Positions 1-64,000 of a stretch of 64,000 nucleotides of DNA are shown here, piece after piece. This DNA is from an uncultured Clostridia bacterium (GTDB lineage Bacteria > Bacillota > Clostridia > Christensenellales > Borkfalkiaceae): contig CALVTT010000001.1 in assembly GCA_944363045.1 (NCBI GenBank), forward strand, positions 1 to 64,000, written 5' to 3'. Both the position numbers and the translations under genes were made by a program. How positions within the stretch are numbered: the first letter of the stretch is position 1; every line of letters begins with the position of its first letter. The notes below the pieces were generated by a model that made no database searches, had not been told where the DNA came from, and saw only the letters and a list, made by a program, of their open reading frames with translations.

Positions 1-612
<612 letters not shown>

Positions 613-631
613 TCGCACTTTGAACGCAAGA

Positions 632-662
632 GAGGCGCTCTCCTTCGGGAGGGCGCTTTTTG
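632..662 (+). terminator. Intrinsic terminator of gap
   Basis: A 9-bp GC-rich stem (635-643 with 648-656) closed by a TTCG tetraloop is followed by five T residues. About 33 bases here are repeated almost exactly in the terminator at 2201-2232. Confidence 0.9.
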
Positions 663-697
663 CGTAGTTTTCATTTGTAAAATTTTTGAAAGGGGGC

Positions 698-726
698 TTG
701 TCAAGCAAGGCCGCGTATGATATAAT
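698..726 (+). promoter_or_regulatory. Sigma-A type promoter of the LRR lipoprotein
   Basis: TTGTCA (698-703), a 17-nt spacer and a perfect TATAAT (721-726). Transcription would start near 733, leaving a short leader with a GGGAGGGG ribosome binding site before the ATG at 763. Confidence 0.8.
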
Positions 727-762
727 GGGGGCAGAAGCGGCCCCTGCGCCGCGGGAGGGGAT

Positions 763-2157
763 ATGAAGAAAAAAATCATTGCCGTTATTACGACATGTGC
801 ATTGCTGTTTACGGCGGGAGCGCTTGCGGGCTGCAAGGACGAGGACGGCATTTTCCGCCAAAAAGTATTGCAGGAGATCGCGCTCGGCGACAGCGGCGCG
901 CGCGTGGAGGAAGTGCTGGGCGTGCCCGACGAGGAGAAGGGGGGTATATCATTTTACTATGATGAAAAGTATCTCAGCCTTTGGGCGCTGGAGCAGGAAC
1001 TTTCCAAAGATTTGAACAACCCCGGCCGCCCTTCGAGCACCTACCCCGAGTATCTTAAAGTCAGCCAACAGCTTCAAAACGGGGAATATAAGAGCATTGA
1101 GATCGAGTACACCTCCTGGGGTGCCGTCAAGAAGGTGGTCTGCAACGTGGGCTTCAACCGCGCCGATATGCAGGTGAAAACGATCGAGGAGTGCACCCTC
1201 TTAGACAGCGAATACCTCAAAGGGATGGCGGTATATCCGCTCCGCTATACGGCGTCGTACAACGATGGCAGTTATGTGCTCGCCTGGGCAAACGTGCGCC
1301 TTGATGAGACGGGCACGCTCGGGAATTGGACGGACGAATTCGGCAATCCCTGTTCTGCGCCCATAGAGGTGATCGAAGCGGATGCCGTCGTCTCGGCGGA
1401 CGGGCAGCGCGGCTATGTCACGGCGGCAGACTTTGACGACGACGCCTTTTTCGAGCCCTATCGCGAGACATTGCGTTCGGTCACCTTTTTGGAGAGCGTT
1501 GAAAGCATCGGAGCCGTATTTGACGGGTATTCCGTTGAGGAGCTCGTCGTCAGGAACGAGGAGGCTGTGGCGGCGGGCGCCTTTAAGGGCTGCCCCGTGC
1601 GCTTTGCGCGGGTCCCCGTGCAGATGCTGCCCCTCCTGCCTAAGGAAAAATTGGTGGAGCTCACGCTGACGGGCAGGGGCGAAACGCAGGCGGATGCGCT
1701 CAACGGCTGTACCGCTCTCGAACGCTTTACGCTGGGCGCGGGGATAAGCGGCCTCGGCGAAGCGCCCCTGCGCGATTGCCCCGCCCTCATGGTCATCCTC
1801 TCGCAGGGCATGAACGAGGTCTACCTCGTCGAGGACAACTGCCTCATCGAGCGGGAGACGGGCATCCTCCTTTCGGGCACGGGTGAGGGGATAGATCTCT
1901 CCGGCGCGGTCACCGAGATCGCGGCGGGCGCCTTCGAGGGGCGGACTTCCCTGCGCATTGCGCACCTGCCCGCTTCCCTCGTCACGATCGGCGCGGGTGC
2001 GTTCCGCGGTACAGGGCTCGAGGATGTCTTTCTTTCCGAGACGGAGGGCTGGACGGCGGACGGCGTGCCGCTTTCGGGAGAGGATCTTGCCGACAATATG
2101 CTGGCGGCGAAGTACCTTCGCGAGACGTATACAGACTGCGTCTGGGAATGCAAATAA
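763..2157 (+). CDS. BspA-type leucine-rich-repeat lipoprotein
   Basis: Predicted secreted, lipid-anchored surface protein of 464 residues. It starts with a type II signal peptide whose lipobox is ALAGC, giving lipidated Cys24. Residues about 40-80 (LGDSGARVEEVLGVP) resemble a BamE/SmpA-like fold; the middle carries TDEFGNPCSAPIEV; the last 200 residues have LRR_5 (BspA/TpLRR) units such as GAFEGRTSLRIAHLP. It is a clear paralogue of the protein at 2888-4699: both share the GDS-ARVEE motif, YNDGSYVL / YTDGSYVL and the C-terminal TEGW segment, but that copy has zinc ribbons and one membrane helix in place of a lipid anchor. Start chosen for the strong ribosome binding site and signal peptide. 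The ligand is unknown. Confidence 0.85.
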   Translation: MKKKIIAVITTCALLFTAGALAGCKDEDGIFRQKVLQEIALGDSGARVEEVLGVPDEEKGGISFYYDEKYLSLWALEQELSKDLNNPGRPSSTYPEYLKVSQQLQNGEYKSIEIEYTSWGAVKKVVCNVGFNRADMQVKTIEECTLLDSEYLKGMAVYPLRYTASYNDGSYVLAWANVRLDETGTLGNWTDEFGNPCSAPIEVIEADAVVSADGQRGYVTAADFDDDAFFEPYRETLRSVTFLESVESIGAVFDGYSVEELVVRNEEAVAAGAFKGCPVRFARVPVQMLPLLPKEKLVELTLTGRGETQADALNGCTALERFTLGAGISGLGEAPLRDCPALMVILSQGMNEVYLVEDNCLIERETGILLSGTGEGIDLSGAVTEIAAGAFEGRTSLRIAHLPASLVTIGAGAFRGTGLEDVFLSETEGWTADGVPLSGEDLADNMLAAKYLRETYTDCVWECK

Positions 2158-2200
2158 AGAGAGAACGGGCGGCATTCGCCGTGCGCACGCTGCCGAAAAA

Positions 2201-2232
2201 GAGGCGCTCTCCTTCGGGAGGGCGCTTTTTGC
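2201..2232 (+). terminator. Intrinsic terminator of the LRR lipoprotein
   Basis: The same TTCG-capped 9-bp stem plus T-run as at 632-662, with the flanking bases also conserved. It lies 45 bases after the stop codon. Confidence 0.9.
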
Positions 2233-2261
2233 GTGCCGGAAAGATCCTTCGGGCGGCGTAA

Positions 2262-2345
2262 GGCAAGGGCGCGAGGGGGGAAGCTTTGCGCTCGGCGGCA
2301 AGAGCGCGAGAGGGGAAAGCTTTGCGCTCGGCGGCAAGGGCGCAA
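2262..2345. repeat. Short tandem repeat, about 2.3 units of 35/36 bp
   Basis: Units begin with GGCAAG at 2262, 2297 and 2333 and contain GAAAGCTTTGCGCTCGG-like sequence; the third unit is cut short. It is part of the 383-bp gap 2158-2541 that otherwise holds a terminator, a candidate small RNA and operators. No protein is supported here: reading frames across it are low-complexity Arg/Pro-rich shadows. Confidence 0.7.
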
Positions 2346-2473
2346 AAAAGGAAAGGAACCCGCTGACCCGGCAGAGGGCTCCTTCCCGAAGCATTTTCCC
2401 TATAATATACTGTAAGGGAATAATAGGGACCCGATCAAAAGTGTGGTCCGTACTGTTCCCTTACAGTATTGTT
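2344..2473 (-). ncRNA. Candidate small RNA (about 130 nt), divergent from the XRE gene
   Basis: On the reverse strand a near-consensus promoter (TTGACA 2509-2504, 18-nt spacer, TATGAT 2485-2480) predicts a start at A2473. The transcript would begin with a long hairpin (2469-2407: a perfect 14-bp stem plus an inner GGACC/GGTCC stem) and end in an 11-bp stem (2386-2376 with 2361-2350) followed by six U residues (2349-2344). No convincing reading frame is closed by that terminator. A palindromic operator sits between its -35 and -10. Promoter, body and terminator are all visible, but function and even expression are inference. Confidence 0.5.
2407..2469. repeat. Perfect 14-bp inverted repeat with nested stem
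   Basis: ATACTGTAAGGGAA (2407-2420) faces its exact reverse complement (2456-2469). A second 5-bp inverted repeat, GGACC/GGTCC, is nested inside, so the region can form one interrupted hairpin in RNA from either strand or a cruciform in DNA. Confidence 0.8.
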
Positions 2474-2533
2474 GATATGATCATATCACACCGATCGGTG
2501 TAATGTCAAGCATTTTACGCCGTTTGGTGTAAA
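2474..2533. promoter_or_regulatory. Palindromic operators controlling XRE gene and divergent promoter
   Basis: Three palindromes follow one another. GATATGATCATATC (2474-2487) is perfect and overlaps the reverse-strand -10. ACACCGATCGGTGT (2488-2501) is perfect and lies in the spacer of the reverse-strand promoter. TTTACGCCGTTTGGTGTAAA (2514-2533) has one mismatch and overlaps the -10 of the forward gene. The last two share the half-site GGTGT and are 29 bp apart centre to centre. They are the likely binding sites of the adjacent XRE protein, allowing control of both directions. Confidence 0.6.
2480..2509 (-). promoter_or_regulatory. Reverse-strand promoter of the candidate small RNA
   Basis: TTGACA at 2509-2504 is a perfect -35; TATGAT at 2485-2480 follows after 18 nt. 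The spacer is almost entirely the operator palindrome 2488-2501, so a bound repressor would block RNA polymerase. Confidence 0.65.
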
Positions 2534-2541
2534 CTAAGTGC
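2530..2541 (+). promoter_or_regulatory. -10 element of the XRE gene (leaderless arrangement)
   Basis: TAAACT at 2530-2535 sits six bases before the GTG start at 2542, so transcription should begin on the start codon. No good -35 is seen 17-18 bases upstream (CAAGCA). The operator 2514-2533 overlaps this box. Confidence 0.45.
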
Positions 2542-2757
2542 GTGGAAAAAGATTATATCAAAATTTTTGCGGTGCGGCTCAAGGAGCTCATCGGCGAAAA
2601 GAGCGTCAGCCAATTCGCGCGGGAGGTGGGCATCCCGCAGCAGACGATCTCGCGCTATCTTCTGTGCCGGCGGGAGATCACGTTGAGCAATCTTTGCAAG
2701 ATCGCCGATTTTTTCGGCGAAGATATCGACTTTCTGCTCGGCCGTAAGGACTATTGA
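2542..2757 (+). CDS. Small XRE-family HTH transcriptional regulator
   Basis: A 71-residue protein that is essentially one Cro/C1-type helix-turn-helix domain: helices around LKELIGE, QFAREVG, QQTISRYLLCRREI (recognition helix) and LCKIADFFGEDIDFLLGRK. It is probably a dimeric DNA-binding repressor acting on the palindromes just upstream. The GTG start at 2542 is chosen because it opens the domain and lies six bases after a -10 box; there is no Shine-Dalgarno, so the mRNA is probably leaderless. It sits between two paralogous surface-protein genes and is followed by its own terminator. Its target beyond the local operators cannot be told. Confidence 0.85.
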   Translation: MEKDYIKIFAVRLKELIGEKSVSQFAREVGIPQQTISRYLLCRREITLSNLCKIADFFGEDIDFLLGRKDY

Positions 2758-2805
2758 GGGGCAAGGGCATCGTTATGTGCCCGCCGGGCGCGCCCTCTTT
2801 TTTTT
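2755..2805 (+). terminator. Intrinsic terminator of the XRE gene
   Basis: The outer stem GAGGG/CCCTC (2756-2760 with 2793-2797) encloses a GGGC/GCCC stem (2765-2768 with 2779-2782) and is followed by a run of eight T residues. Confidence 0.75.
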
Positions 2806-2835
2806 GCCGATCGTAGAAAATTCATTAGATCGGTC

Positions 2836-2864
2836 TTGCAGGAAGAGGCGAGGCATGATATAAT
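2836..2864 (+). promoter_or_regulatory. Sigma-A type promoter of the zinc-ribbon LRR protein
   Basis: TTGCAG (2836-2841), 17-nt spacer, TATAAT (2859-2864). The ATG at 2888 follows a GGAGAGGATAGG ribosome binding site. Confidence 0.8.
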
Positions 2865-2887
2865 GAAGAAAAAACGGAGAGGATAGG

Positions 2888-4699
2888 ATGACCTGTAAAA
2901 ACTGCGGAAAGAAATTTGAAGGGAAGTTTTGTCCCTTCTGCGGCACAAAGGCGGAGGAGCCGCCCGAAAAGTGGGAAAGATCATGCCCTGTCTGCGGGCG
3001 GAAGCGCCAAAAGGGCGAAAAATTCTGCGTCGGCTGCGGGCATAAGTTTTCCTCCCCGCCCTTCCCCGGGAGCGGGGATGCCGTCTCGGCTGCGGGCGCA
3101 GTGGGGGGCGCTTGTGCGGGCGCGGCGGCAAAACTCAAGGCGGTGCCGAAGAAGGTTTGGATCGTCGCGGGCAGCGTGCTGCTCGCCGTTATCCTTTTGC
3201 TCGCGGTGCTCATCCCCGTCGTCTCCTGCTCCTCACAGTCCATCCGCCTTGCCGATGCGGAGGCGCTCTCTTTGGGCGACAGCCGCGCACGGGTGGAAGA
3301 GCTGTTCGGCGAGCCGCATTGGGACGGCGGCGATCATATCGAGTATTACAGCGAAAACTACCGCAAACTTTTGCTGAAAGAAGAGGAGCTGTTGGCGGAG
3401 CTGCCGCAGGACGGGGAGGAGCTCATCTCCAAGCTGGAGGAACTCGCCGCGCTGCAGGAGGAGAAGGGGGCGGAAGAGCACGTGCGGCTGCGCATCTCGT
3501 TTACGGCGGGCGTCATTACCGGCGTGGAGCTGGATACCGTCTTTACGGATAACGGCGGCATACGCTATAAGGAGCTGAAGGCCTGCGAACTGCTCTCTTC
3601 CAAGACGGCGGCGGGGGTCGCCGTGGAGCTTCCTTACCGCGCCTATTATACGGACGGGAGCTATGTCCTGGGCACGGCGCGGGCGACGGCGGAGACGGTG
3701 GGGGCGACGACGGCGCATTGGCAGGATATCTTCGGCAACAGCTGTACCTTCCCCGTTACGGCGGACGGAAACGGCTGGTATCTCTCCGAAGACGGTTCGC
3801 AACTGACGGTCGCGGGGGATATCGCCTTTCAGGATAATTTTGCCGCCAAAGCGGCGTCTGCGAGCAAGGTCGTTGTCCTTCGGGGAACGAGCTCTGTTCC
3901 CGATCAGGCCTTCGCGGGCATGACGGCGTTGGAGGAAGCGGTGATCGACGAGGGCGTGAGCTATCTGAGCCCGTCGGCATTCTTGGGCTGCACCATCCGC
4001 CGTGCCGAGCTCCCTTCCCATCTTCTGCCCGTCTTCCCCGATGCGCCCCTGGAGGAAGTGACCGTCACGGGGACGGCGGATATCTACGGCGGCGAATTTG
4101 CCGGCTGCACCTCGCTCATAAAAGTCACGCTGGGCGCGGGCATCCGTATGCTCGGCTATATGCCCTTCGAGGACTGTACCTCGCTCGCATCGCTCAACGT
4201 CGATGAAAATAACCCCGTCTATGTCTCCATCGGCAACTGTATCGTCGAGCGGGGGACGGGCGTGCTCGTGGCGGGCTGCAAGGCGAGCAGCATGCCCACG
4301 GACGGCAGCGTGCGCGCCATCGGCACGGGCGCCTTTGCGGGCTGTACGGGGCTGACCTCTCTCTCCATCCCCTTCACCGTCACGGAGATCGGCCAGCAGG
4401 CGTTTGACGGCTGTACGGGGCTGGGTTCGCTCGACCTGCCCGACAGCGTGCGTTCCATCGGCAGCTGGGCATTCCAGGACTGCACCGCGCTCTCCTCCGT
4501 CGGCTTCGGCAGCGGGTTGGAGCGCATCGCTTCGGGCGCCTTCCTGGGCTGTACCTCGCTGACGGCCGCCCGCTTTGCAAACACGGAGGGCTGGTCGGTC
4601 AACGGCACCTCTCTCGACCCCGCAGAGGTCCAAGACTCCGCGCTGATGGCGGACCGCCTCATTCGGCAAAACGTCTATGCAGATTGGGTGCGCTCCTGA
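2888..4699 (+). CDS. Zinc-ribbon, membrane-anchored leucine-rich-repeat protein
   Basis: 603 residues. The N-terminus has two cytoplasmic CxxC zinc ribbons (C3/C6/C15/C18 and C33/C36/C47/C50), then one transmembrane helix at about 91-115 (VWIVAGSVLLAVILLLAVLI). Outside come a BamE/SmpA-like segment (LGDSRARVEELFGEP), an acidic coiled-coil-like stretch rich in Glu/Leu, and a long BspA-type LRR_5 region with repeated AFxGCTxL units (for example GAFAGCTGLTSLSIP). It is a paralogue of the lipoprotein at 763-2157, with more repeats and a different anchor. The cytoplasmic zinc ribbons facing an external LRR region suggest signalling or scaffolding, which is inference. It has its own promoter and a hairpin after the stop. 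Confidence 0.85.
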   Translation: MTCKNCGKKFEGKFCPFCGTKAEEPPEKWERSCPVCGRKRQKGEKFCVGCGHKFSSPPFPGSGDAVSAAGAVGGACAGAAAKLKAVPKKVWIVAGSVLLAVILLLAVLIPVVSCSSQSIRLADAEALSLGDSRARVEELFGEPHWDGGDHIEYYSENYRKLLLKEEELLAELPQDGEELISKLEELAALQEEKGAEEHVRLRISFTAGVITGVELDTVFTDNGGIRYKELKACELLSSKTAAGVAVELPYRAYYTDGSYVLGTARATAETVGATTAHWQDIFGNSCTFPVTADGNGWYLSEDGSQLTVAGDIAFQDNFAAKAASASKVVVLRGTSSVPDQAFAGMTALEEAVIDEGVSYLSPSAFLGCTIRRAELPSHLLPVFPDAPLEEVTVTGTADIYGGEFAGCTSLIKVTLGAGIRMLGYMPFEDCTSLASLNVDENNPVYVSIGNCIVERGTGVLVAGCKASSMPTDGSVRAIGTGAFAGCTGLTSLSIPFTVTEIGQQAFDGCTGLGSLDLPDSVRSIGSWAFQDCTALSSVGFGSGLERIASGAFLGCTSLTAARFANTEGWSVNGTSLDPAEVQDSALMADRLIRQNVYADWVRS

Positions 4700-4725
4700 C
4701 GGCGGGCGTTCATAAAGACATACGG

Positions 4726-4757
4726 AAAGAGCGGGTGAAAGAGCCCGCTCTTTGCTT
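4726..4757 (+). terminator. Probable terminator after the zinc-ribbon LRR gene
   Basis: A 10-bp stem, AAAGAGCGGG (4726-4735) with its complement at 4744-4753. The T tract is weak (TTTGCTT). Confidence 0.6.
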
Positions 4758-4823
4758 ATGATCGTGCGGCATTTTTATGCGGCGCGGGGCGCTGCGCGAG
4801 GGCTCAAACGGGGAGAGGGCGCA

Positions 4824-4836
4824 TATAATAGTCCGT
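4824..4836 (+). promoter_or_regulatory. -10 region of yqfC-yqfD, probable sporulation promoter
   Basis: CATATAAT (4822-4829) contains TATAAT and also resembles the sigma-E -10 (CATAnnnT), which would suit sporulation genes. I see no convincing -35 of either class. The ATG at 4837 begins seven bases later, so this message may be leaderless. Confidence 0.45.
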
Positions 4837-5085
4837 ATGAGGTCGTTTTCCGAACTTTTAGCGGGATCGAAGCGGGCGGCGGGCACGAGCGTGCAATATA
4901 CCGTGGCGGAGGGAGAGGGCATCTTTGAGAACGTGAGGCGCATCTCCGCCTTTTCCGAGGAGCGCATCGTGCTTGCGGGCCGCCGCGGCGCGGTGGAAGT
5001 GGAGGGGAGCGCGCTCTCCCTCGGCGCATTCGACGGAGGAGACGTCGTCGTGCGCGGCCATATCGCGCGCGTCACCCGCCTTTGA
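4837..5085 (+). CDS. yqfC: Sporulation protein YqfC (YabP/YqfC family)
   Basis: An 82-residue protein of the YabP/YqfC family, small spore-formation proteins found directly upstream of yqfD in spore-forming Firmicutes. Typical features are VRRISAFSEERIVLAGRRGAVEVEGSALSL and a C-terminal VVVRGHIARVTRL. The ATG at 4837 is preferred to an in-frame ATG 60 bases upstream because the family begins near this point and a -10 box lies directly before it. There is no ribosome binding site at the usual distance (GGGGAGAGG is about 19 bases away). One base separates its stop from yqfD, as expected for an operon. Confidence 0.8.
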   Translation: MRSFSELLAGSKRAAGTSVQYTVAEGEGIFENVRRISAFSEERIVLAGRRGAVEVEGSALSLGAFDGGDVVVRGHIARVTRL

Positions 5086-5086
5086 G

Positions 5087-5941
5087 ATGAAGAGAGAGCT
5101 GCTCATCGAAGGGCTGGGCGTCGAACAGGTGCTCTATAAGCTGGCACGGGCGCATATCCCCCTGTCGGCAGCCCGCCGCGCGCAAAAAAATGCCCTCCTT
5201 GTGACGGTCGCCGCCAAAGACAGCAAAAAAGTTTTTGCAATTTTGCAGGGTTCGTGTTATAATGTAAAAAAAGTGCGCCCTGTGGGGGTGCTGCGCTTGC
5301 TCGAAGGGTGCCGCCGCTTTCCCGGGCTCTTGCTCGGGGCGGCGCTCTCGCTCGCGCTCGTCCTCTTTTGCGAGAGCCGCGTGCTCAAGGTAGAGATCGC
5401 GGGCAGCGGGGCATACTACGAGGGGGAGGTGCGCGCCATCCTGCAAGAGGAGGGCGTCGGGGTTTTCGCGTCCCCGCCCGAAAGGACCGCCCTTCTCACC
5501 TCCCGCATCCTCATGCTGCCGCGCGTGAGCTTTGCCTCGCTCTCCTTCGGGGGCGGCGTGCTCACCGTGCGCGTGGAAGTGAGCGACGAGGAGAGCATCT
5601 TTTCTCCCGCACCGCTTAAAGCGCCGCAGGCGGGCATCCTTCAGGAGCTCGTCGTGCTGCGCGGCACGCCCATGGCGGAGATAGGGCAGCAGGTGGAGCG
5701 GGGGCAGACGCTCATCTCCGAGCGCGCCATTTACGGCGAGCGGGAGGAAAAGGTGCTCGTCGTGGGCTACGCGGTGCTCCTCTGCCCCGTCGAGGGGGTG
5801 TTCGAGGGCAGCAAGGAGGCGGCTTTCGCGGCGGCCCGCCTCGCCTTCGGGGAGGACGCCGAACTTTCGTGCGAGGAGACGGCGGAGGGCTGGCGCATCT
5901 TCGGCAGGGCGCGCGTCAAAATTTCAAGTCATATGCAGTGA
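5087..5941 (+). CDS. yqfD: Sporulation protein YqfD
   Basis: Stage IV sporulation-related membrane protein, 284 residues against about 400 in Bacillus subtilis. N-terminal region about 1-75 (LLIEGLGVEQVLYKLARA, then VRPVGVLRLLEGCRRFPG), one hydrophobic membrane helix near residues 83-98 (LLLGAALSLALVLF), and an extracytoplasmic part with LKVEIAGSG, a FtsQ/POTRA-like segment, and a VERGQTLIS beta-barrel motif near the C-terminus. It is deposited around the forespore in known organisms; its exact role is unclear. The start at 5087 follows the yqfC stop by one base. The shorter C-terminus is a real difference from longer homologues. Confidence 0.85.
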   Translation: MKRELLIEGLGVEQVLYKLARAHIPLSAARRAQKNALLVTVAAKDSKKVFAILQGSCYNVKKVRPVGVLRLLEGCRRFPGLLLGAALSLALVLFCESRVLKVEIAGSGAYYEGEVRAILQEEGVGVFASPPERTALLTSRILMLPRVSFASLSFGGGVLTVRVEVSDEESIFSPAPLKAPQAGILQELVVLRGTPMAEIGQQVERGQTLISERAIYGEREEKVLVVGYAVLLCPVEGVFEGSKEAAFAAARLAFGEDAELSCEETAEGWRIFGRARVKISSHMQ

Positions 5942-5967
5942 CCGGCATATGCCGGCAGGAGGAAACC

Positions 5968-6948
5968 ATTACGGCAACCAGATATACCATCGAAACGGGC
6001 GGGCTGGACAGGCTGCAGAAGGTGCTCGGCATCTTCGATGAAAATCTCGTCACCGTCGCGCGGGAGCTCGAGCTCTTTACCAAAGTGGAGGGGACGAACA
6101 TCGTCCTCGAAGGAGAGGCGGAAAACGCCGCCCTCGGCAAAGAGGTCATCGGGAGCCTGCTTGCCATTGTGGAGGCGGGCGACAACATCGATAAGAGCAG
6201 CCTTTTATACTGCATCGAGCTCGCGCGGGAGGGGCACGCCGCGGACATCGGTTCGCTGATGCACGGCGTCGTCGCCGTCTCGTCGCGCGGCAAGCCCGTC
6301 AAGTGCAAGACGGTGGGGCAGAAGGACTACGTTTCCGCCATCAAGAGCCATACCGTCACCTTCGGCGTGGGGCCCGCGGGCACAGGCAAGACGTACCTTG
6401 CCGTCTGCCTCGCCGTCGCCGCCTACAAGGGCAAACAGGTGGAAAAGATCATTTTGACCCGCCCCGCCGTGGAAGCGGGCGAAAAGCTGGGCTTTTTGCC
6501 GGGCGACCTGCAAACGAAGGTCGATCCCTACCTCCGCCCCCTCTACGACGCCCTGCAGGAGATGTTCGGGCTCGAGACGTACGCGAAGCTGATGGAAAAG
6601 GGGGTCATCGAAGTGGCGCCCCTCGCCTATATGCGCGGCAGGACGCTCTCCAACGCCTTCGTCATTTTGGACGAGGCGCAGAACGCCACCCGCGAACAGA
6701 TGAAGATGTTTCTAACGCGCCTCGGCGACGGCAGCAAGATGGTCGTCACGGGCGATCTGACGCAGACAGACCTCCCCGAGGGCAAGACGAGCGGCTTGAA
6801 GCAGGCCGTGACCATCTTGAAGGGCGTGGAGGACATCGCCGTCGTCACCCTTACCGATAAGGACGTCGTGCGCCATCCCCTAGTGATGCGCATCGTCCGT
6901 GCCTATGAAAGGGCGGAAGCCGCAAAAAGCAAAGGAGAGAAACGATGA
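5968..6948 (+). CDS. phoH: PhoH-family ATPase
   Basis: P-loop NTPase of the PhoH/YlaK-YbeZ type, linked to RNA metabolism and usually next to ybeY. The 326-residue protein has an N-terminal KH-like segment (residues about 10-50), Walker A GPAGTGKTYLA, the PAVEAGEKLGFLPGDLQTKVDPYLRPLYDAL signature region, Walker B FVILDEAQNAT and VTGDLTQTDLP. Start choice: an ideal AGGAGG (5957-5962) lies five bases before ATT 5968, whose frame gives TATRYTIETGG, so an AUU start is likely. The alternative is GTG 5938, which overlaps the yqfD stop as GTGA but has no Shine-Dalgarno. The stop overlaps pgpH by four bases. Confidence 0.9.
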   Translation: MTATRYTIETGGLDRLQKVLGIFDENLVTVARELELFTKVEGTNIVLEGEAENAALGKEVIGSLLAIVEAGDNIDKSSLLYCIELAREGHAADIGSLMHGVVAVSSRGKPVKCKTVGQKDYVSAIKSHTVTFGVGPAGTGKTYLAVCLAVAAYKGKQVEKIILTRPAVEAGEKLGFLPGDLQTKVDPYLRPLYDALQEMFGLETYAKLMEKGVIEVAPLAYMRGRTLSNAFVILDEAQNATREQMKMFLTRLGDGSKMVVTGDLTQTDLPEGKTSGLKQAVTILKGVEDIAVVTLTDKDVVRHPLVMRIVRAYERAEAAKSKGEKR

Positions 6949-8444
6949 AAGACCGTGCAGCCAAGGGCATCGGCAAAGTCAATCTTGCAGTGGGCCTCGT
7001 CATGCTCGTCATTTCCTACCTCATCATCATTGCCTCCATGGTGATGATGATCGTCATCAACGACCCGCACGGCTGGCAGCAGTACTTCCATGAGAGCGCC
7101 TTCCGCTTTCTTTCTGCCTGCATCTGCGTGATGCTGCTCTTTGCCATCCTCTTTTACTATTACTATTTCGAGGACAAGGCCTTTATCGCCAAGGGGAAGA
7201 ACGTCTTCCTCATCTATCTCGTGCTCATCATCGCCGTCCTCGTCTGCTATTTCTTCGGGCGCTTCGTCTCCATTTACCTGCGCCCCGTGGCGATGCTCGC
7301 TCTCATCGGTCTCTTCCTCTTCGGCCGTAGGCAGGCGATCATCCTCAATTTCGTCTTCTCGCTTTTGATGTTCGTCATCGATACGTTTACGAACAACTTC
7401 GATTCTTCGCCCAACTCCGTCTATATTTCGCTCATGCTCAGCTTTGCCTGCGGTACTTTTGCGGTGTTTGTGGCTGCCAACGTCAAGACGAGGTGGGAAC
7501 TTTTGCTCACGGGCGTCTTTCTGGGCATCCCGGGGCTCGCCATCGTGCTGCTTCTGGAGCTTTCCGAGCTCGATTTCGCGCACTTCGATTGGATCCCCTA
7601 CGTCGCCTCGGCGGGGTACGGCATTTTGGGCTGCGTGCTCTCGGCGATGCTCGCCCTCTGCATCCTGCCCGTCTTTGAAATGGCGTTCAACCGCCTCACC
7701 GTCTTCCGCCTGCGCGAGCTGACGAGCGCCAACGCGCCCCTCTTGCAGCGGCTGCGTTCGGAGGCGCCCGGCACCTTCAACCATTCGCTCATCGTCGCCC
7801 AGCTTGCCGAGACGTGCGCCATCGCCATCTCCGAAAACGCCGAGCTCGCCCGTGCGGCGGCGTACTATCACGACGTGGGCAAGCTCAAACAGCCCGAGTG
7901 CTTCACCGAGAACCAGACGGGTTACAATGTGCACGACGAGCTGACGCCCGAACTTTCCGCCGACATCATCCGCTCGCACGCGCAGGACGGCTACGACCTT
8001 CTCATCGCCAACCACCTGCCCAAGGAGATCGCCGACGTCGCGCGCGAACATCACGGCACGCTGCCCATCAAATTTTTCTACGATAAAGCCAACCGCCTCT
8101 CGGGGGGAGATGCCAATATCCGCAACTATTCCTATCTCGGCCCCAAGCCCACGACGAAGGTAGCCGCCATCATCATGATCGCCGACGCCTCGGAGGCCGC
8201 CACCCGCGCCATCAAGGACCGCTCGCCCGTGACGGTGGAGCGCATCGTCCGTTCCGTCATCGAGGAGAGGATGGACCTCGACCAGTTTTCCGACTGCAAC
8301 ATCACCATGCGCGAGCTCACTATCATCAAGCAGACGCTCGTCGATTCGCTCACGGGCGTGCACCATCACCGCATCAAATACCCCGCCATCCGCTTCAACC
8401 GCGCGCATCAGGCGGTCAAGGAGGAGTCGAAGGGCGATGAATAA
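6945..8444 (+). CDS. pgpH: PgpH-like membrane HD-domain cyclic-di-AMP phosphodiesterase, lacking the sensor domain
   Basis: 499 residues. After a first membrane helix (residues about 13-38) six more hydrophobic segments follow, then a cytoplasmic HD domain with the metal motif YYHDVGKLKQP (near 309), NHSLIVAQL, REHHGT and GPKPTTKVAAIIMIADASEAATRA. In the family (YqfF/PgpH, about 700 residues) a roughly 200-residue extracellular 7TMR-HDED sensor normally follows the first helix; here only a 20-residue loop remains. It therefore probably hydrolyses cyclic-di-AMP but without that input. It overlaps phoH by 4 bp and ybeY by 8 bp, the classic phoH-pgpH-ybeY arrangement. Confidence 0.88.
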   Translation: MKDRAAKGIGKVNLAVGLVMLVISYLIIIASMVMMIVINDPHGWQQYFHESAFRFLSACICVMLLFAILFYYYYFEDKAFIAKGKNVFLIYLVLIIAVLVCYFFGRFVSIYLRPVAMLALIGLFLFGRRQAIILNFVFSLLMFVIDTFTNNFDSSPNSVYISLMLSFACGTFAVFVAANVKTRWELLLTGVFLGIPGLAIVLLLELSELDFAHFDWIPYVASAGYGILGCVLSAMLALCILPVFEMAFNRLTVFRLRELTSANAPLLQRLRSEAPGTFNHSLIVAQLAETCAIAISENAELARAAAYYHDVGKLKQPECFTENQTGYNVHDELTPELSADIIRSHAQDGYDLLIANHLPKEIADVAREHHGTLPIKFFYDKANRLSGGDANIRNYSYLGPKPTTKVAAIIMIADASEAATRAIKDRSPVTVERIVRSVIEERMDLDQFSDCNITMRELTIIKQTLVDSLTGVHHHRIKYPAIRFNRAHQAVKEESKGDE

Positions 8445-8910
8445 GTTCTATCTCGATACGGACGCCCTCGGCGAGGGGGAAAAGGAGCGCCTCGAAGAGG
8501 CGCTTACAGGCACGGCGGAGGGGGACTCAGACTTTGTCTTCGAGCTCATCCTCGTCGACGAGGAGGAGATAAGAAGGCTCAACCGCGAGGTGCGCGGCGT
8601 CGACCGCGTGACCGACGTCTTGAGCTTCCCCGCCCTCGAGGGCATCAAGGGAGAGCGCCTCTCTGCCGACGAGCACGCCGACGAGCTCGACGAGGAGGAC
8701 AGGCTGTACCTCGGCAGCATCGCCATCTGCGAAAAGCGCGCGCGTGAGCAGGCGGAAGAGTACGGGCATTCCTATGCGCGCGAGCTCAACTATCTCACCG
8801 TGCATGGCGTGCTGCATTGTCTCGGATACGACCACGAAACGGAGGAGGAAAAGCGCGAGATGCGCGAAAAGGAGGAGGAGATCATGCAAAGGATGGGGCT
8901 TTCAAGATGA
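8437..8910 (+). CDS. ybeY: Endoribonuclease YbeY
   Basis: Zinc endoribonuclease needed for 16S rRNA 3' maturation and ribosome quality control. The 157-residue protein carries the signature HGVLHCLGYDHE (near residue 123) with the three zinc-binding histidines, and the upstream VTDVLSFP motif. It overlaps pgpH by eight bases and era by four, so translation is probably coupled. Confidence 0.97.
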   Translation: MNKFYLDTDALGEGEKERLEEALTGTAEGDSDFVFELILVDEEEIRRLNREVRGVDRVTDVLSFPALEGIKGERLSADEHADELDEEDRLYLGSIAICEKRAREQAEEYGHSYARELNYLTVHGVLHCLGYDHETEEEKREMREKEEEIMQRMGLSR

Positions 8911-9800
8911 GGAGCGGAACGGTAGCCGTCATCGGCAAGGCCAATGCGGGAAAGAGTACGCTCATCAACGTGCTGGTGGGGGAGAAGGTCGCCATCGTCT
9001 CTCCCAAGCCGCAGACCACGCGCGACCGCATCCTCGGCATTTTGAACCGCGAGGACAGGCAGATCGTCTTTGTGGATACCCCCGGCATCTACCGCCAGCG
9101 CAACGCCCTCACGGGCATCATGATGCGCACGACGGAGAATACCTCCCGCGATGTGGACGTCATCCTCTATGTGCACGACGGGCACGCGGGCGTGGAGGAG
9201 AGCGATATCGCCCTCATGAGAAAGTATGCCGCTCTCGGTATCCCCATGCTCGTCGCCTATACGAAGACGGACATCATGCCAAAGGAGCGCATCCCCGAGG
9301 ACGTGAAGAAGATCGTCGAGGGGGGCGTGGAGAAGGATATCTACCCCGTCTCCGCCCGCAAGGGGAGCAACTTAAAAAAGCTTGAGGACGCGCTTGCGGC
9401 GCTCCTGCCCGAGGGGGAGCCCCTCTTCCCCGAGAACGTCGTCTCCGACAAGAGCGAAAAGTTCATGGCCGCCGAGATCATGCGTGAGAAGATCCTCTTA
9501 AAATTCGACGAGGAGATCCCGCACGGCGTCGCCATCGTCGTCAACACCTTTGAAAGGCAGGAGAACGGCGTCTATGACATCAACCTCGATATCGTCTGCG
9601 AAAAGCCCAACCACAAGGCCATCCTCATCGGCAGACAGGGGCACGCCTTAAAGGAGGTCGCCTCCTTCGCCCGTCAGGACATGGAAAAGTTTCTGGGCGC
9701 CAAGGTCTTCCTCACCACCTATGTGAAGGTGCGCGAGAATTGGCGCGACCGCGAGGGTATGCTGCGCGAGCTCGGCTACGAAAAGGAGCGCGAGGAGTAA
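8907..9800 (+). CDS. era: GTPase Era
   Basis: Ras-like GTPase that binds the 3' end of 16S rRNA and helps 30S assembly. 297 residues: Walker A GKANAGKST (10-18), switch motif TTRDRI, DTPG, TKTD, then a C-terminal KH domain (HGVAIVVNTFE through LIGRQGHALKEVASFARQDMEKFLGAKVFL). The ATG at 8907 forms an ATGA overlap with the ybeY stop; an upstream in-frame start would only add ybeY-overlapping sequence. Confidence 0.97.
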   Translation: MRSGTVAVIGKANAGKSTLINVLVGEKVAIVSPKPQTTRDRILGILNREDRQIVFVDTPGIYRQRNALTGIMMRTTENTSRDVDVILYVHDGHAGVEESDIALMRKYAALGIPMLVAYTKTDIMPKERIPEDVKKIVEGGVEKDIYPVSARKGSNLKKLEDALAALLPEGEPLFPENVVSDKSEKFMAAEIMREKILLKFDEEIPHGVAIVVNTFERQENGVYDINLDIVCEKPNHKAILIGRQGHALKEVASFARQDMEKFLGAKVFLTTYVKVRENWRDREGMLRELGYEKEREE

Positions 9801-9863
9801 ACGTTTCCCGCCTTCCCTCATAAAACTGCGGCTTTCTTCCCATATTGTAAGGGGAGGGGGGAA

Positions 9864-9974
9864 ATGAAGAAGGACGATGCAGGGGAGCTCGCTTGGGAGC
9901 TCTTTCAAGGGACGGGGAACGTCACTTACTATATGCTGTATAAACAGCTCAAAGGTAAAAAGAGAGGCACTTGA
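9864..9974 (+). CDS. yqzL: YqzL-like small protein
   Basis: A 36-residue protein (MKKDDAGELAWELFQG... ending YKQLKGKKRGT) with a GGGGAGGGGGGAA ribosome binding site. YqzL proteins are short, contain a W-x-LF-x-x-TG-x-x-x-x-Y core as seen here (WELFQGTGNVTYYML), and lie between era and recO in Firmicutes. Function is unknown. It ends three bases before recO. Confidence 0.8.
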   Translation: MKKDDAGELAWELFQGTGNVTYYMLYKQLKGKKRGT

Positions 9975-9977
9975 CAT

Positions 9978-10778
9978 ATGGAATTCAAGGCGGATGCGCT
10001 GGTGCTGCGCGCGGCAGATTGGAGGGAGTACGATAAGATCGTCACCCTCTTCACGGCGGAGCGCGGCAAGCTGAGCGCGGCGCTCAAGGGCGTCAAGAGG
10101 GCGGGGGCAAAGCTGAAATTTGCCGCCCAGCCCTTTTGTTTTGCCGAGTTCGTCTTTGCGGAAAAGGCGGGGCGCAACACCGTCATCTCCGCCTCGCTGC
10201 ACGACGGGTTTTATGCGCTTCGGGAGGACATCTGCTGCTATTATGCCGCCGTCGTCATCTGCGAGGCGTGCGATAAACTGCTCTTCGAGGGCATGGAGAA
10301 CGCGTCGCTCTTTTTAAGGGCGGTGCGCGCGCTCGGGAAGCTCTCCTCTTTGGCGGAAGGGGGCGGGACGGCGGGCGGCGCGGGGGCGCTCGAGGACGGC
10401 AAGAGCGGCAGCTCCTACGTCCTCCTGCAATTTTTGCTGACGGCGCTCAAAGAGGCGGGCTATCCCGTGACAGCGGCGGCCTGCCCGCACTGCGGCGAAG
10501 GGCTTTCGGGGCGGATGCGCTTTGATATGGAGAGCGGCGCCTTCGGCTGCGAGGCGTGCGGCGGGGGCGTTCCCGCCAGCGAGAGCACCTATTTGAGCAT
10601 CCGCGCGGCGCTCTATAAGACGGGGGAGTGTTTGAGCGGAGCGCCCGCTCCCAACGCCCCCAACGCGCCTGCGGGGGCGACGGCGGACGGCGTCAAGCGC
10701 GCCCTGCGCCTCCTTTCCGCCTACTTCGCCTGTAAGGCCTCCGAACTTCCTTCTCTTGCCGAATACCTCAGGCTGTAA
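9978..10778 (+). CDS. recO: DNA repair protein RecO
   Basis: Recombination mediator that loads RecA through RecFOR. The 266-residue protein has the N-terminal OB-fold (ALVLRAADWREYDKIVTLFTAERGK), the helical middle region and a zinc-ribbon pair CPHCG ... CEACGG around residues 168-195. A Gly/Ala-rich loop near 130 is a lineage insertion. It follows yqzL by three bases, matching the era-yqzL-recO order of Bacillus. Confidence 0.93.
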   Translation: MEFKADALVLRAADWREYDKIVTLFTAERGKLSAALKGVKRAGAKLKFAAQPFCFAEFVFAEKAGRNTVISASLHDGFYALREDICCYYAAVVICEACDKLLFEGMENASLFLRAVRALGKLSSLAEGGGTAGGAGALEDGKSGSSYVLLQFLLTALKEAGYPVTAAACPHCGEGLSGRMRFDMESGAFGCEACGGGVPASESTYLSIRAALYKTGECLSGAPAPNAPNAPAGATADGVKRALRLLSAYFACKASELPSLAEYLRL

Positions 10779-10798
10779 GGAGCGGGCTCTGACGGAAT

Positions 10799-10840
10799 GC
10801 GCCCCGCCGCGCCGAAGCGTGCTTCGGCGCGGCGGGGCGC
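10799..10840. other. Perfect 20-bp GC-rich hairpin after recO
   Basis: GCGCCCCGCCGCGCCGAAGC (10799-10818) faces its exact complement (10821-10840) with a two-base centre. There is no T-run behind it, so it is not a canonical intrinsic terminator, although it ends the recO unit. Confidence 0.75.
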
Positions 10841-10930
10841 GGCTTGTGCTGCCGCGGCCGCCGTTTTGCAGTCACCGCGGCGGGCATTATTTCAGATATT
10901 TCTTTTCGATAAAAATGTGTCGGTTTTTGA

Positions 10931-10959
10931 TTGACACGCTGTCAAAACGGTTATATAAT
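10931..10959 (+). promoter_or_regulatory. Perfect consensus promoter of the DUF3737 gene
   Basis: TTGACA (10931-10936), 17 nt, TATAAT (10954-10959): a full match to the sigma-A consensus. The ATG begins at 10967, seven bases after the -10, with no ribosome binding site between, implying a leaderless transcript. Confidence 0.9.
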
Positions 10960-10966
10960 GTACGCC

Positions 10967-11827
10967 ATGAAAACGACGAATGACATCAGACGCTATGAAA
11001 ACGAGCGCTTCGGGCAGGAGCGCGCGCTCTATATGACGCGCAGCGCACTCATCAGGAACTGCCGCTTCGAAGGGGAGGAGGACGGTGAGTCCGCCCTCAA
11101 GGAGAGCGCCAATTTAACGGTGGAGTACTGCTATTTCGACCTCCGCTATCCCTTTTGGCACGTCCGCGGGCTGCACCTTCGCGACAGCGAGATGACCTCC
11201 AATTGCCGCGCCGCCCTCTGGTATGACGAGGACGTTTCTATCGAGCGCTGCAAGATGCACGGCATCAAAGCGGTGCGCGAGTGCAAAGACGTCTCTCTGC
11301 GCGACTGCGACATCGACTCCCCCGAATTCGGCTGGCACAGCAAGAACGTGTCGCTCTCGGGCGGCAAAGTCAATTCCGAGTACGCCTTTCTGGGCTCGGA
11401 CGGCGTGCATTTGAACGGCGTCGATTTTAGCGGCAAGTGCTCCTTCCAATACGCGAAGGGCGTGCGCCTCAAAAACTGCGTGCTCAACACGAAGGACGCC
11501 TTCTGGCATACGAAGGGGGCGCGCGCGGAGGACTGCGTCATCAACGGCGAGTATCTCGGCTGGTATTCGGAAGGGCTCACCCTCGTGCGCTGTCACATCA
11601 AGGGCACCCAGCCGCTCTGCTACTGCAAAAACCTCACCCTCATCGACTGCACGATGGAGGGGTGCGACCTCGCCTTCGAGTACAGCGACGTGCACGCGAC
11701 GGTGAGAAGTACCATCGACTCCGTCAAGAACCCCCGCTTAGGCCGCATCACGGCGCAGGGCTTTGGGGAGATCATCGAGGGAAACAGCGTCTATCCCGTG
11801 CGCTGCAAGCTCGTCGCCAAACAATAA
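10967..11827 (+). CDS. DUF3737 family right-handed beta-helix protein
   Basis: A 286-residue cytoplasmic protein made of short repeating units of the form NCxFxG / RDCDIxS, as in DUF3737 and pectate-lyase-like beta-helices (FWHVRGLHLRDSEMTS, FWHTKGARAEDCVING). No catalytic residues can be named; the biological role of DUF3737 is unknown. The start at 10967 is set by the consensus promoter directly upstream; it has no Shine-Dalgarno. It forms a single-gene unit ended by a terminator shared with convergent fba. Confidence 0.85.
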   Translation: MKTTNDIRRYENERFGQERALYMTRSALIRNCRFEGEEDGESALKESANLTVEYCYFDLRYPFWHVRGLHLRDSEMTSNCRAALWYDEDVSIERCKMHGIKAVRECKDVSLRDCDIDSPEFGWHSKNVSLSGGKVNSEYAFLGSDGVHLNGVDFSGKCSFQYAKGVRLKNCVLNTKDAFWHTKGARAEDCVINGEYLGWYSEGLTLVRCHIKGTQPLCYCKNLTLIDCTMEGCDLAFEYSDVHATVRSTIDSVKNPRLGRITAQGFGEIIEGNSVYPVRCKLVAKQ

Positions 11828-11854
11828 GTGCAAAAAGATACATATGCTTGCATG

Positions 11855-11884
11855 AAAAAACCTCGCCAAGCGGCGAGGTTTTTT
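11855..11884. terminator. Bidirectional terminator between DUF3737 gene and fba
   Basis: AAAAAA, a 7-bp CCTCGCC/GGCGAGG stem and TTTTTT form a symmetric hairpin that can end transcription in both directions. The two genes converge on it. Confidence 0.92.
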
Positions 11885-11900
11885 GCGGTTTGAAAGGGGT

Positions 11901-12836
11901 TTACGCTTTGCCTGCGGAGCCGAGCACATCGGTGATCTTGTGCTTGACGAGCTCCTTCATGTTGGCGCGCGCATCGCCGAGGTATTGGCGAGGGTCGAAG
12001 TGGGAAGGATTCTCCGCAAGGTGCTTTCTGACGGCTGCCGTGAAGGCGACGCGGAGGTCGGAGTCGATGTTGATCTTGCAGACGGCGAGTTTTGCTGCCT
12101 TTCTCAGTTCGGATTCGGGGATGCCGATGGCGTTGGGCATGGAACCGCCGAACTCGTTGACGATCGCGACCTGGTCCTGCGGGACGGAGGAAGCGCCGTG
12201 CAGCACGATGGGGAAGCCGGGAAGGCGGCGGCCGACCTCTTCGAGGATGTCGATGCGCAGCTTGGGATCCTGGCCGGGCTTGAACTTATAGGCGCCGTGC
12301 GAGGTGCCGATGGCGATGGCGAGCGAGTCGATGCCCGTGCGGGAGGTGAACTCCTCGACTTCGTCGGGCGAAGTGAACATGGCGTCATGTGCGGCGACGT
12401 TGACGTCATCCTCGATGCCGGCGAGCTTGCCGAGCTCCGCTTCGACGACCACGCCGTGATCGTGTGCGTATTCGACCACCTTCTTGGTGATGGCGATGTT
12501 CTCCTCCCACGGCTTGGAGGAAGCATCGATCATGACGGAGGTGAAGCCGCCGTCGATGGAAGCCTTGCAGATCTCGAAGTCTGCGCCGTGGTCGAGGTGC
12601 ATGGCGATGGGGATGTCGGTCGTCTCCACCGCGGCTTCGACGAGGTGGCGCAGGTACACGGGGTTGGCGTACTTTCTGGCGCCTGCCGAAACTTGCAGGA
12701 TGACGGGCGATCTGAGCTCGTTGGCGGCTTCGACGATGGCCTGGATCATCTCCATGTCGTTCACGTTGAACGCACCGACCGCATAGCCGCCGGCATACGC
12801 CTTTTTGAACATTTCCGTGGTTGTTACTAAGGGCAT
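11901..12836 (-). CDS. fba: Class II fructose-1,6-bisphosphate aldolase
   Basis: Glycolytic zinc aldolase that interconverts fructose-1,6-bisphosphate with dihydroxyacetone phosphate and glyceraldehyde-3-phosphate. 311 residues. The zinc and catalytic motifs are visible: AMHLDHG (near 80-84), VEAELGKLAGIED, GTSHGAYKF and VLHGASSVP. Start ATG at 12836 with a GGGAGG ribosome binding site on the reverse strand. It is a single-gene unit with its own promoter. Confidence 0.97.
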   Translation of the reverse strand: MPLVTTTEMFKKAYAGGYAVGAFNVNDMEMIQAIVEAANELRSPVILQVSAGARKYANPVYLRHLVEAAVETTDIPIAMHLDHGADFEICKASIDGGFTSVMIDASSKPWEENIAITKKVVEYAHDHGVVVEAELGKLAGIEDDVNVAAHDAMFTSPDEVEEFTSRTGIDSLAIAIGTSHGAYKFKPGQDPKLRIDILEEVGRRLPGFPIVLHGASSVPQDQVAIVNEFGGSMPNAIGIPESELRKAAKLAVCKINIDSDLRVAFTAAVRKHLAENPSHFDPRQYLGDARANMKELVKHKITDVLGSAGKA

Positions 12837-12865
12837 AAAAAAATCCTCCCATACGGTTTTTTCCT

Positions 12866-12894
12866 ATTATAGTTCATTTTGGGCGATTTTGCAA
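12866..12894 (-). promoter_or_regulatory. Promoter of fba
   Basis: On the reverse strand TTGCAA (12894-12889), 17 nt, TATAAT (12871-12866), about 30 bases before the start codon. Confidence 0.85.
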
Positions 12895-13137
12895 GAGGTT
12901 TAAGAAAATACGCGGGAAAAAATTGCAGGCTATGCCCGTTATGCCCCGCCTGCGGCGCGAAAGAGGGGGGATCGTGCCGAAAAAAGCCCCGTACTCGCCG
13001 CCCGCCGCCTTCCCTAAGGCTTCGGGGAAGGCGGCGGGCGGCGCTGCAAGAAGAGCGCTTTTTCGCCGAGATACGTCCGCAATCGCAAAATGCGCATGGT
13101 AGAATACAGGCTACCGTTTCATGGAAGGAGGTGAAGT
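12895..13137. other. Intergenic region between divergent fba and the repeat surface protein
   Basis: The 301-bp gap 12837-13137 holds the fba promoter, then an 18-bp GC-rich hairpin (12997-13014 with 13024-13042, loop about nine bases) with no T-run, and a weak possible -10, TAGAAT (13100-13105), for the gene at 13138. I see no gene in it. Confidence 0.6.
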
Positions 13138-16100
13138 ATGCGAGTTTTGCGAAAGATGTTCGAGGCGGTCACAGCCTCTTTATTTGCGGCGGGGCTGGTG
13201 CTCTTTGTCACGCTCTTTGTCGCCGCCGCCTGTACGGACCGCGTGACGGTGCGTTTTGAAGGGACGGACGGTACCCCTCTCGGGTCGCTGACCTCAGAGG
13301 CGGGGGAGGCGCTGACGCCCCCCGAACTGCCCGAGCGGGAGGGCTGGGTGTTCCTCGGCTGGTATTTAGACCGCGCCTGTGAGGGGGAGAGGGTGGACCT
13401 TCCCGCCGCTGTGCCCGCTACGAGCGTTACATACTATGCCAAGTTTGCGCAATGCCCCGCCGTCACGCTGGACGGAGACGGCGGTACGCCTTCAAGCGGG
13501 AAGATCTACGCCGAGGAGGGCACGCCCCTTTTGCAGGCGCTCGCGGGGGTGACGGCGGAAAAAGAGGGGCTCGTCTTCGGCGCGTGGACGCTCGGCGGCC
13601 GCGCGCTGACGGAGGACGACCTCATGCCCGGGGGGGATATCACGGTGAAGGCGCGCTATAAGGCCGAGTACACGCTGGAAGTGCGCAAAGAGAACGCCCG
13701 CGGCGACGGCTACGACGTGGAAAAGACTGTTTTGAGCGATTGGGAGGGGAGCGTCGTGCAGCCCGAGGCGCCCGCCTTTGCCCACTTCATGCTGGAAGAA
13801 GCGCTCTCGACGGCGGGGCCTGTCACCCTCAAGGCGGGGGAAAATACCGTCGTCTTCATCTATTCGCGCGAGCCGCTCACCCTCTGCTTTGCCGCCAACG
13901 CCCCCTACGGCAGCGCGGCGGGCGGGGCAACGGAGGAGATGTCCTCCCGCTATATGGGCGTCTCGCGGCTGCCCGCCTGCGGCTTTACGGCGGAGGGCTA
14001 TACCTTCCTCGGCTGGGCAGAGCAGCCTGCCTCGCCCGATTTTTTGGAGGCGGGCGAGGAATATGAGCTCGGCGAGGAGGATGTGACGCTCTATGCCGTC
14101 TGGGCGAAGGCCTACGAGGACGCCCGCGGCGAGGGCGGCACGCTGCTCGTTGCCCACAATGCGGGGGAGGACGGCAGCTTTTTGGCGCTCGTGAAGGAGC
14201 CAAAGCGCCTCGAAGGGAGCTACAACGCCGCCAAGAACGCGCTCACGCTGGGCGGCGAACGGGGCCGCCTCGAACACGGGCACTATCTTTTGGACGACAC
14301 GGGCACCTATACGGGCTACGACCTTGCCGCCAATTCCGTCAACACCTCCTTGGGGGTACTCACCCTCGACTTTGCGGCGGGGCGGGCGACGTTCTCCCGC
14401 GGCGGCAGCGAAGAGACGGGCAGCTACGTCTATCTCTTTGACGAGGAGGCGGGCGAATATGTCGGCCACTACGAGTTTTACGCGGGGGCGACGCGCTTTG
14501 CCTTCGGCATCGACGAGGAGAAGGGCGTCTTTCTGCCCGAGGGGGAGGAAGGCGGCGAGTACCGCCTCTACGACTGCGCCGAGGACGCCTTCACGGGGGA
14601 GACGCTCATTCTCGACGGCTTCGGCGGGGCAGAACTGAAGGGCGGCGGGCGCGAGGCGGAGCGCTACCGCGGCGCGGGGGGAGAGAACGAGTGGACGGTC
14701 TCTTTGAAAGAGGGCGGCGAACTTCAGGTGCTCCTCGGCATCCGCGAGCAGAGCGTGGGCGGCATCGTCTTTTCTTCAACGCCCGTCTGCCTTCCCTATC
14801 GCTCCGGGTTCGCGGGCACATACTCCTCTCCCTTCGGCACGCTCGCTCTCGACGGGTACGGTATGCGTGCCGTCTATACCTCCTCAACAGGCAGCAGGGA
14901 GGGGCCGTTTACCGCTGCGGGCAGGCTCGTCACGCTGCGGACGGGGGAGGGGACGTTCAAGTTCGTGCTCGACGGCAGCTCCTTTTCCCTTGCGGGAGAG
15001 GGCGCGGGCTGCTTCGAGGGCGAAAAGGGCTCCCTCTTTTTAGACGGCGCGGGCGGAGCCGTGCTCACGGCGGGGGAGCGCACGACGGCGGGCAGCTGCA
15101 CCCTCCTTCCCTCGGGCGACTATCTTTTTGAGGGCGAGGAGAGCTTCCGCTTCCGCACCGAGGGCGATACATATCTGCTCTTTGACGAAGAGCTCTTCGG
15201 CGTCTTCGAGACGCTGGGCGGCGGGCTCACATTGGACGGCTACGGCGGCGGCAGCTATCTCTCGCTGACCGAGGGCAGCCACGAGGTGACGGTGACGCGC
15301 TTCGGCGATGCCTTCGAGGTGCGCTCTGCGGCCTTTTCCACGCTGACGGGAACGCGCATCTTCCTCCTCGACCGCGCCGCGGGCACCGTTTCGCAGGTCG
15401 CGGCGGCGGAGGCGGGGCGGTACGCCCTTGTGGGGACGGCGGAGGCGGCCTTTTTACGCCTCGACGGCAGCGGCAATGCCGCCCTTTTGGACGGCGCGGG
15501 AGAAGTGCTCGCGGCGGGCAGCTATACCTACGATGCGCAAACGCAGCGCGGCACCTTTGCGCTGGGGCTCACCGAGGACTTCCCCCTCGACTACTTCCGC
15601 TTCCGCCTGCGCGCGGGCAGGGAGGGCGCGGAATGCGTGCTCTTTTCGGGCGGCGGCGCGGGCAGCTATTTTGGGGAGAACTGCTCGCTCGTTCTCGACG
15701 GCTACGGCGGCGGCACGCTGACCTATGGCGCGGAGAGCGTCTACGGCGACGTTTCGGGCTCGGGTAATGCCCTGCGCCTTTGGACGGGGGAGCGGGCGTA
15801 TCTTCTCACGCTTTCGGGCGCGGCGCTCCTCTCCGCCGAAGAGTTCACGCGCTTTGAAGGCGCGGAGGGCGAGCTCTTTGTGGGGAGTTCTTCCGCCTTT
15901 TTGGGAGAGGGCGAAGTGCTGCCCTTCACGGCGGCGGGCGGCGGGGAGCATCTCTTCGGCGCAGGCGCCGATGTGCGGCGGGTGCTGCTCGAGGACGGCA
16001 GATGGTATGCCTTCCGCGAGGGGCTTGAAGGCACGGTGCAGGCGGCGGGCGGCACGCTCACGCTGGACGGCTACGGCAGGGGCACTCTTACGACCGCGGC

Positions 16101-16242
16101 GGGCGCGTCGGCGTGCGAAGTGGTTTTTGCCGAGGGCAGCTTCCTCGAGCTCGAGGCGGGCGGGGAGCGCATCTTTATCGCCCTCGACGGCAGGGGCGGC
16201 TTTGCCGCAGGCAGCGTGGAAAGCAGCTTCCGCACGCTGTAA
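13138..16242 (+). CDS. Large surface protein with InlB-like B repeats and LDGYGG repeats
   Basis: 1034 residues, exported. The first 32 residues are a hydrophobic signal ending AAAC, a possible though imperfect lipobox (Cys32). Residues about 35-320 contain Listeria-Bacteroides (Flg_new/InlB B) repeats, recognisable as FLGWYLDRAC, VTLDGDGGTP and FLGWAEQPA. The remaining 650 residues are a different beta-rich repeat: LxLDGYGG-type motifs at about 491, 570, 634, 698, 775, 852 and 974, each followed by a G-S-Y or T-L-T-Y strand. The protein is very Gly/Ala/Glu-rich and has almost no Cys after residue 32. A perfect AAGGAGGTGA ribosome binding site precedes the ATG. Likely an adhesin or cell-surface structural protein; no enzyme motif seen. 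Confidence 0.8.
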   Translation: MRVLRKMFEAVTASLFAAGLVLFVTLFVAAACTDRVTVRFEGTDGTPLGSLTSEAGEALTPPELPEREGWVFLGWYLDRACEGERVDLPAAVPATSVTYYAKFAQCPAVTLDGDGGTPSSGKIYAEEGTPLLQALAGVTAEKEGLVFGAWTLGGRALTEDDLMPGGDITVKARYKAEYTLEVRKENARGDGYDVEKTVLSDWEGSVVQPEAPAFAHFMLEEALSTAGPVTLKAGENTVVFIYSREPLTLCFAANAPYGSAAGGATEEMSSRYMGVSRLPACGFTAEGYTFLGWAEQPASPDFLEAGEEYELGEEDVTLYAVWAKAYEDARGEGGTLLVAHNAGEDGSFLALVKEPKRLEGSYNAAKNALTLGGERGRLEHGHYLLDDTGTYTGYDLAANSVNTSLGVLTLDFAAGRATFSRGGSEETGSYVYLFDEEAGEYVGHYEFYAGATRFAFGIDEEKGVFLPEGEEGGEYRLYDCAEDAFTGETLILDGFGGAELKGGGREAERYRGAGGENEWTVSLKEGGELQVLLGIREQSVGGIVFSSTPVCLPYRSGFAGTYSSPFGTLALDGYGMRAVYTSSTGSREGPFTAAGRLVTLRTGEGTFKFVLDGSSFSLAGEGAGCFEGEKGSLFLDGAGGAVLTAGERTTAGSCTLLPSGDYLFEGEESFRFRTEGDTYLLFDEELFGVFETLGGGLTLDGYGGGSYLSLTEGSHEVTVTRFGDAFEVRSAAFSTLTGTRIFLLDRAAGTVSQVAAAEAGRYALVGTAEAAFLRLDGSGNAALLDGAGEVLAAGSYTYDAQTQRGTFALGLTEDFPLDYFRFRLRAGREGAECVLFSGGGAGSYFGENCSLVLDGYGGGTLTYGAESVYGDVSGSGNALRLWTGERAYLLTLSGAALLSAEEFTRFEGAEGELFVGSSSAFLGEGEVLPFTAAGGGEHLFGAGADVRRVLLEDGRWYAFREGLEGTVQAAGGTLTLDGYGRGTLTTAAGASACEVVFAEGSFLELEAGGERIFIALDGRGGFAAGSVESSFRTL

Positions 16243-16251
16243 AACAGTACG

Positions 16252-16287
16252 AAAGAGGGGCGTTCTCCGTCGGGAGAGCGCCTCTTT
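16252..16287 (+). terminator. Intrinsic terminator of the repeat surface protein
   Basis: A GAGGGGCG...CGCCTC stem with a GTC loop and TTTT tail, of the same type as the terminators at 632 and 2201. Confidence 0.85.
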
Positions 16288-16362
16288 TGCGTTTTTCGCG
16301 GGCGATAAGTGCATTTTGTGAAGGAGGTGGAGGAATTTTCATCAAAGCATGACACAACCCCG

Positions 16363-16391
16363 TTGATTTTTCGCCGCAAACGTGGTATAAT
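16363..16391 (+). promoter_or_regulatory. Promoter of trpS
   Basis: TTGATT (16363-16368), 17 nt, TATAAT (16386-16391). A GGAGAG ribosome binding site precedes the ATG at 16433. Confidence 0.85.
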
Positions 16392-16432
16392 GTTCTTGAA
16401 TTATTTTATTTTACTGTACATCCGGAGAGAAT

Positions 16433-17446
16433 ATGGAAGAAACTTCCCAGCAAAATAAAAAGGTCGTCTACTCGGCGGTGCAGCCGAGCGGCAACCTTAC
16501 CATCGGCAACTATGTGGGCTCCATCCGCAATTGGATCGATATGCAGGACGACTACACCTGCTATTTTGCCATCGCCAATATGCACGCCATCACGGTCAGG
16601 CAGGACCCCGCCCTCCTTCGCCGCCACACGCTGGAGCTGGCGGCGCTCTACATCGCCTGCGGGCTCGACCCTGAAAAGTGCGCCCTCTATGTGCAGTCGA
16701 TGGTCCCCCAGCACGCCGAGCTCTGCTGGACGCTCAACACCGTCACCTATGTGGGCGAGATGCAGCGCATGACGCAGTTCAAGGATAAGAGCGCCAAGCA
16801 CGCCGACAACATCAACATGGGCCTCATGGACTATCCCGTGCTGATGGCGGCGGATATCCTTTTATATCTTGCCGACTACGTTCCCGTCGGCGCCGACCAG
16901 ACGCAGCACGTCGAGATCGCGCGCGACATCGCCATCCGCTTCAACAACCGCTTCGGCGAGACCTTCCGCGTGCCCGAGGCGCTCATCGTCAAGCAGGGCG
17001 CCAAAATCATGTCCTTGCAGGAGCCGACGAAGAAGATGAGCAAGTCGGACGAAAATATCAACGCGAGCGTCTATCTTTCGGACGATAAGGATACCGTCAT
17101 CCGCAAGTTCAAGCGCGCCGTCACCGACAGCGACAACCGCATCGTCGCCTCCGAAGAAAAGCCGGGTGTTTCCAACCTCCTCGCTATCTACTGTGCCTTC
17201 CGCGGCTGCACGCTCGAAGCGGCGGAGAAGGAGTTCGAGGGCAGAGGGTACGGCGATTTCAAGCTCGCCGTGGGCGAGACGGTGGCGGACGCCATCGCGC
17301 CCGTGCAGGCGGAGCAAAAGCGTCTGCTTGTCGACAAGACGTATTTGAACGGCGTTCTGAAGGAGGGGGCGGAGCGCGCCTTCAAGACTGCCCGCCGCAC
17401 CCTGAACAAGGTGTACCGCAAGGTCGGCTTCTATCAGGGAGAATAA
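16433..17446 (+). CDS. trpS: Tryptophanyl-tRNA synthetase
   Basis: Class I aminoacyl-tRNA synthetase that charges tRNA-Trp. 337 residues, the usual length. The HIGH-type signature is PSGNLTIGNYVG near residue 20 and the KMSKS loop is KKMSKSDEN near residue 200; VGADQTQHVEIARDIA is also typical. No T-box leader is present upstream, so regulation is probably by the plain promoter. It is followed after one base by the DUF5685 gene. Confidence 0.97.
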   Translation: MEETSQQNKKVVYSAVQPSGNLTIGNYVGSIRNWIDMQDDYTCYFAIANMHAITVRQDPALLRRHTLELAALYIACGLDPEKCALYVQSMVPQHAELCWTLNTVTYVGEMQRMTQFKDKSAKHADNINMGLMDYPVLMAADILLYLADYVPVGADQTQHVEIARDIAIRFNNRFGETFRVPEALIVKQGAKIMSLQEPTKKMSKSDENINASVYLSDDKDTVIRKFKRAVTDSDNRIVASEEKPGVSNLLAIYCAFRGCTLEAAEKEFEGRGYGDFKLAVGETVADAIAPVQAEQKRLLVDKTYLNGVLKEGAERAFKTARRTLNKVYRKVGFYQGE

Positions 17447-17447
17447 T

Positions 17448-18317
17448 ATGTTCGGATACGTCCGCTACGATCTGCCCAACCTGTATATCAAGGACTTTGA
17501 GCTGTATAAGGCGATGTACTGCGGCCTCTGTAAGGGCATCGCCCACTCCTGCGGGCAGATGGCGCGCATCGGGCTCACCTATGATATGACCTTCTTTTCG
17601 GTGCTCCTTCACAACATCGCGGGCATCGACGTGAAGATCGAAAGGCAGAACTGCTTCGAGCATACCATCAAGAAGCAGCCCATCGCCGTCACCGACGAGA
17701 TGACGGACGAGCTGGGCGCGCTCAATACCGTGCTCCTTTACTATAAGCTCACCGACGACATCGAGGACGGCGATAAGGGGCGCGGCAAGCGGATGTGGTT
17801 CAAGCGCGGCTTCAAGCGGGCGAAAAAGAGCTATCCCGCCCTCGTCGCCCTCGTCAAAGAGTATATGAAGGCGCAGCAGGCGGCGGAAAAGAGCAAATGC
17901 GATTCTCTCGACCGCGCCGCCGACCCCACGGCGGAGCTCATGCAGCGGCTTTCCCGCCACTTCCTCAAAGACAAGGCGACGGAGAGCACCGACGGGCTCT
18001 TCTATGCCCTCGGCAAGTGGGTGTACCTCATCGACGCCCTCGACGACTACGACAAGGATAAAAAGAAGGGCCGCTACAACCCCTTTGCGCTCGCCTACGG
18101 GTCGGAGAGCAGGGAGGCGCTCATCAAAGAGCACGGCGAGGACATCGCCTTCCTCTTCGATACCCTCTTTTACGGCCTGAGAGAGGACCTTGCCCAGATC
18201 AAATTTTATTTTAACCGCGACCTTACCGACAACGTGCTGCTGCGCGGCATCCCCCTCGAGACGGGGCGGGTACTGCGCGGCGATAAGCCCGTCAAGATGC
18301 AGGTCGATCTCAAATAA
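17448..18317 (+). CDS. DUF5685 family protein
   Basis: 289 residues, soluble, helical. The N-terminus MFGYVRYDLPNL and AMYCGLCKG with two Cys, and the acidic WVYLIDALDDYDKDKK motif, are hallmarks of DUF5685. The DDYDKD motif and all-alpha character vaguely recall prenyl-transferring folds, but no function is established. It is placed one base after trpS and just before a J-like protein; these two families are commonly neighbours in Clostridia, from memory. Probably an operon. Confidence 0.8.
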   Translation: MFGYVRYDLPNLYIKDFELYKAMYCGLCKGIAHSCGQMARIGLTYDMTFFSVLLHNIAGIDVKIERQNCFEHTIKKQPIAVTDEMTDELGALNTVLLYYKLTDDIEDGDKGRGKRMWFKRGFKRAKKSYPALVALVKEYMKAQQAAEKSKCDSLDRAADPTAELMQRLSRHFLKDKATESTDGLFYALGKWVYLIDALDDYDKDKKKGRYNPFALAYGSESREALIKEHGEDIAFLFDTLFYGLREDLAQIKFYFNRDLTDNVLLRGIPLETGRVLRGDKPVKMQVDLK

Positions 18318-18344
18318 ATTTATTTAGAAAATAAGGGAAAAATC

Positions 18345-18953
18345 ATGGATCACGAGTATTACGAACTGCTGGGCGTGAGCGAGAACGCCACCGACGAAGA
18401 GATCAAGGAGAGCTACCGCACCCTCAAAAAGAAGTACAACGAGGAGCGTTGGCTGGACGGCGAGGCGGGCAACAACGCCGCGCGCATGCTGCAAAAGCTG
18501 GACGTTGCCTATGAGGAGATCATGCGCGAACGCCGCGAAAAGGCACGCAACACCGAGGGCAAGAGCGGCTATGAAGAGGTCGCCGAGCTCATCAAAAAGG
18601 GCGATCTTTCCGCCGCGCAGACAGCGCTCGACAACTTCAACGAACGCGGCGCCGAATGGCACTATCTGCAGTCCGTCGTCTTCTATAAGAAGAATTGGAT
18701 GAACGAGAGCAAGAAGCAGCTCGAGATCGCCATCCAGATGGACGGGTCGAACGCCAAGTACCGCGACGCCTACGAAAAGCTCAAGGCGCGCACCGAATAC
18801 AAGCAGCAGACGGGCGGCGCCGTGCATACCGACCCCGATCCCGCCCCCGCGGACGATCAGATGGGCGGCAATTGGTGCGCCAACTGCGCGAGCTGCTGTT
18901 ATACCTATCTCTGCGTCAACTGCCTGTTCAACCTCTGCTGCGGCTGCCGTTGA
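18345..18953 (+). CDS. J-domain-like protein with Cys-rich C-terminus, no HPD
   Basis: 202 residues. The N-terminus YYELLGVSENATDEEIKESYR is a clear DnaJ helix I-II, but the HPD tripeptide that activates Hsp70 is replaced (KKKYNEERWLDGEAGNNAA), so it probably cannot stimulate DnaK ATPase. A TPR-like helical middle follows (KKGDLSAAQTALDNFNERG). The last 30 residues hold nine Cys in WCxxCxxCC...CxxC...CCxC, suggesting a metal site or lipid/protein anchoring. It lies between DUF5685 and a small membrane protein and may act with them. Confidence 0.82.
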   Translation: MDHEYYELLGVSENATDEEIKESYRTLKKKYNEERWLDGEAGNNAARMLQKLDVAYEEIMRERREKARNTEGKSGYEEVAELIKKGDLSAAQTALDNFNERGAEWHYLQSVVFYKKNWMNESKKQLEIAIQMDGSNAKYRDAYEKLKARTEYKQQTGGAVHTDPDPAPADDQMGGNWCANCASCCYTYLCVNCLFNLCCGCR

Positions 18954-18962
18954 GGTGAGAAG

Positions 18963-19493
18963 TTGAGAAGACCGCACAAAGCGTTTGAGATCGCCCTCTC
19001 CGCCATTGCCTGCGCGGCGGCGGCAGGGTTTTTGATGCTCGGCTCGGTGAACCGCGTGCTGCTCGTCACGGGCTATCTCGTGGCGACATTTGCCATCATG
19101 GTGCCCCTTTCCAAAGATTTTTGGTGGGGGAGCGCCCTCTGCTATTTGGCGGCGGGGCTCATCGCCCTCCCCGTGAGTTTGTGGTATGTGGTGCCCTATT
19201 TCGCCTTCTTCGGGCTGCATCCCATCGTCAACCGCCTGCAAAACAGGTTTGTGCATAAAAAGCCGCTCGTCGCGCTCTGTGAAGTCTTAAAAGCCGTCTG
19301 GTTCGATCTTGCCATGTGGCTCTCGTGGTTCGTCCTCACGCGCATGACGGGCATGCCGTTCCCCGACTACATCGAACAGTATTTATATTACATCCTCTTT
19401 CTCGGGGGCACGCTGTTCTTCTTTGTCTACGATTTTCTCATCTTCGCCTGCCAGAAGTCGGTGGATACCGTCGTTTACCGCATCAGGAAATAA
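18963..19493 (+). CDS. Multi-pass membrane protein of unknown function
   Basis: 176 residues with about five transmembrane helices (for example LSAIACAAAAGFLMLGSV, LVATFAIMVPL, LCYLAAGLIALPVSLWYVV, YYILFLGGTLFFFVYDFL). The start is TTG 18963 after a GGTGAG site, nine bases downstream of the J-like gene, so it is co-transcribed. The central HPIVNRLQNRFVHKKPL loop is basic. I do not recognise the family; co-location suggests it may be the membrane partner of the J-like protein. Confidence 0.75.
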   Translation: MRRPHKAFEIALSAIACAAAAGFLMLGSVNRVLLVTGYLVATFAIMVPLSKDFWWGSALCYLAAGLIALPVSLWYVVPYFAFFGLHPIVNRLQNRFVHKKPLVALCEVLKAVWFDLAMWLSWFVLTRMTGMPFPDYIEQYLYYILFLGGTLFFFVYDFLIFACQKSVDTVVYRIRK

Positions 19494-19541
19494 ACTTATG
19501 GCCGCCTCAGGCCGTGCTTAACAATAAAAGGGGGAAAGGGC

Positions 19542-20933
19542 ATGCTGCAAAAAAACGATATTCTGACCGTCACCTGCGACTCTATCGGCACGAACGGGGA
19601 GGGGATCGTGCGCCTTGACGGCATGACGCTCTTTGTCCCCTATTTCCTCACGGGGGAGAGGGCGCGCGTCAAGGTGCTCAAAGTCAAGGGGAATGCGGCG
19701 TATGCCAAAGTGGAAGAACTTTTAACGCCCGCCGAGGACAGGATGCGCCCCGCCTGCCCCGTCTTTGCCCGCTGCGGCGGCTGCCAGCTCCAGCACATGG
19801 CATATAGGATGCAGCTGCGCTTCAAGACGGCGCTCGTTCGCGACACCTTAAAGAAGCTGGGCGGCGTCACGGCGGATGTTTCCGCCTGCGAGCGCAGCGA
19901 ATCGGAGTACGGCTACCGCAATAAGCTGCAGCTGCCCATCGGCACGGTGAACGGCAAGAACGTCGTGGGCTTTTATGCCGAGCGCTCCCACCGCATCGTC
20001 GATACCGACGTCTGCCCCATCCATCCCGATTGGGCGGCGCCCCTCATCGCCGCCGTCAAAAAATTCATGGAAAAGTGCGGCCTCGACGGCTATGACGAAG
20101 TCACGCATACGGGCCAGCTCCGCCACATCGTGGTGCGGCAGCTTGGGAAGAAGTTCCTCGTCACCCTCGTCACCGCCGTGCACGAGCTCAAGGGCATCGA
20201 CTACTTTTTGTTCCTTTTAGACGAGATCTTCCCCGCCTACAGTTTTTATCTCAACTTCAACGACAAGGATACCAACGTCGTCTTCGGCGAGGAGTTCCGC
20301 CTCCTGAAGGGTCCGGGCGTCTACGAGCGCACCGAAGGCGGCATCACCTATGAGGCGGGCGTCAATACCTTTTTGCAGATCAACGAGGGCGTCAGGGGCA
20401 AGCTCTATTCGCGCGCCGTCGCCTTCGCGGGCGAAAACGAGACGGTCATCGACTGCTATGCGGGCGGCGGCCTCATGACGGCAATGTTCGCAAAGAAGTG
20501 CCAAAAGGCGTACGGCATCGAGGTCGTCAAAGAGGCGCACGAGATGGCGGAGCGCTTAAAGGCGCGCAACGGCCTTGCGGACATGGAGAATTTATCGGGC
20601 AGGGTGGAGGATCTGCTGCCGCCCCTTCTAAAAAAGGAGAAGGGCGCGACGGTGGTGCTCGATCCGCCGCGGGCGGGCGTGGAGCGCGGCGTTCTGAAGG
20701 CGCTCATCGCAAGCGATGCGGCGCGGCTCGTGATGATCAGCTGCAACCCCGCCACGCTGGCGCGCGATCTGGGGCTGCTCACGGGCACCCTTAAGGAGAC
20801 GGAGAACGGCGAGCTCGTCCGCGCGCAGGGCGAGGCGCAGGGTGCCTATGAGATCGTCTCCGTTCAGCCCTTCGATATGTTCCCGCAGACCAAGTGGACG
20901 GAAACGCTCGTCTTTTTGCAGCGGAAGAAGTGA
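19542..20933 (+). CDS. rlmD: 23S rRNA (uracil-5-)-methyltransferase, RlmD/RumA family
   Basis: SAM-dependent methyltransferase of the TrmA/RumA/RlmCD family, making 5-methyluridine in 23S rRNA. 463 residues: N-terminal TRAM domain (SIGTNGEGIVRLDGMTLFVPYFLTGE), a 4Fe-4S cluster motif CPVFARCGGCQLQHM plus a later Cys in DTDVCPIH, the SAM loop DCYAGGGLMTAMFA, DPPRAG and the catalytic-Cys motif SCNPATLARD. In Firmicutes the single enzyme often methylates two positions (RlmCD); which applies here is not visible. Confidence 0.92.
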   Translation: MLQKNDILTVTCDSIGTNGEGIVRLDGMTLFVPYFLTGERARVKVLKVKGNAAYAKVEELLTPAEDRMRPACPVFARCGGCQLQHMAYRMQLRFKTALVRDTLKKLGGVTADVSACERSESEYGYRNKLQLPIGTVNGKNVVGFYAERSHRIVDTDVCPIHPDWAAPLIAAVKKFMEKCGLDGYDEVTHTGQLRHIVVRQLGKKFLVTLVTAVHELKGIDYFLFLLDEIFPAYSFYLNFNDKDTNVVFGEEFRLLKGPGVYERTEGGITYEAGVNTFLQINEGVRGKLYSRAVAFAGENETVIDCYAGGGLMTAMFAKKCQKAYGIEVVKEAHEMAERLKARNGLADMENLSGRVEDLLPPLLKKEKGATVVLDPPRAGVERGVLKALIASDAARLVMISCNPATLARDLGLLTGTLKETENGELVRAQGEAQGAYEIVSVQPFDMFPQTKWTETLVFLQRKK

Positions 20934-20946
20934 AAGATGTTCCGAT

Positions 20947-20970
20947 GCCTCCTCCTTGAGGGGGCTTTTT
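20947..20970 (+). terminator. Intrinsic terminator of rlmD
   Basis: GCCTCCTC (20947-20954), a CTT loop and GAGGGGGC, followed by TTTTT. Confidence 0.8.
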
Positions 20971-21132
20971 CATGCACTCTATAAAACGCGCGGGGGAGTT
21001 TCGCCTAAAAGAGGGGGAAGGGAAGAAAAAGTGCGCACCGTGCCGCTTTGGAGGGCGCGGCGGCAGGGGCACGTCCCGCCCGAGACGGGCGATCGCAGGA
21101 TGACGTAAGAGGGGCAAATGTCCGTCAATCTG

Positions 21133-21162
21133 TTGACATTCGTCATATTTCCATGTTATAAT
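21133..21162 (+). promoter_or_regulatory. Promoter of the V-type ATPase operon
   Basis: TTGACA (21133-21138), 18 nt, TATAAT (21157-21162): both hexamers are perfect. Transcription would start near 21169, 54 bases before the first gene. Confidence 0.88.
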
Positions 21163-21222
21163 AGACAAGATAGTAAAAAAATGCCTGCGGAGCGTCTGCC
21201 CGCGGGCGCGGCGGAGAAAGTT

Positions 21223-21537
21223 ATGGAAGAGATCATCAAGGATATCGCGGCGGCGGAGGAAGAGGCGGCGCGCATCAAGGCGGCGGCGCAGGAGAAGGCA
21301 CGCTCGCTCGTGGAAAACGCCGAGCGTGAGGCGCGCGCTCTCTTAGAAGCTGTCGAAGAGGAACTCAAAGCCTATCGCGACGGGCAAATGAAGCTCGCCG
21401 AACGGGAGGCCACCGCCGAATACGAGGCCGCAGTCGACGCCGCCCGCAAACAGGCGGAAGCGGAGACGGGCAGGCTGCTCGAAAATACCGATGCTGCCGT
21501 CGGCAGGATCGCGGGGAGGATCTTAGGTGATCGTTAA
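21223..21537 (+). CDS. ntpF: V-type ATPase peripheral stalk subunit G/H
   Basis: A 104-residue, almost wholly charged coiled coil (IAAAEEEAARIKAAAQEKARSLV and onwards) typical of the G/H (AhaH, NtpF) stator subunit that pairs with subunit E. The ATG at 21223 follows CGGAGAAAG; an in-frame ATG at 21181 would add an unlikely N-terminus. It overlaps subunit I by 11 bases and opens the operon. Confidence 0.82.
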   Translation: MEEIIKDIAAAEEEAARIKAAAQEKARSLVENAEREARALLEAVEEELKAYRDGQMKLAEREATAEYEAAVDAARKQAEAETGRLLENTDAAVGRIAGRILGDR

Positions 21538-23533
21538 GATGAAAAAACTCGGCCTCGTGGGCATGGCGTACGAAAAGGACGCCATCCTCAACGCCCTGCA
21601 GCGCACGGGCGCCGTCGAGGTCAAACTGCACCGCGAGGAGGAGCATTCCCTGCCGCTCCCGCCCGCAGACGGCGAAATTTCTGCCTATCACGCCTCGCTG
21701 GAGGACGCTTTGGAGCGTCTCACGCAGGCGGCGGAGAGCTATGCCAAGGAGCACAAGGGGGCGCCTCATCCCGTGAAGGACGGCTTTGAAGTGAGCTATG
21801 AGGAGTTCATGGCGGCGGCAAACGACCGCTCGCGCATGGACGGGCTCATCGCGCGCGTCAACGCCCTCACCGATCAAAAGGCGGAAAAGCGCGCCGCCCT
21901 CAACAGGACGGAGCGCACCCTGCACGCGGCAGGCATTTACAGGAGCGTTCAAGAGCCGCTCGAAAGCTATGCGGCAACGGCGCACACGCGCGCCTTCTTC
22001 GGCACCCTGCCCGTGAACGCCTGGGAGAACGTCAAAGCGCAGCTTCCCGCCCTTGCGGAGGGCAAGGAGCTTGCCAAAGAGGACGACGAGGCGCTCATCT
22101 TCCTTATCCTGCACAAGTCGTGCGCGGAGGAGGGGGAGGCCCTCCTTGCGGGCACGGGCTTTACTTCCTGCCCCTTTACGGGAAAGGAGACGGGCGCGGA
22201 AGTGTATAAACGCCTGAAAGGGGAGTGCGAGGCGCTCTATCAAGAGCTCGACGCCCTCGAGGAGGAGATGGCAGGGCTCGGCGGCGAGACGCGCGCCCTC
22301 AAAATTTACTGCGATTACATCGGCTACGAGGCGGAAAAAGCAGCCCTTGACGAAAAGCTGCGCGGCACCGAGCGTACCTTCCTTTTGGAAGCGTTCGTGC
22401 CCGAGGACGCGGAAGAGCTCGTAAGGCGCGAACTTTCCTCGGCGGGGACGGTGTATCTCGAATTTTCCGAACCTGCGGAGGACGAGGAGCTGCCCACCCT
22501 CTGCAAAAACAATGCGGTGGTCTCCGATTTCGAATCGCTCACCAACACTTACTCCGCGCCGAACGCGCGGGAGATGGACCCCAATACCATCATGGCCGTC
22601 TTTTACAGCGTGTTCATGGGCTTCATCATGGCGGATATCGGCTATGGGCTCTTGATGATGCTGGGCGGCGGGTATCTGAAGTATAAGAACAGAAGCAGAA
22701 AGGGGGGCATCGGCGCGCTTGCGGGCGTGTTCGCGGTCGGCGGCATCTTTGCCGTCATCTGGGGATTTTTATTCAACTCGCTCTTCGGCATCGCGCTGCC
22801 GTATGACCCTGTGCTGCCCAACGCGGAGAAGGAGATGTGTTCGTTCGCGGGCATTCAGATCCCCGAGGTGCTCGTCATTGCAATGCTTTTAGGCATCGTG
22901 CAGCTGATGGCGGGCTACATCTGCAAGGCGGTGCAGTGCTGGAGAAGGGGAGAGGTGTTGGACGGCATCTTGGACGGCGTCGTCTGGGCGCTCTTCTCGC
23001 TCGGCGCGGGTCTTGCCATCGCGGGGCTCGTGAGCAATTGGGAAATTTCCTTCCTTGCTCCCATCGGCGGCATTACGGCGGGCGTGACGCTCGTTGTCGC
23101 CATGATCGCGGCAGGGAGAAGAGAGAAGTTTTTGGGCAAGCTTTCCAAGGGCTTCGGCACGCTGTACGGCATCATCAACTACATGTCGGACGTCTTGAGC
23201 TATGCGCGCCTCTACGGGCTCATGCTCTCGGGCGCGGTGATTGCGCGCATCGTCTCGGAGTACGCGGTCGGGTTTATCAATGACGGCGGCGTGCTCATCG
23301 TGATGGGCGTGCTGCTGATGGCCGTCGGGCATGTGTTCAACCTTGCGATCGGCCTTCTCGGTGCGTATATCCACGATGCGAGGCTGCAGTATGTGGAGTT
23401 CTACGGCCGCTTTTATGAGGGCGAGGGGGAGCTCTTTAAGCCCCTCGGCAGCAAGCACGAGCACATCTTCTTAAAGCCCCTCGCGGCAGAGAAGCGGGAG
23501 AAGGCGGGCGTGCCCGTGCCTACTAAGGCTTAG
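21527..23533 (+). CDS. ntpI: V-type ATPase subunit I (a subunit)
   Basis: Membrane stator subunit that forms the ion half-channels. 668 residues: a cytoplasmic N-terminal half with coiled coils (to about 345), then 7-8 membrane helices, including NTIMAVFYSVFMGFIMADIGYGLLMM and the conserved SDVLSYARLYGLMLSGAVIA, whose Arg is the essential ion-translocation residue. GTG start at 21527 with GGGGAGG eight bases upstream; ATG 21539 is a possible alternative. Confidence 0.93.
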   Translation: MIVKMKKLGLVGMAYEKDAILNALQRTGAVEVKLHREEEHSLPLPPADGEISAYHASLEDALERLTQAAESYAKEHKGAPHPVKDGFEVSYEEFMAAANDRSRMDGLIARVNALTDQKAEKRAALNRTERTLHAAGIYRSVQEPLESYAATAHTRAFFGTLPVNAWENVKAQLPALAEGKELAKEDDEALIFLILHKSCAEEGEALLAGTGFTSCPFTGKETGAEVYKRLKGECEALYQELDALEEEMAGLGGETRALKIYCDYIGYEAEKAALDEKLRGTERTFLLEAFVPEDAEELVRRELSSAGTVYLEFSEPAEDEELPTLCKNNAVVSDFESLTNTYSAPNAREMDPNTIMAVFYSVFMGFIMADIGYGLLMMLGGGYLKYKNRSRKGGIGALAGVFAVGGIFAVIWGFLFNSLFGIALPYDPVLPNAEKEMCSFAGIQIPEVLVIAMLLGIVQLMAGYICKAVQCWRRGEVLDGILDGVVWALFSLGAGLAIAGLVSNWEISFLAPIGGITAGVTLVVAMIAAGRREKFLGKLSKGFGTLYGIINYMSDVLSYARLYGLMLSGAVIARIVSEYAVGFINDGGVLIVMGVLLMAVGHVFNLAIGLLGAYIHDARLQYVEFYGRFYEGEGELFKPLGSKHEHIFLKPLAAEKREKAGVPVPTKA

Positions 23534-23597
23534 ATCAAGGAAAGAAGGCGATTTTCGCCTGAAATACAATTTCGGAAATGTTTTGGAGGTCTTTTTT

Positions 23598-24080
23598 ATG
23601 CCTGGTACTGAAGTAGTACAAGAAGTGGTAGAGTATGGCTACGCGATCGCGATGATCGGCGTTGCATTGTGTGTCTTTTTGTGCGGCATCGGCTCGTGCA
23701 TCGGCCTTTTTAAGTCGAGTGCGGCGGCTGCCGGCGTGCTGAGCGAGAACCCCAAGCTTTTCGGCAAGGTGCTCGTCCTCGTGCTCCTTCCCGCAACGCA
23801 GGGTATTTACGGCTTCATCATCGGCATCATCGCCTCGGGCCCGGTCTTGGAAGCGGGCACGGCGATGGTGACCATCGATGGCTGGGGCATCTTGGGCGCC
23901 GTGCTGCCCATGGCCATTGCGGGCCTTGTTTCGGGCATCTATCAGGGCAAGGCGTCCGCCAACTGTATCTATGCCGTCGGCAAGCAGGAGGCGCTCTCGG
24001 GCAAGCTCATCATCTATCCCGCGATGATCGAGTTCTACGCCATCCTCGGCCTCATCATCTCCATCATCCTGCTCGCCTGA
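23598..24080 (+). CDS. ntpK: V-type ATPase proteolipid subunit K (rotor ring)
   Basis: 160 residues with four membrane helices, a fused pair of c-subunit hairpins. The ion-binding Glu145 lies in AMIEFYAILG of the second hairpin; the first hairpin has TQG in its place (LPATQGIYGF). The residues known to bind Na+ in Enterococcus hirae NtpK (Leu, Thr, Gln, Gln, Glu) have counterparts at L64, T67, Q68, Q116 and E145, which suggests Na+ coupling. The ATG follows GGAGG by eight bases. A 64-base gap separates it from subunit I. Confidence 0.95.
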   Translation: MPGTEVVQEVVEYGYAIAMIGVALCVFLCGIGSCIGLFKSSAAAAGVLSENPKLFGKVLVLVLLPATQGIYGFIIGIIASGPVLEAGTAMVTIDGWGILGAVLPMAIAGLVSGIYQGKASANCIYAVGKQEALSGKLIIYPAMIEFYAILGLIISIILLA

Positions 24081-24092
24081 CGGGGGTACGGT

Positions 24093-24671
24093 ATGGGGAA
24101 ACAGGACATCATCGGCCGCATCTTGAGCGATGCCGAGGCGGAGGCCGCGGCGATCCTCAAAGAGGCGGAAGCGCGCGCGGAAGCCATCCGTAAAAACGCG
24201 GAGGACGGCGCGGAAAAAGAGCGCGAAAAGGCGCAGAAGGAGGCCGAAGGCAAGCGGCGCGCCCTGCTCGAAGGCAGGCGTGCGGCGGCGCGGCTGGATG
24301 CGCAGAAGATCGCCCTTTCCGGTAAGCGCCGCGTCATCGACGTCGTCTACGGCCGCGCGGAGGACAAGCTCTCCAAACTCGAAGAGCACGCCTCCCTCGC
24401 GCTCATCTCCTCCCTCCTCGAAGCGTATGCGGAGAAGGGGGACGAAGTCGTGCTCGCGGAGGGCTATCCCTTTACGGCGGGCGTCAAAAAACTTGCCGTC
24501 GTGCGCGACAGGGCGCTGAACGTGGCAGAAAAGGGCGCCAAGATCTCGGGCGGGGTCATTCTTAGGAATGCTTCCTGCGACCGCGACCTCTCCCTTTCCT
24601 CGCTCCTCGCGGCGGATAAAGAGGCGCACCAGGCGGAACTTGCGGGGATGCTCTTCCCCGGCGCAAAGTGA
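24093..24671 (+). CDS. ntpE: V-type ATPase peripheral stalk subunit E
   Basis: 192 residues: an N-terminal half of charged coiled coil (AEAEAAAILKEAEARAEAIRK) and a C-terminal globular domain (GGVILRNASCDRDLSLSSLL) of the vATP-synt_E family. It pairs with the G/H subunit to form the stator between the A/B head and subunit I. Twelve bases after subunit K, one base before subunit C. Confidence 0.9.
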   Translation: MGKQDIIGRILSDAEAEAAAILKEAEARAEAIRKNAEDGAEKEREKAQKEAEGKRRALLEGRRAAARLDAQKIALSGKRRVIDVVYGRAEDKLSKLEEHASLALISSLLEAYAEKGDEVVLAEGYPFTAGVKKLAVVRDRALNVAEKGAKISGGVILRNASCDRDLSLSSLLAADKEAHQAELAGMLFPGAK

Positions 24672-24672
24672 T

Positions 24673-25641
24673 ATGATGGACAGCGGTTTCACAAACGGCG
24701 TCATCGCCGTCAAAGAGAAGCGCCTCTTCGGGGAGCGCCTCGTCCGCTTCGCGGAAATGAGCGCGGAGGACGTCTTCCGCGCCCTTACGGAGGCGGGCTA
24801 CGGCTTTGGCGCCGCCTCCTCGGTGTATGAGTTCGAGGAGATGATCTTGGCGGAGGAGCGCGATCTCGACGCCTTCATCCGTACCTATGCGCCCTCCAAG
24901 GCGGAGCTCGAGTACTTCCTCGCCCCGCGCGATTTCCACAACGGCAAGGCGCTTCTGAAGGCGCACGCGTTGGGGAAGGACGCAACGGGGCTGCTCGCGC
25001 CCGACGGGCTCGTGCCCGCGGAGCGCATCGCTTCCTGCATCGAGGCGGGCGACTTTTCGCCCCTTTCGGGGGAGCTCAGAAAGGCGCTCGAAGAGGGCAA
25101 AGCGCTCCTCGACGAGAGCAAGGAGGGGGCGGGCGTTCAGCTCGGCGTCCTCTTCGAACGCGCGCTCTATGCGCATCTTGCAGCTTGCTGCACGAAAAAC
25201 CGCTCCTTGAAGAAGCTCATCGCCCGCCGCGCCGACACGGAGAACATCCTCTCCTATCTGCGCGCGCCCTCGAAGGAGGCGGCAGAGGCGCTGTATGTCG
25301 CGGGGGGCACGCTCTCCAAGGCAAAACTTGCGGGGCTGTTTTCTTCCGATGCCGACAAGGCGGAGCGCACGCTGAACGGCACGCCCTACGAGGCGCTCCT
25401 TCAAGAATGCTTTGCCGCCAAACGGGCGGGCAAGCCCCTCTCGGCGGCGGAAAAATCGGCGGACGATCTCGAGATGGACTTTTACCGCCACGCGCGTTAC
25501 AGCAAGGAGGGGCGCGATCCCTTCCTCCTCTACGTCATCCGCCGCCGCGCGGAGAACGCCGACGTGCGCATCCTTCTCGTGTGCCTTTTGGCGGGGATGA
25601 CTGCGGCGGAGATAAAAGTTCGCCTACGCGGCATTCTATAA
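24673..25641 (+). CDS. ntpC: V-type ATPase subunit C (d-type)
   Basis: 322 residues, the funnel-shaped adaptor between the proteolipid ring and the central stalk (vATP-synt_AC39 family). Helical repeats with YLRAPSKEAAEALYVAGG and a DPFLLYVIRRRAENADVRILL C-terminus are typical of NtpC/AhaC. Two successive ATG codons start the gene one base after subunit E, with no strong Shine-Dalgarno, so translation is probably coupled. Its TAA stop lies inside the left end (TATAACGC) of the inserted element at 25637-25893. Confidence 0.88.
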   Translation: MMDSGFTNGVIAVKEKRLFGERLVRFAEMSAEDVFRALTEAGYGFGAASSVYEFEEMILAEERDLDAFIRTYAPSKAELEYFLAPRDFHNGKALLKAHALGKDATGLLAPDGLVPAERIASCIEAGDFSPLSGELRKALEEGKALLDESKEGAGVQLGVLFERALYAHLAACCTKNRSLKKLIARRADTENILSYLRAPSKEAAEALYVAGGTLSKAKLAGLFSSDADKAERTLNGTPYEALLQECFAAKRAGKPLSAAEKSADDLEMDFYRHARYSKEGRDPFLLYVIRRRAENADVRILLVCLLAGMTAAEIKVRLRGIL

Positions 25642-25893
25642 CGCTTAAACGGGCGCGAAAAGCATATGCGTCGCAATACTTTGTCGGGCTGCGGCAACTT
25701 TCAGTCACTTACTCGTCGGAGCAAGGCGAATTTTGCGGGCGTCTGCCATAGGGCAAACGCCGCGCTTATAACGCCTGCTCCTCCTCTTCCCACAAATCTT
25801 TTGCTTCGCAAAATCTTTGCGGGATCCCTGTAAGCTCCCTCAAGTTTTCCTCGCCCTTCTCGTCTTGCTCGTATCTGCTTTCCGGGCGTTATA
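25637..25893. mobile_element. MITE-like inverted-repeat element inside the V-ATPase operon
   Basis: A 257-bp non-coding insert with TATAACGC at 25637-25644 and its complement GCGTTATA at 25886-25893. The terminal similarity continues imperfectly inward (GAAAAGCATATGCG at the left against GGAAAGCAGATACG at the right, reading inward). A third TATAACGC lies at 25767. Inside are a hairpin around GCGTCTGCC/GGGCAAACGC (25739-25760) and a TTTTGCTTCGCAAAA stem resembling sequence in the repeat region near 37960. It encodes no credible protein and separates genes that otherwise touch or overlap. Mobility is inferred from the inverted ends only; no target duplication was recognised. Confidence 0.55.
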
Positions 25894-25923
25894 CAGGGTA
25901 ACTCAATTTGATTCGGAGGTCAT

Positions 25924-26274
25924 ATGACCGGTAAAATGGCGATCGTCGGCGACGGCGACAGCATCATGGTATTTCAGGCGGCGGGCGTTTCGGCATTTGC
26001 CGCCGAAAACGAGAAGAAGGCGCGCGACATCCTTCGTAAGATCGCGAAGGACTACGAGGTCATCTTCCTCACCGAGGAATTGGCGCGCCCGCTCGCTGAT
26101 TTTTTGAAGCGGTTCGACGAGGCGCCCTATCCCGTCGTGCTCCCCATCCCATCGGGCAGGGGCAGCGACGGTTTGGGCGAGGAGCTCGTGAGGGGCGCGG
26201 CGGAGCGTGCGCTCGGCATCGACATCTTCTTCAACAACGGACCGCGTGAAGCATCCGAGGAGACTCATCAATGA
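25924..26274 (+). CDS. ntpG: V-type ATPase subunit F
   Basis: 116 residues, the small Rossmann-like central-stalk subunit (called F, or NtpG in Enterococcus) that binds subunit D and regulates the motor. [18 protein letters not shown] and [14 protein letters not shown] are family-typical. A clear GGAGG site seven bases upstream lies after the inserted element, so translation can start independently of subunit C. It overlaps subunit A by four bases. Confidence 0.9.
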
Positions 26275-28043
26275 GCAGTATAGGTAAAACGGTAAAGGTT
26301 TCGGGCCCCCTCATCATCGCAGAGGGCATGGCGGACGCCAAGATGTACGACGTCGTCCGCGTTTCCAAACTCGGCCTCATCGGCGAGATCATCGAAATGC
26401 GCGGCGACAGGGCGTCCGTGCAGGTCTATGAGGAGACGAGCGGCTTGGGTCCCGGGGAGGAGGTCGTCTCGACGGGCGAACCGCTCTCGGCGGAGCTCGG
26501 CCCCGGGCTCCTCACGGGCATCTTCGACGGCATCCAGCGCCCCTTGACAACGCTCTTTTTCAAGAGCGGCAACCGCATTTCGCGCGGCGTCTCCGTCAAC
26601 AGCCTCGACAGGGAGCGCAAGTGGCACTTCGTGCCCTCCGTCAAGGCGGGCGACGTCGTCGAGGAGGGCGACATCCTCGGCACCGTGCAGGAGACGGAGA
26701 TCGTCTCCCACCGCATCCTCGTGCCCAACGGCATGCACGGCAGGGTGACTTCTATTACGGAAGGGGACTTCACCATCACCGATACGGTGTGCGTCCTCCG
26801 CAACGAGGCGGGGGAGGAGAAGGTGTGCATGCTGCGCAAGTGGCCCGTCCGCAAGGGGAGGCCGTACCGCGAGAAGCTCTCGCCCACCCGCCTCATGGTC
26901 ACCGGCCAGCGCGTCATCGATACCCTCTTTCCCATTGCCCGCGGCGGCGTGGCTGCCGTGCCCGGGCCCTTCGGCAGCGGCAAGACGGTCGTGCAGCATC
27001 AGCTCGCCAAGTGGGCGGATGCCGACATCATCGTCTACGTCGGCTGCGGCGAGCGCGGCAACGAGATGACGGACGTCCTCAACGAATTCCCCGAGCTCAA
27101 GGACCCCAAGACGGGCGAACCCTTGATGAAGCGCACCGTGCTCATCGCCAACACTTCCGATATGCCCGTGGCGGCGCGCGAAGCCTCCATCTATACGGGC
27201 ATCACCATTGCGGAGTACTTCCGCGACATGGGCTATCACGTCGCCATCATGGCAGATTCCACCTCCCGCTGGGCAGAGGCGCTGCGCGAGATGAGCGGCC
27301 GCCTCGAAGAGATGCCGGGCGACGAGGGCTATCCCGCCTATCTTGCGAGCCGTCTCGCAGAATTTTATGAGCGCGCGGGCATCGTCAAGACGCTGGGGCG
27401 GGACGACCGTTCGGGCTCCGTCACGGCGATCGGCGCCGTGTCGCCTCCCGGCGGCGATCTGAGCGAGCCCGTCTCGCAGGCGACTCTTCGCATCGTCAAG
27501 GTGTTCTGGGGGCTCTCGGCTTCCCTTGCCTATAAGCGCCACTTCCCCGCCATCGATTGGCTCGTCAGCTATTCGCTCTATGCCGACAAGATGAAGGAGT
27601 GGTACGATGAAGAGGTGGGGCGCGATTTCCTCAGATCCCGCCAATTCGTGATGACGACGCTGCAGGAGGAGGCCGCCCTCGACGAGATCGTGCGCCTCGT
27701 GGGCATGGACGCCCTCTCCTCGCGCGACCGCCTCACGATGGAGACCGCCAAGATGATCCGCGAGGACTATCTCCACCAGAACGCCTTCCACGAGGTGGAT
27801 ACCTTCACCTCCATGAAAAAGCAGCTTCTGATGCTGCGCCTCATCTACGAATACCACCGCCTTGCGGGCGAGGCCATCGAGTCTTACGCGGACTTTTCCG
27901 ACATCCTCGCCTGCCCCTGCCGCGAGAAGATCGGCAGGGCGAAGTACATTCCCGAGGAGGAACTTTCTTCCTTCGATGAGATCTTCAGCGAGATGAACGC
28001 CGAACTCAAGGCGGTCGCACAGGGAGGGGAAGAGGATGTTTAA
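26271..28043 (+). CDS. ntpA: V-type ATPase catalytic subunit A
   Basis: 590 residues, the ATP-hydrolysing head subunit. Walker A is [10 protein letters not shown] (near residue 232), preceded by the A-type-specific non-homologous insert (about 110-200, with [13 protein letters not shown]). [51 protein letters not shown] and [13 protein letters not shown] are all diagnostic. ATGA overlap with subunit F and an 8-bp overlap with subunit B. Confidence 0.98.
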
Positions 28044-29418
28044 GGAATATAAGACCATCCGCGAAGTCGTGGGGCCGCTGATGCTCGTCGAGGGCGTCGA
28101 GGGCGTCACCTACAACGAGCTCGTGGAGATCGTGGGAAAGGACGGGTCTCTGCGCCGCGGCAAGGTGCTGGAGATCGATAAAGACAAGGCCGTCGTGCAG
28201 CTCTTTGAAAATTCGCAAGGGTTGCAGATGTCCGAGAGCCGTGCGCGCTTTTTGGGCCATGCGCAGGAGCTCGCCGTCTCGCGCGATATGCTCGGCCGCG
28301 TCTTCGACGGCATGGGCAACCCCCGCGACGGGGGCGAAGCCGTGCTGCCCGAGAAGATGCTCGACATCAACGGCGAGCCCATCAACCCCGCCGCCCGCGA
28401 CTATCCCAACGAGTTCATCCAGACGGGCATCTCCGCCATCGACGGCCTCAACACCCTCGTGCGCGGCCAGAAGCTGCCCGTGTTCAGCATGAGCGGACTT
28501 CCTCACGCCGAGCTCGCCGCCCAGATCGCCCGCCAGGCCAAAGTGCGCTCGGGCGCAAGCGAATTTGCCGTCGTCTTCGCCGCCATCGGCATCACCTTCG
28601 AGGAGTCGCAGTACTTCGCCGAGGAATTCCGCCGCACGGGCGCCATCGAACGCACGGTGCTCTTTACCAACCTTGCAAACGACCCCGCCGTCGAGCGTAT
28701 CGCCACCCCCCGCCTCGCCCTCACCTGTGCGGAGTACCTCGCCTTCGACTGCGGTATGCACGTTCTCGTCATCATGACGGATATGACCAACTACGCGGAG
28801 GCGCTGCGCGAAGTGTCGGCGGCGCGGCGCGAAGTTCCGGGGCGAAGGGGCTATCCCGGCTATCTCTACACCGACCTTGCATCCCTCTACGAGCGCGCGG
28901 GCCGTATCCGCGGCTGCAAGGGCTCCATCACGCAGATCCCCATCCTCACCATGCCCGAGGACGACAAGACGCACCCCATCCCCGACCTCACGGGCTATAT
29001 CACCGAGGGGCAGATCATCCTCTCGCGCGATCTTTACAAGAAGGGCATCAACCCGCCCATCGACGTGCTGCCCTCCCTCTCCCGTTTGAAGGACAAGGGC
29101 ATCGGCGCGGGCAAGACGCGCGAGGACCACGCGGATACGCTGAACCAGCTCTTTGCCGCCTATGCGCGCGGCAAGGAGAGCAAGGAGCTCTCCGCCATCC
29201 TCGGCGAAGCCGCCCTCACCGAGACGGACAAGCTGTATGCAAAGTTTGCCGAGGAGTTTGAAAAGGAGTATCTCGGCCAGGGCTTCGAGACCGACCGCTC
29301 CATCGAGGAGACGCTCGATCTCGGCTGGAAGCTCCTTCGCATCCTGCCCGAGGGCGAGCTCAAGCGTATCCGCACGCAGTATATCGAAAAGTACCTGCAC
29401 GGCAAGGCGGAGGAGTAA
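28036..29418 (+). CDS. ntpB: V-type ATPase regulatory subunit B
   Basis: 460 residues, the non-catalytic head subunit. It lacks a canonical Walker A, as usual ([19 protein letters not shown]), and has [34 protein letters not shown] sequence ([15 protein letters not shown]) and [22 protein letters not shown]. It starts inside the end of subunit A and is followed after one base by subunit D. Confidence 0.98.
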
Positions 29419-29419
29419 G

Positions 29420-30040
29420 ATGGCAAGGCTCAACGTCAACCCCACGCGCATGGAGCTGAAAAAGCTCAAGGCGCGCCTTGCGACTGCCGTGCGCGGGCAC
29501 AAGCTCTTAAAGGATAAATCGGACGAGATGATCCGCCGCTTCACCGTGATGGCGCGCGAAAACCTTGCCCTCCGCCGCGAGGTAGAGGGGGAGTTGGTGC
29601 GCGTTTTGGGGCAGTTCCAGGTGGCGCGTTCGGTGACGCCCGCCTACCGTGCCGAGGCAGCCTTTGCGCTGCCCGCCGCTGCGGTGAACGCCGAGTGCTC
29701 CGTCACAAGCGTGATGGGGCTCGACGTTCCCAAGATCGAGCTTTCCCAAAGCGGCGGCGCGGGGCTCCCGTACGCCTACTTCGAGATCACGAGCGAGGCG
29801 GACTACTCGGTGAGCATGGCGGCGGCGCTCCTGCCTAAACTCGTGCGCCTTGCCGAGGTAGAAAAGGCGGTGAGGATGCTCGCCGACGAGATCGAACGCA
29901 ACAAGCGGCGCGTCAACGCGCTCGAATATGTCATGATCCCCCAGCTCGAGGAGACCATCGCCTATATCCGCGAGAAATTGAGCGAGAACGAGCGCGCCGC
30001 GCTCGTGCGCATCATGAAGGTCAAGGGCAAGCAGCAATAA
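29420..30040 (+). CDS. ntpD: V-type ATPase central stalk subunit D
   Basis: 206 residues, two long helices forming the rotor shaft: N-terminal MARLNVNPTRMELKKLKARL and C-terminal RRVNALEYVMIPQLEETIAYI are signature segments of the family. Last gene of the operon (order H-I-K-E-C-F-A-B-D, as in other Gram-positive Na+-type V-ATPases), followed by a terminator. Confidence 0.97.
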   Translation: MARLNVNPTRMELKKLKARLATAVRGHKLLKDKSDEMIRRFTVMARENLALRREVEGELVRVLGQFQVARSVTPAYRAEAAFALPAAAVNAECSVTSVMGLDVPKIELSQSGGAGLPYAYFEITSEADYSVSMAAALLPKLVRLAEVEKAVRMLADEIERNKRRVNALEYVMIPQLEETIAYIREKLSENERAALVRIMKVKGKQQ

Positions 30041-30060
30041 CGCCGAAATAAGGCCTATTT

Positions 30061-30095
30061 CCCGTCCGCCGTTTGAAAGCGGGCGGGATTTTTAT
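30061..30095 (+). terminator. Terminator of the V-type ATPase operon
   Basis: CCCGTCCGC (30061-30069) pairs with GCGGGCGGG (30079-30087), followed by ATTTTTATT. Confidence 0.85.
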
Positions 30096-30113
30096 TCTTT
30101 CGCCGCTCCCTGC

Positions 30114-30142
30114 TTGATTTTTTGCCCGATTTGGTATATAAT
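30114..30142 (+). promoter_or_regulatory. Promoter of fprA-rubredoxin
   Basis: TTGATT (30114-30119), 17 nt, TATAAT (30137-30142). Confidence 0.85.
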
Positions 30143-30190
30143 AAGAGAAAACAGTTCAAATGCGCCTGCGGGCGCTTTGCGGAGGATATC

Positions 30191-31387
30191 ATGTACAATA
30201 CTGCGGCCATTGCCGAAGATCTTTTCTACGTCGGCGCGAGCGACAGGCGGCTCTCCCTCTTCGAGAACGTCTATCCCGTCCCGCGCGGCGCATCTTACAA
30301 TTCCTATCTTCTCCTGGACGAGAAGACCGTCCTCTTCGACACCGTCGATCACGCCGTCTCCGAACAGTTCCTCGAGAATGTGGAACACGTTTTAGGGGGC
30401 AGGGCGCTCGACTACGTCGTCATCCATCACATGGAGCCCGACCATTCCTCGACGCTCTCCGAAGTGCTCTTGCGTTATCCCGGAGCCAAGATCGTCTGCA
30501 ATCAGAAGATCGACGGCATGCTGAAAAATTACGGCTGCTGCGCGGGCGAAAAGCTGCTTATGAAGGAGGGGGACGAGCTTATAACGGGCAGCCACACCTT
30601 GAAGTTCGTCTTTGCGCCCATGGTGCACTGGCCGGAAGTGATGATGAGCTTCGACTTGAAGACGGGCGCGCTCTTTTCGGCGGACGCCTTCGGCACTTTC
30701 GGAGCGCTGGGCGGCAGCCTTTGGGCGGATCGAGTGGACTTTGAACACGACTTTTTGGACGATGCGCGGAGATACTACATCAATATCGTCGGCAAGTACG
30801 GCGTGCAGGTGCAGAGCGTGCTCAAAAAGGCGGCGGGGCTGAACATCAACTATCTCTTCCCCCTGCACGGGCCGCTGTGGAGGGAAAACATCGGCTGGTT
30901 CGTGGAAAAGTACCTCACCTGGAGCAGCTATACGCCCGAGGAGAAGGGGGTGCTCGTCGTCTACGGCAGCATCTACGGCCATACGGCGAACGCGGCGGAG
31001 ATCGTCGCCTCCCGCCTGGCGGAAAAGGGCGTCAAAGTCAAGGTGTACGACGCTTCGATGACCGACCTTTCCCTGCTCGTTTCGGAGGCCTTCCGCTATT
31101 CGCACGTCGTCTTCGCTTCGGCGACCTACAATAACGGTATCTTCGTGAAGATGGAGCAGTTCTTGTCCGACCTCAAGGCGCACGCCTTCCAGAACCGCGC
31201 CTATGCCGTCATCGAGAACGGCTCGTGGGCGCCGCAGGCGGGCGCGCTGATGGAAGGGGAGCTCGCCTCCTTCAAGAACATGAAAAAGTTGGGCGAAAAG
31301 GTGACGCTGCTCTCCTCCGTCAAAGAGGAGACGCGCGAAAAACTGTTGGCGCTTGCCGACCTCGTTGCCGAGGACGTGAAGGCATAA
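30191..31387 (+). CDS. fprA: Flavodiiron protein (FprA-type)
   Basis: Cytoplasmic enzyme that reduces O2 to water (and in some members NO), protecting anaerobes. 398 residues: an N-terminal beta-lactamase-like diiron domain with HHMEPDHSS (H80-x-E82-x-D84-H85), MVHWPEVMM and the SADAFGTFGAL and LFPLHGP ligand loops, then a flavodoxin domain with the FMN loop VYGSIYGHTANAA and SATYNNG. The ATG follows GGAGG. Rubredoxin, its likely electron donor, is the next gene. Confidence 0.96.
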   Translation: MYNTAAIAEDLFYVGASDRRLSLFENVYPVPRGASYNSYLLLDEKTVLFDTVDHAVSEQFLENVEHVLGGRALDYVVIHHMEPDHSSTLSEVLLRYPGAKIVCNQKIDGMLKNYGCCAGEKLLMKEGDELITGSHTLKFVFAPMVHWPEVMMSFDLKTGALFSADAFGTFGALGGSLWADRVDFEHDFLDDARRYYINIVGKYGVQVQSVLKKAAGLNINYLFPLHGPLWRENIGWFVEKYLTWSSYTPEEKGVLVVYGSIYGHTANAAEIVASRLAEKGVKVKVYDASMTDLSLLVSEAFRYSHVVFASATYNNGIFVKMEQFLSDLKAHAFQNRAYAVIENGSWAPQAGALMEGELASFKNMKKLGEKVTLLSSVKEETREKLLALADLVAEDVKA

Positions 31388-31447
31388 CGCCTTATAAAGG
31401 GATCAGGGCGCGGATGCGCCAAAAAATAAAGCAAGGAGTAAAACACT

Positions 31448-31603
31448 ATGAAGTATGTATGCACGGTCTGCGGCTATGTCTACGACGAGGAAACGGGCGA
31501 TCCCGATAACGGCATCGCGCCTGGCACCCTGTGGAAGGATGTCCCCGATGACTTCACCTGCCCGCTCTGCGGCGTAGGCAAGGACGATTTTTCCGCCGAA
31601 TAA
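31448..31603 (+). CDS. Rubredoxin
   Basis: A 51-residue iron protein with the four iron-binding cysteines C5, C8, C38 and C41 in CTVCGY and CPLCGV, and the family motif [10 protein letters not shown]. It carries electrons, most likely to the flavodiiron protein encoded 60 bases upstream. The ATG follows AAGGAG. Confidence 0.98.
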
Positions 31604-31615
31604 GGCAGGAAACGC

Positions 31616-31645
31616 GCGGGCTTCCTTTGGGAGCCCGCTTTTTTT
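31616..31645 (+). terminator. Terminator of fprA-rubredoxin
   Basis: GCGGGCTTCC / GGAGCCCGC stem followed by seven T residues. Confidence 0.92.
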
Positions 31646-31710
31646 GAAAAGACGGGGGAACGGGAGGGGAAGCTTTCCTCATCTTCCATGAAAACACATA
31701 CGCACTTTGT

Positions 31711-31739
31711 TTGAAAAAGGGCAAAGCGTGTGATATATT
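31711..31739 (+). promoter_or_regulatory. Promoter of lon
   Basis: TTGAAA (31711-31716), 17 nt, TATATT (31734-31739). No CIRCE or CtsR heat-shock operator is visible around it. Confidence 0.75.
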
Positions 31740-31823
31740 GATAAGGCAGCATCTTGTATGCGGCCGAGAAGCGCCCCTTTCCGCGCGAAGAGGGCGGCTC
31801 TTCATAAGAAAAAGGAGGAAGTC

Positions 31824-34145
31824 ATGGCAGAAAATAAGATAAGAACGCTCATCCTCTCCGTCGTTCCCATGCGCACGCAGGTCGTGTTTCCCGATCTCTC
31901 CGTCGCCTTTGACGCGGGGCGCGGCATCTCGCTTGCCGCCGTCGAGCGCGCCAACTTCAACGATAAACTCATCTTTTTGACCAAACAGAAGGACGGCCGG
32001 GAGGAAGTCCCCGGCGAGGACGGCCTTTTCTTCGTGGGCACGGTGGCGCGCGTCCGCCAGGTGACGAGGCTCCCCGGCGACCGCATCCGCGTCTTTGCCA
32101 GCACGCTCTATAGGGCCCGCGCGCGCGATTTCCGCATCGAGGACGGCTATATCTACGCCGTCACCGACGAGCTCACCACCATCCACGGCGATCCCACGCT
32201 GGAGGAGGCGTACTTCCGCACCGCCAAAGAGCTTGTAAAGGACGTCGTGCAGGCGGACGGCAAGATCTCGCAGGAAGTGGACGGGCGGCTCGCGACCATC
32301 GGCGACATCGACGAGTACATCAACGTCTGTGTCTATAATATGCGCATCCGCGAGGAGGTCAAACAGCAGCTTTTGGAAGAGACCCGCCTTGTGGAGCGCC
32401 TTAAGCTCTTTGAGCGCTGCCTCAACGACGAGCTGGAAATTTCCCGCCTCGAGCGCAAGATCGCCCAGGACGTGAGGAAAAATATCGACCAGTCGCAGAA
32501 GGAGTATTACCTCCGCGAACAGCTCAAGGCCATCCACGCCGAGCTCGGCGACGACGTCGAGGAGAATGCCCGCCTGCGCGAAAAACTGCTTGCAAAACAC
32601 CTTCCCAAAGAGGTGGAGGACAAGGCGATGGCGGAGCTCGCCCGCATGGACAAGATGCCCGCCTCCTCGCCCGAATATACCGTTCTGCGCAACTATGCCG
32701 ATTGGCTCATCGACCTTCCCTGGACGGAGGAGACCACGGACACCGAGTCGCTCGCGGACGTTGAAAAGGTCCTCAACGACGATCACTACGGGCTGGAAAA
32801 GATCAAGGAGCGCGTCGTTGAGTATCTCGCCGTCTTAAAGCTGACGGGGGAATTGAAGGCGCCCATCTTGTGCCTCGTCGGCCCGCCCGGCGTGGGCAAG
32901 ACGAGCATCGCCAAGTCGGTGGCGCGGGCGCTGGGCAGAAAGTTCGTGCGCATGAGCCTGGGCGGCCTCAAAGACGAGGCGGAGATCCGCGGCCACAGGC
33001 GCACCTACATCGGCGCCATGCCGGGGCGCATCCTCTACGAGATGAAGAACGCGGGCTCCATAAACCCCGTCTTCCTCCTCGACGAGGTGGACAAGATCTC
33101 CATGGACCTGCGCGGCGACCCCGCCAGCGCCCTTTTGGAAGTTTTAGACCCCGAGCAAAATTCCACTTTCCGCGACAGGTACCTCGAAGTTCCCTATGAT
33201 CTGAGCAAGGTGATGTTCATCGCGACCGCCAACACGCTCGACACCATCCCCGGGCCTTTGCGCGACAGGATGGAGATCATCGAGCTCTCGGGCTATACCC
33301 CGCAGGAGAAGGAGGAGATCGCCAAGCGCTATCTCGTGCCCAAGAAGCGCAAAGAGAACGGCCTCACCGAGGAAAACCTGCGCATCACCGACGGGGCGAT
33401 CGGCGAGATGATCGACGGCTACACGATGGAGGCGGGCGTGCGTTCTTTGGAGCGCACCATCGGCACCGTCTGCCGCAAGGCCGCTGTGCGCATCGCCAAG
33501 GACGAGGAGAAGAAGGGCATCACCGTCACACGGCAGAATCTTGAAAAGTTTTTGGGCGCCAAGCGCTTTTTGCGCGACGAGGAGATGCGCGAAAAGGACG
33601 AAGTGGGCGCCGCCACCGGGCTTGCCTGGACGGCGGTGGGGGGCGCGACGCTCACCATCGAAGTCTCCGCCATGCAGGGCAAGGGGGATATCTTGCTCAC
33701 GGGCAAGCTGGGCGACGTGATGAAGGAGTCCGCCCGTGCCGCCATCAGCTATATCCGCGCCCATGCCGAAAAGTACGGCATCGACGAGGAGGAGTTCGAG
33801 AAGAAGGATATCCACATCCATATCCCCGAGGGGGCGACCCCCAAGGACGGCCCCAGCGCGGGCATCACCATGGCGACAGCCATCCTCTCCGCCTTCACCA
33901 ATCACCCCGTTCGGCGCGACGTCGCCATGACGGGGGAGATCACCCTGCGCGGCAAGGTGCTGCCCATCGGCGGGCTCAAAGAGAAGGCGCTCGCCGCCAA
34001 CCGCATCGGCATCAAGAACGTCATCATCCCCGAGGAGAACAAGAAGGACGTCGAGGAGATCCCCGAGGCCGTGCGCAAGAACATCAACTTTATCTGCGTC
34101 AACAATGTAGACGAAGTGTTCCACAACGCCGTCGAGGGGCTTTAA
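31824..34145 (+). CDS. lon: ATP-dependent protease Lon (LonA)
   Basis: Cytoplasmic AAA+ protease that degrades misfolded and regulatory proteins. 773 residues: N-terminal LAN domain (to about 200), coiled coil, Walker [10 protein letters not shown] near 353, Walker [10 protein letters not shown], and a C-terminal protease with catalytic Ser (PKDGPSAGI, about 678) and the Lys of GGLKEK (about 721). The ATG at 31824 follows AAAGGAGGAA. EngB follows 42 bases later, as in Bacillus. Confidence 0.97.
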
Positions 34146-34187
34146 CGCCCTTCGCCCGAGGGCAAATAAAACGAGAAGGAGGCTCCT

Positions 34188-34763
34188 ATGGAGATCAAAG
34201 AGGCAAAATTTTTGAAGTCCGCTGCCGAAGTGGGCGGCTTTCTGCGCCCCGAGCGCCCCATGATCGCCGTCTGCGGCAGGAGCAACGCGGGCAAGAGCTC
34301 GCTCATCAACATGCTGGCAAACCGCAAAAACCTCGCCAAGACGAGCGCCGCTCCCGGCAGGACGCGCCTTGTCAACTACTTCGACTTCGGCGCCTTCTGG
34401 CTCGCCGACCTCCCCGGCTACGGCTATGCCGCCGTCTCGCGCGATGAAAAGGCGCGCTGGGGCAGGACGCTCGACGCCTTCTTCGCAAAAAAGGAGGACA
34501 TCCGCCATGTGTTCCTCCTCATCGACATCCGCCGCGATCCCTCGGGCGACGATCTGCAGCTCGTCGACTTTTTGAACTACAACATCATCCCCTTTTCCGT
34601 CATCGCCACCAAGAGCGATAAGCTCTCGCGCATGAAGACAAGGGAAAGAAGGCGGGCGATCGCCAATGCTTTCGGCCTCGGCGAGGGCAACGTCGCCGTC
34701 GTTTCCTCGCTTACGGGCGAGGGCAGGGAGGAGCTGCTCACCCGCATCGCCGCCCTGTTGTAA
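34188..34763 (+). CDS. engB: Ribosome biogenesis GTPase EngB (YsxC)
   Basis: 191 residues, essential GTPase of 50S assembly. G1 GRSNAGKSS (about 30), G2 region SAAPGRTRLVNYF, G3 DLPGYGYA, G4 TKSDKL, all typical. Directly downstream of lon, the common Firmicute arrangement. Ribosome binding site GAAGGAGG. Confidence 0.96.
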   Translation: MEIKEAKFLKSAAEVGGFLRPERPMIAVCGRSNAGKSSLINMLANRKNLAKTSAAPGRTRLVNYFDFGAFWLADLPGYGYAAVSRDEKARWGRTLDAFFAKKEDIRHVFLLIDIRRDPSGDDLQLVDFLNYNIIPFSVIATKSDKLSRMKTRERRRAIANAFGLGEGNVAVVSSLTGEGREELLTRIAALL

Positions 34764-35188
34764 AGGGGTCTGACATTTGTAATAAACAGAGCACTTTGCG
34801 GCAATATGCGAACTTTTATGAAAAACACGACAAAAACCTGACAAAAACCTGACATTTCTTTGTTGGACAAAGCGGTAAAAATGTGCTATCCTATAAGCAG
34901 CCGAAGCGAGGTGCACCAAGCAAGGTGGCTCCGCGCGACCACGGAGGAATTTCGGGAAAATGCGAGAGGCCCGCAGCGTGCACGCTGCGGGCCTCAAACT
35001 TTGCCTCGCCGCCCCGCTTTTCCGCCCCGCCCTGCTCGTTCTGCCGCGCATTTTTCGGCGGGATGCCGCACGGGCATTATGGGAGCATGACGCGCGGACA
35101 TTGCGGCGGCATTATAATGTATAGGGAAAAGTGCTCTTCCGGGCATGAAAAGATTGACGAAACGCGGCTTTTGTGCTATCATATCGCT
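34764..35188. other. 425-bp non-coding stretch with phased repeats, a promoter and a 30-bp palindrome
   Basis: It contains two tandem 11-bp repeats GACAAAAACCT (34829-34850), with a third, degenerate unit before and a GACATTTCTTT after; a promoter TTGGAC (34863-34868), 18 nt, TATCCT (34887-34892); a perfect 30-bp palindrome (34966-34995, arm GAGGCCCGCAGCGTG); and an isolated TATAAT at 35113-35118. Frames across it are low-complexity, so no protein is supported. A non-coding transcript starting near 34899 is possible. Confidence 0.5.
35154..35182 (+). promoter_or_regulatory. Promoter of the membrane XRE gene (leaderless)
   Basis: TTGACG (35154-35159), 17 nt, TATCAT (35177-35182). The predicted +1 is exactly the A of the ATG at 35189; no ribosome binding site is present. 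Confidence 0.8.
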
Positions 35189-35758
35189 ATGGATATTTCA
35201 GAAAAGCTCATAAGCCTGCGCAAGGCGTGCAGCCTCTCGCAGGAAGATTTTGCCGCCCGCGTCGGCGTTGCCCGTCAGACGGTCGTCAGCTGGGAACAGG
35301 GCGCCCGCCCCTCCGCCTTCAACCGCAGGCGCATCTGCGAAGAATTTTCCCTGCCCGTCAACTATTTCGATGCGGACGTCAACGTGACGCTGCTCCCCGT
35401 CGTTGCTGCCCCCGTCAAGGCAGAGGAGGCGGAGGAAGAGCACGCCCCCGGCGTCGTGCGAGTGATCTCAAGGCCTGCCTCCGACGCGCTGCGTTCGCTC
35501 GGCACCGTGATGCGCTGGGGGAACGTCGTCTTTGTGGGGCTGATACTTTTGTGCGTGCTCATCGGCGTGGTCTGCGTGGCGGTCGGCGCCTTCTTGCAGG
35601 CAGATAAGGACTCCGCCCTCGTCGTGCTCATCAATCCCACGGGCATCTTTTATGTCTGCCTATTTTTGGCGGGGATCGCCGTCGTCTTTTATACCGCCTG
35701 CTTCTTTGTGCGGCTCTTCCTGCGCGAAAAACTGCGCATCCAGGTCCGCGGCAAGTAA
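35189..35758 (+). CDS. XRE-family regulator with two transmembrane helices
   Basis: 189 residues. Residues 1-66 are a Cro/C1-type HTH (EKLISLRKACSLSQEDFAARVGVARQTVVSWEQGARP, then FSLPVNYF), followed by an Ala/Glu-rich linker, and two hydrophobic helices (VVFVGLILLCVLIGVVCVAV, about 112-133, and GIFYVCLFLAGIAVVFYTAC, about 152-172). Such proteins tether a DNA-binding domain to the membrane, possibly sensing it. The ATG at 35189 is set by the promoter directly before it; a longer frame upstream reads into non-coding sequence. Targets are unknown. Confidence 0.83.
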   Translation: MDISEKLISLRKACSLSQEDFAARVGVARQTVVSWEQGARPSAFNRRRICEEFSLPVNYFDADVNVTLLPVVAAPVKAEEAEEEHAPGVVRVISRPASDALRSLGTVMRWGNVVFVGLILLCVLIGVVCVAVGAFLQADKDSALVVLINPTGIFYVCLFLAGIAVVFYTACFFVRLFLREKLRIQVRGK

Positions 35759-35798
35759 AAGGGCGCTTTGCGGGCGTTGGCGGCAAGGCTCAAAAAGA

Positions 35799-35829
35799 AC
35801 GGGGAAAGGACAAAATTTCTCCGTTTTTT
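35799..35829 (+). terminator. Terminator of the membrane XRE gene
   Basis: ACGGGGAAA (35799-35807) pairs with TTTCTCCGT (35816-35824), followed by six T residues. Confidence 0.85.
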
Positions 35830-35841
35830 ACTGTAAAAAAG

Positions 35842-35870
35842 TTGCCATGCCGTCAAAAATATGGTAAAAT
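35842..35870 (+). promoter_or_regulatory. Promoter of rpsB-tsf
   Basis: TTGCCA (35842-35847), 17 nt, TAAAAT (35865-35870). Confidence 0.75.
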
Positions 35871-35876
35871 ATCACG

Positions 35877-35970
35877 GTTAGAAATCCACACCCCGAAAGA
35901 GCGCCGCGCTCCGTGCCCGCAAATCTCATCGCCGCGGGCAGCAGGCGGAAGAACGCACACGGGGGAGGTT
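35877..35970 (+). promoter_or_regulatory. rpsB 5' leader, possible S2 autoregulatory RNA
   Basis: About 105 transcribed bases precede rpsB and include complementary GC-rich segments (GAGCGCCGCGCTC, CCGCGGGCAGCAGG). Ribosomal protein operons often carry leader structures for autoregulation; I infer this from position and structure only and did not match a named motif. Confidence 0.35.
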
Positions 35971-35983
35971 CAACGGAGGAATT

Positions 35984-36751
35984 ATGGCAGTTATCACCAT
36001 GAAGCAGCTGCTCGAAGCGGGCGTCCACTTCGGGCACCAGACGAGGAAGTGGAACCCCAAGATGAAGAAGTACATCTTTGCGGCACGCCACGACATCCAC
36101 ATCATCGACCTTGAAAAGACGGCAAAGCTCATCGAAGAGGCTTATACCTTCGTCGTCGAGTCGGTGAAGGCGGGCAAGAGCGTTCTCTTCGTCGGCACCA
36201 AGAAGCAGGCGCAGGACGCCATCAAGGAAGAGGCGGAGCGCTGCGGGCAGTTCTATGTCAACTCCCGTTGGCTGGGCGGGTGCCTCACCAACTTCAAGAC
36301 CATCCGCGCCCGCATCGACTATCTTGAGAAGCTCGAGAAGATGGAGGAGAGCGGCGAGTTCGACCTCCTTCCCAAGAAGGAAGTGCTCGGCCTCAAGAAG
36401 GAGATGGCAAAGCTCGAGGAAAACCTCGGCGGCATCAAGAATATGCGTACCCTTCCCGGCATCATGTTCATCGTCGACCCTCATAACGAGGACATCGCCG
36501 TCGCCGAAGCGCGCAAGCTGCACATCCCCATCGTCGCCATCACCGATACCAACTGCGACCCCGATCTCATCGACCACGTCATCCCCGGCAACGACGACGC
36601 CATCCGCGCCATCAAGCTCATCTCGTCCGTCATTGCCAACGCCGTCATCGAGGCGAACCAGGGCGAGACGTTTGACGCCGCTCCCGCTCAGGAGGAGGCT
36701 GCTCCCGCAGCAGAGGCAGAGCCCGCAGCCGAGGCTCCCGTTCAGGAATAA
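35984..36751 (+). CDS. rpsB: Ribosomal protein S2
   Basis: 255 residues, 30S subunit protein. [26 protein letters not shown] and [34 protein letters not shown] are diagnostic. It has an Ala/Glu/Pro-rich C-terminal tail of about 25 residues ([16 protein letters not shown]) that is absent from short homologues. Ribosome binding site GGAGG; tsf follows after 21 bases. Confidence 0.98.
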
Positions 36752-36772
36752 TTTTTCAGGAGGAACACAACA

Positions 36773-37687
36773 ATGGCAGGATTTACGGCAAAGGACGTCA
36801 TGACGCTCCGTGAACAGACGGGCGCGGGCATGATGGACTGCAAGAAGGCCCTCACCGATGCAGAGGGCGATATGAGCAAGGCGGCAGATCTTCTGCGCGA
36901 GCGCGGCATCGCAAAGGCTGCCAAGCGCGCTTCCAAGATCGCGGCAGAGGGCGTCGTCTACGCCTATGTCGAGGGCAAGACGGGCGTGCTCGTCGAAGTC
37001 AACTGCGAGTCCGACTTCGTTGCCAAGGGCGACAGGTTCCGCGCCCTCGTCGAGACGGTCGCAAAGCAGATCGCGGCGACAAAGCCGCAGGACGTCGAAA
37101 CGCTGCTCGCTTCCGCGCTCCCTTCGGGCGAGACGGTCGAAGCGTTCGTCACCGATCAGACCGCCGTCATCGGCGAAAAGATCTCCGTCCGCCGCTTCAC
37201 GGTGTATGAGAGCGCCGGCCACATCGAGACGTATATCCACATGGGCGGCACGATGGGCGTCATGCTCAACTTCGCCTGCGAAGAGAACGACGTCACGAAG
37301 GAGCTTGCGCACAACGTCGCGCTCCACGTCGCCTTCTCCAAGCCTCAGTACATGACGAAGGACGAAGTCTCCGAGGAAACGCTTGCCAAGGAGAAGGAGA
37401 TCCTCATGAAGGAAGTCATGAACGAGGGCAAGCCCGCGAACATCGCCGAAAAGATCGTGCTCGGCAAGATCAAGAAGTTCTACGAGGAGAACTGCCTGCT
37501 CGACCAGAAGTTCATCAAGGACGACAAGGTGACCATCGCCCAGCTCATCGCCGAGGAATCGAAGAAGGCCGGCTGCCCCGTGGAGCTCAAGGCGTTCTGC
37601 TTCTATGTCATGGGTCAGGGCCTCGAGAAGAAGAGCGAGGATCTGCAGGAGGAAGTCGCCAAGCAGGTCGAGGCGATGAAGAAATAA
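36773..37687 (+). CDS. tsf: Translation elongation factor Ts
   Basis: 304 residues, nucleotide exchange factor for EF-Tu. The N-terminal UBA-like domain (TLREQTGAGMMDCKKAL) and the core CESDFVAKGDRFR / VALHVAFSKPQYMT motifs are clear. Its usual neighbour pyrH is 1.6 kb away because a repeat block and a kinase-like gene lie between. Confidence 0.98.
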   Translation: MAGFTAKDVMTLREQTGAGMMDCKKALTDAEGDMSKAADLLRERGIAKAAKRASKIAAEGVVYAYVEGKTGVLVEVNCESDFVAKGDRFRALVETVAKQIAATKPQDVETLLASALPSGETVEAFVTDQTAVIGEKISVRRFTVYESAGHIETYIHMGGTMGVMLNFACEENDVTKELAHNVALHVAFSKPQYMTKDEVSEETLAKEKEILMKEVMNEGKPANIAEKIVLGKIKKFYEENCLLDQKFIKDDKVTIAQLIAEESKKAGCPVELKAFCFYVMGQGLEKKSEDLQEEVAKQVEAMKK

Positions 37688-37693
37688 GTTCAC

Positions 37694-37860
37694 ACTTTTT
37701 TGCGCAAGCGCAAAAAAGTCGTGAGGGGTGGAGTGTTGCGATTTTAACTTATTTTATCGCCCGCGAATTCATCTGTCATTCTAAGAACACTAAGCCTCAA
37801 GTATGAGGCAAATTGAGTGAGCCAGCGCAAGGGAACCTTGCTTGGCTCATTTTATTTTTA
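37694..37860 (+). repeat. Structured intergenic repeat, copy A (after tsf)
   Basis: Begins with a perfect 12-bp palindrome (37694-37705 with 37708-37719), then an 81-bp core (37738-37818) about 84% identical to copy B at 57678-57758, including ATCGCCCGCGAA and CATCTGTCATTCTAAGAACA. Within it GCCTCA-AGTA-TGAGGC forms a hairpin that in copy B is GCCTCT-GGTA-AGAGGC, a compensatory change. A further stem (TGAGCCA...GCAAGG / CCTTGC...TGGCTCA) is followed by TTTTATTTTT and can terminate tsf. Non-coding. Confidence 0.75.
37818..37860 (+). terminator. Terminator of rpsB-tsf carried by the repeat
   Basis: TGAGCCA (37818-37824) and GCAAGG (37827-37832) pair with CCTTGC (37836-37841) and TGGCTCA (37843-37849); the tail is TTTTATTTTT. 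Confidence 0.75.
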
Positions 37861-38340
37861 GAAGCAACAAAGGGCAACCCTCCTCGCGGGATTTTATTTT
37901 AGAAATTCACGAATTTCTTTCGCTGCGCGAAACAAATTCCGTGAGAAAATTTCGCGAAAATCTTTTTGCTGCGCAAAAATCTTTCCGCGAGTTTAAGTGC
38001 CCTGCGGGTACAAATTGAGTCCCGCAGCGGAGGGCAACCCTCCTTGCGGCATTATTGGGGAACCAACTCCCTCAGTCTCGCTTTGCTCGACAGCGTCTCG
38101 CGCGATAGAGACCGCGCTTCGGTCAGGAAACGGCGCGCACAATGCGCCGTTTCCAAGTTCGCAAGTGGTCAAAGCCACACCGTGGCTTTGCCAAGAAAGC
38201 ACTTGCTCACCCTCAAAGAGGGAGCCACGGGGGTTAGCGTTGTTTCCTTGCCTCCCTCTGAGAGGGAGGTGCCCCGAAGGGGCGGAAGGAGTTATCTGAT
38301 CGCAGGCTTCCGCTTGCGGAGCGAACGATTCGATCTTAAC
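37861..38340. repeat. Mosaic of intergenic inverted repeats between tsf and the kinase-like gene
   Basis: Contains two degenerate copies of GGGCAACCCTCCT-GCGG (near 37870 and 38030); long hairpins around 37905-37955 and 37950-37990; a 29-bp segment (38066-38094) that is the reverse complement, 27 of 29 bases, of 57849-57877; a perfect 11-bp stem GGAAACGGCGC (38126-38136 with 38144-38154); a nested stem CAAAGCCAC/GTGGCTTTG; and GAGGGAGG and GCCCC/GGGGC hairpins to 38285. A long open frame crosses it but reads as repeat translation, not a protein. Confidence 0.7.
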
Positions 38341-38407
38341 AGGCGGTTTCGGTCGCCTGTTTTTTCGGCTCTCTATTTTCAATATAATATAATTTTCAAA
38401 GCGGGTA

Positions 38408-38436
38408 TTGATTTTTATGGCGGGGCGTGCTATAAT
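38408..38436 (+). promoter_or_regulatory. Promoter of the cytidylate kinase-like gene
   Basis: TTGATT (38408-38413), 17 nt, TATAAT (38431-38436). This lies after the repeat block, so the gene is transcribed separately from tsf. Confidence 0.85.
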
Positions 38437-38490
38437 GGGGGCAGAAAGGGCGGCGAGAGAGCGCGCCCGTATGATAAGGAGGGCAGTACC

Positions 38491-39072
38491 ATGAAGCACA
38501 GGATCATCACCGTCAGCCGTGAATTCGGCAGCGGCGGCCGCACCATCGCCAAGGAAGTGGCGGAAAAGCTGCACATCCCCTGTTACGACCAGGAGCTCAT
38601 CGAGAAGGTGGCGGAAGAGAGCGGCTTTGCCAAAGAATACATCGCCGAGCACGGCGAACACACGGGAAATTGGCTCACCAACGCCTTTGCCGCGGCGGCC
38701 TCGTACTACGGGCCCATCGGCAGGGACTTCGTCTGGATGGCGCAGCGCAAGGTCATTTTGGAGCTCGCCGAAAAGCACCCCTGCGTCATCGTCGGGCGGT
38801 GCGCGGACTTCATCCTGCGCGATAAGGCCGACCTTCTGAAGGTCTTCATCCATGCCGATCCCGCCTTCCGCGCCGACCGCATCGTGCGCGTCTACGGCGA
38901 GCGGGAAGATTCGCCCGAAAAGCGCATCCGCGACAAGGATAAGCGCCGCATGGCATACTACCGCTACTATACGGACATCGATTGGGGCGTCGCCAAGAAT
39001 TACGACATCTGCCTCGACAGCGGCACGGTCGGCATCGACCGCTGCGCGGACATCATCTTCTCGCTCTATTGA
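38491..39072 (+). CDS. Cytidylate kinase-like family protein
   Basis: 193 residues of the cytidylate-kinase-like P-loop family. It opens with ITVSREFGSGGRTIAKEVA (phosphate-binding loop) and has VIVGRCADFILRD and VYGEREDSPEKRIRDKDKRRMAYYRYYTDIDWG, the family's lid and catalytic region. Substrate is not established; it is not the housekeeping Cmk. The ATG at 38491 follows AAGGAGGG; the frame continues upstream only through repeats. It is an insertion in the usual tsf-pyrH order. Confidence 0.87.
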   Translation: MKHRIITVSREFGSGGRTIAKEVAEKLHIPCYDQELIEKVAEESGFAKEYIAEHGEHTGNWLTNAFAAAASYYGPIGRDFVWMAQRKVILELAEKHPCVIVGRCADFILRDKADLLKVFIHADPAFRADRIVRVYGEREDSPEKRIRDKDKRRMAYYRYYTDIDWGVAKNYDICLDSGTVGIDRCADIIFSLY

Positions 39073-39270
39073 GGGGGAGAGCGGCTCTAACTGCCGCACA
39101 AAGCACAACATACCGCGGCGGGAGCGCTAAATAAGCGGCGCTTCCCGTCTTTTGCGGCGTTTTTCGCCGTAGTTTCATGAAAATCATTCGCAATTCGCGT
39201 GCTTTTTCGCCGCGGATATGATATACTATTAAAAATCGAAGCGCCCTCACAGCGGCGCAAAGGGGATACT

Positions 39271-39981
39271 ATGCAGCCGAAATACAAGCGCGTCTTACTC
39301 AAACTGTCGGGCGAAGCACTCGCGGGCGACCAGAAATTCGGCCTCAACGAAGAAGTCATCTCGGGGGTCGTCGATCAGCTCGTCAAAGTGCACGATATGG
39401 GCGTGGAGATCGCGCTCGTCATCGGCGGAGGCAACTTCTGGCGGGGCAGGCAGGGCACCAATATGGACCGCGCCACCGCCGATCAGATGGGCATGCTGGC
39501 GACCGTCATCAATTCGCTCGCCATGATGGACGCCATCGAACAGAGGGGCGTGCCCACGCGCGTGCAGACGGCGCTCAACATGATCTCCGTCGCCGAGCCC
39601 TACGTCCTTCGGAAGGCGCTCCGTCACTTTGAAAAGGGGCGCATCGTCATCATGGCGTGCGGCACGGGCAATCCCTATTGCTCGACGGACACGGCTGCCG
39701 CCCAGCGCGCCTGCGAGATAAGGGCGGACGTGCTGCTCATGGCAAAGAACGTGGACGGCATCTACGACAGCGACCCCGCCCTCAACCCCGATGCCAAGAA
39801 GTACGACAGGCTCACGTTCAGCGACATCGTCAACAAGGGCCTCAAGGCGATGGACGCCACCGCCGCCACCATGTGCATGGAGAACGACATCCCCGTGCTT
39901 GCCTTTGCCCTCGGCGAGAAGGACTCCATCCTGCGCGCCGTCTGCGGCGAGAATTTAGGCACCCTCATCAGCAACGAATAA
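39271..39981 (+). CDS. pyrH: UMP kinase
   Basis: 236 residues, converts UMP to UDP with ATP. Amino-acid-kinase fold with [38 protein letters not shown] and VDGIYDSDP motifs. Possible -10 TATACT (39222-39227) upstream without a good -35. Frr follows 18 bases later. Confidence 0.97.
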
Positions 39982-39999
39982 TCATTTAAGGAGACGATC

Positions 40000-40569
40000 A
40001 TGGAAAACGAAAAATTGGAAGAGATCTTTTTGGTGCTCGAGGATAAGCTCGACAAAGTGGTGACAGTCCTCAAAGACGAGTATCAGACCATCCGCGCCGG
40101 CCGCGCCAACCCGCACATTCTGGACAGGCTGCAAGTGGAGGCATACGGCGGCATGAGCCCCCTCAACCAGCTGGGCAACGTCGCCGTCGCGGACGCAAGG
40201 TGCCTTGTCATCAGCCCCTGGGATAAGTCGCTCTTAAAGGCCATCGAAAAGGCCATCCTCGCCTCCAACATCGGGCTCAACCCCACCAACGACGGCAACG
40301 TCATCCGCCTCGTCTTCCCCGAACTCACCGAGGAGAGAAGAAAGGAGCTCGTGAAGCAGGTGCGCCGCATGGGCGAGGACGCCAAAGTCGCCGCCCGCAA
40401 CGTGCGCCGCGAGGCGATGGACGGCATCAAGAAGATGAAGAACGGCAAGGAGATCTCCGAAGACGAGGCCTCCAACGCCGAACAGGATGTGGAGAAGGAC
40501 ATCTCCAAGTGCATGGAGGAGCTCGACAAGGCCGTTTCCGCCAAGGAAAAAGAGCTCATGACCATCTGA
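40000..40569 (+). CDS. frr: Ribosome recycling factor
   Basis: 189 residues; splits post-termination ribosomes with EF-G. Conserved YQTIRAGRANPHILDRLQVEAYG, INPPWDKS-equivalent SPWDKSLLKAIEKAI and ELTEERRKELVKQ are visible. Slightly long loop near 170. Its TGA overlaps the uppS ATG by one base. Confidence 0.97.
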   Translation: MENEKLEEIFLVLEDKLDKVVTVLKDEYQTIRAGRANPHILDRLQVEAYGGMSPLNQLGNVAVADARCLVISPWDKSLLKAIEKAILASNIGLNPTNDGNVIRLVFPELTEERRKELVKQVRRMGEDAKVAARNVRREAMDGIKKMKNGKEISEDEASNAEQDVEKDISKCMEELDKAVSAKEKELMTI

Positions 40570-41264
40570 TGGGGGAGCTTCCCCGCCACGTCGCCGTCAT
40601 CATGGACGGCAACGGGCGCTGGGCGCAAAGGCGCCTCCTTCCCCGCAGCGCCGGCCACAGCGCGGGCTTAAAGCGCATGATCGCGCTCTCCGAATACTTC
40701 TTTCACCGCGGCGTGGAAGTGGTGACGCTGTACGCCCTCTCGCAGGAAAATCTCTCCCGCTCCCAAGAGGAGCTTGCCGCCCTCTTCGCGCTCTTCCGCA
40801 CCTATTTCTCGGGCAACGTCGAGCGCCTGAAAAAGAACGATCTCAGGCTCGAGGTCATCGGTGAGCTCTCTCTCCTGCCCGAGGACATCCAAACGCTCAT
40901 CGGGGAGGGCAGGGAGCGGACGAAGGAGGGGAAAAAGGGCACGCTGGTGCTCGCCATCGCCTACGGGGCGCGGCAGGACGTCGTGCGCGCCGTCAATGAA
41001 GCCGTAAAGGCGGGCAAAGAGGTGACGATGGAGAGCTTTTCCGCCCTGCTTTCGACGGGGGCGTATCCTCCCTTAGACCTTCTCATCCGCACGGGCAGGG
41101 AAAAGCGGCTCTCCAACTTCCTGCTCTATGAGGCGGCGTACGCCGAACTGTATTTTTCCGACAAGATGTTCCCCGACTTTTCCGATGCGGATGCGGAGCG
41201 CGCGCTCGAAGACTATATGACGCGCGACCGCCGCTACGGCAAGGTCAAGGCGGAAGAAGGCTGA
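40569..41264 (+). CDS. uppS: Undecaprenyl diphosphate synthase
   Basis: 231 residues, makes the C55 lipid carrier precursor for peptidoglycan by cis-addition of isopentenyl units. Signature HVAVIMDGNGRWAQ with the catalytic Asp, TLYALSQENLSR, and DLLIRTGREKRLSNFLLYEAAYAELYF (C-terminal motif V). The ATG at 40569 overlaps the frr stop as TGATG. Confidence 0.97.
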   Translation: MGELPRHVAVIMDGNGRWAQRRLLPRSAGHSAGLKRMIALSEYFFHRGVEVVTLYALSQENLSRSQEELAALFALFRTYFSGNVERLKKNDLRLEVIGELSLLPEDIQTLIGEGRERTKEGKKGTLVLAIAYGARQDVVRAVNEAVKAGKEVTMESFSALLSTGAYPPLDLLIRTGREKRLSNFLLYEAAYAELYFSDKMFPDFSDADAERALEDYMTRDRRYGKVKAEEG

Positions 41265-41271
41265 GTTTGCC

Positions 41272-42171
41272 ATGAAGAGACTCCTCACGGGTATCGTCTA
41301 TATCCTCATCCTCCTGAGTGCCTTTTTGCTCAGGAGGTATGTGCATCTGCTCTTTTTCGATGCCCTCGTGCTGCTCTTTTCGGTGCTTGGCACTTTCGAG
41401 ATGCTGCGCGCCTTTGAAGGCCGCATCGACGGGCTGCAAAAGGGGGTCGTACTGTTCTTTTCCTCGGGCATCATCGTCTGCTATGCGCTGACGGATACCC
41501 TCTACCGCAATTTGCAGGAGACGAGCCCCGAGATCGTCAACTATTCCCCCCTCATCACCTTCGTCGTCTTTATGGCGGGCCTTGCGCTTCTTTTCGGGCT
41601 GCTCGTCTTCCGCCACGAAAAGACCTCGCTCGACTCTTTGGGCTGTTCGCTCATCTGTTTGCTCTATCCCTCCGTCTTTTTGCTCGTGCTCACGGGCTGC
41701 AACCATATGCCCGCCTATTCGGAGATCGGCATTTTGTTCGTCTTTGTCATCTGCCCCTTTGCGGACAGCCTCGCCTACGTCTTCGGGCGGCTGCTCGGGG
41801 GAAAGCTCCCCAAGAAGCTCTCACCCACGGTGAGCCCAAATAAGACGCTCATCGGGGGCTTCGGCGGGCTCATCGGCGGGGCGCTGGGCGCGGTGTGCAT
41901 CTTTTTCGTCTACTACGGCCTTCTGGAGCCCTGCGATCTCAATACGGAGTGGCTCAACCTCGTCTTCTTCATCGCCCTCGGCGTGCTGACGGCGGCATTT
42001 ACGGAATTCGGCGACCTCGTGGAGAGCGCCTTGAAGCGCAAGCTGGAAATAAAGGACATGGGCAAAATTTTGCCCGGGCACGGCGGCATCCTCGACCGCA
42101 TCGACTCATCCCTCTATGCGGGGCTCATCGTCTGCTTTGTGCTGACGATGCGCATCCTCATTACGGGATAA
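41272..42171 (+). CDS. cdsA: Phosphatidate cytidylyltransferase
   Basis: 299 residues, integral membrane enzyme that makes CDP-diacylglycerol for phospholipid synthesis. About eight membrane helices; the signature K-x-[ML]GKILPGHGGILDRIDS near the C-terminus (KDMGKILPGHGGILDRIDS) is intact, with ALKRKLEIKD before it. Seven bases after uppS. Confidence 0.95.
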   Translation: MKRLLTGIVYILILLSAFLLRRYVHLLFFDALVLLFSVLGTFEMLRAFEGRIDGLQKGVVLFFSSGIIVCYALTDTLYRNLQETSPEIVNYSPLITFVVFMAGLALLFGLLVFRHEKTSLDSLGCSLICLLYPSVFLLVLTGCNHMPAYSEIGILFVFVICPFADSLAYVFGRLLGGKLPKKLSPTVSPNKTLIGGFGGLIGGALGAVCIFFVYYGLLEPCDLNTEWLNLVFFIALGVLTAAFTEFGDLVESALKRKLEIKDMGKILPGHGGILDRIDSSLYAGLIVCFVLTMRILITG

Positions 42172-42188
42172 CAAGGATAAGAACGAAG

Positions 42189-42222
42189 AGGGCGGCATAA
42201 AATAGAGTGGAGCCGCCCTTTG
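42189..42222 (+). terminator. Hairpin between cdsA and dxr
   Basis: AGGGCGGC (42189-42196) pairs with GCCGCCCT (42212-42219) but only TTTG follows. It may be a leaky terminator or processing site; a TAAATTTTTTT tract lies ten bases further on. Confidence 0.55.
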
Positions 42223-42248
42223 TCATAAATTTTTTTGGGGAGGCGGTC

Positions 42249-43370
42249 ATGAAGATCGCATTGATCGGCTGCAGCGGCAGCATCGGCAGGCAGGTCGCCG
42301 AGGTCGTGCGGGAGCACCCCGCACACTTTTGTTTTTCCGCCCTCATCGGCGGCAGCGATAAGGAGGCGCTTGAAAAGCTGTGCGCCGAGTTTTGCCCCGC
42401 CTTTGCGGGCCTTGCCGAGGGGGGAGAAGCAGAGCTCCCCGTAGGCACCCGCCTTCTGCAGGGAGCGGAAATTTTAGAGCACGCCTTTGACGGCGCCGAC
42501 GTCGCCCTCATCGCGGCGGGCGGCTTTGCGGGGCTTTCCTATACGCTGCGGGCGGCGGAGCTCGGCCTGAAAGTTGCCCTTGCCAACAAGGAATCGCTCG
42601 TCTGCGGCGGCGAGCTCGTCACTTCCGCCGTCAAAAAGAGCGGCTCTGACCTCGTGCCCGTGGACAGCGAGCATTCGGCGCTCTTTCAGGCGCTCTCCTT
42701 CCGCCGCGACGCGCCCTTTTCTAAGCTCATTTTAACGGCGAGCGGCGGACCCTTCTTCCGCCTGACGAAAGAAGAACTCAAAAGCGTGACCGCAAGGGAC
42801 GCGCTCCGTCACCCCACCTGGAAGATGGGCCCCAAGATCACCATCGACAGCGCCACCCTCCTCAACAAGGGGTACGAGGTCATCGAGGCGCGCTGGCTTT
42901 ACAACGCGCCCTTTGAAAACATCGAGGCGGTCGTGCATCCCGAGAGCATCGTGCATTCCCTCGTCTCCTTTGAGGACGGCGCGATGATGGCGCAGCTCGG
43001 TTATCCCGATATGAAGCTGCCCATCCAGCTGGCGCTCACCTATCCCGAGCGGCTGCCCTGCGTCAAAGAGCTCGACCTCGTCTCCCTCGGCGCGCTGCAC
43101 TTTTACGCCCTCCCCAAAGAGAAATTTCCCTGCTATTCGCTCGCCCTCGCGGCGGGGGAGGCGGGCGGCACCGCGCCCACCGTGCTCAACGCGGCGGCGG
43201 AAGTCGCCGTCCACGCCTTCTTAAAGGAGGAGATCTCCTTCCTTCGCATCGCAGATACGATCGAGGCAGCGCTCTCCGCTCTCCCGCGCGAGGACGTTGC
43301 CTCCTTCGGGCAGCTCCGCGAGACGGACGCCCGCGCCCGCCGCTCTGCCCGCAATTTTATCTATGACTGA
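42249..43370 (+). CDS. dxr: 1-deoxy-D-xylulose 5-phosphate reductoisomerase
   Basis: 373 residues, second enzyme of the MEP isoprenoid pathway (NADPH-dependent, makes MEP). N-terminal IALIGCSGSIGRQ nucleotide motif, LANKESLVCGG, PVDSEHSALFQ, ASGGPFFR and the metal-site EVIEARWLYN, VHPESIVHSLV. Its presence shows that isoprenoids come from the MEP route and feed uppS. Overlaps rseP by 8 bp. Confidence 0.96.
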   Translation: MKIALIGCSGSIGRQVAEVVREHPAHFCFSALIGGSDKEALEKLCAEFCPAFAGLAEGGEAELPVGTRLLQGAEILEHAFDGADVALIAAGGFAGLSYTLRAAELGLKVALANKESLVCGGELVTSAVKKSGSDLVPVDSEHSALFQALSFRRDAPFSKLILTASGGPFFRLTKEELKSVTARDALRHPTWKMGPKITIDSATLLNKGYEVIEARWLYNAPFENIEAVVHPESIVHSLVSFEDGAMMAQLGYPDMKLPIQLALTYPERLPCVKELDLVSLGALHFYALPKEKFPCYSLALAAGEAGGTAPTVLNAAAEVAVHAFLKEEISFLRIADTIEAALSALPREDVASFGQLRETDARARRSARNFIYD

Positions 43371-44631
43371 ACTTCTCGCTTTTGATTGGGGCACGGTGGG
43401 TTCCGTGCTCCTTGCCATCCTCATCCTGCTTGCGATGATCACCGTGCACGAGTTCGGGCACTACATCGTCGGCAAGCTCCTCCGTTTCCGTATCAACGAG
43501 TTCTCCATCGGCTTCGGTCCCGCCCTCATCAAGCGGCGCAGCAAGCGGACGGGGGAGCTCTTTTCCGTGCGCCTCATCCCCCTCGGCGGCTACTGCGCCT
43601 TTGACGGCGAGGACGGCCTCGACGAGGAGACCGCCCTCCAAGACCCGCCCGAAGAGGCCTTTGAGGAGTTCAAAGAGCCGCAAACGCCCGCTTCTTTGCA
43701 GGGCGCCGGGGGCGAGCCCTCCGAGGCGGAGCGGCTCATCCGGGGCTCCTCGACGGCCGTACAGCCCCGGGGGGAGCCCTTCACCAAGCGGCCGCCGTGG
43801 GCGCGCATCCTCGTGCTGATCGCGGGCGCGCTCATGAACTACATCTTTGCGGTCGTCCTCATCCTCATCGAATTTTTCGCCTGCGGGCAGACGCTCATCG
43901 CCGTCTACGAAGCCGCCCCCGCCGAAGGGGAGTACGCCGCCTATTCTCTCCACGATCAGGACATCATTTTAGAGGCGGACGGGCGGGGCGTGTACCTTAC
44001 GACCGACCTTCTTGCGGCGCTCCACGGCAAAGAGCAGGGCGATCTCGTGCCCTTCACCGTCTCGCGCGTCGTCGAGTGGGCGGAGGAAGGCGTCGCCGCA
44101 CGGCGGGAGCAGATGCAGATCACCGTCATGCTGCGCGCGGACGTGGGGGACGCGTCGAGCGCGGATGCCGGCGTCCTATGGCGTGCCATCGGCGCGGCGC
44201 AGGACGAGGAGGGGAACTTCCTGATGGCGAACGCCGTCTCCAAGTTCGGCTTTTTCGAGACCGTGGGTCGCTCCTTCGCCTATTCCTTCAAGATCGCGGG
44301 CTCCATTTTCCGCGTCCTCGGCGAGCTTTTGACGGGCAGGCTGGGGCTCGACGCCTTCGGCGGGCCGGTGACGACCATCTCCATGACGGCGCAGCTCGCC
44401 TCGATGGGCTTTAAGTACTTTTTAGAGATCGCGGGCTACATCGGCGTCAATCTCGCCGTCTTCAACCTCCTGCCCATTCCCGCCCTCGACGGCAGCAAGG
44501 TGGTCTTTACCGCCATCGAATGGGTGCGCGGCAAGCCCATCTCCCGCAGAGTGGAGGCGGTCATCCACGCCGTGGGCTTTGTGCTCATCTTGGGCTTTGC
44601 GGTGCTTGTCGATATTTTACAATTTGTATAA
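43363..44631 (+). CDS. rseP: Site-2 zinc metalloprotease RseP (RasP)
   Basis: 422 residues, membrane protease of regulated intramembrane proteolysis. HEFGH (29-33) in the first membrane helix and LLPIPALDGSK near 384 form the zinc site; a PDZ-like region lies between. An unusual acidic, disordered insertion of about 60 residues (from DGEDGLDEETALQDP to STAVQPRGEPF) separates the first helix region from the second helix. Starts inside the end of dxr. Confidence 0.93.
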   Translation: MTELLAFDWGTVGSVLLAILILLAMITVHEFGHYIVGKLLRFRINEFSIGFGPALIKRRSKRTGELFSVRLIPLGGYCAFDGEDGLDEETALQDPPEEAFEEFKEPQTPASLQGAGGEPSEAERLIRGSSTAVQPRGEPFTKRPPWARILVLIAGALMNYIFAVVLILIEFFACGQTLIAVYEAAPAEGEYAAYSLHDQDIILEADGRGVYLTTDLLAALHGKEQGDLVPFTVSRVVEWAEEGVAARREQMQITVMLRADVGDASSADAGVLWRAIGAAQDEEGNFLMANAVSKFGFFETVGRSFAYSFKIAGSIFRVLGELLTGRLGLDAFGGPVTTISMTAQLASMGFKYFLEIAGYIGVNLAVFNLLPIPALDGSKVVFTAIEWVRGKPISRRVEAVIHAVGFVLILGFAVLVDILQFV

Positions 44632-44636
44632 AACGG

Positions 44637-44675
44637 GGCGCGCCCGCGGACTTTCGTCCGCGGGCGCGCCTTATC
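44637..44675. terminator. Hairpin ending the rpsB-rseP cluster
   Basis: A perfect 15-bp stem GGCGCGCCCGCGGAC (44637-44651) with its complement (44656-44670), followed by TTATCTT. Convergent thiT ends just beyond. Confidence 0.7.
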
Positions 44676-44702
44676 TTGATCGCAATATCGGGAGTTATTT
44701 CG

Positions 44703-45860
44703 TTATGCCTGCGGCTGTGCGCTCCCCGCCTGTTCTGCGGGCGCGGGCTCGGCGGCGGGCTTTACGGTGTTGAAGCGCCTCATCTGCTTGACGAACGCCC
44801 TAGAGCTGAAGAGGATGACTGCCGCCACGATGGCGATGGCGATATCGGGCAGCACATAGCCCGCCTGATAGGTGAGGCTGTACAGCCACACGGGCTGACC
44901 CTCGGGCGCCCACATACCGAAGGCGAACATACCCGAGAGGAAGTGCATCACGAAGCGCGAAAGGCCTGCAACGACGCCGCCGAGCGCGATCTGCACCTGC
45001 GGCACCTTATCGAGCGCCTTGACCTTCGCAAAGCAGCCCGCAAGGCCGATGCACATGAAGGCGAGGGGATAGTCGAGGAGGAACTGTGCGGGGTGCAGGA
45101 TGTAGGGATCCTGGAACGCCTGCAGAATGCCGTAGATGAACCCTGCAAACACGCCCTTCCTGGTGCCGAACATATAGGAGTAGATCATGAGGGGCACGAG
45201 GGAAGCGATGGTGATGGAGCCGCCCTGGGGCATCTTGACGATGCGAAGATAGGAGAGGGCAAAGCTCATGGCGATGCAGACGGCGGCGTACGAGATGGCC
45301 TTGGTGTCGAAGCCCTTCTTGTCGCCCTTCCCCGTGAGGAAGGTGGCGGCGAGCACGGCGACGATGGCGACGGCTGCCGAAATGTAGAGCGCGACGGACT
45401 CGACATCGTCGTTGGTGGTGCCGTTCATGTCGGCGGCATCGCCCGACTCATAGTAGATGCCCATGCAGACGAGGGAGGCAACGAACGCCGCCCCGATGAG
45501 CACGCCCGAGATCGCATACGTCACGGCGCAGCGCTTGACAAAGAGCAGCACCGCGCTCACGGCGATCGCTCCGATGAGGGAGACGAGGGGCGCAAACAGG
45601 GTGAGGGTGATGCCGTCCTCGAGGAAGGTGAAGGTGAGCAGCGTGATGCCCACGGCGCACGCATAGACGACGAAGAAGATGAGGCTCGCTTTGAGGAAGG
45701 GCGCCCTCATTTCGCCGCGGATGAGGAGCACGCAGACGAGGAAGATAAGCGCCAAGGCGATGGTCGCCCAGAAGCAGATGCCGCGCGCGATGTTCATGGG
45801 CGAATCGAAGAGGATGGGGTACCATTCTGCGGGATCCGCCAAAAGGGAGTTGAGTAACAT
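44703..45860 (-). CDS. thiT: Thiamine ECF transporter substrate-binding protein ThiT, extended
   Basis: 385 residues, about twice the usual 190. Residues from about 193 on match ThiT, the membrane S-component that binds thiamine and docks on the ECF energizing module (AVCIAMSFALSYLRIVKMPQGGSITIASLVPL, YGILQAFQDPYILHPAQFLLDYPLAF, Trp/Tyr-rich loop). The first 190 residues form about six extra membrane helices that I cannot assign. The start ATG at 45860 follows GGAGG and lies after a TPP riboswitch with terminator, confirming the substrate. ECF A and T subunits are not in the window. Confidence 0.88.
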   Translation of the reverse strand: MLLNSLLADPAEWYPILFDSPMNIARGICFWATIALALIFLVCVLLIRGEMRAPFLKASLIFFVVYACAVGITLLTFTFLEDGITLTLFAPLVSLIGAIAVSAVLLFVKRCAVTYAISGVLIGAAFVASLVCMGIYYESGDAADMNGTTNDDVESVALYISAAVAIVAVLAATFLTGKGDKKGFDTKAISYAAVCIAMSFALSYLRIVKMPQGGSITIASLVPLMIYSYMFGTRKGVFAGFIYGILQAFQDPYILHPAQFLLDYPLAFMCIGLAGCFAKVKALDKVPQVQIALGGVVAGLSRFVMHFLSGMFAFGMWAPEGQPVWLYSLTYQAGYVLPDIAIAIVAAVILFSSRAFVKQMRRFNTVKPAAEPAPAEQAGSAQPQA

Positions 45861-45894
45861 AAAAAAACCTCCATAATTTTTTGAGTTACCCGCC

Positions 45895-45911
45895 TCGATG
45901 GGAGACCCATC
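45895..45911 (-). other. Small hairpin between riboswitch terminator and thiT start
   Basis: CGATGGG/CCCATCG with a short loop, lying just before the ribosome binding site of thiT. It may stabilise the mRNA or take part in the switch; this is inference. Confidence 0.5.
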
Positions 45912-45915
45912 GGAT

Positions 45916-45942
45916 AAAAAAACGCCCGCAAAAGCGCGGGCG
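45916..45942 (-). terminator. Terminator of the TPP riboswitch
   Basis: On the reverse strand CGCCCGC, a GCTTTT loop and GCGGGCG are followed by seven U residues. It lies directly downstream of the aptamer and upstream of thiT, the usual off-switch. Confidence 0.88.
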
Positions 45943-45954
45943 GAACTTTTACCT

Positions 45955-46036
45955 TGAAATCCTGTCTTTCGTCCAAGCATTACCTTGCCCGATTCAAGTG
46001 GTATCATCTCAGCTTGTTACAGCACCCACGACGGAT
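45955..46036 (-). ncRNA. TPP (thiamine pyrophosphate) riboswitch
   Basis: The reverse strand carries GGGTGC, GCTGAGAT (thi-box), the ACTTGAATC segment and GGTAATGC, in the order and spacing of the TPP aptamer, closed by a short outer helix (TCGT with ACGA). High TPP should favour the terminator at 45916-45942 and shut off thiT. Confidence 0.93.
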
Positions 46037-46053
46037 AATTCATTTGTGCTCTC

Positions 46054-46082
46054 ATTATAGGGCATCGCCGCGCGGATGTCAA
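46054..46082 (-). promoter_or_regulatory. Perfect consensus promoter of thiT
   Basis: Reverse strand TTGACA (46082-46077), 17 nt, TATAAT (46059-46054). The predicted start lies about ten bases before the aptamer. Confidence 0.9.
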
Positions 46083-46111
46083 GGATTTTCGCGGTTTTTT
46101 GCCGCTTCCGA

Positions 46112-46140
46112 TTGTATTTTGTCTGTACTTATGCTATAAT
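46112..46140 (+). promoter_or_regulatory. Promoter of the YfbR-like gene
   Basis: TTGTAT (46112-46117), 17 nt, TATAAT (46135-46140). It is back-to-back with the thiT promoter. Confidence 0.75.
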
Positions 46141-46142
46141 GG

Positions 46143-46166
46143 CTCCTGCGCGCAAGTGCGCAGGAG
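46143..46166 (+). promoter_or_regulatory. Inverted repeat covering the ribosome binding site of the YfbR-like gene
   Basis: CTCCTGCGC (46143-46151) and GCGCAGGAG (46158-46166) form a perfect 9-bp stem whose 3' arm holds the AGGAG Shine-Dalgarno. The predicted transcription start (about 46147) would trim the 5' arm, so it could be an operator as well as an RNA hairpin. Confidence 0.5.
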
Positions 46167-46174
46167 AACACGCA

Positions 46175-46756
46175 ATGGAATATTTTTACGCCTATTTAGA
46201 CCGCATGAAGTTCATCAAGCGCTGGCAGCTCATGCGCTCGGTGCGCGAGGAGAACATCATGGAGCACTCGCACTCGGTGGCGGTCTTAACGCACGCCCTC
46301 GTTTCCATCGAAAACGGCGTCTTCGGCGGGCATATCGACGCGGAAAAAGCCGTCCTTTACGCCCTCTACCATGAGGTGAGCGAGGTGATGACGGGCGATA
46401 TGCCCACCCCCGTCAAGTACTTCAACAAGAGCATCCACGGGGAATACGAAAAGCTCGAACAGCTCGCCGTGGAAAAGATCGCAGATACCCTCCCGCCCGA
46501 GCTCAAAGAAGAACTCTACCCTTATTTGCAGGCGGACAAGCATTCGGATGAGTACCGCTTTGTCAAGGCCGCCGATAAGCTCTCCGCCTACATCAAGTGT
46601 TTGGAGGAGCTGCGCTCGGGCAACCGCGAGTTCGCCCAAGCCGAGCGCACCATTCTGGCATCGCTCGAGCACATGGAGCTTCGCGCCGTCAACTATTTTA
46701 TCGAACACTTCATCCCCGCCTTCTCGCTCTCTCTGGACGAGCTCGAAGGGCTTTGA
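46175..46756 (+). CDS. YfbR-like 5'-deoxynucleotidase, HD superfamily
   Basis: 193 residues similar to E. coli YfbR, which dephosphorylates deoxynucleoside 5'-monophosphates. RWQLMRSVREENIMEHSHSVAVL, LYHEVSEVMTGDMPTPVKYFN and VKAADKLSAYIKCLEEL match the family. The HD doublet reads HE here (YHEVSE), a substitution of a metal-binding Asp by Glu that probably keeps metal binding but is worth noting. Single-gene unit ending at a bidirectional terminator. Confidence 0.88.
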   Translation: MEYFYAYLDRMKFIKRWQLMRSVREENIMEHSHSVAVLTHALVSIENGVFGGHIDAEKAVLYALYHEVSEVMTGDMPTPVKYFNKSIHGEYEKLEQLAVEKIADTLPPELKEELYPYLQADKHSDEYRFVKAADKLSAYIKCLEELRSGNREFAQAERTILASLEHMELRAVNYFIEHFIPAFSLSLDELEGL

Positions 46757-46778
46757 GCGCTCTTTTCGCGCCAAACGG

Positions 46779-46814
46779 AAAAAAGGCTCCGTGTTCCTTC
46801 ACGGAGCCTTTTTT
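46779..46814. terminator. Bidirectional terminator between YfbR-like and GNAT genes
   Basis: AAAAAAGGCTCCGTG and its complement with a six-base loop; A and T tracts on both sides serve both strands. The stop codon of the reverse GNAT gene lies inside it. Confidence 0.92.
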
Positions 46815-47251
46815 ATCACAAAGTTGATAAGAGTTACCCCGCACCGCACAACTTCCTGCCGCCTTTCCACGCGGTAGCCGCGCCGTTCGAAGAAGGGGCG
46901 GGCGGTGAGGGAGGCGTGCGTTGTGAACTGTGCGGCGGGGCATGCCCTTTCCAGCGCTTCCAAGAGGGCGGAGGCAATGCCGCGCCGCGTGTGCGCGGGA
47001 TGGACGTAGAGGCGGTCTAAATAACCGTCCTCCGTCATGTCGGCAAAGCCGAGGAGGACGCCGTCCTCTTCGGCGACGAGCGTATGATGGGCGCGGAGGG
47101 AAGCATCCCACGCCCCTTCGTCGATGCGCCCCGTTGCCCAGGCGTCGAGCTGCTCCTGCGTATAATCGCCGCGGCAGAGTGTGTGCACGCTCTCAAAAAA
47201 GAGGGCGGCGATGGCGGCGAGGTCTTCCGTTTGGTAGGGGCGCAGGGTCAT
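46799..47251 (-). CDS. GNAT family N-acetyltransferase
   Basis: 150 residues with a GNAT fold: MTLRPYQTEDLAAIAALFF, LVAEEDGVLLGFADM, LDRLYVHPAHTRRGIASALLEALE (acetyl-CoA loop RRGIAS) and ARPFFERRGYRVE. Substrate is unknown. It overlaps the end of mnmG by four bases and is the last gene of the dnaA-mnmG-GNAT unit. Confidence 0.88.
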   Translation of the reverse strand: MTLRPYQTEDLAAIAALFFESVHTLCRGDYTQEQLDAWATGRIDEGAWDASLRAHHTLVAEEDGVLLGFADMTEDGYLDRLYVHPAHTRRGIASALLEALERACPAAQFTTHASLTARPFFERRGYRVERRQEVVRCGVTLINFVIKKAP

Positions 47252-49116
47252 TTGTGCTCTTTTAGGGTGAGATACACCATGAGGACGGCGATGTCGGCGG
47301 GGTTGACGCCCGAGATGCGCTCCGCCTGCCCTAAATTGAGGGGGCGGATGCGGGCGAGCTTTTCGCGCGCTTCGAGGCGCAGCCCGTCGATGCGTTCATA
47401 GTCGATGTCGGGCGGCAGCGGCTTTTCCTCCATCTTCTTTGCCTTTTCGCGCTCGCGCTCGCTCGTCTTCAAGTACCCCTCGTAGCGCACTTCCGTCTCG
47501 GCGGAGAGGAGGATGTCGTTGGGCACCCCCTCGAAGAGGTCAAATTCGCGCTTTATTTCCGCGATGGGGATATTGCGGCGCAGAAGGTCTGCATAGGTGA
47601 CGCCGTTCGTGAAGTGATCGCCGTGCGCTTCCAAGAGGGCGGCTGCCCGCTTGTTGTCGGCGCGCGTGTTGAGGAGGGAGAGCACCTCCTCGCGCATTGC
47701 TTTGCGCTCTAAAAAGCGCTGCCATCTTTCGTCCGTCACGAGCCCGCACTGCCGCCCGAGCGGGGTGAGGCGCACGTCCGCGTTGTCCTGCCGCAACAGC
47801 AGGCGGAATTCGGCGCGCGAGGTCATCATGCGGTAGGGCTCGTCCGTGCCCTTCGTGACGAGGTCGTCGATGAGCACGCCGATATACGCCTGGTCGCGCC
47901 GCAAAATGAGGGGCGGCAGCCCGCGCAGCTTCAAAGAGGCGTTGAGCCCCGCCACAAGCCCCTGCGCCGCCGCTTCCTCATAGCCGCTCGTGCCGTTGAT
48001 CTGCCCCGCGGTGTAAAGGCCTTCCACCTTCTTGAATTCAAGGGTGGGCAGCACGTCGAGGGTGTCGATGCAGTCATATTCGATGGCATAGGCGTAGCGC
48101 ACGATCTCGCAGTGCTCAAGGCCCTTCACCGTGCGGTACATCTCCTTTTGCAGGTCGTGAGGGAGGGAGGTCGAAAGCCCCTGCACATACACCTCGGTGG
48201 TGTCTGCGCCCTCGGGCTCCAAAAAGAGTTGGTGGCGCTCCTTATCGGCAAAGCGCACGACCTTCGTCTCGATGGAGGGGCAGTAGCGGGGACCCGTCGA
48301 AGAGATGGTGCCGTTATAGAGGGGCGCGCGGTCGAGATTGTTTAAGATGAGCTCGTGCGTCCTTTGGTTGGTGTAGGTGAGGTAGCAGACTTCCTGGCAG
48401 TCTGCGGGCGGCACGCCGTCGTTCAAAAAGGAGAAGGGGAACACTTCTTCGCCCGGCTGTACGGTGAGGGCGGAGGTGTCCACCGTGCGGCCGTCGAGGC
48501 GGGCGGGGGTGCCCGTCTTGAAACGGCGCACCGAATAGCCGAGCTCCATGAGGCTTTGGGTGAGGAGGGTAGCGGGGGCGAATCCGTTGGGGCCGCTCTC
48601 TTTGACGACTTCCCCCGTGATGGTGCGGGCATTGAGGTAGACGCCCGTCGCAATGACGGCGGCACGGCAGGAAAAGACGCCGCCGTAGTGGGTGACGACG
48701 CCCGAAACTTTCCCGTTCTCGGTGAGGATGCGCGCCGCCTCGCCCTGCACGATGCGCAAATTTTTCGTGTGCTCCAAAACGCGCTTCATCTCGCGGTGGT
48801 AGGCGTTCTTGTCCGTCTGGGCGCGGAGGGACTGCACTGCCGCCCCCTTGCCCGTGTTGAGCATACGGTATTGCAGCGCCGTGAGGTCGGCGACAATGCC
48901 CATCTCCCCGCCCAAAGCGTCTATTTCGCGCACCAAATGCCCCTTCGCCGTGCCGCCGACGGAGGGGTTGCAGGGGAGAAAGCCGATGCTGTCTAAATTG
49001 AGTGTCAAAAGGACGGTCTTCTGCCCCGTTCTGGCGAGGGCGAGGGCGGCTTCCGTGCCCGCGTGCCCCGCGCCGATGATGACGGCGTCGTACGTCCCTT
49101 CCGAAAATTCCTGCAT
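47248..49116 (-). CDS. mnmG: tRNA uridine 5-carboxymethylaminomethyl modification enzyme MnmG (GidA)
   Basis: 622 residues, FAD enzyme that with MnmE modifies wobble uridine 34. N-terminal FAD motif IIGAGHAGTEAALALARTG (G15-x-G-x-x-G20), CNPSVGGTAKGHLVREIDALGGEMG and ATGVYLNARTITGE are diagnostic, as is the C-terminal IPPDIDYERIDGL-like segment (LPPDIDYERIDGLRLEAREKL). Three bases downstream of dnaA on the same strand, matching the frequent location of gidA near dnaA; mnmE is not in the window. Confidence 0.97.
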   Translation of the reverse strand: MQEFSEGTYDAVIIGAGHAGTEAALALARTGQKTVLLTLNLDSIGFLPCNPSVGGTAKGHLVREIDALGGEMGIVADLTALQYRMLNTGKGAAVQSLRAQTDKNAYHREMKRVLEHTKNLRIVQGEAARILTENGKVSGVVTHYGGVFSCRAAVIATGVYLNARTITGEVVKESGPNGFAPATLLTQSLMELGYSVRRFKTGTPARLDGRTVDTSALTVQPGEEVFPFSFLNDGVPPADCQEVCYLTYTNQRTHELILNNLDRAPLYNGTISSTGPRYCPSIETKVVRFADKERHQLFLEPEGADTTEVYVQGLSTSLPHDLQKEMYRTVKGLEHCEIVRYAYAIEYDCIDTLDVLPTLEFKKVEGLYTAGQINGTSGYEEAAAQGLVAGLNASLKLRGLPPLILRRDQAYIGVLIDDLVTKGTDEPYRMMTSRAEFRLLLRQDNADVRLTPLGRQCGLVTDERWQRFLERKAMREEVLSLLNTRADNKRAAALLEAHGDHFTNGVTYADLLRRNIPIAEIKREFDLFEGVPNDILLSAETEVRYEGYLKTSEREREKAKKMEEKPLPPDIDYERIDGLRLEAREKLARIRPLNLGQAERISGVNPADIAVLMVYLTLKEHK

Positions 49117-49119
49117 AGT

Positions 49120-50469
49120 TTACTGTTTTAAGACGGCGCTCTTGATGTCGGTGACGGCCTTTGCAACGCTGTCGTTGAGGCGCATGAGGTCGGCGATCTT
49201 GTCGCGCGCGTAGATGACGGTGGAGTGATCTCTCCCGCCCATCACTTTGCCGATGGAAATGAGGGGCACGGAGAGCATATCGCACATCAAATAGATGCAG
49301 ATCTGGCGGGCGCGGACGAGGTCCTGCCGCTTGCTCTTGCCCGTGATGTCGCTCTCCTTTAAGGAGAAGTAGTGGGAAGCGGCGCGCAGGATGCTCTCGG
49401 GCGTCACTTCCTCCTGCGCGTCGCCCTCGACCACGCTCTCCTGGAGAGCGAGCGAGGCGAGCTTCAAGGTGATGGGCTCCTCGTGCAGCTTGCTCGCGAA
49501 GATGACGGTGTTGAGCCGCCCTTCGAGAGTGCGCACGTTGTTGTCGGTATTCCTCACGAGGAAGGAGAGCACGTCGTCGGGGATGACATACTTTTTTTCG
49601 AGCGCCTTGCGCTTTAAGATGGCGATCTTCATTTCGAGGTCGGGCGGCTGGATGTCGGCGATGAGCCCGCCCTCGAAGCGGGTCCTAAGGCGCTCCTCGA
49701 GCGTCGTCAGCTCCTTTGCCGGGCAGTCGGAGGAGATGACGATCTGCTTGTGCTGGGAGAAAAGCTCGTTGAAGGTGTGGAAGAATGCCTCCTGCACGCC
49801 GTGCTTGTTCGCCCAGAATTGGATGTCGTCGATGATGAGCACGTCCACGTTGCGGTAGCGGTTGCGGAAGCGCGTCTCACTGTCCCGCCCCGCGCCGCGC
49901 TTTGAGTACATGCTGTCCACATATTCGTTGAGGAACTTCTCGCTCGTGGTGTAGATGACGTGGAGGGAGGGCTTCTTTTCGGCGATCTCGTTGGCGATCG
50001 CCTGCATGAGGTGGGTCTTGCCGAGCCCCGTGCCGCCGTAAATATAGAGGGGATTGAAGTTTTCGCCCGGGGCCTCCGCCACCGACTTGGCGGCGGCATA
50101 GACGAACTTGTTGGAAGGCCCCACCACGAAGGAATCGAAGGTGAAGCGCTTGTCCAAAGTGACGGTCGTCTCTTCGAGGGCGTCGGGCATCTCGGTGAGG
50201 GTGTACGTCTCGCTGCCGTCGACGACGATGATGAAGTCGGAAAGCCCCGTTTCGGAAGTCTTGACGGCCTCGCGCAGTTTTTCGGCATGGCTCGTCGTGA
50301 TGACGTTCGCCGTAAGGTCGGTCTCCGCCTGCAATACGATCTTGCGGTTGACGATGTCCTGCGGGACGAGCGGTTCGATGAACGTGCTGAAGGAGATGGG
50401 CGTAAATACCTTTCTTGCCCGCTCCTTGATCTGGTCCCACATCACTTCCAACTGAGTATATTCCGCCAT
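49120..50469 (-). CDS. dnaA: Chromosomal replication initiator DnaA
   Basis: 449 residues. Domain I (1-80), a short linker, AAA+ domain with Walker A YGGTGLGKTHL (about 144-154) and Walker B VLIIDDIQFW, sensor motifs (LTTLEERLRTRFEGGL), and the C-terminal DNA-box-binding helix-turn-helix ending MGGRDHSTVIYARDKI. Ribosome binding site AGAGG. It is divergent from recF, with no dnaN between, and heads a unit with mnmG and a GNAT gene. Confidence 0.98.
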   Translation of the reverse strand: MAEYTQLEVMWDQIKERARKVFTPISFSTFIEPLVPQDIVNRKIVLQAETDLTANVITTSHAEKLREAVKTSETGLSDFIIVVDGSETYTLTEMPDALEETTVTLDKRFTFDSFVVGPSNKFVYAAAKSVAEAPGENFNPLYIYGGTGLGKTHLMQAIANEIAEKKPSLHVIYTTSEKFLNEYVDSMYSKRGAGRDSETRFRNRYRNVDVLIIDDIQFWANKHGVQEAFFHTFNELFSQHKQIVISSDCPAKELTTLEERLRTRFEGGLIADIQPPDLEMKIAILKRKALEKKYVIPDDVLSFLVRNTDNNVRTLEGRLNTVIFASKLHEEPITLKLASLALQESVVEGDAQEEVTPESILRAASHYFSLKESDITGKSKRQDLVRARQICIYLMCDMLSVPLISIGKVMGGRDHSTVIYARDKIADLMRLNDSVAKAVTDIKSAVLKQ

Positions 50470-50611
50470 TTTATCCTCTGAAATGCTTTTCCTTTTGCCG
50501 CTGTTTTGCTATAATAGGGGGTGAAAACAGGGTAAAGCGTATTTTATTCCATTTCAATTATAATACAACTTCCGCCGAAAGAAAAGTGTTTTTCAAGAGA
50601 AAGTTCCCCTC
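50470..50611. promoter_or_regulatory. Divergent dnaA-recF intergenic region
   Basis: 142 bp, AT-rich. A TATAAT at 50510-50515 and another at 50559-50564 read forward toward recF, both without good -35 boxes. One sequence, TTATCCTCT (50471-50479), matches 7 of 9 bases of a DnaA box. There is no cluster of boxes, so I do not call an origin here. Confidence 0.45.
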
Positions 50612-51697
50612 ATGCGCATAAAAAAACTCACGCTTCACAACTTCAGGAATTACGAGGACGAGACGTTCTCCTTTCGGGAGGGGCTCAACGTGCTCACGGG
50701 CCGCAACGCGCAGGGCAAGACCAACTGCGCCGAGGCCGTCTTTTACCTCTGCACGGGTTCCTCCCTCCGCATCCGCCACGACCGCCAGCTCATCCGCCGC
50801 GGGGAGAGCTGCGCTTCCCTGCGCGCCGAGGGGGAGAGCCGCTTCGGCGCCCTCACTTTGGAGGCGGATATCTTTGAAAACAAGCGGGAGCTGCGCGTCA
50901 ACGGCGTAAAAGTCAACAGGAGCGCCGACTTTTTGGGCAACATCAACAGCGTGTTCTTCTCCCCGGGGGAGCTGCGCCTCATCCAGGACGGCCCCGACGA
51001 ACGCCGCCGTTTCCTCAATCTGTCCATTTCTCAGACCTCCCGCCCCTACGCGCAGGCGCTCTTGCGTTACAATAAAATTTTAGACCAGCGCAACAACCTT
51101 CTGAAGAACCGCGACGTCTCCCTCGTCCTCGATACCCTCCCCGTGTGGGACGAGCAGCTCGCCCGCTATGCCGCCGTCATCGTGCGCCACCGCGCGGCGT
51201 ATTTGAAAGAGCTCTCCCCCCTCGCCGCCGAGGCGCACCGCTTCCTTACGGACGGGGGAGAGGAGCTTTCGCTCTCCTTCGACGCCGACTATCCCGAGGG
51301 GGAGGAGGAGATCGCGGAAAAACTCATGCGGGAGCTCAAGGCCGCCAACGAGCGCGATCTGCGCCTCGGCTTCACCACGGTGGGGCCGCACCGCGACGAT
51401 GTGAAGATCGCGATCGGCGGGGCGGACGCCCGCGCCTTTGCCTCGCAGGGGCAGGCACGCACGGCGGCGCTCTCCTTAAAGCTCGCCGAAGTGGAAATTT
51501 TCACCCGCCTTGCGGGGGAGCCGCCCGTGCTCGTTCTCGACGACGTGATGAGCGAGCTCGACCTGCCGCGAAGAAAGAAGCTCGTCAAGCGCACGGAAGG
51601 GCTGCAATGCATCATCACCTGCACGCACGCCGAACGCGTCCTCTACGGCAGGGAGACCAACAAGATCCGCATCTTCGGGGGGAAGATCGTATCATGA
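50612..51697 (+). CDS. recF: DNA replication and repair protein RecF
   Basis: 361 residues, ABC-type ATPase of the RecFOR recombination mediator. MRIKKLTLHNFRNYEDETFSF, Walker A GRNAQGKTN (30-38), NINSVFFSPGELRLIQDGPDERRRFLN, the signature region FASQGQARTAALSLKLAE, and Walker B VLVLDDVMSELD. It overlaps the PHP gene by four bases. In most Firmicutes recF follows dnaN; here it starts a separate forward unit opposite dnaA. Confidence 0.96.
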   Translation: MRIKKLTLHNFRNYEDETFSFREGLNVLTGRNAQGKTNCAEAVFYLCTGSSLRIRHDRQLIRRGESCASLRAEGESRFGALTLEADIFENKRELRVNGVKVNRSADFLGNINSVFFSPGELRLIQDGPDERRRFLNLSISQTSRPYAQALLRYNKILDQRNNLLKNRDVSLVLDTLPVWDEQLARYAAVIVRHRAAYLKELSPLAAEAHRFLTDGGEELSLSFDADYPEGEEEIAEKLMRELKAANERDLRLGFTTVGPHRDDVKIAIGGADARAFASQGQARTAALSLKLAEVEIFTRLAGEPPVLVLDDVMSELDLPRRKKLVKRTEGLQCIITCTHAERVLYGRETNKIRIFGGKIVS

Positions 51698-52554
51698 GGG
51701 CGGACCTTCACCTCCATTCCTTCTGCTCGGACGGCAGATATGCCCCCGCCGAGGTCGTTGCCCGCTGCAAGAAGGCGGGGCTTTCCCTCTGCGCCCTCAC
51801 CGATCACGACAGCATGGAGGGCGTGCCCGAAGCGCTCGCGGCGGCAAAGGAGCTTTGTATCGGCTGCGTGCCCGGCTGGGAAGTCTCCGCCTACGAGGAC
51901 GTCAAGGTGCACGTCCTCGGCTATGGCTGCGAACGGGGCGCTGCATATTTCGAGTTTCTCAAAGAGCGCAGAGAGGGCGCCGTCGTGCGCGCCGAGGACA
52001 TGATCCAAAAGGGCAACGCCTGTCTGGGCGTAAAGGTGACCCTTCAAGACGCCTTCGCGCTCCGTGCCCGTCCCGATGCGCCCCTTCACACCATGCACGT
52101 CGTGCGCGCCTTTGCGCGGGCGCTGGGGGCAAGAGAAGGGGATGCTTACCGCGAAATGGCGGGGAAGCTGTATTTAGAACTTTTCGACCGCGGAAAGCCC
52201 GCCTATTCCGCGCTCTGCCGCCCTTCGCCCGAGGATGCCGTCCGCGTCATCCACCTATCGGGCGGGCTTGCCGTGCTCGCCCACCCCGGGCGCATCCGTT
52301 TGGGGGAGCAAGAAAAGCTTGCCCTCTTCGACCGCCTGACGGCGGCGGGGCTCGATGGCATAGAATGCGTCTACACCACGCATACTGAGGAGGAGACGCA
52401 GGCCTTCTCCGCCTATGCGGCGGCGCACGGGCTGCTTGCAACGGGCGGTTCCGACTTCCACATGGAGGACGGCCTCCACGTTGTCGGGGAGCCCCTCTTT
52501 GAGCCCGACGGGCGGCTGCTCGAGGCCCTGCGCTCGCGCGGGGTGGATATTTGA
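51694..52554 (+). CDS. PHP-domain metal-dependent phosphoesterase
   Basis: 286 residues of the PHP family (YciV/TrpH, RNase AM-like). Metal ligands: ADLHLHSFCSDG, LTDHDSMEG, HTMHVVRAF, VLAHPGRI and TGGSDFHMED. Members of this branch release 5' nucleotides from short RNA or nucleotide 3',5'-bisphosphates; which reaction applies is inference. ATGA overlap with recF and a 4-bp overlap with the VanW gene show coupled translation. Confidence 0.9.
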   Translation: MRADLHLHSFCSDGRYAPAEVVARCKKAGLSLCALTDHDSMEGVPEALAAAKELCIGCVPGWEVSAYEDVKVHVLGYGCERGAAYFEFLKERREGAVVRAEDMIQKGNACLGVKVTLQDAFALRARPDAPLHTMHVVRAFARALGAREGDAYREMAGKLYLELFDRGKPAYSALCRPSPEDAVRVIHLSGGLAVLAHPGRIRLGEQEKLALFDRLTAAGLDGIECVYTTHTEEETQAFSAYAAAHGLLATGGSDFHMEDGLHVVGEPLFEPDGRLLEALRSRGVDI

Positions 52555-53309
52555 AAGGGCAAAGGGCGGTTTATGCGATCGTGACGGCTGCGCTCCTTCT
52601 TTGGGGCGCTTTTGCTTTGCCTGCTCTCCTGCCCTCTTCCCGCGCCTCTGCGGCGGCGGGGGACACGCTGCTCTCCTCCTGCACGACTTATTACAGCGAG
52701 GGGAATTTAGGGCGCGCGCACAACGTGGAGCTGGCGGCAGGGCGCATTGCGGGCACCGTGCTTCTCCCGCGCGCAAGTTTTTCCTTCAACGCGGCGGCGG
52801 GGGAGCGCAGCGGGGAGAACGGCTATTGGGAGGCGCCCGTCATCGAGAACGGGGAATACGTCATGGGCATCGGCGGGGGCGTCTGCCAGGTGAGCAGCAC
52901 CCTCTTTTATGCTGCGCTCGAGGCAGGCGTGCGCGTGTCGGAGAGCCATCCGCACTCCCTGCCCGTCTCCTACATCCCGCCCTCCCTTGACGCCATGGTG
53001 AGCAAGTGGAGCGATCTGAAACTCTTCAACTGCCGCGCCTTTCCCGTGCGCATCGAGGCAACGGCGGAGGACGGCGTGCTCACCGTGCGCATCTTCGGTA
53101 CGCCCGACGGCCTTTTGTACCGCGCGGAGAGCGAAGTCCTCGCCCGCATCCCGCCCCTTGAGGAGGACGCAGAGGGCTTTGGGGGGAAGGAGGGCATTGT
53201 GAGCGAGAGCTATCTCAGCGTCTTCGGGGAGGGGGGAGAGCTCATCTCGCGCACGCGGATCAGGCGGGATGTGTATTCCCCGCGCTCTTATTCCCCGCCG
53301 CAGGGATAG
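52551..53309 (+). CDS. VanW family exported protein
   Basis: 252 residues with an N-terminal signal or anchor (VYAIVTAALLLWGAFALPALL) and a VanW domain: SFNAAAGERSGENGYWEAPVIENGEYVMGIGGGVCQVSSTLFYAA and the HSLPVSYIPPSLDAMVS segment. VanW domains are common in clostridial cell-envelope proteins, some linked to vancomycin-resistance clusters, but no resistance genes are nearby. TTG start overlapping the PHP stop. No G5 domain is attached. Confidence 0.87.
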   Translation: MKGQRAVYAIVTAALLLWGAFALPALLPSSRASAAAGDTLLSSCTTYYSEGNLGRAHNVELAAGRIAGTVLLPRASFSFNAAAGERSGENGYWEAPVIENGEYVMGIGGGVCQVSSTLFYAALEAGVRVSESHPHSLPVSYIPPSLDAMVSKWSDLKLFNCRAFPVRIEATAEDGVLTVRIFGTPDGLLYRAESEVLARIPPLEEDAEGFGGKEGIVSESYLSVFGEGGELISRTRIRRDVYSPRSYSPPQG

Positions 53310-53359
53310 AAAAATGCGGCAAAGCGGACGAAAAAGTGCGGAAATTTGCGCAAAAACAG

Positions 53360-53388
53360 TTGATTTTTACCTGTGTTTCGGGTATAAT
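53360..53388 (+). promoter_or_regulatory. Promoter of rplS
   Basis: TTGATT (53360-53365), 17 nt, TATAAT (53383-53388). Confidence 0.85.
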
Positions 53389-53394
53389 CATCAA

Positions 53395-53485
53395 GTGACT
53401 TCGGGCGTTCCGCTGCCGAGAGCCTGCCGAGGATGCGGGTAAATACCAAACCGGGAATGAACGCTTTGTGATCGAATGGAGGTTA
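53395..53485 (+). promoter_or_regulatory. rplS 5' leader, probable L19 leader RNA
   Basis: About 95 bases of structured leader: GCGTTC (53405-53410) can pair with GAACGC (53459-53464), enclosing GC-rich inner pairs. Firmicute rplS genes commonly have an L19 leader at this position. Assigned by position and the outer helix, not by a full motif match. Confidence 0.5.
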
Positions 53486-53490
53486 AGTCA

Positions 53491-53835
53491 ATGAAAGGTC
53501 TCATTGAAGCGATCGAGCGCGAGGGGCTCAAAGAGAACGTGCCCCAATTCAACGTCGGCGACACCGTCAAGGTGGGCTACCGCATCATCGAGGGCGGCAA
53601 GGAAAGGATCCAGAATTTTGAGGGCGTGGTCATCGCCAAGAAGCACGGCGGTATCCGCGAGAGCTTCACGGTGCGCCGCCTCTCCTTCGGCGTCGGTGTG
53701 GAGCGCTGCTTCCCCCTGCACTCGCCCAAGGTCGCCTATGTCACCGTCGTCCGTGCGGGCAAGGTGAGAAGGGCAAAGCTCTACTATCTGCGCGGCCGTA
53801 CCGGCAAGGCAGCCAAGGTCAAGGAAGATATCTGA
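53491..53835 (+). CDS. rplS: Ribosomal protein L19
   Basis: 114 residues, 50S protein at the subunit interface. [54 protein letters not shown] and [20 protein letters not shown] are diagnostic. The ATG at 53491 follows GGAGG; single-gene unit with its own promoter, leader and terminator. The usual rimM-trmD neighbours are absent. Confidence 0.98.
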
Positions 53836-53850
53836 AAACAACGAACGGAA

Positions 53851-53880
53851 GGCGGCGCCGGCGGCGCCGCCTGTTTTTTT
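53851..53880 (+). terminator. Terminator of rplS
   Basis: A 9-bp stem GGCGGCGCC/GGCGCCGCC with a GGC loop, followed by TGTTTTTTT. Confidence 0.92.
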
Positions 53881-53973
53881 GGAAAAATTGCGAAAAACCG
53901 TTTACAATTCTTCCGCAATCGGTTAGAATAGAGAACGGCGGCAATATCTGCCGTCATGTGAAGGAATGCATTT

Positions 53974-55965
53974 ATGAAGAAGAATTTCTGGAAAAACGCC
54001 ACCAAACATTTCCGCGCCTTTCTCATTTTGGCGCTTGCGTTTTTAGCGATCGGGCTGGGAACGCTGGGCAGCGTCACGTCGACGGGCGGCTCCTTTGTCC
54101 TTACCTCCAAACAGGAAGGGGATGCCAAGGAACCCAGCCTTGTCTTTCATCTTTCTCTGCCCGAAGAGCTGTCGGGCACGCGTACATCTTATATTTATGT
54201 CAAAAAGATCCTTGTCAACGCGGGCGCTGTCTCTGCTCCCGCCGGCGAGACGACGGAACTTCGCATCAGCCGCGCCACTTCGGCGACTTCCTCCTTCAGC
54301 ACCACCTATGCACTTACCGTTCCCTCCGTCTATGCGGCGGCGACGGAAGAGGAGGAGGGTATCTCCAACGCCTCTTATAAATGGTTGGAGTTCGATGTGA
54401 CGAGCGCCACCTCCGCCACAAACGGCTGGTCGCTTTCCACCTATTCTTATTATTGTTTCTTTGCGCGCAGCAGCAGCGTGCGCATCAATGAAGTGCTGTT
54501 TATTGCCGAAAATACCGACCTTGCCGAAGAGGACAGGGAGCCCATCCTGCTCGATGCCGAGCTCGACGATGCCTCCGTTATCCGCGGACGGGAAGGGGAG
54601 AGCAAGAAGGAAGCGCTCGCACGCGCTGCGGCCGTTCTCGACAGTCAGACCCTCCCCGTGCTTGCCTCGTCTTCCTTCTACCGTTTTTCGGAGGAAGAGG
54701 CCTATTCGCTCATGACCATCGACGAGATGCGCGCGGGCGGCTCCTATGTGACGGGCGATACCTATCTTGCCGATACCGTCTATAACGCTCTGGGCACGGA
54801 TATCCTCGCCCTCGGCACGCTCATCTTCGGCATGAGCCCCTTCGGCCTCCGCTTCTTCCCCTTTCTTGCCGCTTTCGGCGTACTCGTTGTCGGCTATTTC
54901 CTCGTCAGAGACCTCGCCAAGAGCGATCGAGCCGGCTTCATCTTCGCCGTTTTGTATGCGCTCTCTGCCGCCTTTTTTGCGGCGGGGCATCTGGGGACGC
55001 CCCTCATGCTCGGCATATTCTTCTTCACGGCATCCGTTTACTTCTGCCACAAGTTCTATGCGAAGGGCATCCGCACGGCAAACGCGAGAGGCGTCCTGCC
55101 CGTCATTTTGAGCGCGCTCTTCGGGGCGCTCGCCGTTTGCACCAACGGGGCATGGCTCATCCCCATGGCGGGCGTCGTTGTGCTGTTCGCCTTCGGCATG
55201 GTGCGCCAGAAGAGGGCGAAGGAGTACTATCTTGCCAAGGCGGAAGAAGGCTCCGCGGCGGACGATGCGGAGGAAGAGGCTCCCGCTCCCGTGCGCAGGG
55301 CGCGCGTGGAGGCGGAGTACCGCTATAAGGACCGCGCTGCCGTCGTCTCCTTTGCCGTCGTCTTCCTCGTCGGGGCGCTGCTCATCTCGCTGCTCGCGGT
55401 CATCCCCGCCTATCTTCCCTATGTGCGCGTGTTCGGCGACCCCGCCTCGCCCATGAACGTCTTTGCCGTTGCGTGGAAGCTGTTCGCGGGCGGCTTTACG
55501 GGGGTCAACGCCGTCTCCTATACGCAGAGCTGGCTGCTGCACATCCTCTTTATGGGCACGGGTGAGATCTTTGCCGTCACCTGCGCGGGGATCCTCAGCG
55601 CAGCCGCCGCCGCTGCCGTCGGCATCGTGGCGCTCGTGTGGTTCTTCCTCCAAAAGAAGGATGAAAAGAGGGAGGGCGAAAAGACGGCTCTGCGTGCGCT
55701 CGTCATTGCGGGCGCGGGGCTCGTGCTCTCGCTCATCTGCTCTTTCTTTGGCGGCGGGGCGTTCGGCTTCACGCTCATGGCGCTCGTCTTCCTCTTTGCG
55801 CTCGGCGGGTTTGCGGGCGACAGAGTGCTTTCCGGCGGGCAAAAGGCGGCGAAGGTGATGATGTGGGTATTTGCGGCAGTGCTCATCCTGTGCTTTTTGC
55901 TGCTCATCCCGTTCACCTTCTCGGTGCCCCTGCCTGTCGGGCTGCAGACGGCGCTCTTTGCCTGA
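53974..55965 (+). CDS. Polytopic membrane protein, GT39/PMT-like glycosyltransferase candidate
   Basis: 663 residues. One N-terminal membrane helix (LILALAFLAIGLGTLG), a roughly 200-residue Ser/Thr-rich extracytoplasmic domain, then about nine further helices. The middle segment, DEMRAGGSYVTGDTYLADTVYNALGTDILALGTLIFGMSPFGLRFFPFLAA, resembles the start of GT-C protein mannosyltransferases (DE motif, then G-K-x-x-IA-x-G-x-x-x-FG-like helix). A long charged cytoplasmic loop (RRARVEAEYRYKDRAA) splits the helices. The glycosyltransferase call rests on this local likeness only; an unrelated lineage membrane protein is possible. Confidence 0.6.
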   Translation: MKKNFWKNATKHFRAFLILALAFLAIGLGTLGSVTSTGGSFVLTSKQEGDAKEPSLVFHLSLPEELSGTRTSYIYVKKILVNAGAVSAPAGETTELRISRATSATSSFSTTYALTVPSVYAAATEEEEGISNASYKWLEFDVTSATSATNGWSLSTYSYYCFFARSSSVRINEVLFIAENTDLAEEDREPILLDAELDDASVIRGREGESKKEALARAAAVLDSQTLPVLASSSFYRFSEEEAYSLMTIDEMRAGGSYVTGDTYLADTVYNALGTDILALGTLIFGMSPFGLRFFPFLAAFGVLVVGYFLVRDLAKSDRAGFIFAVLYALSAAFFAAGHLGTPLMLGIFFFTASVYFCHKFYAKGIRTANARGVLPVILSALFGALAVCTNGAWLIPMAGVVVLFAFGMVRQKRAKEYYLAKAEEGSAADDAEEEAPAPVRRARVEAEYRYKDRAAVVSFAVVFLVGALLISLLAVIPAYLPYVRVFGDPASPMNVFAVAWKLFAGGFTGVNAVSYTQSWLLHILFMGTGEIFAVTCAGILSAAAAAAVGIVALVWFFLQKKDEKREGEKTALRALVIAGAGLVLSLICSFFGGGAFGFTLMALVFLFALGGFAGDRVLSGGQKAAKVMMWVFAAVLILCFLLLIPFTFSVPLPVGLQTALFA

Positions 55966-55977
55966 ATGATGTTTTCA

Positions 55978-56013
55978 AAGAACGAAACGCGGGCGCGTTT
56001 CGTTCTTGTCTTA
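55978..56013 (+). terminator. Hairpin after the GT39-like gene
   Basis: A perfect 14-bp stem AAGAACGAAACGCG (55978-55991) with 55994-56007, followed by GTCTTATTTT. Confidence 0.75.
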
Positions 56014-56122
56014 TTTTCGTAAAGATCTCTTTCTGCGGAAAAGGCCTCTCCGTGAGGGCGGCAGGAACATATCTCCCGCACGGTCTGCGGGGCAAAATAC
56101 AGAGGAAAAAGGGGGAACGGCG

Positions 56123-57640
56123 ATGATCTCAAACGTGACTTGTTTTGCGTTGGCGGGGCTCGAAGGGGTGCCCGTCACGGTGGAGACGGACGTCAACAGG
56201 GGCGTGCCCGCCTTTGAAATGGTGGGCCTTCCCGACGCCGCCGTCAAGGAGTCCAAGGAGCGCGTGCGCTCCGCCCTCAAAAACAGCGGCTTTCAATTTC
56301 CCGTCGTCAAAGTCACCGTCAACCTCGCTCCCGCCGACCTTAAAAAGGAGGGCGCCGTCTTCGACCTTGCCGTTGCCATCGGCCTTTTGAAAGCGAGCGA
56401 GCAGCTCGTGGGGGCAAACCTTGCAGGCATCGTCTTTTTGGGTGAGCTCTCCCTCGACGGCAGCCTCCGTCCCGTCAGGGGGCTCCTGCCCATCCTCATT
56501 TCCGCCAAGTCGCGCGGCTTTACCACCTTCGTCATCCCTGCCGCCAATGCGGGCGAGGCGCGCTTTTTAGACGGCGTCACCGTCTATCCCTGTTCCACGC
56601 TCATGCAGGCCGTCAAGTTCCTTGTCGGCGCCGAACGGCCCGAGCCCGTCAAACCCGTCCGCTATGTGCCCGGGGCGAGAGGGGAGAGCTCTTCCGACTT
56701 GAAATTCGTCAAAGGCCAGCCTCTGGCGCGGCGGGCGGTGGAGATCGCCGTCGCAGGCGGGCACAACTTGCTCCTCGTCGGCCCGCCCGGCACGGGCAAG
56801 ACGATGATCGCCCGCTGTATCCCCACCATCATGCCCGACCTTTCCTTCGACGAGGCGCTCCAGATCACCAAGATCCACTCCGTCGCAGGCATTTTGGGCG
56901 AGGAGGGCATCGTCACCGAGCGGCCCTTCCGCACGCCCCACCATACGGCGACCACCGTCTCCATGTGCGGCGGCGGCAACCGCGTGGTGCATCCCGGCGA
57001 AATTTCCCTCGCGCACGGCGGCGTGCTCTTTTTGGACGAGCTGCCCGAATACAAGCGCTCGACTTTGGAGGCGCTGCGCCAGCCCCTCGAGGACGGCAGG
57101 ATCACCATCTCCCGCTCGGGCGGCAGCTGCACCTATCCCGCGCGCTTCATGCTCTGCGCGAGCATGAACCCCTGCCCCTGCGGTAACTACGGGTCGGAAA
57201 AACTCACCTGTACCTGTACGCCCGCCGAGATCAGAAATTACCGCCGCAAGGTGTCGGGGCCCCTTTTGGACCGCATCGACCTTCAGGTGGAGGTGGATGC
57301 CATCGGCTACGACGACCTCACGGCAGATACGGCGCAGGAAAGCTCCGCCTCCGTCCGCGAGCGCGTCAACGGGGCAAGGCGCATCCAGCGCAACCGCTTC
57401 GAAGAGAAGCCCATCCACACCAATGCCGAGATGGGGGAGCGGGAACTGAGGGAGTTCTGCGCGCTCTCGCCCGAGTGCGACCGCATCTTGCGCGACGCCT
57501 TCGAGCGCATGCAGCTCTCGGCGCGGGCACGGGCGCGCATCATCAAAGTGGCGCGCACCATCGCCGATCTCGACCAGAGCGAGGATATCATGCCCCGCCA
57601 TATGTTTGAGGCGGTGTCGTATCGTATTTCATTTCGTTGA
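56123..57640 (+). CDS. comM: Mg-chelatase-like AAA ATPase ComM (YifB)
   Basis: 505 residues, hexameric helicase that aids branch migration during natural transformation. N-terminal Lon-C-like domain (GLPDAAVKESKERVRSALKNSGF), Walker A LLVGPPGTGKTM, RPFRTPHHTAT, VLFLDELPEYKR and a CxC-type insertion (CASMNPCPCGNYG, CTCTPAEIRNY), then SGPLLDRIDLQVEV. The neighbouring dprA supports a transformation or recombination role. Its stop codon TGA (57638-57640) lies inside the palindrome that begins repeat copy B. Confidence 0.95.
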   Translation: MISNVTCFALAGLEGVPVTVETDVNRGVPAFEMVGLPDAAVKESKERVRSALKNSGFQFPVVKVTVNLAPADLKKEGAVFDLAVAIGLLKASEQLVGANLAGIVFLGELSLDGSLRPVRGLLPILISAKSRGFTTFVIPAANAGEARFLDGVTVYPCSTLMQAVKFLVGAERPEPVKPVRYVPGARGESSSDLKFVKGQPLARRAVEIAVAGGHNLLLVGPPGTGKTMIARCIPTIMPDLSFDEALQITKIHSVAGILGEEGIVTERPFRTPHHTATTVSMCGGGNRVVHPGEISLAHGGVLFLDELPEYKRSTLEALRQPLEDGRITISRSGGSCTYPARFMLCASMNPCPCGNYGSEKLTCTCTPAEIRNYRRKVSGPLLDRIDLQVEVDAIGYDDLTADTAQESSASVRERVNGARRIQRNRFEEKPIHTNAEMGERELREFCALSPECDRILRDAFERMQLSARARARIIKVARTIADLDQSEDIMPRHMFEAVSYRISFR

Positions 57641-57830
57641 TTTTTAGCAAGCTAAAAATCAACGAGGGGCGGGCTACGCGATTTTAAGCATCGTTATCGC
57701 CCGCGAACGCATCTGTCATTCTAAGAACAATAAGCCTCTGGTAAGAGGCAAATTGGGTCTCGCAGCGCAAAAGCGTGGTTTTGCTTGCGGAAATAATTTA
57801 AGAAGCAGCGAGGGAAACCGCGTCCCTCTT
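57637..57830 (+). repeat. Structured intergenic repeat, copy B (after comM)
   Basis: Starts with a palindrome (arm TTGATTTTTAGC 57637-57648, complement 57651-57662) that includes the comM stop, then the 81-bp core (57678-57758) matching copy A at 37738-37818, then a GCAAAA...TTTTGC helix in the place of copy A's GCAAGG...CCTTGC. The leading palindrome has a different sequence in the two copies but the same form. Non-coding. Confidence 0.75.
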
Positions 57831-58026
57831 GGCTCCTTCTCTGAGGGAGCTGTCGAGCGCAGCGAGACTGAGGGAGTCGCATTATTATAAAATGCAAGAG
57901 TTCGGCAAAGGCAGTTCTCTTCATTGCACGAGAAAGTGCCGCGTGCAGCGTGACGGAAGGTGTAAAACTTTCCGCAAAAGCTGCGTCGGCGGGTTTTGCG
58001 GAAAAATATAAAACAAGGAGGCGGAT
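57831..58026. repeat. Second repeat module and dprA upstream region
   Basis: Contains CTCCTTCTCTGAGGGAG (57834-57850), overlapping a 29-bp segment (57849-57877) present in inverse orientation at 38066-38094. From about 57890 to 58026 the sequence holds no recognised feature apart from the AAGGAGG ribosome binding site of dprA at 58015-58021; I see no clear promoter. Confidence 0.55.
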
Positions 58027-59106
58027 ATGACGCAGGATGAGTTGGGGATCGTATGGCTCTGCGGGTGCACGGAGCTCGATAAGCGCGAGTGCGTCGCCCT
58101 CCTGCGCGCGGCGAAAAGTCCCGCCCGTCTTTTGGAAGATTACGAAAAAATTGCGCCCGCGGTGATACGATCGCCTAAGGCGCGGTTATATAAAGAGAGA
58201 GGCATTCGCTTTGCAGCCGCCGAAGGGCTCGTAAAAGAGCTGGAAAAAGAGGACGTCTTTCCCGTTACCGTGCTCGACGGCGACTACCCCGAATCGCTCA
58301 AAAACATCGCCTCGCCGCCCCTTCTTCTGTACGGGAAGGGGGAGCGCGCCCTCTTGCGGGAGCGAAAGTTCTGCATCGTCGGCTCGCGCGTGACCCCGCC
58401 CTGGGCGGAGAGCCTCGGCCGCACCATCGCAGAGGCGCTCTCCTCCCGCTTTTGCATCGTCACGGGGCTGGCGGAAGGGGGAGACAGCGCCGCGATACAG
58501 GGCGCGCTGCCCTCGGGCAATCTCATCTCCGTGCTGCCCTGCGGGCTCAGGGAATGCTATCCCGCCTCGCACGCGGGGTTGAAGGAGAAGATCGCGCGAA
58601 GCGGCCTGCTCCTCAGCGAATATCCGCTTTCCGAGGGCGTTAAAAAGTACACCTTCCACGAGCGCAACCGCCTGCTCGCGGGGCTTTCGGAGGGCGTGCT
58701 CGTGCTTTCGGCGGGGGAAAAGAGCGGCGCGCTCATCACCGCGAACTGCGCGGCGGAGTTCGGCCGCGACGTCTTCGCCCTGCCCTACCGCCCCAACGAG
58801 GCGCGCGGCGCGGGCTGCAACGACCTTTTGAAGAAGGGCGCCTCCCTCGTGACGGAGGCGGAGGACATCCTCTCCTTCTACGGCTTTGAAAAGGAGCCGC
58901 CTAAAAAAGAGGAGAAGGGGCCCGTGCTTTCCGCCGAGGAGCGCCGCGTGTATGAAGTTCTGCGCGAGGGGGGAGAATTGCATACGTCCGTACTTGCGGA
59001 GAGGGCGGGGCTGCGCATCTTTGAAGTCTCGGCCGTGCTCTCCTCGCTGGAGATAAAGGGGCTCGCCGTCAAGGCGGGCGGCAACCGCTATTCCCTTGCG
59101 CGCTGA
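58027..59106 (+). CDS. dprA: DNA processing protein DprA
   Basis: 359 residues, loads RecA on incoming single-stranded DNA in transformation. Rossmann-like core: YPESLKNIASPPLLLYGKG, CIVGSRVTPPWAES, IVTGLAEGGDSAAIQGAL, SEYPLSEGVKKYTFHERNRLLAGLSEGVLVLSAGEKSGALITANCAAEFGRDVFALP, GCNDLLKKGA. A C-terminal winged-helix segment follows. The usual GSR-x-x-(S/T)-x-YG motif reads GSRVTPPWA, a local variation. Confidence 0.95.
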   Translation: MTQDELGIVWLCGCTELDKRECVALLRAAKSPARLLEDYEKIAPAVIRSPKARLYKERGIRFAAAEGLVKELEKEDVFPVTVLDGDYPESLKNIASPPLLLYGKGERALLRERKFCIVGSRVTPPWAESLGRTIAEALSSRFCIVTGLAEGGDSAAIQGALPSGNLISVLPCGLRECYPASHAGLKEKIARSGLLLSEYPLSEGVKKYTFHERNRLLAGLSEGVLVLSAGEKSGALITANCAAEFGRDVFALPYRPNEARGAGCNDLLKKGASLVTEAEDILSFYGFEKEPPKKEEKGPVLSAEERRVYEVLREGGELHTSVLAERAGLRIFEVSAVLSSLEIKGLAVKAGGNRYSLAR

Positions 59107-59131
59107 ACGCGCGGCAACTATAAGGAGCAAT

Positions 59132-61381
59132 ATGGATCTCATCATCGTAGAGTCGCCCTCCAAGGCGAAGACTATTTCCAAATACCTCAAGGGCAAGTAC
59201 CGCGTGGACGCTTCGGGCGGCCACATCCGCGACCTGCCGCAAAAGACGCTGGGCGTTGCCGTCGAAAAAAACTTTGAGCCGCGCTACGTCGTCTCGGCGG
59301 GCAAGGAGGAGACGGTCAGGCGCCTCACAGAGGAAGCCAAAAAGGCCGACCGCGTCTATCTCGCGACCGACCCCGACCGCGAGGGCGAGGCCATCTCCTG
59401 GCACTTGCAGACGGTTTTAGGCCTCGATAAGGACGGCGAGAACCGCATCGAGTTCAACGAAATTTCCCCCAAAGCCGTCACAAAGGCCTTGGAATACCCG
59501 CGGAAGATCAACTATAACCTCGTGGACGCCCAGCAGGCGCGCCGCGTCCTCGACCGCCTCGTGGGCTACAAGCTCTCGCCCCTCCTCAACAACAAATTGC
59601 AGAGCGGGCTCTCGGCGGGGCGCGTGCAGTCCGTCGCCCTCCGCCTCGTCGTCGACCGCGAGCGCGAGATCCAAGCCTTCAAACCCGAAGAATATTGGAC
59701 GATCACCGCAGAATTGCAGGACAAGGGCAAGAAATTCTCCCCCTTCAAGGCGGTGCTCGAAAAGTTCAACAATAAAAAGCTCAAAGTGGGCAGCAAGGAG
59801 CAGGCGGACGCCGTCCTTCAAGCGCTCGCGGCGGGGAAATATACCGTCTCCTCCGTCAAAAAGAGCGTGGCGCGCTCGCACGCCCCCGCTCCCTTCACGA
59901 CGAGCACATTGCAGCAGGATGCCTCCAATAAGCTCGGCTACACCGCGCCCGAGACCATGCTGATGGCGCAGCACCTCTATGAGGGCATGGACGTCGAGGG
60001 GGAGGGGCACATCGCCTTCGTCACCTATATCCGTACCGACTCGACGCGCGTTTCCGACGAGGCGCAGGCGGCGGCGCTCTCCTATATCGAGGGGCGCTTC
60101 GGCAAAGAGTACTGCCCCGCAAAGCCCAATCACTACGCCTCCAAGAAGGGGGCGCAGGACGCGCACGAGGCCATCCGTCCCATCGACGTCACCCTCACCC
60201 CCGAGCGCGCCAAGAAGATGCTCGATAAAAAGCACTATCAGGTCTATAAGCTCATCTATGAGCGCTTCATCGCCTCGCAGATGGCGGAAGCCCTCTATGA
60301 CGCGATGCAGATCGTCATCGACAACAGCGGCTATTCCTTCAAGGCGACGGGCAGAAGTTTGAAATTTGCAGGCTATACCGCCGTCTATCAGGAAGTGAAG
60401 AAGGAGGAGGAAGAGGAGGGGAGCGCAAAGCTGCTGCCCCCCCTTGCGGAGGGCGACGCGCTCGACGCGCTCGGCATAAAGCCCGAGCAGAAGTTCACCA
60501 AGCCCCCCATGCGCTATACGGACGCCTCCCTCGTCAAGGCGATGGAGGACAAGGGCATCGGCCGCCCCTCGACGTACGCTTCCATCATCTCCGTCCTCAA
60601 TAAGCGCAAGTATGTGACGAAGGAGGGCAAGTACATGGTGCCCACCGAGATCGCCTACCGCATCACCGATATGCTCTGCAAGTACTTTACCGACATCATG
60701 GACGTCGGCTTCACGGCGGACATGGAGGAAAAGCTCGACGACATCGAGGAGGGCGGCAAAGATTGGCACGAGATCATCTCCGCCTTTTACCCGCCCTTTG
60801 CGGAAAAACTGCGCTATGCCTCGACGGACGGCGATGAAATGACGGATATCCTCTGCGAGAAGTGCGGCCATCCCATGGTGCGCAAGACGGGCAAGTACGG
60901 CAAGTTTTTGGCCTGCTCCAACTATCCCGCCTGCTCGAATATCATTTCCGAGGACACGGCGCCCGTCTCCGATACCCCCTGCCCCAAGTGCGGCGCGATG
61001 ATGATCGTGCGCAGCGGCCGCTTCGGCAAGTTCCTCGCCTGCCCCAATTACCCCAAGTGCAAGTCGACGCTCCCCTTCGGCGAGGAGAAGAAGCGGGAGG
61101 AAAAGCTCGAGGGCACCTGCCCCGTCTGCGGCAAGCCCGCCAAAGTGCTCTATACGCGCACGGGGCGGCTCTACTACGGCTGCAGCGGCTATCCCGCCTG
61201 CAAGTTCATGAGCTGGGACGAGCCCACGGGCGAGAAGTGCCCGCTCTGCGGCGAGGCGATCGTCAAGACCAAGAAGGGCGTTTTGAAGTGCAGCAATAAG
61301 GACTGCTCCTATCAGCCTCCTCAGCCCCAAAAGGGGGAGGCGGGGCAGCAGCCGCCCCGAAAGGGAGAGGGGAAGGCATGA
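59132..61381 (+). CDS. topA: DNA topoisomerase I (type IA)
   Basis: 749 residues, relaxes negative supercoils. TOPRIM domain (LIIVESPSKAKTISKYL, ATDPDREGEAISWHL), catalytic Tyr299 in VTYIRTDSTRVS, and VDAQQARRVLDRLVGYKLSPLL. The C-terminus has four Cys4 zinc ribbons in a row (CEKCGHP, CPKCGAM, CPVCGKP, CPLCGEA with their second CxxxxxC halves) that bind single-stranded DNA. ATG at 59132 after AAGGAG; 4-bp overlap with trmFO. Confidence 0.98.
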   Translation: MDLIIVESPSKAKTISKYLKGKYRVDASGGHIRDLPQKTLGVAVEKNFEPRYVVSAGKEETVRRLTEEAKKADRVYLATDPDREGEAISWHLQTVLGLDKDGENRIEFNEISPKAVTKALEYPRKINYNLVDAQQARRVLDRLVGYKLSPLLNNKLQSGLSAGRVQSVALRLVVDREREIQAFKPEEYWTITAELQDKGKKFSPFKAVLEKFNNKKLKVGSKEQADAVLQALAAGKYTVSSVKKSVARSHAPAPFTTSTLQQDASNKLGYTAPETMLMAQHLYEGMDVEGEGHIAFVTYIRTDSTRVSDEAQAAALSYIEGRFGKEYCPAKPNHYASKKGAQDAHEAIRPIDVTLTPERAKKMLDKKHYQVYKLIYERFIASQMAEALYDAMQIVIDNSGYSFKATGRSLKFAGYTAVYQEVKKEEEEEGSAKLLPPLAEGDALDALGIKPEQKFTKPPMRYTDASLVKAMEDKGIGRPSTYASIISVLNKRKYVTKEGKYMVPTEIAYRITDMLCKYFTDIMDVGFTADMEEKLDDIEEGGKDWHEIISAFYPPFAEKLRYASTDGDEMTDILCEKCGHPMVRKTGKYGKFLACSNYPACSNIISEDTAPVSDTPCPKCGAMMIVRSGRFGKFLACPNYPKCKSTLPFGEEKKREEKLEGTCPVCGKPAKVLYTRTGRLYYGCSGYPACKFMSWDEPTGEKCPLCGEAIVKTKKGVLKCSNKDCSYQPPQPQKGEAGQQPPRKGEGKA

Positions 61382-62682
61382 TCCGCGTCATCGGCGCGGG
61401 GCTCGCGGGCAGCGAAGCGGCTTACTTTTTGGGCAGCCGCGGCGTCGAGGTCGAGCTTGTCGACATGAAGCCGCAAAAATTCACCCCCGCGCACGAGAGC
61501 GAAAATTTCGGCGAGCTCGTCTGCTCCAACTCCTTAAAGAGCGACGATATCCGGGGCAATGCCTGCGGGCTCTTAAAAGAGGAGATGCGGCGTTTAGGCT
61601 CGCTGACGATGGCGGCGGCGGAAATATCCCGCGTGCCGGCGGGCGGGGCGCTCGCCGTCGACAGGGAGAAGTTCTCCGCCTATATCACCCAAAAACTGCG
61701 CGCCTGCCCGCATATCCATATCATTTGCGAGGAAGTGACGGCGCTGCCCGAAAGCGGCATCGTCGCCACCGGACCCTTGACGGGCGGGGCGCTCTACAAG
61801 GACATCGAGCAAAAACTCGGCGCTTCCCTGCACTTTTACGACGCCTCCGCGCCCATCGTGGCGGCGGACAGCATCGACTATTCCCGCACTTTCACGGGCG
61901 ACAGATACGGCAAGGGCACGGGCGATTACATCAACTGCCCACTTACAAAGGAAGAATATGAGGCCTTTTGGGAGGCGCTCACCTCCGCCGAGCGGGCGAA
62001 TTTGCACGACTTTGAAAGGGGGGAGATCTTCGAGGGCTGTATGCCCCTCGAGGTGATGGCATCCCGCGGGAAGGATACGCTGCGCTTCGGCACCTTCAAG
62101 CCCGTGGGGCTCACGGACGGGAGCGGCCTTCGCCCCTATGCCGTCTTGCAGCTGCGCAAGGAGAACGAGGCGGGCACGAGCTATAACCTCGTCGGCTGCC
62201 AGACCAACTTAAAGTTCGGAGAGCAAAGGCGGGTATTTTCCCTCATCCCCGCCCTCGCCCGGGCGGAGTTCGAGCGCTACGGCGTCATGCACCGCAATAC
62301 CTATCTCCCCTCGGACAGGCTCTTGAATGCCGACTTTTCGCTCAAAAGCAACCCAGATCTCTTTTTTGCGGGGCAGATCACGGGCGTCGAGGGGTATGTG
62401 GAGAGCGCCATGAGCGGGCTCTTTGCGGGCATCCACCTCTGGAACAGGCTCCGCGGGCTGCCGCCGCGCGTGCCCGAGGACACCTGCGTTTCGGGTGCGC
62501 TCGCCCGCTATATCTCCACGGAAAATAAGGACTTTCAGCCCATGAATGCCAACTACGGCATCCTCAGGCCAAGCTTTCCCGCCCTGCGGGATAAAAAAGA
62601 AAAGAAGAGACGCCTCGGAGAGCTTGCGCTCGAAGAGATCGAACGCTTCAAAGCGGCGATCTATGGCGAAGGAGGAAATTAA
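61378..62682 (+). CDS. trmFO: Folate-dependent tRNA (uracil-5-)-methyltransferase TrmFO
   Basis: 434 residues, makes T54 in tRNA using methylene-tetrahydrofolate and FADH2. FAD motif VIGAGLAGSEAAYFL, the SENFGELVCSNSLKSDD segment, FAGQITGVEGYVESAMSGLFAGI and the NYGILRP C-terminal motif are diagnostic. The start forms an ATGA overlap with topA; hslV begins directly after its stop. Confidence 0.97.
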   Translation: MIRVIGAGLAGSEAAYFLGSRGVEVELVDMKPQKFTPAHESENFGELVCSNSLKSDDIRGNACGLLKEEMRRLGSLTMAAAEISRVPAGGALAVDREKFSAYITQKLRACPHIHIICEEVTALPESGIVATGPLTGGALYKDIEQKLGASLHFYDASAPIVAADSIDYSRTFTGDRYGKGTGDYINCPLTKEEYEAFWEALTSAERANLHDFERGEIFEGCMPLEVMASRGKDTLRFGTFKPVGLTDGSGLRPYAVLQLRKENEAGTSYNLVGCQTNLKFGEQRRVFSLIPALARAEFERYGVMHRNTYLPSDRLLNADFSLKSNPDLFFAGQITGVEGYVESAMSGLFAGIHLWNRLRGLPPRVPEDTCVSGALARYISTENKDFQPMNANYGILRPSFPALRDKKEKKRRLGELALEEIERFKAAIYGEGGN

Positions 62683-63216
62683 ATGGAATTTCGCGGAACG
62701 ACCATCTGCGCCGTCAAACGGGACGGCGTCACGGCCATCGCGGGGGACGGACAGGTCACCCTGGGCGAGTCGGTCGTGTTCAAAAATACGGCGGTCAAGG
62801 TGCGCCGCATCTACGGCGGCAAGGTCATTTTGGGCTTTGCGGGCTCGGTGACGGACGCCTTCTCCCTTTCGGAGCGCTTTGAGGGGATGCTCAACAAATT
62901 TGCGGGCAATCTCATGCGCTCGGCGGTGGAGCTTGCAGACCTTTGGCGCAGCGATAAGATCGGAAGAAAGCTCGACGCCATGATGATCACGGCGGATAAG
63001 GATACCCTTCTCATTCTGTCGGGCACGGGCGAAGTCATCGAGCCCGACGAGGGCATCTGCGCCATCGGCTCGGGCGGCAACTATGCGCTCGCCGCGGCAC
63101 GCGCCCTTGCCCAGAACACCGATTTTTCCGCCGAGGAGATCGCGCGCAAGGCGCTGAAAATTGCCAGCGAAATTTGTGTATATACGAACGACCATATAAT
63201 TTGTGAGACGGTGTAA
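62683..63216 (+). CDS. hslV: HslV (ClpQ) peptidase subunit
   Basis: 177 residues, proteolytic core of the HslUV chaperone-protease. The N-terminus [15 protein letters not shown] shows a short propeptide with Thr6 as the expected N-terminal nucleophile after processing (Bacillus ClpQ uses Ser instead). [20 protein letters not shown] and [18 protein letters not shown] are typical. Starts one base after the trmFO stop. Confidence 0.97.
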
Positions 63217-63228
63217 GGAGGAACAAAC

Positions 63229-64000
63229 ATGGATCTTTCTCCCAAACAGATCGTAAACGAACTCAATAAGCACATCGTGGGGCAGGACGAAGCCAAAAAG
63301 GCGGTCGCCATCGCCCTTCGCAACCGCTACCGCCGCTCGCAACTCTCCCCCGAGATGCGCGAGGAGATCACGCCCAAGAACATCATCATGAAGGGTCCCA
63401 CGGGCGTGGGCAAGACGGAGATCGCAAGAAGGCTCGCAAAGCTCGTCAAGGCCCCCTTCATCAAGGTGGAGGCCACCAAGTACACCGAAGTCGGCTATGT
63501 CGGCAAGGACGTCGAGGGCATGGTGCGCGACCTTGTGGAGAGCGCCGTGCGCCTTGTCAAGGACGAAAAGGCGGCGGAAGTGTCCGTCAAAGCCACGGCG
63601 GCTGCCGAACAGCGCGTCGTCAAAATTTTGGCGGAATTCAAAAAGGCCGACCGCGGCGAGACCCCGCGCGAAGTGTTTGAAGCCAACCTTCTCGACTCCC
63701 TCAGAAAGGGCGTCTTCAACGACCTCGTGGTCGAGGCGGACGTAAGAGACGAGCCCAAGACGATGGAGCTCGTGCCGGGCGGTGCCGCCATCAACTTGGG
63801 CTCCATCTTCGGCGAGATGCTGCCGCCCAAAAAGAAGCGCCGCAAGATCGCCGTCAAGGAACTTTTGAAGCTCTTCCTCGCCGAGGAGAGCGATAAGCTC
63901 ATCGACAACGACGCCGTCGAGGAGGAGGCGGTGCGCCGCGCCGAGAACGACGGCATCATCTTCATCGACGAGATCGATAAGATCGCCGCCAAGGGCAACA
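63229..64000 (+). CDS. hslU: HslU (ClpY) ATPase subunit, N-terminal part
   Basis: AAA+ unfoldase that feeds substrates to HslV. The first 257 residues are present; the gene runs past the window edge. VNELNKHIVGQDEAKKAVAIALRNRYRR, Walker A KGPTGVGKTEIARRLAKL, and Walker B IIFIDEIDKIAAK near the edge are all clear, with the intermediate (I) domain between about 110 and 230. The ATG follows AAGGAGG; twelve bases after hslV. Confidence 0.97.
   Translation, partial: MDLSPKQIVNELNKHIVGQDEAKKAVAIALRNRYRRSQLSPEMREEITPKNIIMKGPTGVGKTEIARRLAKLVKAPFIKVEATKYTEVGYVGKDVEGMVRDLVESAVRLVKDEKAAEVSVKATAAAEQRVVKILAEFKKADRGETPREVFEANLLDSLRKGVFNDLVVEADVRDEPKTMELVPGGAAINLGSIFGEMLPPKKKRRKIAVKELLKLFLAEESDKLIDNDAVEEEAVRRAENDGIIFIDEIDKIAAKGN

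What the first reader, a model, noticed from the sequence alone, without database searches (positions are those of the whole stretch)
37694..37860. Structured repeat family with compensatory base changes, found after tsf and after comM
Two copies (37694-37860 and 57637-57830) share an 81-bp core at about 84% identity by my alignment (13 differences). Differences fall so as to preserve helices: GCCTCA/TGAGGC becomes GCCTCT/AGAGGC, and GCAAGG/CCTTGC becomes GCAAAA/TTTTGC. The leading palindrome has different bases but the same form. Both copies lie immediately downstream of a coding gene, in the same orientation; copy A supplies a terminator. This pattern suggests selection on a folded RNA or cruciform, so an undescribed structured repeat or 3'-end element.
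Basis: seen in the sequence. Interest (0 to 1): 0.75.

Follow-up and report, generated by a model that had tools for sequence, protein, structure and literature searches.

The report
Gene-end repeats that swap hairpins
An uncultured Clostridia bacterium carries dozens of copies of a short non-coding repeat, also found in its relatives and often parked right behind a gene's stop codon, in which predicted hairpins change both arms together while the stretches between them change less, likely because copies trade hairpins with one another.

Summary
The two copies belong to a dispersed modular repeat of about 185 bp: hairpin H1, a linker, hairpins H3 and H4, an AT-rich tail. This genome has 34 near-full copies. 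The family occurs in 34 of 37 sampled genus members and 0 of 24 genomes from other families; a second model also finds it in two sister genera. No match reached Rfam's gathering score, and one copy searched in plasmids and phages found nothing.

Pairing is strongly supported: covariation score 0.564 against 0.195 shuffled, 124 copies. Two things look unusual. (1) H1 starts 0-9 nt after a stop codon in 64 of 107 testable cases. (2) At orthologous sites the linkers keep some orthology, while H1, H3 and H4 are on average no more alike than random copies (28 pairs). In six pairs with matching linkers, H3 changed at 14 base pairs on both sides and at none on one side.

Best reading: a BOX-like, probably parasitic repeat whose hairpins are replaced in place, likely by copying. 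Neither enzyme family searched tracks it. No transcription data were available. The "terminator" claim is not supported by the scan.

The parts
37689..37725 (+). Copy A, hairpin H1 (TTCACAC...GTCGTGAG), starts 1 nt after the tsf stop codon (37685-37687)
   Evidence: H1 parsing method
37726..37793 (+). Copy A, linker (GGGGTGGAG...GCGATTTTAAC...ATCGCCCGCG...TGTC...ACACTAA)
37794..37809 (+). Copy A, hairpin H3 GCCTCA AGTA TGAGGC
37819..37848 (+). Copy A, hairpin H4 GAGCC-AGC-GCAAGG-GAA-CCTTGC-TT-GGCTC
37849..37861 (+). Copy A, AT-rich 3' tail (ATTTTATTTTTAG)
37723..37852 (+). Copy A, match to covariance model R1 (122.8 bits)
37988..38054 (+). Truncated copy: H3 (TGCCC..GGGTA type) plus H4 (GGAGGG..CCCTCC type) only
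   Evidence: 37.1 bits, E 2.4e-7
38316..38384 (+). Weak match, doubtful fragment
   Evidence: E 0.06
57633..57666 (+). Copy B, hairpin H1; its left arm is made of the last codons and stop (57638-57640) of comM and a following TTTTTAGC, its right arm is the reverse complement of that arm
57667..57733 (+). Copy B, linker
57734..57749 (+). Copy B, hairpin H3 GCCTCT GGTA AGAGGC
57760..57790 (+). Copy B, hairpin H4 TCGC-AGC-GCAAAA-GCGTGG-TTTTGC-TT-GCGG
57664..57795 (+). Copy B, match to covariance model R1 (128.4 bits)
36773..37687 (+). tsf, gene upstream of copy A
   Evidence: TIGR00116
56123..57640 (+). comM (YifB-family Mg chelatase-like ATPase), gene upstream of copy B
   Evidence: TIGR00368; gene start as called
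58027..59106 (+). dprA, gene downstream of copy B
   Evidence: TIGR00732

Best explanation
The two copies belong to a modular, BOX-like non-coding repeat family, found in this genus and two sister genera, that sits mostly behind same-strand genes and whose predicted hairpins, H3 and H4 above all, are likely replaced in place, both arms at once, by copying from other copies. Shown: 34 near-full copies in this genome; strong covariation; start of H1 0-9 nt after the stop codon in 64 of 107 testable cases; presence/absence at orthologous gene ends; linkers that keep some orthology while hairpins on average do not; hairpin alleles shared within a genome more often than linker stretches of equal length, apart from the conserved last 16 nt of the linker. 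Inferred: that the element is largely parasitic and tolerated at 3' ends, that the hairpins provoke the exchange (hairpin-triggered breaks or fork stalling repaired from another copy, or template switching between arms), and that it is transcribed as part of the upstream mRNA. How the element reaches a new stop codon is not known; neither of the two enzyme families searched tracks it.
For: Copies: 34 hits above 100 bits in the own genome; 34 of 37 genus genomes and 0 of 24 genomes from other families; R2 in 23 of 396 genomes of the order, 22 of the 23 in one family. Structure: A4, 124 copies, 96.5% of cells paired vs 76.0% shuffled, covariation score 0.564 vs 0.195, 0 of 500 shuffles as high on either; A3 and A2 likewise on these two measures. 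Placement: of 183 elements with a called upstream gene 146 same strand, 37 opposite (p 1.6e-16); tandem settings 89 vs 32 (p 2e-7); 42 convergent, 4 divergent; none overlaps a called gene by more than 60 nt; H1 0-9 nt after the stop in 64 of 107. A TRA target motif away from stop codons is not in excess (35 of 71 vs 35.9 shuffled). Turnover of sites: R1 within 700 nt after tsf in 4 of 30 loci and directly after comM in 2 of 30; after a third gene in 2 of 30. Hairpin exchange: 28 orthologous pairs in five genomes, percentile rank of linker halves 0.64 and 0.68 (KS p 0.024, 0.012), H1 0.54, H3 0.49, H4 0.53 (p 0.72, 0.78, 0.22). Six pairs with matching linkers: H3 arms differ at 28 of 60 positions, 14 base pairs changed on both sides, 0 on one side, the five counted pairs WC in both partners; linker differs at 60 of 461 over seven pairs. 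Same-genome copies share an identical H3 in 132 of 1483 pairs and H4 in 125 of 1483, but a 32-nt linker stretch in 7-13 of 1483.
Against: The linker signal is modest (8 and 9 of 28 pairs in the top decile); five parts were tested without correction, some loci enter several pairs, and one nearly identical pair is included. H1 is not always exchanged: 5 of 28 pairs are in the top decile for H1, and in three of the seven pairs with matching linkers H1 is 98-100% identical. Those pairs were chosen for similar linkers, which lowers linker divergence. Neutral divergence is already high (4-fold sites 77% identical in tsf, 78% in comM, between G000 and G001). Many H3 alleles are singletons in the sample (8 of 13 in G000, 12 of 17 in G001), and in the six swapped pairs 6 of the 12 alleles have no second copy in the same genome among those sampled, so a donor is not always visible. 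Allele sharing is strongest in one genome (G005, 8 alleles in 25 copies), and H3 identity within genomes (8.9%) is only just above that between G000 and G001 (8.0%). The conserved last 16 nt of the linker are shared almost as often as H3 (116 of 1483). In one pair only the outer stem of H4 changed (L261/L283), which fits arm-wise template switching better than whole-hairpin conversion. Less favourable covariation measures: further pair types in A2 are below the shuffled mean (16 vs 18.5, 491 of 500 as high) and in A3 97 of 500 shuffles reach them; pairs with a two-sided change in A4 are 12 vs 10.9 (56 of 500). Y1_Tnp occurs in 8 of 37 and RVT_1 in 6 of 37 genus genomes, neither in G000 or G001; other enzyme families were not searched.
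Confidence: 0.6

Rival explanations
1. A functional 3'-UTR RNA element under selection: H1 right behind the stop codon, then H3 and H4, shape mRNA 3' ends (stability, termination or ribosome clearance), and compensatory mutation keeps the helices. (The rivals overlap with the best reading and with one another; their odds need not add up to one.)
For: Orientation bias and stop-codon docking, covariation, conserved irregularities such as the AGC/TC internal loop of H4 and the terminal T-G of H1 (135 of 135 parsed H1 start TTC, where the parse allowed TTC or CTC), slightly more G-T than A-C pairs in H3 (4 vs 1 by allele).
Against: Ten upstream genes of the own genome show no theme (RNase E/G, FtsY-like GTPase, serine dehydratase, YchF, PTS IIC, DeoR regulator and others); at the three genes tested the site is occupied in only 2 to 4 of 30 genus loci; in six orthologous pairs H3 arms differ more than the linker and with no one-sided change.
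Confidence: 0.25
2. A non-autonomous transposable element (MITE or IS200/IS605-like, with subterminal hairpins) moved in trans by a transposase, each site holding an independent insertion.
For: Presence/absence at orthologous gene ends, tandem units, genus-wide spread, different copies at the same gene end.
Against: No convincing terminal inverted repeats: the ends score 5.44 vs 4.56 shuffled (sd 1.08), an excess of about one base. Y1_Tnp absent from G000 and G001 and present in only 8 of 37 genomes. Linkers at shared sites keep some orthology, which independent insertion would not give. Only one loose hint of a target duplication (GATAA around the G001 comM island, by eye).
Confidence: 0.2
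3. Palindromes with no role, kept perfect by template switching between arms during replication; covariation is then a mutational by-product.
For: Two-sided changes without intermediates; copy B, where the right arm of H1 is complementary to the coding end of comM; one pair in which only the outer stem of H4 changed; the mechanism is described for RNA hairpins in PMC8794818 (abstract and start of introduction read).
Against: Conserved irregular loops survive in H4 and H1; identical hairpin alleles recur at several sites and in more than one genome, which needs copying between sites or common descent.
Confidence: 0.3

Closest known systems
BOX elements of Streptococcus pneumoniae (PMC3049150; abstract and two results sections read)
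   Same: Modular, with variable module number, predicted stem-loops, high copy number, nearly restricted to close relatives, over-represented between convergent genes, mobilising enzyme uncertain, about half of the insertions shared by all strains.
   Different: BOX is described as having TIRs and target duplications; neither is clear here. The paper describes BOX-gene distances as a gradually decaying distribution, not a start right at the stop codon. The sections read describe change in module number, not hairpin replacement inside a kept linker.
REP/BIME palindromes (PMC3733652; search listing with the start of its abstract)
   Same: Extragenic palindromes in high copy number (mosaic arrays: recalled).
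   Different: No GTAG or CGTC tag 5' of H1 (2 and 0 of 135); units are about 185 bp with three hairpins; no Y1 transposase found in this genome.
Template-switch evolution of RNA hairpins (PMC8794818; abstract and start of introduction read)
   Same: Simultaneous multi-base compensatory change of both arms.
   Different: That work concerns RNA genes; here it would run in dozens of dispersed repeat copies per genome and with alleles shared between sites.
bcr-type repeats of the Bacillus cereus group (search listing only)
   Same: Dispersed repeats with predicted RNA structure (recalled).
   Different: Not compared in sequence or in detail.

Membership tests
BOX element | Modular composition with variable number or type of modules | tested here: met
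   5' module of two types joined to the same H3-H4, truncated copies and tandem units, 42 distinct H1/H3/H4 combinations in the 52 fully parsed of 67 copies
BOX element | boxA/boxB/boxC sequence | not tested
   no BOX sequence was compared
BOX element | Terminal inverted repeats | tested here: not met
   133 copies, local score 5.44 vs 4.56 shuffled (sd 1.08), a small excess of about one base, no TIR
BOX element | Target-site duplication | tested here: inconclusive
   one candidate (GATAA) at G001 comM against the empty G035 site, none clear in G000, by eye
REP/BIME with RAYT | GTAG or CGTC tag next to the palindrome | tested here: not met
   2 and 0 of 135 in the six bases before H1
REP/BIME with RAYT | Y1 transposase in the genome | tested here: not met
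   PF01797 not found in the own genome, which is 79% complete; 8 of 37 in the genus
IS200/IS605-derived element | Subterminal hairpins at both ends, fixed 5' target motif | tested here: not met
   hairpins at both ends are present, but the 6 bases before H1 carry no fixed motif, only few C, and no TRA excess away from stop codons
Integron attC site | R boxes RYYYAAC and GTTRRRY at the two ends | tested here: not met
   0 of 135 (consensus recalled)
Any Rfam family | Match at the gathering score | tested here: not met
   0 in the window; seven element-bearing loci at E <= 1 gave 3 hits, all below gathering score
Intrinsic terminator | GC-rich stem followed by a U-tract | tested here: inconclusive
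   scan finds none at H4 on the plus strand, but it needs an unbroken stem
Structured RNA under selection | Compensatory change with G-U intermediates | tested here: inconclusive
   compensation strong, intermediates nearly absent in H3; H1 has 50 G-U in 1786 folded pairs over 99 alleles

The most novel reading that the evidence does not exclude
A new class of repeat in which fixed linkers serve as a scaffold and the hairpins are exchangeable cassettes: each hairpin provokes its own replacement from another copy, so pairing is kept while sequence turns over faster than in the unpaired linker. Such repeats would imitate RNA covariation, and they dock at stop codons by an unknown insertion route.
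Probability: 0.4. Interest if true: 0.8.

Novelty: new variant of a known kind. Interest (0 to 1): 0.62.

Why it matters
Two-sided base changes are often taken as evidence of a functional RNA. A repeat family whose hairpins are replaced as units would give the same signal by a DNA process, and here the two can be told apart because the linkers between the hairpins keep their own history. The family also offers, in genomes already sequenced, up to dozens of sites per species at which hairpin turnover can be dated against synonymous change, and a placement at stop codons that calls for an insertion mechanism.

Tried and rejected
Known repeat or transposon end: Rfam, plasmids and phages by distant blastn with one copy as query, genome contigs and viral contigs by pattern gave nothing. 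The two patterns cover few H4 alleles, and near relatives may be left out of the collections, so searches are weak evidence.

Mobilising enzyme: PF01797 and RVT_1 do not track the repeat; no other family was searched.

Stop-codon docking as a TRA target motif: no excess (that set was made with the first gene caller and still holds some copies that do follow a stop, such as L082 and L070). Docking as a mere effect of short gaps: not fully excluded, but at one site the empty relatives G035, G027 and G036 keep about 60-120 nt between genes by eye, and the element still starts 3 nt after the stop.

Reverse-strand promoter in the linker: one hit in copy A (ATGACA-17-TAAAAT, 37779-37751), none at that place in copy B, by eye not kept in other species; dropped. 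attC-like site: rejected. A peptide reading frame through the linker was considered by eye and dropped because the frame is not kept.

A first gene caller put the gene before copy A on the wrong strand; it was replaced (the upstream counts stayed 146 and 37, the tandem counts went from 85/30 to 89/32). A first H3 parse was off by one base and was redone. A first H1 parse did not enforce its constraint and was redone. Rows dropped: 45 of 192 elements had no parsable H3; 43 of 192 were not eligible for H1 (core not starting GAG, or under 60 nt upstream) and 14 of the 149 eligible had no parsable H1; 21 of 143 copies had no parsable parts.

Literature: searches listed no paper describing this family; only the open-licence library was searched, and apart from PMC3049150 and PMC8794818 only listings were seen.

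Full report
WHAT WAS CHECKED. The two copies are present as described; the tool pairs 37738-37830 with 57678-57770, 93 nt at 82%. Copy A follows tsf and copy B follows comM (YifB family), with dprA next. Both fold better than 200 dinucleotide shuffles (z -5.7 and -4.4).

A FAMILY, NOT A PAIR. Copy A as DNA query gives 48 matches in the own genome at E <= 10, itself and inverted hairpin matches included; the genome is a 1.77 Mb assembly in 99 contigs, 79% complete. 26 copies were aligned; 25 trimmed copies gave covariance model R1. R1 finds 47 places at E <= 1, 34 of them above 100 bits. In 61 genomes R1 hits 34, all in the same genus (34 of 37 genus members, own genome included); none of 24 genomes from 24 other families has a hit. 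Counts in the 34 run from 2 to 53, with at most 55 candidates scored per genome. A genus-wide model, R2, hits 23 of 396 genomes of the order: 13 of the 14 listed genus members, 8 of 11 listed in one sister genus, 1 of 1 in another, 0 of 8 listed in four further genera of the family, and one genome outside the family with a single weak hit that lacks an H3 by eye. In one search at most 8 candidates per genome were scored and 353 genomes without a match were not listed. The nearest named records of tsf are uncultured Clostridia assemblies at 75-77% identity; the record of the window itself may be left out there.

ANATOMY. A unit is H1 (34-46 nt in 115 of 135 parsed cases, TTC...GAG, very variable arms, longer ones with further hairpins in the loop), a linker of about 65 nt, H3 (6-bp stem with an A(A/G)GTA-type loop in many copies, inside CARTAAG...CAAATTG), H4 (outer stem, AGC/TC-type internal loop, inner stem, short loop) and an AT-rich tail; some units follow each other head to tail. 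In the sister genera, and in some copies of this genus, H3-H4 is joined to a quite different 5' module. Further palindromes of another repeat type follow in several islands.

STRUCTURE IS REAL. On 124 copies from six genomes, 12 of 19 pairs show two-sided changes, 96.5% of cells are paired (76.0% in shuffles) and the covariation score is 0.564 (0.195 in shuffles, 0 of 500 as high); sliding the partner by 1-3 columns gives at most 0.160. The 39-copy set from other genomes (which shares a few copies with the first) and the 25-copy set from this genome agree on percentage paired and score. Other measures are weaker: pairs with a two-sided change in A4, 12 vs 10.9 shuffled, 56 of 500 as high; further pair types in A3, 97 of 500, and in A2 below the shuffled mean, 16 vs 18.5, 491 of 500. 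Few pair types with many two-sided changes is what exchange of a limited set of hairpin alleles would give. Alignments A3 and A4 were fitted to the model, which favours it, and relatedness is not modelled by the shuffles. H3 was parsed in 147 of 192 elements: 56 alleles, 46 of them fully Watson-Crick; over alleles 301 WC, 4 G-T, 1 A-C, 7 other pairs.

WHERE IT SITS. 192 distinct elements (196 hits), 143 of them from five genomes, were placed against called genes. None overlaps a called gene by more than 60 nt. The upstream gene is on the same strand in 146 and opposite in 37. Between two genes of one direction, 89 follow it and 32 oppose it; 42 are convergent and 4 divergent. The p values in that call treat elements as independent, which tandem units and shared sites are not. 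H1 was parsed in 135 of 149 eligible elements. Among 107 with a same-strand upstream gene, 64 start 0-9 nt after the stop codon. Of the other 43, five start before the called stop, eight at 43-64 nt, and ten at 162-187 nt, about one unit further on. Away from stop codons no TRA motif is enriched before H1 (35 of 71, shuffled 35.9). Ten of the upstream genes in the own genome were scanned: eight matched a family (RNase E/G, SRP54-type GTPase, serine dehydratase, YchF, PLP enzyme, DeoR regulator, nucleotidyl transferase, PTS IIC), two did not. No common theme is seen.

SITES COME AND GO. R1 hits lie within 700 nt after tsf in 4 of 30 loci and directly after comM in 2 of 30 (30 loci were held of 33 and 41 matches; two of the tsf loci end within 360 nt of the gene). 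After a third gene the element is found in 2 of 30. The four relatives without it that were read at comM have a short gap there.

HAIRPINS ARE SWAPPED IN PLACE. At shared gene ends the whole elements are hardly more alike than random copies. For the own genome and its nearest relative, 12 pairs have flanks at a median of 90%, element identities 62-99% with a median near 72, and random pairs average 71.5 (sd 6.0). Neutral change is large (4-fold sites 77% identical in tsf, 78% in comM), so parts were scored apart in 28 pairs over five genomes. Percentile ranks against random pairs of the same two genomes: linker halves 0.64 and 0.68 (KS p 0.024 and 0.012; 8 and 9 of 28 in the top decile), H1 0.54, H3 0.49, H4 0.53 (p 0.72, 0.78, 0.22; 5, 3 and 2 of 28 in the top decile). 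These p values are uncorrected and some loci enter several pairs. Eight pairs with clearly matching linkers were then read base by base. One is nearly identical throughout. In the other seven the linker differs at 60 of 461 positions; H1 is 98-100% identical in three of them and 62-84% in four; H4 is 59-81% identical in six and 97% in one. In the six of the seven with a simple H3, the arms differ at 28 of 60 positions; 14 base pairs changed on both sides and none on one side, and the five counted pairs are Watson-Crick in both partners each time. The seventh, with a doubled H3, was left out of that count. In one pair only the outer stem of H4 changed. Choosing pairs by linker similarity lowers the linker figure; it does not affect the 14-to-0 count. 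Same-genome copies share an identical H3 in 132 of 1483 pairs and H4 in 125 of 1483, but an identical 16-nt linker stretch in 13-55 and a 32-nt one in 7-13 of 1483; only the conserved last 16 nt of the linker reach 116. One genome, G005, with 8 H3 alleles in 25 copies, adds much of this sharing, and H3 sharing between G000 and G001 (8.0%) is close to that within genomes (8.9%).

READING. The simplest account is a BOX-like parasitic repeat tolerated at gene ends, whose hairpins are replaced as units, by copying from another copy or by template switching between strands. The second process is described for RNA hairpins in PMC8794818 (abstract and start of introduction read). Copy B shows that the arms can follow a coding sequence: its H1 uses the comM end as left arm. 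That hairpin-cleaving nucleases start the exchange is inference from general knowledge. A role of the transcript is neither shown nor excluded. Y1_Tnp and RVT_1, the two enzyme families searched, do not track the repeat.

AGAINST KNOWN KINDS. BOX elements (PMC3049150, abstract and two sections read) are the closest in design; TIRs were not found here (a small excess of about one base), so it is not filed as BOX. REP tags, attC boxes and Rfam matches fail. No paper describing this family was listed in seven searches of the open library; most subscription papers are not held there.

Noticed in passing
L088 (own genome) and L241 (G001), element and about 240 nt after the stop codon: This block is 99% identical over the element between two genomes whose 4-fold sites are only 77-78% identical in tsf and comM; the 28 other genus loci read with R1 have no match at this site. 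It looks like a recent transfer or conversion limited to the intergenic block.
   Followed up: partly
window 38066-38094 and 57849-57877: A second repeat type (ACTCCCTCAGTC...GACAGC, inverted, 93% complementary) lies in both islands and by eye recurs behind other copies; it too seems to keep its form with variable hairpins.
   Followed up: no
L307-L319 (sister genera), L093, L056, L057: A different 5' module (long stem, loop with AGGGC.CAC...TTTATA in the sister genera, ending ATTCAC) is joined to the same H3-H4 half.
   Followed up: partly
L013, L088, L240, L241, L248: Some copies carry two H3 hairpins in a row, a possible intermediate or by-product of the exchange.
   Followed up: no
window 57633-57666: The right arm of the copy B hairpin H1 is the reverse complement of the end of comM, stop codon included; the orthologue in G001 has an ordinary H1 after its stop.
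   Followed up: partly
window 625-665, 2194-2234, 16250-16290: Similar terminator-like hairpins at three places (95% and 76% to the first); by eye not related to the repeat.
   Followed up: no
L320 (G241, another family of the order): Single weak R2 hit with an H4-like hairpin but no H3 by eye; chance or a distant relative.
   Followed up: no
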